This document shows, piece after piece, positions 1 through 24,421 of a stretch of DNA of 24,421 nt (position 1 is its first letter; each line of letters opens with the position of its first letter). Both the position numbers and the translations under genes were made by a program. The notes below the pieces were generated by a model, which did not search any database, was not told the origin of the DNA, and saw nothing but the letters and a program-made list of their open reading frames with translations. Source of the stretch: an uncultured Bacteroidales bacterium. Lineage in GTDB: Bacteria > Bacteroidota > Bacteroidia > Bacteroidales > Paludibacteraceae. The stretch lies in contig CAMOJA010000017.1 of the NCBI GenBank assembly GCA_946616535.1, positions 1-24,421 of the forward strand, in the 5' to 3' direction.

Positions 1-1
1 C

Positions 2-97
2 TATTCCGATACGGAAGCGGTAGGCTACGAGATCACTATCACAGCCACACCTGATGCAGACGGAAAGACTCACCACGAGTACATTATCAAGGCTTAG
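2..97 (+). CDS. Major tail protein, C-terminal end (partial)
   Basis: The open frame enters from the left edge and stops with TAG at 95-97, giving the last 31 residues, which end in THHEYIIKA. The frame has no start here. It sits directly before the tail assembly chaperone pair and tape measure gene, where siphophages place the major tail (tube) protein. The visible residues look like a beta-rich end (ITITATPD). The assignment rests on position; the fragment alone is too short to identify a family. Confidence 0.6.
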
Positions 98-125
98 GCT
101 TAAATGATAGTAAGGAGGGCATGAG

Positions 126-404
126 ATGAAAGCAAAGTTAAATGACGGATACCAGACGGAGATAATTGAAGAAAATATCGGCGACTGGGAGTTCCTGGAA
201 GTACTTTCGGATATAGACGAAGGCGAGGAAGGCTTAATCGTCAAAGCGGCACGAATGATGCTGGGTAAGGAAGGCGTCAAGGATCTGAAAGAGCACTTGA
301 GAAACGAACAGGGCAAAGTTCCGACAGCCTCAATGGTCGAAGCTCTTAGGGAACTTATGGAGTCCGCCAACGAACTAAAAAACTCAGAACCCTCTCCAGC
401 ATGA
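126..404 (+). CDS. Tail assembly chaperone, upstream frame (gpG-like)
   Basis: A 92-residue acidic, soluble protein. The start is the ATG at 126, with AAGGAGG about 9 bases upstream; the ATG at 121 is followed at once by a stop. It lies between the major tail protein and the tape measure gene. In siphophages this slot holds the small chaperone that coats the tape measure protein during tail assembly. No recognisable catalytic motif is seen. Codons 85-86 (AAA AAC, preceded by A) form a canonical slippery heptamer near the end of the gene. The next gene is in the -1 frame and stays open across the overlap, so a G-GT style fusion is probable. Function is inferred from synteny and the frameshift arrangement. 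Confidence 0.75.
   Translation: MKAKLNDGYQTEIIEENIGDWEFLEVLSDIDEGEEGLIVKAARMMLGKEGVKDLKEHLRNEQGKVPTASMVEALRELMESANELKNSEPSPA
377..383 (+). promoter_or_regulatory. Probable programmed -1 ribosomal frameshift site
   Basis: The heptamer A AAA AAC sits in the zero frame of the upstream chaperone gene (codons CTA AAA AAC at 375-383), the classic X XXY YYZ slippery arrangement. Slipping back one base gives CTC AGA ACC CTC TCC AGC ATG, which has no stop and runs directly into the 401-778 frame. A GGAG at 359-362, about 15 bases upstream, could act as an internal Shine-Dalgarno stimulator. No strong downstream stem was seen. Confidence 0.75.
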
Positions 405-778
405 TAGATCTCGACGAGGACGCACTGATCTGCGACTTTGCCGAAACTTATCAAATCTATGACTATAGGTCGCTTCCGCTTAAGACGGTGGCGACCTTAG
501 CTGCTGGATTGAGGGATGATTCAAGGATTAAATTGAGAGCGAGCGGTTTGCCCGTCTCTCAGGATACGCTTCTGCTTGCAACTATATCGGACCGTATCGA
601 GGCGCTTCGATATGGATTCTCACAGGAATCAAAGTCGGGGAAGCAACCATTTTCACTCGTTCGGTTCCTGTTGGGTGAAGAGCAGACGCAAAAGAAAGAC
701 AACAACAGCGAGACAATGGCATTCGATTCCCCTGAGGATCTGATGCAAGCGCTCGCAAAAGCAAGAGGAGAAAAATAA
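401..778 (+). CDS. DUF5361-type tail assembly chaperone, downstream frame (gpT-like)
   Basis: A 125-residue frame whose N-terminus (LDEDALICDFAETYQIYDYR) is characteristic of the DUF5361 family encoded just before tape measure genes in Bacillota siphophages. It overlaps the upstream chaperone by ATGA at 401-404 and is in its -1 frame. No clear Shine-Dalgarno sequence precedes 401. It is therefore made by translational coupling, as the C-terminal part of a frameshift fusion, or both. The expected role is to bridge the chaperone coat to tail tube subunits, as lambda gpGT does. The family match is by sequence recognition; the mechanism is inferred. Confidence 0.8.
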   Translation: MIDLDEDALICDFAETYQIYDYRSLPLKTVATLAAGLRDDSRIKLRASGLPVSQDTLLLATISDRIEALRYGFSQESKSGKQPFSLVRFLLGEEQTQKKDNNSETMAFDSPEDLMQALAKARGEK

Positions 779-2676
779 TGCCAGGTACTTCATTAGGAAC
801 AGCATATGTGCAGATTGTACCATCGGCGCAAGGTATCAGCGGATCCATTACGCAGGCACTTGGAGGCGAAGCGGAGCAGGCTGGAATCGCTACAGGTTCG
901 AAAATCGGTGCGTTTGCAAAGAAAGCGCTCGGGAAGGTAGCGATAGGAGCTGCGATAGTAACGTCGCTCAAATCGGCTTTATCGGAAGGCGCTGCGCTTC
1001 AACAGTCCTATATGGGTGGTGTTGATACCCTATACGGTGAAGCAGCTGACGGTGTTAGGAAATACGCAAGAGAAGCGGCTGCGGCTGGTATCAGTATGAA
1101 CGAGTATTCAGAACAGGCCGTATCGTTCGGAGCTGCTTTGAAGCAGGCATACGGTGGAGATGCTGCCAAGGCGATGGAAGCAGCAAACACGGCTATACTG
1201 GACATGACCGATAACGCTGCGAAGATGGGCACCCCGCTCGAATCCATACAGAACGCATATCAGGGATTTGCGAAACAGAACTATACGATGCTGGATAACC
1301 TGAAGCTCGGCTATGGCGGTACCAAGACGGAGATGGAAAGGCTCCTTAAGGACGCACAGAAGATCTCGGGCGTTGAATACAACATCGACAACTTAGGAGA
1401 CGTATACGAGGCTATCCACGTTATACAGGGCGAATTGGGGCTCACAGGCGTTGCTGCAGAAGAGGCATCGCAGACCTTCAGTGGTTCGTTCAATGCTATG
1501 AAGGCGTCGCTCAGAAACTTCTTCGGCACGCTTGCGTTAGGTGAGGACATAAAGCCTGCACTCCACGGGCTCCTGACGTCGGTCGACACGTTCGTATTTA
1601 ATAATTTGATACCGATGATAGGTACGATTATAAAAGGGCTTCCTGACGTGATTTGGGCCTTTATATCCGAAGGCATTCCGATGCTCGTCGGGCGTGCCAG
1701 CTCGTTTTTACAGACCGCAGCCGAAACTCTCAAAGGGCTCGCCAGCAATTTATCGGCCGAGAAGATAAAGACGTGGGCACTCGAAAACGTCCCGAGAATA
1801 TTGGCAGCTGCAGCGGATCTCATCAAGAACTTTGCCAGCGGACTTATAAACAACCTTCCGCAGATCCTGGCATCGCTCAGAGACATCGGACTGGCCGTTG
1901 TGACCGGTTTAGGTTCGGCGTTGTTCGAAAAGGTCACAGCCGGTGCAACAGGCATCAAGGATAGATTTTTGACAGTTCTTCACGGATTATGGCAGGGCGT
2001 TGTGGAAACAGCTACGAACATCAGGGACGGCTTCATGTCGAAGATCCATTCCATCAGAGACAGCATCGCCGGAGTGGTAACGATTATAAAAGACAGGTTC
2101 CTCGCTCCGATATACGTCCTGAGGGATTCCGTGTCGAATGCAATTCAGGCGTTAAAAGATGGATTCATGTCCAGGATAAATTCGGTACGTGATTCAGTCG
2201 GCTCAGTCGCCTCTGCTATTAAAGACAAATTCCTGTCACCGATCGAAACACTTAAGAACAAGATAAAGGGTATTGTGGACGCAATAAAAGGCTTCTTTAA
2301 CTTTTCCGTATCAGCTCCGCACATTCCGCTCCCGCACTTCTATATCAGCCCGAGCGGATGGAAGTTAGGAGATCTGTTAAAAGGATCCATTCCGTCACTC
2401 GGTATTAACTGGTATGCAAAGGGCGGTATCGCTACGAGTCCGGTCGTTGCGGGTATAGGTGAAGGCAAGTCCGATGAGGCCATTCTCCCGCTGGATCCGT
2501 TCTGGAAGCGTATGGACCGCATCGCAAACACGCTCGAGAAGAACAGAGCAGGCGGAGACGTCACGGTCAACGTTTATGCGACACCGGGTATGGACGTTAA
2601 CGAGCTGGCCGAAACAGTACAGAGAAAAATCATACAGACTCAGAAGAGGAGGACGGCTGCATGGAGCAGAGTTTAA
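778..2676 (+). CDS. Tail tape measure protein
   Basis: A 632-residue protein whose start ATG overlaps the preceding TAA (TAATG at 776-780), with AGAGGAGA upstream. The N-terminal region is Ala/Gly-rich and helical, with a hydrophobic stretch (VAIGAAIVTSL) near residue 55. The middle has hydrophobic helices around residues 260-300. Residues about 393-502 hold five tandem 22-residue repeats. The C-terminus carries the tape-measure signature WYAKGGIATSPVVAGIGEG followed by DEAILPL. The protein sets tail length and lines the tail lumen; by the rough 1.5 angstrom per residue rule its size would suggest a tail near 95 nm. The last 16 bases overlap the Dit gene. Confidence 0.93.
   Translation: MPGTSLGTAYVQIVPSAQGISGSITQALGGEAEQAGIATGSKIGAFAKKALGKVAIGAAIVTSLKSALSEGAALQQSYMGGVDTLYGEAADGVRKYAREAAAAGISMNEYSEQAVSFGAALKQAYGGDAAKAMEAANTAILDMTDNAAKMGTPLESIQNAYQGFAKQNYTMLDNLKLGYGGTKTEMERLLKDAQKISGVEYNIDNLGDVYEAIHVIQGELGLTGVAAEEASQTFSGSFNAMKASLRNFFGTLALGEDIKPALHGLLTSVDTFVFNNLIPMIGTIIKGLPDVIWAFISEGIPMLVGRASSFLQTAAETLKGLASNLSAEKIKTWALENVPRILAAAADLIKNFASGLINNLPQILASLRDIGLAVVTGLGSALFEKVTAGATGIKDRFLTVLHGLWQGVVETATNIRDGFMSKIHSIRDSIAGVVTIIKDRFLAPIYVLRDSVSNAIQALKDGFMSRINSVRDSVGSVASAIKDKFLSPIETLKNKIKGIVDAIKGFFNFSVSAPHIPLPHFYISPSGWKLGDLLKGSIPSLGINWYAKGGIATSPVVAGIGEGKSDEAILPLDPFWKRMDRIANTLEKNRAGGDVTVNVYATPGMDVNELAETVQRKIIQTQKRRTAAWSRV
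1954..2283 (+). repeat. Five 66-bp (22-residue) tandem repeats within the tape measure gene
   Basis: Units begin at 1954, 2020, 2086, 2152 and 2218, with a partial sixth at 2284. Each encodes a pattern like (I/L)-(K/R)-D-(R/G/K)-F-(L/M) then a helical stretch, for example IKDRFLAPIYVLRDSV and LKDGFMSRINSVRDSV. Units alternate between KDRFL and RDGFM types, so a 44-residue higher-order period is also visible. The strict spacing implies duplication of a helical ruler module. Confidence 0.85.
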
Positions 2677-3890
2677 TCTTTGGAGATGTCAACAGCTCCG
2701 ATTATGGGATATTTATCTCCGGAGCAGGCGTATTCAATGCGCCTAAAAGAGACGTAGAAACCTTTTCCATACCAGGCAGAAACGGAGACTTTCTGCTCGA
2801 CCGAAATAGGTTCGAAAATATCACAGTAACATATCCGGCGCATTGCAAGGCTCCGGATCTCGCCACATTCCGAGAGCAGCTCAGTGCGTACCGTAACGCA
2901 TTGGCATCGCAGAAGGGATATCAGAGGCTGGAAGACACGATAAACGGCAGCGAGTATCGTCTCGGTGCGTTCGTCGGCGGGTTCGAAGTCGAGCCGATCG
3001 GATACAGCACGTCCGCAACGTTTGACCTGGTATTCGATTGCAAACCGCAGCGCTACCTGAAAGTCGGAGAACTCCCCGTCGCTATAGCAAGCGGAGACAC
3101 ATTGACCAATCCGACCCTATTCGAATCTCGCCCGCTTTTAATGGCGAGGGGATACGGAGACATTGAATTGAATGACGATGTCATCACTATCAATGATACC
3201 GTAGTGGGTCAAATCCAACTGACTTCAAGGACGCAGAAGTCCGCGAGCATTCACAACGTATACTATGCCGATGGAATGTTGAACGCAGACGATTCCATCG
3301 GGATGAATCCCGGAACGGGCGGAGATGTAAGTCTTTCCTTATCCGATGCGGTCATAAGCGAGGTTACAATAAATAACACGAACACAGACCTAAACGCCAG
3401 CGCTAAATGGACTCGAACATCTGTAAGTGTGACCGCGAGATTCAAGGGAGTCAACTTCCGACAAGGAACGCAGAAGAGCATCGTGAAGAACTTCACAGCA
3501 AGCATCACCTACAGACAAGGCACGTCCCCCGAATATACGGCGACCGTTCGGTTTACGGCGCAATTAGTATACAACCCGACATCGGGGAACGGTGGCAACT
3601 TTATCATTTCTATCACACCCACGGTATCGGGCATCGTATCGTTGGCGAGCATTCAGACCATCATCGCGGATACGGTAGCATATTCCACCATATCCACTTT
3701 AGGCGACCCGACATATATCGATTTAGAGATAGGCGAAGCATATAAGATGGTGAACGGTGAAGCGGTATCCCTTAATAATTCCGTGTCAATTGGTGGCACT
3801 CTTCCGACCCTTGCGGTAGGGGAGAATGTCATAACATATCCGAGTACTATCACATCGCTCGAGATTCAACCTCGTTGGTGGAGGGTGTAA
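2661..3890 (+). CDS. Distal tail protein (Dit), with an inserted domain
   Basis: A 409-residue protein starting at ATG 2661, inside the end of the tape measure gene, with AGAGGAGGA about 10 bases upstream. The N-terminal half has typical Dit features: SSDYGIFISGAGVFNAPKRD, the turn IPGRNGDFLLD, and the pattern GFEVEPIGYSTSATFDLVFD leading to KPQRYLK. The end (GENVITYPSTITSLEIQPRW) is the usual Dit terminus. Between roughly residues 185 and 345 is a beta-rich, Thr/Ser/Asn-rich insertion that plain Dit proteins lack, which accounts for the extra length. Dit forms the hexameric hub at the tail tip. The insertion may be a carbohydrate-binding or adhesion domain as in evolved Dits. Confidence 0.85.
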   Translation: MEQSLIFGDVNSSDYGIFISGAGVFNAPKRDVETFSIPGRNGDFLLDRNRFENITVTYPAHCKAPDLATFREQLSAYRNALASQKGYQRLEDTINGSEYRLGAFVGGFEVEPIGYSTSATFDLVFDCKPQRYLKVGELPVAIASGDTLTNPTLFESRPLLMARGYGDIELNDDVITINDTVVGQIQLTSRTQKSASIHNVYYADGMLNADDSIGMNPGTGGDVSLSLSDAVISEVTINNTNTDLNASAKWTRTSVSVTARFKGVNFRQGTQKSIVKNFTASITYRQGTSPEYTATVRFTAQLVYNPTSGNGGNFIISITPTVSGIVSLASIQTIIADTVAYSTISTLGDPTYIDLEIGEAYKMVNGEAVSLNNSVSIGGTLPTLAVGENVITYPSTITSLEIQPRWWRV

Positions 3891-3893
3891 GAC

Positions 3894-5225
3894 ATGATTC
3901 CTATATTATTTGAAAAAAATGAAATATCCTTCACTAATAACGGACTATGCAGGTTAAGGGATTGCATTTCAGCCGTAGTCGTGGAGGAACGCAACGGGAT
4001 TTACGAACTCGACTTCGATTATCCCGTGAACGGAGCTAATTATGAACAGATAGAGTGCGGTAGGATCGTGGGAGTCACTCATGATGAAGACGGAGACCTT
4101 CAGCCGTTTGAAATCGTGTCCGTCTCCCGTCCTATTGATGGAATCGTCTCATTCCATGCCGTTCATATCTCATACAGACAGAGCCAAATGACGGTAAGCG
4201 GAACTGATATCAACTCGTTGGCAGATGCGTTTGAATTACTGAAAACCGCAAAGCCTTCCAACCCGTTTACATACGAATCGGACTTCAGTTCCACGGGATA
4301 CATGGCAAGCGCAGACGGGACACCGAGAACAGTTCGACAGATGCTCGGTGGAGTACGCGGGTCAATCTTGGATGCGTATGGCGGTGAATATGAATGGGAT
4401 AAATTCACGGTGCGACTCCATCGGAATAGGGGAGAGGTCAAAGACTTCGCTATAAGGTACGGAGTCAATCTTTTAAAGTATGACGATGAGACAGATTACC
4501 AAAATACTTTCACAAGTTGTGTCCCGTATTGGAAAAGCGAAGACACACTTGTCACCGCAGAGGTGTCATCGGGGGAAGTCGGATACAATGGAAATGATAT
4601 ACGCATTCCGTTGGACTTAAGTGATAAGTTTGAAACCGCACCGACCGTCGCTCAATTGGAAGAAGCAGGGCGGTCATATATGCAGAGGAATAACACCAAC
4701 GTCCCGGCTCAATCCATTTCGGTGGACTTCGTAAGGCTTTCCGAATTGGGCGAGTATGAGAACTTAAGGGAATTGCTGGCGTGTAAACTCTGCGACTCAA
4801 TCACGGTCATCTTCCCGATGTATGGTGTTCGGGCATCGTTCAAGATAGTCCGTACCGAATGGGATGTTTTAGCAGACCGATATAACGGAATGGAGTTAGG
4901 ATCGCTACGCACCACATTAGCCGAAGCACTCGGAACGCAGACCGAAATCGTTTCAAGCGGTGGCGGTGGTAGTGGAAACGTTTCCTTCGTTCGGGCGCAA
5001 AGTGTAGGCGCAGACGGTCAAATCATCGACTTGAACAGCGGTGCGACATCATGGTCAACATATGACACATTAGCGGTGGATGAGAAGTTCACGACCGCCA
5101 TGAGTACGTTGTCTCCCTTGTTATTGCCGTCTGTTTCCTCTTCCGATAATGGCAAGGTTTTAAGGGTAGTCAACGGGACGTGGCAAGCGGTCAACTTACC
5201 ATCAGCGAATGGAGGTAGCTTCTAA
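3894..5225 (+). CDS. Tail-tip protein (Tal, prophage endopeptidase tail family)
   Basis: A 443-residue protein following Dit with a 3-base gap. The N-terminus (MIPILFEKNEISFTNNGLCR, then VVEERNGIYELDFDYPVNG) is typical of the phage minor structural protein N-terminal region found in Tal proteins of Bacillota phages. The conserved Tal hub ends near residue 350. A glycine linker (GGGGSG) then leads into a short tail with the motif SSDNGKVLRVVNGTWQAV, which recurs in phage fibre proteins. It is short for Tal and lacks an obvious lysozyme or peptidase domain, so the tip may serve in adsorption and channel closure more than wall digestion. The overlapping TAAATGG at 5223 links it to the next gene. 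Confidence 0.8.
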   Translation: MIPILFEKNEISFTNNGLCRLRDCISAVVVEERNGIYELDFDYPVNGANYEQIECGRIVGVTHDEDGDLQPFEIVSVSRPIDGIVSFHAVHISYRQSQMTVSGTDINSLADAFELLKTAKPSNPFTYESDFSSTGYMASADGTPRTVRQMLGGVRGSILDAYGGEYEWDKFTVRLHRNRGEVKDFAIRYGVNLLKYDDETDYQNTFTSCVPYWKSEDTLVTAEVSSGEVGYNGNDIRIPLDLSDKFETAPTVAQLEEAGRSYMQRNNTNVPAQSISVDFVRLSELGEYENLRELLACKLCDSITVIFPMYGVRASFKIVRTEWDVLADRYNGMELGSLRTTLAEALGTQTEIVSSGGGGSGNVSFVRAQSVGADGQIIDLNSGATSWSTYDTLAVDEKFTTAMSTLSPLLLPSVSSSDNGKVLRVVNGTWQAVNLPSANGGSF

Positions 5226-5696
5226 ATGGATTATTTAGTTACAGATACAGAACTCAAGTCCGTTGCTGATGCGATCCGGAATAAGAGCGGTGGGGCATCA
5301 AACTTGACCTTCCCATCGGGATTCGTTTCTGCGATTCAAGGCATATCGGGAGGGAAAGCCTTCCAAGTCTGTGCAGGGCGAGACGAAGTCGCTTCGACTT
5401 CCTACGTGGAGACTTCAATCAAGTTGACCGTTGAGAAGTCGGGGACATATAGGATATGTTGGTCGATGGACAGAAACACCACTTCGGGAACTACGGGGAC
5501 TCGTTTATACAAGAACGGGTCTGCGATAGGCTATGCCCATACCACATGGACTACCGAAGACGGATACAATCGAAACGGTAAAGAATGCGAGGAAAATCTT
5601 CCATTATCAGCAGGAGACGTCCTCGTCGTTCGGGCGCGTTCACGTTCGACATCATATATTTGCGGAGTAAGTAATTTAATCATATTTGAACAGTAG
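5226..5696 (+). CDS. Putative tail fibre or baseplate accessory protein
   Basis: A 156-residue protein beginning at the ATG immediately after the Tal stop. Residues 1-40 (LKSVADAIRNKSGGASNLTF then PSGFVSAIQGI) match a short module recurring at the front of clostridial phage tail fibre proteins. The rest is a beta-sandwich-like domain with alternating hydrophobic strands (GTYRICWSMDRN, GDVLVVRAR, YICGVSNLIIFEQ). This is compatible with a carbohydrate-recognition or trimeric fibre head domain. No enzymatic motif is seen. Position between Tal and the BppU-like protein supports a receptor-binding role; that is inference. Confidence 0.6.
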   Translation: MDYLVTDTELKSVADAIRNKSGGASNLTFPSGFVSAIQGISGGKAFQVCAGRDEVASTSYVETSIKLTVEKSGTYRICWSMDRNTTSGTTGTRLYKNGSAIGYAHTTWTTEDGYNRNGKECEENLPLSAGDVLVVRARSRSTSYICGVSNLIIFEQ

Positions 5697-5706
5697 AGGT
5701 ATTCAA

Positions 5707-7245
5707 ATGGAAAACACACTTTTAAACATGATCCCGAGTTCGTATATTCCCGAAGTTCATCTTTCACAGTATGACGTGGGCAGGAGCATTCCGTTCAAGC
5801 TGATGGACGGTAATTCGGAATATTCCGTCCCGAGCGGTGCGAATATCAAGATATTAGCCACCAAGCCGAGCGGGTTGGGATTCGAGGTCGCTTGTACTTT
5901 CTCGGGCAATATCGTGACATTAGTCAACACCGAGACCATGTCCAACGAGTCGGGAAGATTCAGAGCGGAGTTAAGGATAACAAGCGGAAATGTTATTCTC
6001 GGAACATCGAACTTTATAATGAACGTCGAGAGGTCTCCCCATCCCGAAGGCACGATCGACGGAGACGCAGAGACATTACTTCCCGAACTCACCTTGTTAG
6101 TGGAACGCATCGAGGATTCAAATGCCCGTATCGAATCGATGACGGCTTCAGCGACTCCACTTCCAAGCGGACAGAATCCAACGGCAACATATAATCCGAC
6201 CACTAATAGTTTGGATTTAGGCATTCCCGTCGCAGATAGACAGTATATCACAGTAGACGGAGTCAATTATGCCATCACATCCATCACCAAGACCGTAGTT
6301 GATGAGGTATCGGGTCTTTTAGTCGCTTACGGTACAGATTCGACCGTATTTATTCCCGACGGAGTTGGAGTCAAGAACGTTGCTCAAATCTTGCAGGCTC
6401 AAATCAACGGCAAGGTATCAGCTGTCAAACTGAACGGAGACATTCTGACTCCGCACTATGACTCCGCATTCGGTGACGGAGTAGTAGACCTCGGAACTAT
6501 CAGCGATGACACCAAAGCAGATGCAATCGTTAAATCCGCAAGTGGCTCAATCGCATCGTTCTCGGATGGTGGGGATAACTTACCGATGAAATCACTCAAG
6601 GTTAACATCGTACCCAAGCAGAGCGGAACGGGAGACCCAAGTCCGAGTAATGTGAGGGCAATAAGCGGATGGGATGCGGTAGCGGTGAATGTTAGCGGAG
6701 CAGACACAAGCGACTACGAAACCATTACCACCAATCTTCCTCAGACCGTATATGGTGGAAATTTGGATGTAGTTAGTGGGAAGTTAACTTTGAATCACGC
6801 AATGGTAGATATGGGAACGTTGCCGTGGGAGTACTATGTGGAATCATCAACCAAAGCATATTTTTATGCGGGATTATCCGATCCTAAAGGCTATAACGGA
6901 TGGGAAGTGCCGAGTGCGTGGTGCGAGAAATACAAGACGCAAACGTGGAACGATATGTCTCAAGGCGAGTTTTCTATATTTTGGGCAAGGTCTAACGGCA
7001 TCAATGTCATAGACAACGCATATACTTCCGCATCGACATTCAAAACTTCCGTGAACGGTGTCAAATTAGTCTACGAACTCGCAACACCTACCGAGATTCA
7101 GCTGACACCACAAGAAGTCAAAACACTTCTCGGCTCAAACAACGTATGGAGTGAAAGCGGGACGGTAGAAGTGGAATACAGAGCGGATACGACATTGGCA
7201 TATAACGAACTGTTAGCGATGATATTGGAAAACATGGGAAACTAA
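5707..7245 (+). CDS. BppU-like baseplate upper / receptor-binding protein
   Basis: A 512-residue protein. I prefer ATG 5707 over the TTG at 5686 because AGAGGT lies just upstream of 5707 and the ATG-initiated product starts cleanly (MENTLLNMIPSSYIPEVHLS). Residues 20-130 resemble the N-terminal domain of BppU baseplate proteins (YDVGRSIPFKLMDGN, SGANIKILATKPSG, GRFRAELRI). A coiled or collar segment follows (LLVERIEDSNARIESM). The C-terminal part has motifs common in clostridial receptor-binding proteins: DPSPSNVRAISGWDAV and YELATPTEIQLTPQEVKTLL. It would link the tail hub to host surface glycans. The family assignment is by motif recognition. Confidence 0.7.
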   Translation: MENTLLNMIPSSYIPEVHLSQYDVGRSIPFKLMDGNSEYSVPSGANIKILATKPSGLGFEVACTFSGNIVTLVNTETMSNESGRFRAELRITSGNVILGTSNFIMNVERSPHPEGTIDGDAETLLPELTLLVERIEDSNARIESMTASATPLPSGQNPTATYNPTTNSLDLGIPVADRQYITVDGVNYAITSITKTVVDEVSGLLVAYGTDSTVFIPDGVGVKNVAQILQAQINGKVSAVKLNGDILTPHYDSAFGDGVVDLGTISDDTKADAIVKSASGSIASFSDGGDNLPMKSLKVNIVPKQSGTGDPSPSNVRAISGWDAVAVNVSGADTSDYETITTNLPQTVYGGNLDVVSGKLTLNHAMVDMGTLPWEYYVESSTKAYFYAGLSDPKGYNGWEVPSAWCEKYKTQTWNDMSQGEFSIFWARSNGINVIDNAYTSASTFKTSVNGVKLVYELATPTEIQLTPQEVKTLLGSNNVWSESGTVEVEYRADTTLAYNELLAMILENMGN

Positions 7246-7257
7246 AAGGAGGACATC

Positions 7258-7461
7258 ATGACAAGAAGAGAAACAAGAGTAATCAACGCATTCATTAATT
7301 GTATCAAGAGCGGAACTTATTCAGTAGACTATGCTATCACACTGATCGAGGACAATCAGCGTTACGGATGGCTTTCAAACGAAGCTAAAGACCACTTCTA
7401 TGAGGTCATCGATGAGATGTTTCCCGAAGAAGCGGAAGAATCCGAAACGGTCGAAGAGTAA
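7258..7461 (+). CDS. Small hypothetical protein of the tail-lysis junction
   Basis: A 67-residue protein with an excellent AAAGGAGGACATC-ATG start. It is acidic and helical, with the segment YSVDYAITLIEDNQRYGWLS and a Glu-rich C-terminus. Its place between the receptor-binding protein and the holin is where many Bacillota phages carry small XkdX-like proteins, and the spacing of Tyr, Ile and Trp is loosely similar. The resemblance is too weak to name it. It is the last gene before an intrinsic terminator and probably closes the late structural operon. Confidence 0.65.
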   Translation: MTRRETRVINAFINCIKSGTYSVDYAITLIEDNQRYGWLSNEAKDHFYEVIDEMFPEEAEESETVEE

Positions 7462-7467
7462 TCACGG

Positions 7468-7492
7468 GCGCACCTAATCGGTGCGCTTTTTT
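7468..7492 (+). terminator. Intrinsic terminator after the tail module
   Basis: The stem GCGCACC (7468-7474) pairs perfectly with GGTGCGC (7480-7486) around the loop TAATC, followed by six T (7487-7492). It lies seven bases after the stop of the 7258 gene and just before the holin ribosome binding site. Confidence 0.9.
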
Positions 7493-7507
7493 AATGGAGG
7501 AAAAGAC

Positions 7508-7816
7508 ATGAACAAAGGAACGATATTAAGGACGATTTTAGCCGTAGCGGTCTCCATCAATACGGCCCTTGCTGTGACCGATGTAACTTCCTTCGATAGC
7601 GAGACGGTCAACCTGGTGTATAAGATCGTATCGATGGCGGTCAACTTCGTAGTGGTAGCCATCAACACCTACTACAACAATGACTATACCGAAGAGGCCT
7701 GTCTCGGAACGGGATACACAAGGCTGTTAAAAGAACAGAACAAGATCGCTGCGGGAAAAATGATAGGCGAGGACTTTACATCCCAGGAGGCAGAAGATGA
7801 ATACGAAGGTTTATAG
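7508..7816 (+). CDS. Holin, SPP1-holin-like
   Basis: A 102-residue protein starting at ATG 7508, with AATGGAGG about 8 bases upstream; an in-frame GTG at 7481 lies within the terminator stem and is unlikely. The N-terminus (MNKGTILRTILAVAVSINTA) and the central YYNNDYTEEA motif match the SPP1-type holin family, which usually reads KGTI-R and NNSFTKEA. Two hydrophobic helices are visible, about residues 5-24 and 36-56. The charged tail follows. Holins time lysis by perforating the cell membrane to release the endolysin. It overlaps the endolysin gene by 20 bases, giving tight coupling. Confidence 0.85.
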   Translation: MNKGTILRTILAVAVSINTALAVTDVTSFDSETVNLVYKIVSMAVNFVVVAINTYYNNDYTEEACLGTGYTRLLKEQNKIAAGKMIGEDFTSQEAEDEYEGL

Positions 7817-8678
7817 ACAGTATGATTCCCGCTGGGGCTGGAAACCGTATCCGACTAAAAACTCCACTGTAGCAAGTGACGGATGCGGACTCTGCGCCGT
7901 AACGAACTGCCTCATCGAGCTGCCTAAGTGGAACAAAGCGACGCCATTAACGTTTTGGTACTACATGGTACAGTATGCCGTCGCTGGCAACGGAACGAGA
8001 TGGGACGGAATCGATGCGGGGCTTAAGGCGTTCGGATTCAAAAACGTAAGACGCCACGACGAAATGGCATCGTTTTGGAACGAAGTCGGAAAGGGCAGCA
8101 GGGTAGGAGTTATCCTGTTCCGAAGCGGTGCGGGTCCTGATGGTACGGTATGGACAACAGGCGGGCATTACGTTGCGTTTGTGGATTACAAGTACCAAAA
8201 TGGAAAGCATTGGCTTTATACGAAGGACTCAGGATCCAGGCGTAACGACGGCTGGCACTCATACGAGAACTCCATGAGAGGCCGAATCGCGCTGCTTTGG
8301 ACCGCAGAGATCCCGTACGACCTGGACGGCGTAATCAATTCCAGGGACATCAAGAAGCTGCAGAAATGGATGGGCGTAAAAGAGGACGGTGAGCTTTCAA
8401 ATCAGCTCGAATCATGTAGAAAGTATCTGCCCGCATTCGCTACCGTCTGCCAGTTCAGCGAGAAACCTCAAGGCGGATCCGCGACGATCAGAGCGCTTCA
8501 GACGTATCTCGATAAACATAGATACAGTCCCGGAGTGATCGACGGCTATGCGGGCCAGCATTTTATATCATCTCTGCAGAGGTTCCTGAACAAACAGGGC
8601 TTCAATTGCGGAAAGCCTGACGGCATAGCGGGACCCAAGACAGCGAACGCGCTCAAGGGCTTTTTATATTCATTCTAA
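7797..8678 (+). CDS. Endolysin: C39-like cysteine peptidase with peptidoglycan-binding repeats
   Basis: A 293-residue protein. The start at 7797 has a perfect AGGAGG at 7785-7790. Residues 1-170 look like a C39/papain-like peptidase: VASDGCGLCAVTN with Cys30 as likely nucleophile, GGHYVAFVD with His124, and KDSGS with Asp144 as third residue. Residues about 175-293 contain two peptidoglycan-binding-like modules (the second with GVIDGYAG, SLQRFLNKQG, KPDGIAGPKTANAL). It has no signal peptide, so it depends on the holin upstream. It would cleave peptide bonds in host peptidoglycan. The catalytic assignment is from motif spacing and could be confused with an NlpC/P60-like or CHAP-like fold. Confidence 0.85.
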   Translation: MNTKVYRQYDSRWGWKPYPTKNSTVASDGCGLCAVTNCLIELPKWNKATPLTFWYYMVQYAVAGNGTRWDGIDAGLKAFGFKNVRRHDEMASFWNEVGKGSRVGVILFRSGAGPDGTVWTTGGHYVAFVDYKYQNGKHWLYTKDSGSRRNDGWHSYENSMRGRIALLWTAEIPYDLDGVINSRDIKKLQKWMGVKEDGELSNQLESCRKYLPAFATVCQFSEKPQGGSATIRALQTYLDKHRYSPGVIDGYAGQHFISSLQRFLNKQGFNCGKPDGIAGPKTANALKGFLYSF

Positions 8679-8687
8679 GGGCGAGAT

Positions 8688-8996
8688 ATGGACTACGAAA
8701 CAATACTGACTCTCATCGGGATCGTGCTGGGATCTAACTGGCTCGGCCAGTTCCTGATGGAGATTTACAAACAGAAAACGAAGAAAAGAGAACCAACCGG
8801 AATCGTCTTAAAAGCTCTGTGCCGTAGTCATCTTTTGACCAGAGCGGATTATTACCACGAGATAGGCTATATCCCGTCTGATGAGTATGATGACATCAAA
8901 GAGGAATTCGAAGCATACGAGAAATTGGGCGGTAACGGAAGGGTAGCAAGGGAATACGGCGAAGGTGGAGCGCTGAAGTCGCTTCCAATCAAATAA
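8688..8996 (+). CDS. Small membrane protein of the lysis cassette
   Basis: A 102-residue protein nine bases after the endolysin. Residues 4-24 form one hydrophobic helix (ETILTLIGIVLGSNWLGQFL), followed by a basic stretch KQKTKKRE and a soluble domain. The C-terminal motif YEKLGGNGR and the end LPIK match a widespread family of phage proteins encoded beside holin and lysin genes. Their function is unknown to me. A spanin-like or holin-modulating role is possible, but Bacillota do not need spanins, so a second holin or antiholin is more plausible. It is the last gene before a terminator. Confidence 0.7.
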   Translation: MDYETILTLIGIVLGSNWLGQFLMEIYKQKTKKREPTGIVLKALCRSHLLTRADYYHEIGYIPSDEYDDIKEEFEAYEKLGGNGRVAREYGEGGALKSLPIK

Positions 8997-9052
8997 CAGC
9001 CGGTCCGAGAGGGCCGTATCGCTCTCCTTAATAATACAATATTACAGTAAGA

Positions 9053-9082
9053 GGCCCGGGGCATGATCGCTCCGGGCTTTTT
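9053..9082 (+). terminator. Intrinsic terminator after the lysis cassette
   Basis: GCCCGGGG (9054-9061) pairs with CTCCGGGC (9070-9077, one G-T pair) around a short loop, followed by TTTTT at 9078-9082. It ends the rightward lysis transcript and separates it from the convergent minus-strand gene. Confidence 0.88.
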
Positions 9083-9162
9083 ACTTTGGAAATGATTGGA
9101 AGCCTCGTGTAAGGCTCTGCTTGCGTTTTTCAGCGAGTTTCAGCGGATAGTCGAAGAACCAA

Positions 9163-9579
9163 TCACTTGAACTTCGATTCTTCTAATTTAAGTGAAAAGC
9201 TGATACCCTGGAATACATCGAACCGCATCAGGAGACTCCAGTAATGAGATCCAGCGACAACTTTCTTGACGTCTCCACAGAGAGCCGGAGCAAACTCAGA
9301 CGGCACGTATCCGATATCGAAAAACTCTTTGCTACGGCCTTTAGGAGCTGCATACACTTTCAATGCATTCGGATCCGTCTCGTTATCAGGCTCAGGAACC
9401 ACCTTACAGCGGAGATATTCGGAAACTTTGCACTCATTCAGATCTATTTCGGCTGCTTTCACAAGTCCACGTATGCCATCGAGGTGGATATTCCACGAAG
9501 TAACCTCGATAGGGTATGCAACGGAACGGTTAACGGTTTTAACTTGAACCGGTTTAACTGATTTACTAAACAATCCCAT
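9163..9579 (-). CDS. HIRAN-domain-like protein
   Basis: A 138-residue protein, the only convincing minus-strand gene. The start at 9579 has GGAGGTG close upstream (CCTCC at 9587-9591 on the plus strand). Residues about 60-125 carry the HIRAN signature: VVPEPDNETDPNALKVYA then IGYVPSEFAPAL. HIRAN domains bind DNA, in HLTF the 3-prime end of single strands, and occur alone or fused to helicases and nucleases. Here it stands alone, with a beta-strand-rich N-terminal part. A role in recognising replication or repair intermediates, or in early regulation, is inference. Its promoter overlaps the rightward early promoter, so it is probably expressed independently of the late operon. Confidence 0.75.
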   Translation of the reverse strand: MGLFSKSVKPVQVKTVNRSVAYPIEVTSWNIHLDGIRGLVKAAEIDLNECKVSEYLRCKVVPEPDNETDPNALKVYAAPKGRSKEFFDIGYVPSEFAPALCGDVKKVVAGSHYWSLLMRFDVFQGISFSLKLEESKFK

Positions 9580-9597
9580 AATAACACCTCCATAGCA

Positions 9598-9626
9598 ATT
9601 ATATCACGTTTTCCTTGTTGACAAAA
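9598..9626 (-). promoter_or_regulatory. Leftward sigma-A-type promoter for the HIRAN-like gene
   Basis: On the minus strand, TATAAT (plus 9598-9603) lies 17 bases after TTTTGT (plus 9621-9626), or 15 after TTGTCA. The -10 is a perfect consensus. Predicted initiation is near 9592, leaving a very short leader that begins at the GGAGG. Its -35 overlaps the -35 of the rightward promoter. Confidence 0.7.
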
Positions 9627-9646
9627 GGTAAAAATGGGATTATTAT
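9618..9646 (+). promoter_or_regulatory. Rightward consensus promoter for the RNA and early operon
   Basis: A perfect -35 TTGACA at 9618-9623 is followed by a 17-base spacer and -10 TATTAT at 9641-9646. Predicted initiation at about 9653-9654 coincides with the first base of the 18-bp terminal stem described next. This is the strongest promoter-like sequence I see in the window. Confidence 0.85.
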
Positions 9647-9653
9647 ATATATA

Positions 9654-9828
9654 GTGATTCGAACAATTGCATATACTGACAGGGCGGTGAGGGAAGACCC
9701 AAACCGCATTAAAAATAGCACCAACTATTCCTAAAATCATAAAGTAAAGTAATTTTGCTCATCGTTATGATAAGCCCGTTAGGGCAGGGGATAGTCGTGA
9801 TAATAACTACATATGCAATTCGAATCAC
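9654..9828 (+). ncRNA. Candidate structured RNA or 5-prime leader with closing terminal stem
   Basis: The 5-prime arm GTGATTCGAA-CAA-TTGCATAT (9654-9674) is complementary to ATATGCAATTCGAATCAC (9811-9828): 18 pairs with one 3-base bulge. Inside are several local helices. GCGGT (9684-9688) pairs with ACCGC (9703-9707) and encloses GGG-AAGA-CCC; AATAG (9714-9718) pairs with CTATT (9725-9729); TCAT-CGTT-ATGA spans 9759-9770; GCCC-GTTA-GGGC spans 9774-9785. No ORF with a ribosome binding site fits the interval. The start matches the predicted transcription start. It ends 38 bases before the next gene. It could be a stand-alone phage RNA, a riboswitch-like leader, or paired operators for DNA looping. 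I do not recognise a known RNA class. Confidence 0.6.
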
Positions 9829-9865
9829 CGAAATATAATGAATCTTATATGGAGGTGATTTTTTA

Positions 9866-10267
9866 ATGAGAAAACGTGTTGTGAAGCAATTCGCCATCGT
9901 CCAGGGAGACTCGGCTCAGACATTCACAGACGAACTTAACAAGAAGCTGGTAGAGCTGGAAGGAAAGGACATCTCTATCGACTTCTACGAGAACTTCCTC
10001 GGAGCGAGGATCTCCTGGCCCGAGAGCATCGGAGAGGAACCCGAGACGGTAGAAGAGGAATATGAAGTCCTCGGAGCAGGATTCCGCTGCAACCAGTGCC
10101 CGATGTTTCAGCTGCAGCTTAAGTCGGACGGAACAGCGGACAGCCGTGCAAAATTCGGCAGATGTATTCTTAAAGATTACGGCAGAGTATGCGGAACGTC
10201 CAGGGCGTGCGAAAAGTTATATCAGATGATCCAGGCAGGGGAGGTGCAATTATGTTTAGCAGATTAA
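9866..10267 (+). CDS. Hypothetical early protein with Cys-rich C-terminus
   Basis: A 133-residue protein, first gene of the rightward early operon, with a near-ideal GGAGGTGAT binding site at 9851-9859. The N-terminal half is mixed alpha/beta and acidic (EEPETVEEEYE). The C-terminal half has five cysteines in the arrangement FRCNQCPMF, FGRCILKDYGRVCG and RACEKLY, suggesting a zinc- or metal-binding knuckle. I do not recognise a named family. It directly follows the candidate structured RNA, so it is the gene most likely to be controlled by it. Overlap of 16 bases with the next gene indicates one transcript. Confidence 0.65.
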   Translation: MRKRVVKQFAIVQGDSAQTFTDELNKKLVELEGKDISIDFYENFLGARISWPESIGEEPETVEEEYEVLGAGFRCNQCPMFQLQLKSDGTADSRAKFGRCILKDYGRVCGTSRACEKLYQMIQAGEVQLCLAD

Positions 10268-10464
10268 GAAAAAGAATCGGAGCGGTGCTCGTATTAGTTG
10301 GTTTTATAGCTCTTATAGGAATGGCAGGGGCTGATGATGTGGCAGTAGCAAATGGGATCCATTCGCCTATCATTCCACTCATTCTCAAAGGCATCCTGTT
10401 TCTCGGTATGATGGCAGGCGGTGCGGTACTGATTGGAGGCGAGACGGATGAGGATAGTCTATAA
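10252..10464 (+). CDS. Small two-helix membrane protein
   Basis: A 70-residue protein with GGGGAGGTG upstream of ATG 10252. After a basic N-terminus (MFSRLRKRIG), two hydrophobic segments (about residues 9-27 and 40-63) are separated by a short polar loop; the C-terminus is acidic. With Arg/Lys at the N-terminus a hairpin with both ends inside the cell is expected. Early phage membrane proteins of this type can act in superinfection exclusion, but nothing here shows a function. Confidence 0.6.
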   Translation: MFSRLRKRIGAVLVLVGFIALIGMAGADDVAVANGIHSPIIPLILKGILFLGMMAGGAVLIGGETDEDSL

Positions 10465-10741
10465 GAAGCCAGGCGAACCCGCAGAGGCTCGCAACGTACC
10501 GAACGAACTGGAAGAATGGCAGAAACTCGTAGGAGGGTATATTGAAACGGTCTACCTGACGCGGGATCTGATTATGATAGCGAATGAAGAGGGCTTACTG
10601 TTGGAGCTGGCACCGAACTTCAAATACCATGGGCAGACCATAGTCGGGCCAGTCGTGTTTGTCGGAGTGAAGAATGACGAGTTCATCGACATAGACCGCG
10701 ACTGGGAACGCAAGATAATTGAATATTACAGGGAGGATTAG
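10448..10741 (+). CDS. DUF3846-like protein
   Basis: A 97-residue protein. ATG 10448 is preferred over an upstream TTG at 10433 because GGAGG ends eight bases before it. The pattern ELEEWQKLVGGYIETVYL, followed by LIMIANEEGLLLELAPN and IVGPVVFVG, is typical of DUF3846 proteins, common in phages and mobile elements of Bacillota. No biochemical function is established to my knowledge. It overlaps the previous gene by 17 bases and is followed by the next start after one base, consistent with an operon. Confidence 0.75.
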   Translation: MRIVYKKPGEPAEARNVPNELEEWQKLVGGYIETVYLTRDLIMIANEEGLLLELAPNFKYHGQTIVGPVVFVGVKNDEFIDIDRDWERKIIEYYRED

Positions 10742-10742
10742 G

Positions 10743-10973
10743 ATGGAAGGAACACATTACGAATATCATAAGGCGGGCATGGTAGCAGACCGCTACGAGC
10801 TGGATCTGACGCACATCGAGGCAAACGATCTTGTAAAAGCGCTCCAGTTCTACGTTAAGGACACGTCACTGTCATACGGCAAGGTACGCGAGATAGTCGA
10901 GCTGGCAGAGAACATATCAGATGTAATGGCAAGCGAACCGATCCCTGTGGATGTAGTGGAGGCAAGCATATGA
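10743..10973 (+). CDS. Hypothetical early protein
   Basis: A 76-residue protein with GGGAGGATT before ATG 10743. It is helical and acidic in its second half (YGKVREIVELAENISDVM). There are no cysteines, membrane helices or known motifs. The TGA overlaps the next ATG (ATGA at 10970-10973), so the two are translationally coupled. Function unknown. Confidence 0.55.
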   Translation: MEGTHYEYHKAGMVADRYELDLTHIEANDLVKALQFYVKDTSLSYGKVREIVELAENISDVMASEPIPVDVVEASI

Positions 10974-11296
10974 GAGACACAGAATACTACAGAAACAGAA
11001 GAGCGTATATCGAGGGCTTATGGTCAGGGCTGAAGAGTTTCGGGGATCTCGAATCCATTCAGTACGCCTGGAGCATTAAAAAAGACGGTGAGTACATCCG
11101 CATTCAGGACAGCATCAACAACGACATATATCTCCACGTTGAGGGACTGACCAATGCGGAAGTATATAAGCAGATCGCAAAAGTAGTGCTGCAGGGTGAC
11201 TTTGAGGGATGCGTTCCAGAGCGACTGATAACAGACATAGAAGAAAAAAGAAGCATCGCGTCGCTGTTCAGGGAGGTAGACGGATATGATAACTGA
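10970..11296 (+). CDS. Hypothetical early protein
   Basis: A 108-residue protein coupled to the previous gene by ATGA. It has a basic N-terminus (RDTEYYRNRRAYIEG), a beta-rich middle (YAWSIKKDGEYIRIQD) and a helical end (IEEKRSIASLFREV). No family is recognised. It overlaps the following frame by 11 bases. Operon context with DNA-processing genes downstream suggests an early role only in general terms. Confidence 0.55.
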   Translation: MRDTEYYRNRRAYIEGLWSGLKSFGDLESIQYAWSIKKDGEYIRIQDSINNDIYLHVEGLTNAEVYKQIAKVVLQGDFEGCVPERLITDIEEKRSIASLFREVDGYDN

Positions 11297-11480
11297 GTAC
11301 AGAGTAAGAGTGAAGTACGGATACTTGGCAGAGTTTGTATTCAAAGCCGAAACGTTCAAGGAGGCCGGGTACATAGCAGACCAGTTCCTTGACAATCTAT
11401 TAGAACCTGAAGCGAGCAGAATAACGATAAGCATAGAACCATATAAGAAGCAGATAGAGGAGGATGTTGAAGATGAGTAA
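11286..11480 (+). CDS. Small hypothetical early protein
   Basis: A 64-residue protein with a GGGAGG binding site (11271-11276) ten bases before ATG 11286. The sequence alternates strands and a helix (EYRVRVKYGYLAEFVFKAET, then FKEAGYIADQFLDNLL), a beta-alpha-beta arrangement, and ends in an acidic tail (EEDVEDE). No family recognised. Eight bases overlap the start of the next gene. Confidence 0.55.
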   Translation: MITEYRVRVKYGYLAEFVFKAETFKEAGYIADQFLDNLLEPEASRITISIEPYKKQIEEDVEDE

Positions 11481-11985
11481 AGGGCTGACAGGAGACTTCC
11501 GTAAGTACATGGACAAATCGTTCCTGGGGGCGTGGGACGTACCGGAGACAGGCGACCTGGTGCTGACGGTAGATTATGTAGACAGGGACGAAGTACAGAA
11601 CGACAGAGGCAAAGAAAAGAAGCTGACGATCCACTTCAGAGAGAACGGATACAAGCCGATGATATGCAACACGACCAACGCCAAAGCGATCAGCAAGGCG
11701 TACGGATCCACAAAAGTGGAAGACTGGGTCAATAAGAAGATAGCTATATACAAGGCGACGATATCGGCATTCGGACAGACTCAGGAATGTCTGAGAGTAA
11801 GAGAGTACCCACCGAAGACGGACGAGATCTATTGCGAGTGCTGTGGTGAGCTGATAGAAGACACCACAATCGATGGCAAGACATTCAAGGCGAAGGCTAT
11901 CGCAAACAATGCGATGACCAAGTTCGGCAAGTATCTCTGCTATAACTGTGCAGCTGAAGCGAAGAAGGAACAGGAGGCAGAATAA
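11473..11985 (+). CDS. Putative DNA-binding protein with C-terminal zinc ribbon
   Basis: A 170-residue protein. ATG 11473 is preferred over ATG 11464 because GAGGAGG at 11457-11463 abuts 11464 but sits nine bases before 11473. The N-terminal 115 residues are beta-rich (DLVLTVDYVDRDEV, KKLTIHFRENGYKPMI, KKIAIYKATISAFG), compatible with an OB-like fold. The C-terminal part has CECCGEL and, about 40 residues on, CYNCAAE, two CxxC pairs that would form one zinc site. It overlaps the PD-(D/E)XK nuclease start and probably works with it on DNA ends, perhaps as a single-strand-binding partner. That role is inference from order. Confidence 0.65.
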   Translation: MSKGLTGDFRKYMDKSFLGAWDVPETGDLVLTVDYVDRDEVQNDRGKEKKLTIHFRENGYKPMICNTTNAKAISKAYGSTKVEDWVNKKIAIYKATISAFGQTQECLRVREYPPKTDEIYCECCGELIEDTTIDGKTFKAKAIANNAMTKFGKYLCYNCAAEAKKEQEAE

Positions 11986-12764
11986 TGGAACTGTCTAACA
12001 CCAACTACTTCAGCCCTGAAGCGATGCGTTCCTATTGGAGCGTGTCGCAATTCAAGGCATTCAGTAAATGTGAGGCGTGTGGGCTTGCAGAGGTCAACAG
12101 GGAATACCAGCGCGAAGTAACCGACGCGCTTCTTATCGGCTCGTATGTAGATGCTTACTTCTCCGATGAGATTACTCCATTTATGGCTATGAACGGAGAC
12201 AAGATGTTCAAGAAGAACGGTGAGCTCCTGGCAAAGTTCCAGCACGCAAACGAGATAATCGAAGCGGTCAAAAGCCAGCCGTTAATGATGGACTTCCTGA
12301 CAGGAGAGAAGCAAGTAATAATGCAGGCGGAACTGTTCGGGGTGCCATGGAAGACCAAAATGGACGTATACGATGAAAAGCGCATCGTAGATCTGAAAGT
12401 CGTCAAGGATTTTGATGACATATATGATCCTGGCTACGGATGGCGCTCCTGGGTGGAATACTGGAGCTATGACATCCAGGGAGCCGTCTATCAGCGAGTC
12501 GAGCAGATCGTATCGAACCGCACCGAACCGCTTCCGTTCTATATCGTAGCGGTAACGAAAGAAAAGATACCTGATATCAAAGTGATCCATCTTCCACAGC
12601 ACATACTCGATACGGCTCTGAAGATAGTCGAGGCGAAGATAGAGCGCTTCGACCTTATAAAGCAGGGAGAAGTCGAGCCGATACGGTGCGAAAAGTGCGA
12701 CTATTGCAGGAGAACTAAGAAGCTGACCGCTCCGGAAGAGTACGAGATAAAGGAGGCCGTCTGA
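11985..12764 (+). CDS. PD-(D/E)XK exonuclease, DUF3799/RecB-like, with possible Fe-S cluster
   Basis: A 259-residue protein starting on the TAATG at 11983-11987, with AGGAGGCAG upstream. The start WSVSQFKAFSKCEACGLAE is the RecB/Cas4-type opening motif, followed by LLIGSYVDAYF. The catalytic core is MDVYDEKRIVDLKVVKD, with Asp127 and Asp136-x-Lys138 as the expected PD-(D/E)XK residues. Cys29 (or Cys32) near the N-terminus and Cys235, Cys238, Cys241 at the C-terminus recall the four-cysteine 4Fe-4S arrangement of Cas4 and AddB nucleases. It probably resects double-stranded DNA ends for phage recombination. No recombinase (RecT or Erf) is obvious nearby. The nuclease call is firm, the cluster is inference. 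Confidence 0.82.
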   Translation: MELSNTNYFSPEAMRSYWSVSQFKAFSKCEACGLAEVNREYQREVTDALLIGSYVDAYFSDEITPFMAMNGDKMFKKNGELLAKFQHANEIIEAVKSQPLMMDFLTGEKQVIMQAELFGVPWKTKMDVYDEKRIVDLKVVKDFDDIYDPGYGWRSWVEYWSYDIQGAVYQRVEQIVSNRTEPLPFYIVAVTKEKIPDIKVIHLPQHILDTALKIVEAKIERFDLIKQGEVEPIRCEKCDYCRRTKKLTAPEEYEIKEAV

Positions 12765-12949
12765 TGAACCTTCGAGACTGTGAAGGCCTCTATAAGTGCG
12801 GAATGGGAACGGACGAGAAGTGTAGGAAAGCATTATGTCCATTCTATAAACCGCCGAAAGCAGAAGAGAAGCGAATCAGATACGTGCTGGACGATTTCTC
12901 TGGAATATGGAGAGAGGAGGAAATTGATGAAACAGATACTGATATCTGA
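12764..12949 (+). CDS. Cys-rich small protein
   Basis: A 61-residue protein coupled to the nuclease by an ATGA overlap. Four cysteines occur within 20 residues (DCEGLYKCGMGTDEKCRKAL then CPFY), the typical look of a small metal-binding phage protein. The second half is acidic (WREEEIDETDTDI). Overlap of 23 bases with the XRE gene. Function unknown; comparable microproteins cluster at 16574-18195. Confidence 0.6.
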   Translation: MNLRDCEGLYKCGMGTDEKCRKALCPFYKPPKAEEKRIRYVLDDFSGIWREEEIDETDTDI

Positions 12950-13145
12950 TGAGCTGAACACCGGCGAGATGATCAAGAAGATCCGAGCCGAGAAGAACAT
13001 AACCATGCAGGATCTATCCGAAGCGTCCGGCGTTTCGATATCCGCCATATGCAGATACGAAAAAGGCGCAAGGGTTCCAAATATGGGCACATTCGACAGA
13101 CTGATGAAGGCCATGGACGCCGACGTCACGATAGTCACTAAATAA
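12927..13145 (+). CDS. XRE-family helix-turn-helix regulator
   Basis: A 72-residue protein. ATG 12927 has AGGAGG at 12915-12920; longer in-frame starts lack a site and run through the previous gene. The region GEMIKKIRAEKNITMQDLSE then ASGVSISAICRYEKGARVPN is a textbook Cro/CI-type HTH (recognition helix around SISAICRYEKG). There is no C-terminal dimerisation or peptidase domain, so it is a Cro-like or ancillary regulator and not a full CI repressor. It sits directly before the 208-base control region, which contains a perfect 7+1+7 palindrome (13290-13304) as a candidate binding site. Confidence 0.85.
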   Translation: MKQILISDELNTGEMIKKIRAEKNITMQDLSEASGVSISAICRYEKGARVPNMGTFDRLMKAMDADVTIVTK

Positions 13146-13155
13146 ATACGTTATA

Positions 13156-13324
13156 AGGTGGGGCGGTTCTCATAGAATTGTTCAAATAAAAACCTCACAA
13201 TGTCTTTCATACACCACCTTTTTAAACCCTTTCTGATAAGTATAGATTACAACACACCGTCCCGCTTTATATATCCCCATATGAGGGCGAAAATCGACGA
13301 TTTTAGCAAGGTTTGAACAACTAT
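13156..13324 (+). promoter_or_regulatory. Noncoding control region with long-range inverted repeats
   Basis: This stretch between the XRE regulator and SSB has no supportable gene. AAGGTGG (13156-13162) is complementary to CCACCTT (13214-13220), which is followed by T's. A contiguous 16-base strand (13309-13324) is complementary to three blocks: AAACCT (13191-13196), TTGTTC (13179-13184) and ATAG (13173-13176). The two pairings cross, so they are alternatives or a pseudoknot. It may be a structured leader, an attenuator or an origin-adjacent regulatory zone. A weak TTGAAC -35-like box (13313-13318) with TATCAT (13334-13339) gives only a 15-base spacer. Confidence 0.4.
13290..13304. promoter_or_regulatory. 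Candidate operator palindrome
   Basis: AAAATCG-A-CGATTTT is a perfect 7-bp dyad with one central base, 50 bases before the SSB start and just downstream of the XRE gene. Size and symmetry fit a Cro-type operator, but only one copy was found. Confidence 0.4.
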
Positions 13325-13353
13325 TGAGCAATTTATCATAGCGGAGGAAAACA

Positions 13354-13728
13354 ATGAATATTCACTTAATACACGGCAGACTTGTAAGAGACCCTGAGTT
13401 CACAAAAGGCAGCGAAGACAAAAGCAACAGATGCAACTTCACCGTTGCGGTAGACAGACGATACGGAGATGAGACGGACTTCTTCGATTGCGTTATATTC
13501 GGAAAACGCGCGGAAGTTATCCACAAGTTTTTCCACAAGGGCTCCGAGATCCTCGCGTCAGGAGAGGGACAGATCCGCTCCTATGACGATAAGAACGGAG
13601 TAAGGCGCAAGGCCTACGGAATCACCGTATCAGATTTTGACTTCTGCGGATCTCCGGCAAGTGGATCCAATGACCAGGTATCGACCCAGGATGAACAGGT
13701 AAAACTCGACGAGGATATTCCATTCTAA
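13354..13728 (+). CDS. ssb: Single-stranded DNA-binding protein
   Basis: A 124-residue protein with GCGGAGGAAA upstream of ATG 13354. It has the usual SSB layout: N-terminal strand MNIHLIHGRLVRDPEF, then NFTVAVDRRYGDETDFFDC and VIFGKRAEVIHKFFHKGSE, and EGQIRSYDDKNGVRRKAYG. The OB-fold spans roughly residues 1-105. A short acidic tail ends in the conserved DEDIPF, the docking tip that recruits partner proteins. It coats single strands at the phage fork. The first gene of the replication operon, it overlaps the nuclease by TAATG. Confidence 0.93.
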   Translation: MNIHLIHGRLVRDPEFTKGSEDKSNRCNFTVAVDRRYGDETDFFDCVIFGKRAEVIHKFFHKGSEILASGEGQIRSYDDKNGVRRKAYGITVSDFDFCGSPASGSNDQVSTQDEQVKLDEDIPF

Positions 13729-14186
13729 TGATTATAGTAGACACACGGGAAAAGCCGAAAGCAATCGGCAAGATACTGAAATACTTCGAAGCGAATGACA
13801 TCGAGTACGATTCCAGCAAGTTATATGTAGGTGATTATATCCGATACGACAATCCATCGGTGGTAGTCGATAGGAAGCAGAACATAGCGGAACTTGCGAA
13901 GAACTGCACTTCCGATCATGAGCGCTTCAAAAGGGAACTGGAACGAGTCAAGAAGGCAGGGGCTCAGTTGATACTGTTGGTGGAACAGGACAGATATAAG
14001 GACCGCGACGAATGGATTCGCGTCCGTGACATATCAGACCTTATGTGCTGGACTAATCCGTATACGACCGTCACGGGTGAGAAAGTCTATCGGGTCCTTG
14101 CGAGTTGGACGGCAAAATACCCGCTCTCGGTCCAGTTCTGTGACAAACGAGAGACGGGGGAAAAAATAGCGGAGATATTGGTATAA
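13728..14186 (+). CDS. ERCC4-type (XPF-like) nuclease
   Basis: A 152-residue protein made of a single ERCC4 nuclease domain. Visible motifs are VDTREKP (residues 4-10), GDY (35-37) and VVVDRKQNIAEL (45-56), matching the VERKx3D-type catalytic signature with Asp5, Asp36, Asp48, Arg49 and Lys50. There is no HhH or helicase domain. Stand-alone versions occur in replication modules of Bacillota phages and probably cut branched or flap DNA. It begins on the SSB stop and its TAA is followed directly by the primase-helicase start, so all three are one operon. Confidence 0.88.
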   Translation: MIIVDTREKPKAIGKILKYFEANDIEYDSSKLYVGDYIRYDNPSVVVDRKQNIAELAKNCTSDHERFKRELERVKKAGAQLILLVEQDRYKDRDEWIRVRDISDLMCWTNPYTTVTGEKVYRVLASWTAKYPLSVQFCDKRETGEKIAEILV

Positions 14187-16328
14187 ATGGGTAATCAATT
14201 TTTAGATGCTGCAATTGAATACGCTTCGAAAGGGCTGGCGGTCTTCCCGGTAAAGGCAAAAGGGAAGAACCCGCTCACCAACAACGGCGTAAAAGATGCG
14301 ACTACCAACTTCGACCAAATCGAAAGTTGGTGGAGGAAGTACCCATCGGCAAACATAGGGATCGCTTGCGGAGAAGTCTCAGGCGGTCTTCTTGTTGTCG
14401 ACCTGGATGAGAAAGACAACGGCATAAGCGGAGCTGATTCCCTTAATCAATGGGAGAGGGAGAACGGCCAGCTTCCTGATTCGTGGCGCTCGCTGACAGG
14501 GAGTGGTGGTGTCCATATCTTCTATAAACTGGACGGGACCACCAAGAACAGAGTCAATCTATTGGATGGAGTCGATATCAGATCCGACGGAGGGTACGTC
14601 GTTGCTCCGCCTTCAGTCCATCCCAATGGTCACCGATACGAGTGGGAATACGGCCCTGACGATTTAGAGATAGCTGAAGCTGACGAGACTGTTAAGGAGC
14701 TGTTAGGCGTCGGCAAGCAAGCGGATCCGGATCGGTTCGTGCTGCCTGAAAGCATAGGCAAGGGGCTCCGAAACGATACGATCTATAAGATGGCGTGCTC
14801 GATGCAATCAAAAGGCGCGCTGGACGATGTTATTTATATCGCTTGCAAGGCGGTCAATGAGAAACAGTGCGACCCGCCACTTCCCGAGGATGAAGTCGAG
14901 AAGATCGTAGAAAGCGCACTTACCAAAGCAAAAGGAAACGCAAAGGCGCTGGCTCCGTCAAAAGAACTTGATCTGCTGACCGTAACAGACTCCAAAGGGA
15001 ACGAGAAAGTCCGCCAGTGCGCTGAGAACGTAACGAGAGTATTACTGAACGACCCGAAGCTGGCGGGCAAGATAAAAGATGACCGGTTCGGATACAGACT
15101 GATGTATCTCGGACAGCTCGACTGGCGAGAAAAAGGCGACACGTACGGAGAGTGGACAGACAAGGACGATTCCGCTCTGCAGAGTTACCTTGACATTAAG
15201 TACAACCTGAGAAACGACAAGGATTATACGAACGGCTTCAATGTAGCGCTATTGGAAAACAGCTACGACCCGCTGACCGGATACCTTGACGCTCTGGAAT
15301 GGGACGGGATCCATCGTATCGACGAGGCCATGACCAAATGTCTCGGGGTGGAGCCGACCCAATACAACGTAGCAGCGTTCAGAACGTTTCTGCTCGGAGC
15401 GGTACGAAGGGCATACAATCCAGGATGCAAGTTTGACTATATGCTGGTTTTCGTCGGGCAACAGGGCGATGGAAAGTCCACGTTCTGCAAGCTCCTCGCC
15501 TGCAATGACGAGTGGTATGATGAGAACTTCAACTTTAAAGATACGAACAGCAAAGCCACCATCGAGAACATGGCGGGGAAGTGGATCCTCGAGATGGGCG
15601 AGATGGATACGATGAAAAGGGACTTTGTAACGGCTGACGCACTTAAGGCATTTATTACGACCCAGTCCGATTCGTATCGTGCTCCATACGGAAGACGAGC
15701 GGAACGAAGACCGAGGCACTGTGTATTCTGCGGAACGTCAAACGACAAGAACTTCCTTAAGGACAGAACAGGAAACAGACGATACCTGCCCATTGACTGT
15801 CATTCGACGGCTGAAACCAAGCGATTTATGTTCGAAGACCAAGAAAGCGTGGCAAGGCCGTACCTGAGGCAAGTCGTAGCGGAAATGGTAGCATATTACA
15901 AGGCGCATCCGAACGAACAGGCCGTCCTTCCCGAAGATATCGCAGGTCTTGCAGCTGAAGCGCAGAGCAACCACCTCGAAGAAGACGTATGGGTCTCCAT
16001 CATAGACGACTTCCTCAGATCTGAACCGTGCAACAGGGTAAATGCAGCATATCTGTGGGATAAGGCATTCGACCGTGACGTGGCAGATATGCGGAAAGGG
16101 GAAGTGACCAGGATACTCACGATTATGCGGAACGAAATAGAAGGCTGGCACGAAATAGGCAAGGCGAGGATGAACGGATATGGACGCGCCGGAATATGCT
16201 TCGAACGGGATCCAATAAGTGTCACCTATGACGTGAAAAGTGACACCTTGGAGGGTGACACCGATGCGATAGGTGACACTTTAGAGGGGTTTGAGGACGT
16301 AACAGGCGAGTGCGACATACTGTTTTAA
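14187..16328 (+). CDS. PrimPol-VapE fusion: primase/polymerase and SF3-like helicase
   Basis: A 713-residue replication protein. Residues about 8-175 form a bifunctional primase-polymerase domain with the DxD motif VVDLDEK (Asp72, Asp74) and the sxH-like motif GSGGVHIFYK (His110). A PriCT-type linker follows (residues about 190-250, with NDTIYKMACSMQSKG). The C-terminal half is a VapE/D5-like ATPase with Walker A GQQGDGKS (424-431), a DNFxF-like segment and GTSNDKNFLKDRTGNRRYLP near residue 525. The enzyme would prime and unwind phage DNA. Its last 35 codons contain four copies of the GTGAC iteron, encoding repeated GDT/SDT, so the putative origin begins inside the gene. Confidence 0.9.
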   Translation: MGNQFLDAAIEYASKGLAVFPVKAKGKNPLTNNGVKDATTNFDQIESWWRKYPSANIGIACGEVSGGLLVVDLDEKDNGISGADSLNQWERENGQLPDSWRSLTGSGGVHIFYKLDGTTKNRVNLLDGVDIRSDGGYVVAPPSVHPNGHRYEWEYGPDDLEIAEADETVKELLGVGKQADPDRFVLPESIGKGLRNDTIYKMACSMQSKGALDDVIYIACKAVNEKQCDPPLPEDEVEKIVESALTKAKGNAKALAPSKELDLLTVTDSKGNEKVRQCAENVTRVLLNDPKLAGKIKDDRFGYRLMYLGQLDWREKGDTYGEWTDKDDSALQSYLDIKYNLRNDKDYTNGFNVALLENSYDPLTGYLDALEWDGIHRIDEAMTKCLGVEPTQYNVAAFRTFLLGAVRRAYNPGCKFDYMLVFVGQQGDGKSTFCKLLACNDEWYDENFNFKDTNSKATIENMAGKWILEMGEMDTMKRDFVTADALKAFITTQSDSYRAPYGRRAERRPRHCVFCGTSNDKNFLKDRTGNRRYLPIDCHSTAETKRFMFEDQESVARPYLRQVVAEMVAYYKAHPNEQAVLPEDIAGLAAEAQSNHLEEDVWVSIIDDFLRSEPCNRVNAAYLWDKAFDRDVADMRKGEVTRILTIMRNEIEGWHEIGKARMNGYGRAGICFERDPISVTYDVKSDTLEGDTDAIGDTLEGFEDVTGECDILF

Positions 16329-16550
16329 GAGACGAAAATCACAAAAAACGTCACCTATCAGTCAAAAAACGTCACCCTGAAAATCGATAGGTGACACCCA
16401 AAGGTGACACCAAAACCCTTGATTTTCAAGGGCTCACGGGCTACTGTCACCTATGTCACCCTAAAATTCACTAAAAGAATATTTTTAGAATATAGATAGT
16501 AATTTATATAGTAATTAGAAAGTTTGGGTGACAAGGGTGACAAGGGTGAC
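16221..16550. other. Candidate replication origin: 13 GTGAC iterons, hairpin and AT-rich stretch
   Basis: Thirteen copies of GTGAC or GTCAC occur in 330 bases, mostly extended to GGTGACAC(C) or its complement. Cores start at 16221(-), 16240, 16255, 16273, 16350(-), 16371(-), 16391, 16404, 16446(-), 16455(-), 16528, 16537 and 16546. CAAAAAACGTCACC is repeated at 16342 and 16363 (21-base spacing), and GGGTGACAA forms three tandem 9-base units at 16526-16552. A hairpin CCCTTGA-TTT-TCAAGGG lies at 16416-16432. The stretch 16462-16525 is strongly AT-rich, a plausible unwinding element. No gene fits 16329-16573. Location immediately after the primase-helicase supports an origin. Confidence 0.7.
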
Positions 16551-16573
16551 GCTTGAACATTTTGGAGGTCGAA

Positions 16574-16786
16574 ATGAATGGAATCGAAAAGAAGATAAAG
16601 GACGCGCTCAGGGATCTGAACGACGTCTGCCTGAGCTATTATCTGGTGGAGGGGCTCGGCTGCAGAAAGTGTCCGCTCGATAAGTACCGCTGGGACGACG
16701 GAGAAGAATGGCACTGCTTCGTGGCGGACGCCATGAATGATATCGACACCGATGCGTACACCGTAATTATGGAGGATATGACATGA
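16574..16786 (+). CDS. Cys-containing small protein
   Basis: A 70-residue protein. ATG 16574 is chosen because TTGGAGGT lies just upstream; an earlier TTG at 16553 falls in the iteron zone. It has three cysteines (LGCRKCPLDKY, EWHCF), an N-terminal helix and an acidic C-terminus. The first gene of the microgene cluster, coupled to the next by ATGA. Function unknown. Confidence 0.6.
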   Translation: MNGIEKKIKDALRDLNDVCLSYYLVEGLGCRKCPLDKYRWDDGEEWHCFVADAMNDIDTDAYTVIMEDMT

Positions 16787-16938
16787 ATCCGAAAGAACTG
16801 ATCGCGGTCTTCGGCAAAGACTGCAAGAATTGTGAGTACAAATATGACTGTCCCGATGCGTTTACGGAGCTGTCGCACTATTGCAGAGCATACTGGGAAG
16901 ATCAGAAGGAGGAGAAGGATGAACGAAAGAAACTGTGA
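16783..16938 (+). CDS. Cys-rich microprotein (51 residues)
   Basis: Begins on the ATGA overlap at 16783, with GGAGGATATGAC upstream. The product contains CKNCEYKYDCP and HYCRAYWED, four cysteines in 21 residues, followed by a lysine/glutamate-rich tail (QKEEKDERKKL). This looks like a minimal zinc-binding knuckle. It overlaps the next gene by 20 bases and supplies that gene's AAGGAGGAG binding site within its own coding sequence. No family recognised. Confidence 0.6.
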   Translation: MNPKELIAVFGKDCKNCEYKYDCPDAFTELSHYCRAYWEDQKEEKDERKKL

Positions 16939-17188
16939 ATCCTGCATACACGCAAGACCATTCGAAGGATCTAACGACAACGGATGCGGTGCGTGGGAAT
17001 GCGAATATATCAACAGAAAAGAAGCCGTTGAGATTTGGAGAGCAAACAAGGACATCGTAAGGTGTAAGGATTGCAAACACTACGATACAGAGTCGAGAAC
17101 GTTCCCTTGTTGCACGGATATATTCGGAGCGGTTAGATATATGGAAGCGGACGGATTCTGCTCAAAGGGAGAGCGGAAAGGAGAATGA
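16919..17188 (+). CDS. Cys-rich protein with C-x2-C-K-H / DGFC motif
   Basis: An 89-residue protein; ATG 16919 has AAGGAGGAGAAGG upstream, better than any earlier in-frame start. Cysteines come in pairs: NCESCIHAR, CGAWECEY, RCKDCKHYD, FPCCTD and DGFCSKGER. The DIVxCxxCKH(Y/W)...DGFCxxGER block recurs in the 17538 gene, so the two share a domain, probably two zinc knuckles. The last codons Lys-Gly-Glu-stop are formed by the ribosome binding site of the following gene. Function unknown; such proteins are common in Lachnospiraceae phages. Confidence 0.65.
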   Translation: MNERNCESCIHARPFEGSNDNGCGAWECEYINRKEAVEIWRANKDIVRCKDCKHYDTESRTFPCCTDIFGAVRYMEADGFCSKGERKGE

Positions 17189-17361
17189 TGAACGAGCAAA
17201 TATCAATGTTAAAACAAAAGCCTCATTGGATTCCGATAGAACGAGGCGACAGAGGATATAGTGTGAGCGACTTTATTTGTTCCGAATGTGGGAAGCCTTG
17301 TCCGTGTTATCACCTAACTGACTATTGTCCTAACTGCGGTGAAAGGATGAAAGGAGAATGA
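17185..17361 (+). CDS. Zinc-ribbon microprotein (58 residues)
   Basis: Starts at ATG 17185 (a second ATG follows at 17188), overlapping the previous stop by ATGA; AAAGGAG lies just upstream. After a Trp-containing N-terminus (KPHWIPIERGDRGY) it has a classic ribbon: FICSECGKPCPCY and DYCPNCGERM, two CxxCG knuckles of treble-clef or rubredoxin type. It ends in KGE. Likely a small zinc-binding adaptor; the partner is unknown. Confidence 0.6.
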   Translation: MMNEQISMLKQKPHWIPIERGDRGYSVSDFICSECGKPCPCYHLTDYCPNCGERMKGE

Positions 17362-17362
17362 T

Positions 17363-17536
17363 ATGGGATTTATAAAAGCAATGTATAACGGAAACGATGT
17401 GCTGTTAAATACGGATTACATCGTGGATATATGGAACTATGATGAATTATATGCGGATGTATATCTTCTCGATGATATGCGTAGTGCGTATAAAGTGCCA
17501 AAGGTAGAATTGGATAGGTTTCTTAAAGGAGAATGA
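17363..17536 (+). CDS. Small hypothetical protein (57 residues)
   Basis: Starts one base after the previous stop with AAAGGAGAATGAT upstream. Unlike its neighbours it lacks cysteines. It looks beta-rich and acidic (DVLLNTDYIVDIWNYDELYA, DVYLLDDMRSAYKV) and again ends in KGE formed by the next binding site. No family recognised. Confidence 0.55.
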   Translation: MGFIKAMYNGNDVLLNTDYIVDIWNYDELYADVYLLDDMRSAYKVPKVELDRFLKGE

Positions 17537-17537
17537 T

Positions 17538-17885
17538 ATGGGAATATACATACCTAATATGGATAAGCCGAAGAGTTGTTGGGAATGTCCGCTCTATGAT
17601 TCGGAGTATCCTTGGACTTGCGATTTGTTTGATGCCTATTGCCCACTAATCGACATCGTAACTTGTGGGGAGTGCAAACATTGGTATAACGATGCTGATT
17701 GCGGAATGGCTTGCGAGTTCACTAATATGAAACAACCGAGCGATGGATTCTGCAATTGGGGAGAAAGAATAGACGAATACGAAAGAGAATACAGAGAATT
17801 AGGACTCTATGAGTTGAGGGAATTGCGGAAAGGAGAAGCGAATGACAAACGATACAATAAAAATCCAAGCGAGGTCTGCCGATGA
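17538..17885 (+). CDS. Cys-rich protein, paralogue-like to the 16919 gene
   Basis: A 115-residue protein with AAAGGAGAATGAT before ATG 17538. Cysteine pairs: SCWECPLYD, WTCDLF, AYCPLID, TCGECKHWYN, DCGMACEF and DGFCNWGER. The second half shares the IVxCxxCKH and DGFCxxGER block with the 16919 gene. Oddly, the KGE near the end is not followed by a stop. The frame reads on for 12 more residues (ANDKRYNKNPSEVCR region) and overlaps the next gene by 44 bases, as if an ancestral stop at the boundary was lost. Function unknown. Confidence 0.65.
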   Translation: MGIYIPNMDKPKSCWECPLYDSEYPWTCDLFDAYCPLIDIVTCGECKHWYNDADCGMACEFTNMKQPSDGFCNWGERIDEYEREYRELGLYELRELRKGEANDKRYNKNPSEVCR

Positions 17886-18195
17886 GGTTAGGTCAACGAA
17901 TCGAGTCGTACTGTATAAAGACGGTTGTGAGAGAGAGTTCTATCAGCCAAAAGCAGAATGGGAGTGGTGTCACGATTGCAAAGAGTATGACCAAGAGAAA
18001 CACTCTTGCCCTCGTTGGACTAAAGCGATTCGGAAGACCGTGGCAGAATTGGAAGAGTACTACGGTAGGCATATCACCAAGACAGAGCAGACTCTTGTGA
18101 TAGACTATCCCGACACCGATGATGTTCAAACCATCTTGCTGTTGGATGATGAGGGATTCACAAGGGTCTTTGAAGAAAGGAGAAGCGATGAGTGA
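17842..18195 (+). CDS. Hypothetical protein with zinc-knuckle motif
   Basis: A 117-residue protein with AAAGGAGAAGCGA before ATG 17842. The middle has WCHDCKEYDQEKHSCPRW, a three-Cys plus His knuckle. This is followed by a helical stretch (IRKTVAELEEYYGR) and a beta-strand end (TLVIDYPDTDDVQTILLL). A competing 72-residue frame at 17882 in another phase is coupled by ATGA to the previous gene but is low-complexity and lacks the cysteine pattern, so I take 17842 as real. No named family. Confidence 0.6.
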   Translation: MTNDTIKIQARSADEVRSTNRVVLYKDGCEREFYQPKAEWEWCHDCKEYDQEKHSCPRWTKAIRKTVAELEEYYGRHITKTEQTLVIDYPDTDDVQTILLLDDEGFTRVFEERRSDE

Positions 18196-18340
18196 GATAT
18201 TAATAGCCCTGTCTGTGGTAGGTGGGTTGGCAATTATGTTCTGCATAGGGTCGGTCGTATACAACAGAGGGTGGAGCAAGGGATATTTTGAAGGTAGATT
18301 TGATGAGTGGGAAAGGAGAAAAGATGAGCATAATACTTAA
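18188..18340 (+). CDS. Single-pass membrane microprotein (50 residues)
   Basis: ATG 18188 follows AAAGGAGAAGCG. One hydrophobic helix (EILIALSVVGGLAIMFCIGS) occupies residues 3-22. A basic then charged tail follows (GRFDEWERRKDEHNT), which predicts the C-terminus inside. Overlaps the preceding gene by 8 bases and the next by 17. Function unknown. Confidence 0.55.
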   Translation: MSEILIALSVVGGLAIMFCIGSVVYNRGWSKGYFEGRFDEWERRKDEHNT

Positions 18341-18587
18341 AGGGATTGACCCCAAAACGGATTATGGGTTATGCATACTAACCATAAGAGGGGAATTGAT
18401 AACTGCGAATGGAAAACACATTCAAGCTATCCAAATCCCAAAGAATCACGGAAGGTTGATAGATGGGGACGAACTCTTAAAGCGAATAGAAGAGTCGCCC
18501 ACGTTTGCGAGCAAGTACAAAGAGACCGCCAAACTATTTATAAGAGTATATACCGAGCAAGGTACGATATTAGAAGCGGAGGAGTAA
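18324..18587 (+). CDS. Hypothetical protein with GRLIDGDELL motif
   Basis: An 87-residue protein with AAAGGAGAAA before ATG 18324. The segment IPKNHGRLIDGDELLKRIEE resembles the HGRLIDAD-type motif seen in many small Lachnospiraceae phage proteins that lack a known role. The N-terminal half is beta-rich and the rest helical. It is followed by the DUF3789-like gene after one base. Confidence 0.6.
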   Translation: MSIILKGIDPKTDYGLCILTIRGELITANGKHIQAIQIPKNHGRLIDGDELLKRIEESPTFASKYKETAKLFIRVYTEQGTILEAEE

Positions 18588-18588
18588 G

Positions 18589-18678
18589 ATGATTCAATTC
18601 ATAGCGGGAGCGATATTCGGGGGAACGGTCGGGTTCGTCCTGGTCGCATTAGTTACAGTAAGCAAAGGCAGAAGATGA
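18589..18678 (+). CDS. DUF3789-like transmembrane microprotein (29 residues)
   Basis: ATG 18589 has GCGGAGGAG just upstream. The whole product is one glycine-containing transmembrane helix (IAGAIFGGTVGFVLVALVTV) ending in a basic SKGRR. Length and composition match the very short DUF3789 family found in Bacillota phages. The TGA overlaps the start of the ArpU-like gene. Function unknown. Confidence 0.65.
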   Translation: MIQFIAGAIFGGTVGFVLVALVTVSKGRR

Positions 18679-19094
18679 CAGTAAGAGAAGTAAAAGACTT
18701 CCTGAGGCAATACGGAGAAGCTGAAAGGCAAGCCGAACGATTAAAAAGTGAATACTACGAGGAGATAGAGCGGATAGACAGTATCAAATCACCTGCTGAC
18801 AACGATGGGATGCCACATGGTACAAGTATCAGCAAGACGGTCGAGCTGCAGGCGATCAGACTGGCAGAGAAGACGGAACGATATAAGGAAGCCGAGCTTG
18901 ATGCACTTCGGAAACGCCAGGAAGTGTTCGACGCGATTCTGAAAGTCCCTGGAGTCAAAGGCCAGATCTTATACGAGCGGTATATCAATCTCAAGAACTG
19001 GGACGATGTGGCCGAATCGGTTCACTATTCGCTCCAGCACGTCCACAGGCTTCACGGTGCGGTCTTGCTCGAGCTCCAGGATGTGATAGAATGA
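18675..19094 (+). CDS. DUF1492/ArpU-like late transcription regulator
   Basis: A 139-residue protein coupled to the previous gene by ATGA. Residues 10-90 are a charged coiled-coil helix (REVKDFLRQYGEAERQAERL onward). The C-terminal 45 residues (GQILYERYINLKNWDDVAES then VHYSLQHVHRLHGAVL) form a sigma-70 region-4-like HTH as in the DUF1492 and ArpU families. Such proteins activate late or packaging transcription in Bacillota phages. Here it stands directly before a candidate extended -10 promoter with no good -35, the pattern expected of an activator-dependent site. Confidence 0.8.
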   Translation: MTVREVKDFLRQYGEAERQAERLKSEYYEEIERIDSIKSPADNDGMPHGTSISKTVELQAIRLAEKTERYKEAELDALRKRQEVFDAILKVPGVKGQILYERYINLKNWDDVAESVHYSLQHVHRLHGAVLLELQDVIE

Positions 19095-19106
19095 GACTTT
19101 TTAAGG

Positions 19107-19115
19107 TGCTACGAT
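19107..19115 (+). promoter_or_regulatory. Candidate late promoter, extended -10
   Basis: TGCTACGAT is an extended -10 (TGn plus TACGAT, 19110-19115) about 13 bases after the ArpU-like stop. No TTGACA-like box occurs at the right distance, which fits activation by the protein encoded immediately upstream. Initiation would be near 19122. Confidence 0.5.
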
Positions 19116-19121
19116 GATAGT

Positions 19122-19240
19122 GTCAGAAATGGCAAGCGAATCACTCTACGCCGGAGCGATCCGGCAATCATGGCCCGACGGTTCGTACTTCACTGGTTAG
19201 ACTCCAGTGCGGGCCTCTTTCGACATCCACCAATCCCCCA
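19122..19240 (+). ncRNA. Structured leader RNA before the packaging genes
   Basis: GCCGGA-GCGA-TCCGGC (19150-19165) is a 6-bp stem with a GNRA tetraloop. GGCCCG (19172-19177) pairs with CGGGCC (19210-19215), and the inner CACTGG (19191-19196) pairs with CCAGTG (19204-19209) around a 7-base loop. The two stems abut on the 3-prime side, so they could stack, with a 13-base bulge on the other. No ORF fits. The element lies between a candidate promoter and an intrinsic terminator. It could be a small RNA or an antitermination leader. It is not a tRNA: there is no acceptor stem or T-arm. Confidence 0.5.
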
Positions 19241-19272
19241 AAAGAACGGAACAAGGCAGCTCCGTTCTTTTT
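19241..19272 (+). terminator. Intrinsic terminator in front of the HNH gene
   Basis: AAAGAACGGA (19241-19250) pairs perfectly with TCCGTTCTTT (19261-19270) around ACAAGGCAGC, followed by TT, A, TTT. It lies only 10 bases before the HNH start codon, so transcription of the packaging genes must read through it or start further downstream. Confidence 0.85.
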
Positions 19273-19282
19273 ATTTGATATC

Positions 19283-19630
19283 ATGAGCAGAAACAACCCA
19301 CGCTACGCTAACGGCAATACAAGACGGAAACACCGGGCACGACTGAAAGCCATGGGACTTCCTTGCGGTATATGTCAAGGCAGGCTCGGGCCGATTCATT
19401 ACGATGAACCATCGAACGCACAGTATCCGCTCAGCTTCGTGATAGACGAGATCCATCCGGTCAGTAAGTGGAGACTATTCGGGTACGATTCACCGGAAGC
19501 AGCCGCTCAGGACTGGAGCAACCTGCAGCCAGCTCATTGGATCTGCAACGCCAGGAAGAGCGACAAAGTGCCTGAATTGGAAGGTCGAAAGATAATCAAT
19601 ATTGCAAACGTAAAAGACGGCGACTGGTGA
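19283..19630 (+). CDS. HNH endonuclease (packaging-associated)
   Basis: A 115-residue protein. Residues 27-31 give CGIC, followed by VIDEIHPVSKWRLFG with the Asp/His pair of the beta-beta-alpha-metal motif. QPAHWICNARKSDK then supplies the Asn/His and second Cys, so the fold is a zinc-bound HNH. In HK97-like and related phages a small HNH protein next to terminase is needed for cos cleavage and packaging. Its place just before a GC-rich dyad region and terminase fits that role. ATG 19283 has no visible Shine-Dalgarno sequence and is very close to the terminator, so the start is uncertain. Confidence 0.85.
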   Translation: MSRNNPRYANGNTRRKHRARLKAMGLPCGICQGRLGPIHYDEPSNAQYPLSFVIDEIHPVSKWRLFGYDSPEAAAQDWSNLQPAHWICNARKSDKVPELEGRKIINIANVKDGDW

Positions 19631-19720
19631 CGGTGGGGAGGGTACCCGGTACCCCGGCCACGGCGCGAAGCCACGGGTCCAGCGCCGATACCCCCGAAGT
19701 GGCTCCGGATCTTTTTGGGG
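19631..19720. other. GC-rich dyad region, candidate cos/packaging site
   Basis: Between the HNH stop and the next binding site is a GC-rich stretch of about 90 bases. It holds GGGTACC-C-GGTACCC (19640-19654), a nested stem AGCCAC (19669-19674) with GTGGCT (19699-19704) enclosing GGGT/ACCC, and the run GGCGCGAAG. Its base composition is unlike the AT-rich gaps elsewhere. Position beside HNH and terminase suggests a cohesive-end or pac site. Confidence 0.45.
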
Positions 19721-19741
19721 TGGTACAAAAAAGGAGAGGAC

Positions 19742-20467
19742 ATGGGAGAGACAACAAAGTTTTGCAGGGTGGCGGTGAGTGATCTGATACCGTACATAAA
19801 CAACGCGAAGATCCATACCGAGGACCAAATCACCCGCATCGCATCCAGCATCAGAGAGTTCGGGTTCCTGAATCCGGTGCTGATAGATGCACAGAAAAAT
19901 GTCATCGCGGGACACGGCAGGATCATGGCAGCAAAGAAGCTCGGCATGACAGAGGTCCCGTGTGTTTATGTCGAAGGCCTGACCGATGCACAGCGCAAGG
20001 CTTACATACTGGCTGACAACAGGCTCGCAGAAATGGCGGACTGGGATATGGATCTCGTAAGAGGAGAACTCGAAGAGCTCCAGGAACTGGGATTTGATAC
20101 CGAGCTGACGGGCTTCGATATCGATCTGGAGGAGGAGCCTGAAGTTACAGAAGATGAGATCCCGGAAGAAGTCGAAAGCAGGGCCAAAGATGGAGACATA
20201 TGGGAGCTTGGAGAACATCGAGTAATATGTGGCGACAGCACGGACCCGGAGGTATTAGAAAAACTCATGGATGGGGCAAAGGCTGACCTGTTGCTGACTG
20301 ATCCTCCCTACAATGTCAACTACTCAAACAAAGCCGGAAAGATTGCAAATGACAATCTCGAAAACTCAGAATTCAAGGCGTTTTTAAAAGACGCATTCAA
20401 TGCAGCGGTTCAAAAAATGAGGGGGGTGCTGCGTTTTATATATGGCACGCCGATTCAGAGGGGCTGA
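19742..20467 (+). CDS. ParB-like/DNA methyltransferase, N-terminal part (frameshifted)
   Basis: 241 codons from ATG 19742, with AAAAGGAGAGGAC upstream. Residues 8-110 are a ParB/Srx-like domain with NPVLIDAQKNVIAGHGR (GHGR at 57-60) and ILADNRLAEMADWD. A methyltransferase domain then begins (GEHRVICGDSTDP, motif IV DPPY at 187-190). After residue 226 the frame loses the family pattern and stops at 20465-20467. One extra G in the run GGGGGG (20421-20426) would restore the reading to MRGGAAFYIWHADSEGLNF and give a 419-residue protein. The cause may be mutation, phase variation, -1 recoding or a read error. DPPY before the SAM motif indicates a beta-class amino-methyltransferase. Confidence 0.85.
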   Translation: MGETTKFCRVAVSDLIPYINNAKIHTEDQITRIASSIREFGFLNPVLIDAQKNVIAGHGRIMAAKKLGMTEVPCVYVEGLTDAQRKAYILADNRLAEMADWDMDLVRGELEELQELGFDTELTGFDIDLEEEPEVTEDEIPEEVESRAKDGDIWELGEHRVICGDSTDPEVLEKLMDGAKADLLLTDPPYNVNYSNKAGKIANDNLENSEFKAFLKDAFNAAVQKMRGVLRFIYGTPIQRG

Positions 20468-21000
20468 ACTTTAGGTCTGCTGCAGAAGAAGCAGGGCTCC
20501 ATGTAAGGCAGTGCATTATATGGAACAAGAACGGACTCATACTCGGACGCAGCGACTACCAGTGGAAACACGAACCCTGCCTGTACGGATGGAAAGACGG
20601 CGGAAAGCACTACTTCACTGACGACAGAAAACAGGCCACGGTAATCGAGGACCCGAAGCCCGACTTTAAAAAGATGAAAAAAGAGGAGCTGAGAAACCTC
20701 CTCGAACAGTTATACAGCGACAGAGTAAGCACCACAGTCATAGACGAAAAGAAACCTCTGGCGAATGATATGCATCCGACCATGAAACCACTCGGTCTGC
20801 TTGCGAGACAGATCCGCAACAGCACAAAACAAGGCTGGCTCGTATTGGATACGTTCGGCGGTAGTGGATCTACTCTGATGGCTTGCGAACAGTTAAACAG
20901 AAAATGCTATACTTGCGAACTCGATCCGCACTACGTCGATGTCATCCTGCAACGCTGGGAAGACTTCACCGGGAAGAAGGCGGTGCTTGTAAATGGATAA
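20428..21000 (+). pseudogene. DNA methyltransferase, C-terminal part (continues the 19742 gene in the -1 frame)
   Basis: An open frame without its own start codon until ATG 20674. It continues the methyltransferase seen upstream: FYIWHADSEGLNFRSAAEEA, then IIWNKNGLILGRSDYQWKHE and CLYGWKDGGKHYF (target-recognition region). It ends with DMHPTMKPLGLLARQI and the SAM-binding motif I DTFGGSGSTLMACEQL, then CELDPHYVDVILQRW. All residues needed for SAM binding are here, so neither half is active alone. No ribosome binding site precedes 20674. It overlaps the next start by 8 bases. Confidence 0.85.
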
Positions 21001-21187
21001 GCAGAGAGAACAGCACATAGCGGAAATGAAACGGCTCGAGGAGGCCATACGAAAGACAACCTCTCCGAAGCTGAAAAGAGACTACAGAAAAGCCTGGTAC
21101 AGAAAGCAAAAGCAACTTTTTGCATATGACCAGTACAAAGGAACGAGGACACCTGATGGAAAACGAACTCAGGCAGAGAGCCGATGA
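20993..21187 (+). CDS. Small basic helical protein before terminase
   Basis: A 64-residue protein starting within the end of the methyltransferase frame (AAATGGATAA). It is rich in Lys, Arg, Gln and Glu (KQREQHIAEMKRLEEAIRKT, KLKRDYRKAWYRKQKQLF) with a predicted long helix. It overlaps the small terminase frame by 32 bases. The basic helix could bind DNA, but I recognise no family; binding-site support is weak (GGGAAGAAGGCGGTG region). Confidence 0.5.
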   Translation: MDKQREQHIAEMKRLEEAIRKTTSPKLKRDYRKAWYRKQKQLFAYDQYKGTRTPDGKRTQAESR

Positions 21188-21545
21188 AGAGAAAAACAGA
21201 ATAGTCGGCATCCTGACAGAAGCAGGGATCTCCGAGAGAAGAATGCAGATGCTCGGTCCGGTAATAGAGAATGTCTCCTGGATGAAGGCTAAGCTGGACG
21301 ACTCCAGGGCTCTTATAAAGAACAGCAACATAGTAGTGCCGTACGATAACGGAGGAGGGCAAAAGGGCATCCGAGAAAATCCTGCGTTTAGAGGATACGA
21401 GTCTCTGTGGAAATCATATATGCAGGGAATGAACAGAATCCTCGACACATTGCCAGAAGAGGAGGCCAAAACCCTCGACTATGAAGACATGAAACCGCAA
21501 AGCGTCCTCTCCCTCGTTAGAGACAGACACAGGAGTGCAGTATGA
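21156..21545 (+). CDS. terS: Terminase small subunit, P27-like
   Basis: A 129-residue protein. ATG 21156 has CGAGGACACC upstream, better than the earlier in-frame ATG at 21120. The N-terminal helices (RQRADEEKNRIVGILTEAGI) precede PYDNGGGQKGIRENPAF and GYESLWKSYMQGMNRILDTL, a pattern seen in P27-like small terminases of Bacillota phages. The small subunit recognises the packaging site and feeds DNA to the large subunit. Its stop overlaps the terL start by four bases. Assignment by family pattern and position. Confidence 0.7.
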   Translation: MENELRQRADEEKNRIVGILTEAGISERRMQMLGPVIENVSWMKAKLDDSRALIKNSNIVVPYDNGGGQKGIRENPAFRGYESLWKSYMQGMNRILDTLPEEEAKTLDYEDMKPQSVLSLVRDRHRSAV

Positions 21546-22972
21546 AAGGGAGCCAAACCCCGAGAATAAAAGTAGAACCGCAAAGATCCGGAACAGACGG
21601 AGCCGATGCGGTTCTTTTAATGGCTGAATACGGATACAAGCTGGACGAATGGCAGCAGGACGTTATTAATTGCTGGCTCGGGTTCGACGATACTGGTAAA
21701 TACAATGTGACCTCCGCAGGGCTTTCACTTCCGAGACAGAACGGAAAGAACGTCTGCCTCGAAGCCCGGGAGTTTTACGGCATGGTCATAAACGGCGAAA
21801 AGATCCTTCACACAGCGCACCAGGTCCGTACCAGTAAGAAGAGTTTCAGAAGACTGGCCTCGCTGTTTACGGATAAAAGACACCCGGAGCTGACCGACAT
21901 AGTCAAGTCGATACGATACACGAACGGAGAGGAATCCATCGAACTGGATAACGGCGGATCTATCGAGTTCTCGGCGAGATCCAGACAAGCAGCCAGAGGA
22001 TTTGACGGTATCAGCCTGGTAGTTTACGACGAAGCACAGGAACTCACCGATGATCAGGTTGAAGCGATAATGGCAACGCTCTCGGCTTCAGCAACCGGTA
22101 CGAGACAGATCATATACACCGGAACGCCGCCATACCCGGGATGCCCCGGGGACGTATTCCGCAGACGCAGAACCGCAAGCATAGAAGACGCAGGTAAACA
22201 CGATGCCTGGCATGAATGGAGCGTATCAGCTGAGTCGGTAGCGGAAATAAACACAACGGATAGGAGCCTATGGTATATGGCAAATCCTGCTATGGGAATC
22301 AGACTGGATGAAGAGTTCACAGCAGAGGAACAGAGGTCAATGTCGGCTGATGGCTTCGCCCGTGAACGTCTCGGCTGGTGGACTCCAGTAGTGGAACACG
22401 AAGTCGATTATGCAATACCTTCAGACATATGGGACGCTTGCAGATCTGAAGACCCGAAACCCGAAGGCAAGACAGCGTACGGGATCAAATTCAGCGCAGA
22501 TGGTTCGACTGTTGTGCTGTGCGGTGCGGTCATACCGGCAGACGGTCCGGCTCGAATCAGTTTGATTGAACTGAAGCCGACGGGCCACGGTATAAGCTGG
22601 CTTGCAGACTGGCTGAACGCACGATATCAGAAGGCTTCCTGCGTAGTCATAGACGGACGGAACGGAGTTGATGTGTTAGTGGAACGGATCGCCGATACCT
22701 GGAAGATGAAGGGTTCTGTAATAAGACCATCGTCACGGGATATGATCGCAGCGGTCAGCACATTAACGAACGCGCTGAATGAGAAGGCCGTAACGTGGTT
22801 CTACCAACAGGACGCATTAAGGGAGAGCGCAATAACATCAGTTAAAAGACCCTTTAGTGGAGGCTGGGGCTTCGGTGGGGAAAACTCCGCACCGATAGAG
22901 GCTGCAGCGCTTGCGCTATGGGGCGCGCAGAACAGTAAGAGAAATCCTGAAAAGAAGATGAGGATCAGCTAA
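21542..22972 (+). CDS. terL: Terminase large subunit
   Basis: A 476-residue packaging motor and nuclease of the Terminase_1 (HK97-like) group. The ATPase half has LDEWQQDVINCWLG (adenine-binding region), Walker A LPRQNGKN (63-70), Walker B LVVYDEAQ (Asp163, Glu164) and the coupling motif YTGTPPYPG. The RNase H-like nuclease half has acidic residues in KFSADGS (Asp320) and VVIDGRNG (Asp371). It starts on the terS overlap and ends overlapping the portal start by one base. Binding site CAGGAGTG upstream. Length is slightly short but all motifs are intact. Confidence 0.95.
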   Translation: MKGSQTPRIKVEPQRSGTDGADAVLLMAEYGYKLDEWQQDVINCWLGFDDTGKYNVTSAGLSLPRQNGKNVCLEAREFYGMVINGEKILHTAHQVRTSKKSFRRLASLFTDKRHPELTDIVKSIRYTNGEESIELDNGGSIEFSARSRQAARGFDGISLVVYDEAQELTDDQVEAIMATLSASATGTRQIIYTGTPPYPGCPGDVFRRRRTASIEDAGKHDAWHEWSVSAESVAEINTTDRSLWYMANPAMGIRLDEEFTAEEQRSMSADGFARERLGWWTPVVEHEVDYAIPSDIWDACRSEDPKPEGKTAYGIKFSADGSTVVLCGAVIPADGPARISLIELKPTGHGISWLADWLNARYQKASCVVIDGRNGVDVLVERIADTWKMKGSVIRPSSRDMIAAVSTLTNALNEKAVTWFYQQDALRESAITSVKRPFSGGWGFGGENSAPIEAAALALWGAQNSKRNPEKKMRIS

Positions 22973-24369
22973 TGACAAAACTACTTAATCCGGCAAGAGT
23001 ATACGGCTTAAGAGATAGGGAACGGGCGATGCTCGTCAAACTTATAGACGTATATGAGAATGCGGACAGCAAGAACAGACTAAAAGAACGATATTACAAC
23101 GGAAAGATAACGCTCGGAGAGGTTAATCTCGGAATCGCGCTTCCCGAAGGCATCAGGGGGCTCGAGATCGGGTGCGCATGGGGTGCAAAGACGGTCGATG
23201 TGCTGGCTTCCCGCTCCATGTTCGATGGATTCGTAGGTGAGAACGGCGAGGGCGTCGATGCACTTGCGGAGATAGTCCAGCGAAACAACCTGATAGCAGA
23301 GTACCCGAAGGCTTGCAGAGACGAGCTGAAGATAGGATGCTCGTTTGCTACGCTATCAGCCGAGCCGAACAGGAAGTGCCGTATCAGGTTCCATTCTACC
23401 AGCTCAGCTGCTGCTGTATGGGATGGAGAAAAAGGCCGAATCGCTTACGGTATGGCCGTAATCGGCACAGAACCCAACAGGGACGGAAACGGTGGCTGGA
23501 CGGCCAATCTGATACGTCTCGACACGGATGAAGCCGTATGGATGCTGAGAAAAGATGAGCATTCCGACGACTGGCAGGCGAAAGCATATCCACATAAGAT
23601 GGGAAGGCCTCTGATGGAACCGCTCATATACAATCCGACGAGCGGAAAGCCATTCGGCCAGAGCAGAATCAAAGAACCTATCAGGAGACTGATTCAGGGC
23701 TATGTGAGAACCATCGCAAACGCCACTATCGGCCTCGAATTCAGTACAGCTCCGCAGAAGTACCTGCTGGGCGTAACTGACGAACAGTTCGACACGGTGG
23801 TGAATCAAAAGTTCCGTCAGTACGTGGGATCTATTATCACCAGCACAGTCAATCCCGAAACAGGCGAAAAACCTTCATTCGGTCAGCTCCAGCAGGGGAG
23901 CATAACGCCTCACGTGGAAATGCTCCGAATCCTGGCGACACAGTTCAGCGCTGCAACGGGGCTCACCGTAACGGATACGGGCGTAGTCAACGATGCCAAT
24001 CCGACCAGCTCCGACGCTATCCTGGCACAGTCGCAGACACTCGTGCTGATGGCAGAACAGTTGAACGCGACGAACGGAGACGCGCTCAGGAACATCGCTC
24101 TCATGGCTATGGCTATCGAAAACGATACGAACATAGACGGGCTGGATGATACACAGAAGAGCATCGTCGCGCACTTTAAAAACCCTGCAATGCCGTCCGT
24201 AGCGGTAACAGCAGACGCAGCCATCAAGATCGCTTCGGCTCGTCAGGGATTCGCTGATACTGATACCTTTTTGGAGATGATCGGATTCGACCAGGCTGAT
24301 ATCAGGAGGATAAAGGCTCAGGAACAGAGGGCAAGAGGTCTGGCCGTATTAGAGGAGATTGAAGAATAA
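22972..24369 (+). CDS. Portal protein, SPP1 gp6-like
   Basis: A 465-residue protein starting on TAATG at 22970-22974. It follows the portal layout: an N-terminal region with LKERYYNGKITLG, a beta-rich clip and wing (CRIRFHSTSSAAAVWDGEKG, GNGGWTANLIRLDTDEAVWM), then EPLIYNPTSGKPFGQSRIKE and LIQGYVRTIANATIGLEF. The C-terminal crown helices have ATQFSAATGLTVTDTGVV and SSDAILAQSQTLVLMAEQ. The dodecameric portal docks terminase and forms the head vertex through which DNA passes. Its TAA overlaps the next ATG. Confidence 0.9.
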   Translation: MTKLLNPARVYGLRDRERAMLVKLIDVYENADSKNRLKERYYNGKITLGEVNLGIALPEGIRGLEIGCAWGAKTVDVLASRSMFDGFVGENGEGVDALAEIVQRNNLIAEYPKACRDELKIGCSFATLSAEPNRKCRIRFHSTSSAAAVWDGEKGRIAYGMAVIGTEPNRDGNGGWTANLIRLDTDEAVWMLRKDEHSDDWQAKAYPHKMGRPLMEPLIYNPTSGKPFGQSRIKEPIRRLIQGYVRTIANATIGLEFSTAPQKYLLGVTDEQFDTVVNQKFRQYVGSIITSTVNPETGEKPSFGQLQQGSITPHVEMLRILATQFSAATGLTVTDTGVVNDANPTSSDAILAQSQTLVLMAEQLNATNGDALRNIALMAMAIENDTNIDGLDDTQKSIVAHFKNPAMPSVAVTADAAIKIASARQGFADTDTFLEMIGFDQADIRRIKAQEQRARGLAVLEEIEE

Positions 24370-24421
24370 TGGCAACCATATCAGCTAAGTCGTGGGACAG
24401 ATATATAAATGCTCTGCGGAA
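24369..24421 (+). CDS. Next head gene, N-terminal fragment (partial)
   Basis: The ATG at 24369 overlaps the portal stop (TAATG), with GAGGAG upstream. Only 17 codons are visible (MATISAKSWDRYINALR) before the window ends. The slot after a portal gene usually holds a minor capsid or head morphogenesis protein; the fragment alone cannot confirm it. Confidence 0.55.
   Translation, partial: MATISAKSWDRYINALR

Follow-up and report, generated by a model that had tools for sequence, protein, structure and literature searches.

Leaders of the riboswitch type, whether they act through a terminator/antiterminator pair or by sequestering the SD sequence, are built from two mutually exclusive hairpins that share one strand. 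Systems in which integration or excision of an element changes its gene expression have also been described, as have phages that use the dif site of their host. The dif-using phages TLCphi, VGJphi and CTXphi of Vibrio cholerae are already known (PMC4246890, PMC5357621; also PMC3025954), and for TLCphi an attP with one good arm and one degenerate arm has been described (PMC4246890). Tn916 is known for circularization-dependent expression, in which excision joins promoters at one end of the element to genes at the other end (PMC9632896). In mycobacteriophage BPs, attP has been described as a switch, with integration truncating the repressor protein (PMC4557955). Finally, the XerS/difSL system of streptococci and lactococci is described as a single recombinase linked to its site (PMC5357621).

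This work concerns the leader of an early phage operon in a stretch of DNA of 24,421 nucleotides, the whole of which is referred to here as the window (Table 1). On the basis of the sequences compared, we consider it likely that this gut phage has its attP within the leader of the first early gene and that integration at dif by a host XerS-like recombinase splits an RNA switch. We also favor, with slightly less assurance, the reading that this switch reports the integration state: the two strands of its stem would lie at opposite ends of the prophage and come together in one transcript after dif recombination, a design that would be common to many phages with different stems. The switching step is what we infer; the anatomy of the leader, the match of the core to dif, the prophage junctions, the scarcity of integrases and the pairing statistics are read from the sequences themselves.

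Table 1. Features of the early leader and its surroundings (window coordinates)
Feature	Position	Strand	Basis
Divergent gene with HIRAN-like domain	9163..9579	-	ORF; PF08797, E 4e-5, just under cut-off
Early promoter, TTGACA / 17 nt / TATTAT	9618..9646 (TTGACA 9618-9623, TATTAT 9641-9646)	+	score 11/12
P1 5' strand, promoter-side half of predicted closing stem, first bases of the transcript	9654..9674	+	folds; partner 9811-9828
P2 hairpin, GCGGU..ACCGC with GA/AA internal loop	9684..9707 (9684-9688 / 9703-9707)	+	fold
Probable attP left arm and core, AACTATTCCTAAAATCATAA	9723..9742	+	identical to left part of host-type dif site
Degenerate right-arm region of probable attP, variable between phages	9743..9760	+	close relatives; right-arm comparison across phages
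KOPS-like octamer, GGGCAGGG	9782..9789	+	sequence comparison
P1 3' strand, gene-side half of predicted closing stem	9811..9828	+	folds
OFF hairpin (alternative), AAUCACC .. AUAUAA .. UUAUAU .. GGUGAUU, burying GGAGG 9851-9855	9823..9860	+	folds
First early gene, 133 aa, undescribed family, four invariant cysteines	9866..10267	+	

Because the promoter scores 11/12, position 9654 is the likely start of the transcript, in agreement with the original prediction, which had placed the first base of an 18-bp closing stem at the start of a consensus promoter. This closing stem, P1, pairs GUGAUUCGAA (9654-9663) with UUCGAAUCAC (9819-9828) in its outer part and UUGCAUAU (about 9667-9674) with AUAUGCAA (9811-9818) in its inner part. 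The claim that such a stem is beyond chance was borne out: the segment 9654-9868 folds at -61.8 kcal/mol, compared to -40.0 +/- 4.0 for 200 dinucleotide shuffles (z -5.42; 0/200 as good), with the longest single helix alone being less striking (p 0.03 against shuffles). The ribosome-binding site (RBS), which had been thought spatially separate from the structure, turned out to be linked to it. AAUCACC (9823-9829), with which the closing stem ends, can also pair with GGUGAUU (9854-9860) around GGAGG, and the resulting OFF hairpin would compete with P1. The centroid and the lowest-energy fold of the window leader disagree on the choice between the two. The computed probability of the OFF hairpin is 0.60 in the joined leader and has a median of 1.00 behind 60 host flanks, with a minimum of 0.034 behind one of those 60. 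As modeled, the window leader can fold into either a stem or an SD hairpin, which exclude each other, as an attenuator- or riboswitch-like leader would.

The leader had been said to match no described class, and Rfam indeed holds no matching family: at gathering score, 6S RNA included, the window, 18 genome loci and 15 viral loci gave 0 matches. At E<=10, the window leader retrieved only a chance snoRNA match, and a search of INPHARED returned chance matches only. A free RNA of ~175 nt, 6S-like or otherwise acting in trans, would explain the length, the long terminal stem and the start at the promoter, but no Rfam family matches it, the 3' strand of the stem is bound up with translation initiation at the following gene, and the two strands are parted in the prophage (see below); we regard it as highly improbable. 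What survives of the original prediction is a phage leader that is structured, lies close to its promoter and shows some covariation. The stand-alone 6S-like RNA of ~175 nt is unsupported, because the P1 3' strand is also the partner of the RBS and because the most conserved inner block is a chromosomal dif half-site.

Close relatives of the leader were found at seven viral loci (one identical to the window), which keep both ends and P2. Of the interior helices that had been predicted, P2 with its GA/AA internal loop is present, while the inner part at 9743-9795 is hypervariable among these relatives. A further locus, L032 (on the contig of L043), is laid out in the same way, with altered stems; it encodes a downstream protein 71% identical to that of the window and shares AACTATTCCTAAAATCATAA with it. 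The 16-mer of this sequence is found in 106 viral stretches, of which many derive from rumen metagenomes and some are plainly chance matches. Compensatory changes had been suggested as a check for both the terminal stem and P2; in a 10-sequence alignment, 4/8 pairs of P2 are changed on both sides, and the outer part of the closing stem has no double change. For the structure as a whole, the same alignment exceeds shuffles in double-changed cells (15 versus 7.0; 0/500) and in covariation score (0.159 versus 0.087; 0/500) but is no better than shuffles in the number of pairs with double changes (5 versus 4.1; 160/500) or of pair types (16 versus 15.1; 193/500), so that two of five covariation measures fail.

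The conserved block leads to the host chromosome. A 20-mer scan covering one genome of each species gave at least 119 stretches, mostly from MAGs of Mogibacterium and other Clostridia, together with isolated unrelated matches; in 96 of the 119 listed, AACTATTCCTAAAATCATAA forms the left part of a palindrome, AACTATTCCTAAAATCAYAATTTTSGGAATAGTT. When 93 chromosomal sites among the matches listed were aligned, the 34-bp palindrome proved to be conserved and its flanks not; with conservation confined to the palindrome, the possibility that the chromosomal copies encode a host RNA was rejected. The exact 20-mer is present in 72 of the 247 genomes searched in the family of M. timidum, in one copy in each, and is missing from the other 175. 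Among 37 genomes of the genus with the core, more than one copy was found only in G011 and G009, where the extra copies are phage-borne. GC skew flips from plus to minus at the site in both complete chromosomes examined, those of E. minutum and M. pumilum. The octamer GGGNAGGG, the KOPS octamer of E. coli, and the heptamer GAAGAAG are both oriented toward the site, at ratios of 23:2 and 134:29, respectively, in sampled E. minutum DNA and of 7:0 and 106:21 in M. pumilum. A tyrosine recombinase is encoded 3-22 kb from the site on the same contig in 7/7 genomes, although not immediately adjacent to it. XerS was the best NCBIfam model for this linked recombinase in 5/5 cases tested, at 145-161 bits; since these scores lie below the model cut-off of 267, we use only the label "XerS-like." We propose that the 34-bp site is the dif site of Mogibacterium-like bacteria, a proposal that these sequence comparisons support well.

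A LysM/YneA-like protein is encoded downstream of many chromosomal sites (37/100 clustered downstream proteins), which we take as a neighborhood effect. In 20 of the 37 such loci, by pattern, a second conserved motif, GAGGC..TTTTAAGCG or parts of it, lies between dif and the LysM/YneA-like gene; chromosomal loci with a motif of this type include L138, L164, L172, L197 and L239.

The phage copies of the site differ from the chromosomal ones in their right arm. A full right-arm match to GGAATAGTT was seen in 4/56 phage leaders (the set is described below), compared to 77/96 chromosomal sites among the matches listed, and the host right arm was found in 0 of 81 phage-type instances. How the two kinds of site recombine is visible in genome G011, in which a prophage carries the core at both ends, 37.3 kb apart and on one strand. 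One end consists of the promoter, GTAGTTCC, the core and an intact host right arm—that is, an intact dif. At the other end, a host gene is followed by the core, the phage right half, GGAACTAC within a terminator and the first phage gene. By sequence, promoter and operon are thus joined in the window form and parted in the G011 prophage. A second genome (L161) has a left junction of the same kind, with host flank, core, phage right half, SD hairpin and first gene in order, and its host flank resembles those of L182, L192 and L250. In total, the junctions found comprise only two on the left and one on the right, and the search did not yield the window's own host and prophage. Taken as sequence evidence, the junctions make attachment at dif a well-supported conclusion. 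The HIRAN-like gene of the window comes last on the promoter side and would thus occupy the far end of a phage genome linearized at attP; the G011 prophage likewise has a divergent gene at its promoter end.

Few of these phages appear to encode an integrase. The G011 prophage encodes no PF00589 recombinase, and a Pfam scan of 30 ORFs found no integrase in the window, which may be incomplete. Tyrosine recombinases (PF00589) are missing from 47/50 phage records and PF00239 recombinases likewise from 47/50, many of the records being fragments. The three records with PF00589 have it at G257:C1:27617-28078, G290:C1:10543-11007 and G274:C1:7391-7801; in G257 and G290, the gene precedes the attP core by about 0.5-0.7 kb. 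Given a left arm and core of dif type, a degenerate right arm and 47/50 records without a tyrosine recombinase, the core in the window is probably an attP used by the host Xer system. The octamer GGGNAGGG, to which we liken GGGCAGGG of the window, occurs on the plus strand within 90 nt downstream of the core in 12/56 phage leaders (0.22 expected), with 0 occurrences on the minus strand and 0 upstream in the same 56 leaders, and at 0/96 chromosomal sites among the matches listed. Its direction would send FtsK across the prophage toward the end with the intact dif.

These findings bear on whether the leader might sense a ligand or a protein. A ligand riboswitch was an early reading, dropped when it emerged that the conserved 20-mer is one half of a chromosomal palindrome. 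In its broader form, a riboswitch-like leader with a P1/SD platform, whose dif-like core would have been acquired so that a host factor could recognize it, is in keeping with the aptamer-like layout, with P2 and with the P1/SD alternative. Weighed against the dif half-site as the conserved sequence, recombination exactly at the core in G011 and L161, and a P2 and inner loop that are missing or different in many phages, it seems very unlikely to us.

To follow the stem beyond the window, we used 81 instances of the leader (the window, 76 viral loci with at most one instance each and 4 MAG loci). Removal of similar upstream regions left 57 leaders, or 56 after L040 was dropped as a chance match; because leaders were gathered by the exact core, conservation of the core is overstated in this set. 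A Watson-Crick stem pairing the promoter side with the gene side across the core is significant against shuffles in 30/57 leaders at p<=0.05 and in 13/57 at p<=0.01, and the other 27/57 have no individually significant stem. The P1 strands vary in sequence among phages and still pair, as in TGGCAAGT/ACTTGCCA and GGTGGCGCTT/AAGCGCCACC. Among the 30 leaders in which the stem is significant, 24 offer the gene-side strand a second possible partner, located on an SD strand in 17 leaders and ahead of a T-run in 7. The window itself is scored among the six without such a partner because the automatic test picks its inner helix. In folding of transcripts that end just past the stem, P1 forms in 30/30. 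In the phage sub-group L037, L039, L042, L086 and L089, AAAACGTGCATTTTTCAACG is common to all and lies between the core and the P1 3' strand.

A strict test looks for a triple of strand, complement and second copy of the strand. Triples of >=7 nt were found in 14/56 leaders, compared to 0.6 in shuffled and 3.1 in swapped controls, and triples of >=8 nt in 9/56, compared to 0.0 and 0.9, respectively; the window's own copy falls just outside the search span. An earlier swap control that allowed G-U pairs had placed 11/57 leaders above the 99th percentile of swaps and 25/57 above the 95th, but many P1 strands copy the RBS, which weakens this control; the shuffles and the triple test with both controls came after it. 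A promoter scoring >=9/12 lies upstream in 46/56 leaders, compared to 10.3 in mononucleotide shuffles.

The arms of the stem could instead be DNA sites, either an operator or accessory sites for the recombinase, with the RNA fold incidental. Inverted arms that flank a recombination site, with the GGGNAGGG motif nearby in 12/56 leaders, are what such sites might look like, but the arms differ in sequence between phages with complementarity kept, and the gene-side arm pairs with the RBS or precedes a T-run; we give this reading even less credence than a sensing leader. The original prediction had named conservation of the arms as protein-binding DNA sites as the finding that would count against an RNA. 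In the wide set, the strands differ and the pairing is kept, and what is conserved as a DNA site is the core that the strands enclose.

The sequence of events that we favor is as follows. The tailed phage would integrate at the host dif, most likely by means of the host's own XerS-like recombinase. On joined phage DNA, RNA polymerase would start at ~9654 and make the P1 5' strand first, and this strand would capture the P1 3' strand as the latter emerges, keeping it off the RBS (in the window) or out of a terminator (in other phages), such that the first gene and the early operon are on. Crossover at the core would carry the promoter and the P1 5' strand to one prophage end and the P1 3' strand, the OFF hairpin and the early operon to the other. 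In the prophage, the early genes would be left with no promoter, and read-through from the host would meet the OFF hairpin with no antidote strand. Since integration parts the two halves of the leader, the first gene is probably shut off, and excision would re-activate the early operon. Catalysis by Xer, kinetic capture by P1, silence in the lysogen and re-activation upon excision are the steps that we infer. Folding supports the capture mechanism unevenly. In G011, P1 is predicted to hold in transcripts ending 0-12 nt beyond the stem; in the full transcript at equilibrium, P1 has a probability of 0.0 and the terminator one of 1.0, and capture by P1 must therefore be kinetic.

A simpler account is that attP merely sits between promoter and operon, so that loss of the promoter is the off switch, as in Tn916 circles, and the stem serves only to stabilize or insulate the transcript. 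The anatomy of G011 would suffice for this, P1 is not individually significant in 27/57 leaders, and the terminator wins in full transcripts. What makes promoter loss as the sole switch unlikely in our estimation, if still a serious contender, is the reuse of the gene-side strand in an SD or terminator hairpin in 24/30 leaders with a significant stem and a triple test that exceeds both controls. A protein regulator may also act besides the leader, as the early operon encodes a Cro/C1-type HTH protein (window 12780-13145).

The gene that such a split leader would control is itself conserved. A first ORF follows 51/56 leaders, and all 51 belong to one family (5/56 have no ORF); the four cysteines are invariant in 52 aligned members. 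Among 120 loci with the 16-mer, 89 have the first-gene family and 31 do not (chance matches, short contigs and prophage ends), although this count is no independent test because most loci were fetched by the core. The protein has no Pfam family above cut-off and no match in INPHARED, and the 52 family members tried against PHROG gave one weak match only. Of two structure models, the first was poor (pLDDT 65) and the second good (pLDDT 88); with the latter, neither PDB nor viral folds gave a match at E<=0.001. If the gene is off in the lysogen, its product probably does not trigger excision; our guess is that it acts in lytic commitment or blocks re-integration.

If the favored account is true, a group of phages from rumen and gut has its lysogeny set by DNA topology, as read through RNA, with integration as the off switch and excision as the on switch. 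The finding also proposes a dif site for Mogibacterium-like bacteria, together with a set of tailed phages targeting it, and the combination of core, split stem and first-gene family offers a marker with which such phages can be found and assigned to hosts. In addition, the system opens both the reporting of genome integration by an RNA stem and the role of the four-cysteine protein to direct test.

Searches of an open-access library brought up no system in which an RNA stem is assembled by recombination. The present phages resemble the IMEX phages in that they mostly have no integrase, target the host dif and carry an attP of one arm and core with a degenerate second arm, and in that an intact dif is restored at one end (here seen in G011). 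Unlike the IMEX phages, which are filamentous or satellite phages with XerCD, the phage described here is tailed, has a Mogibacterium-like host with an XerS-like system on which it would depend, and carries its attP inside an early leader. The proposed dif resembles the XerS/difSL system in having a recombinase linked to the site and in the arms, where TTTCCGAAAA and TTTTCTTGAAA resemble ATTCCTAAAA and TTTTSGGAAT; it differs in its 34-bp length, in the distance of 3-22 kb to the recombinase and in recombinase scores below the XerS model cut-off. As in BPs, attP is placed such that integration alters a regulatory product, but there a repressor is truncated, whereas here an RNA leader, known from sequence, would be cut in two. 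As in Tn916, a promoter and genes from opposite ends would be joined by excision; here, the junction is a phage attP, and the joined transcript would also gain the antidote strand of the SD or terminator hairpin. Exclusive hairpins with a common strand are shared with leaders of the riboswitch type, with the difference that we propose no ligand: the input would be whether two halves of DNA are joined.
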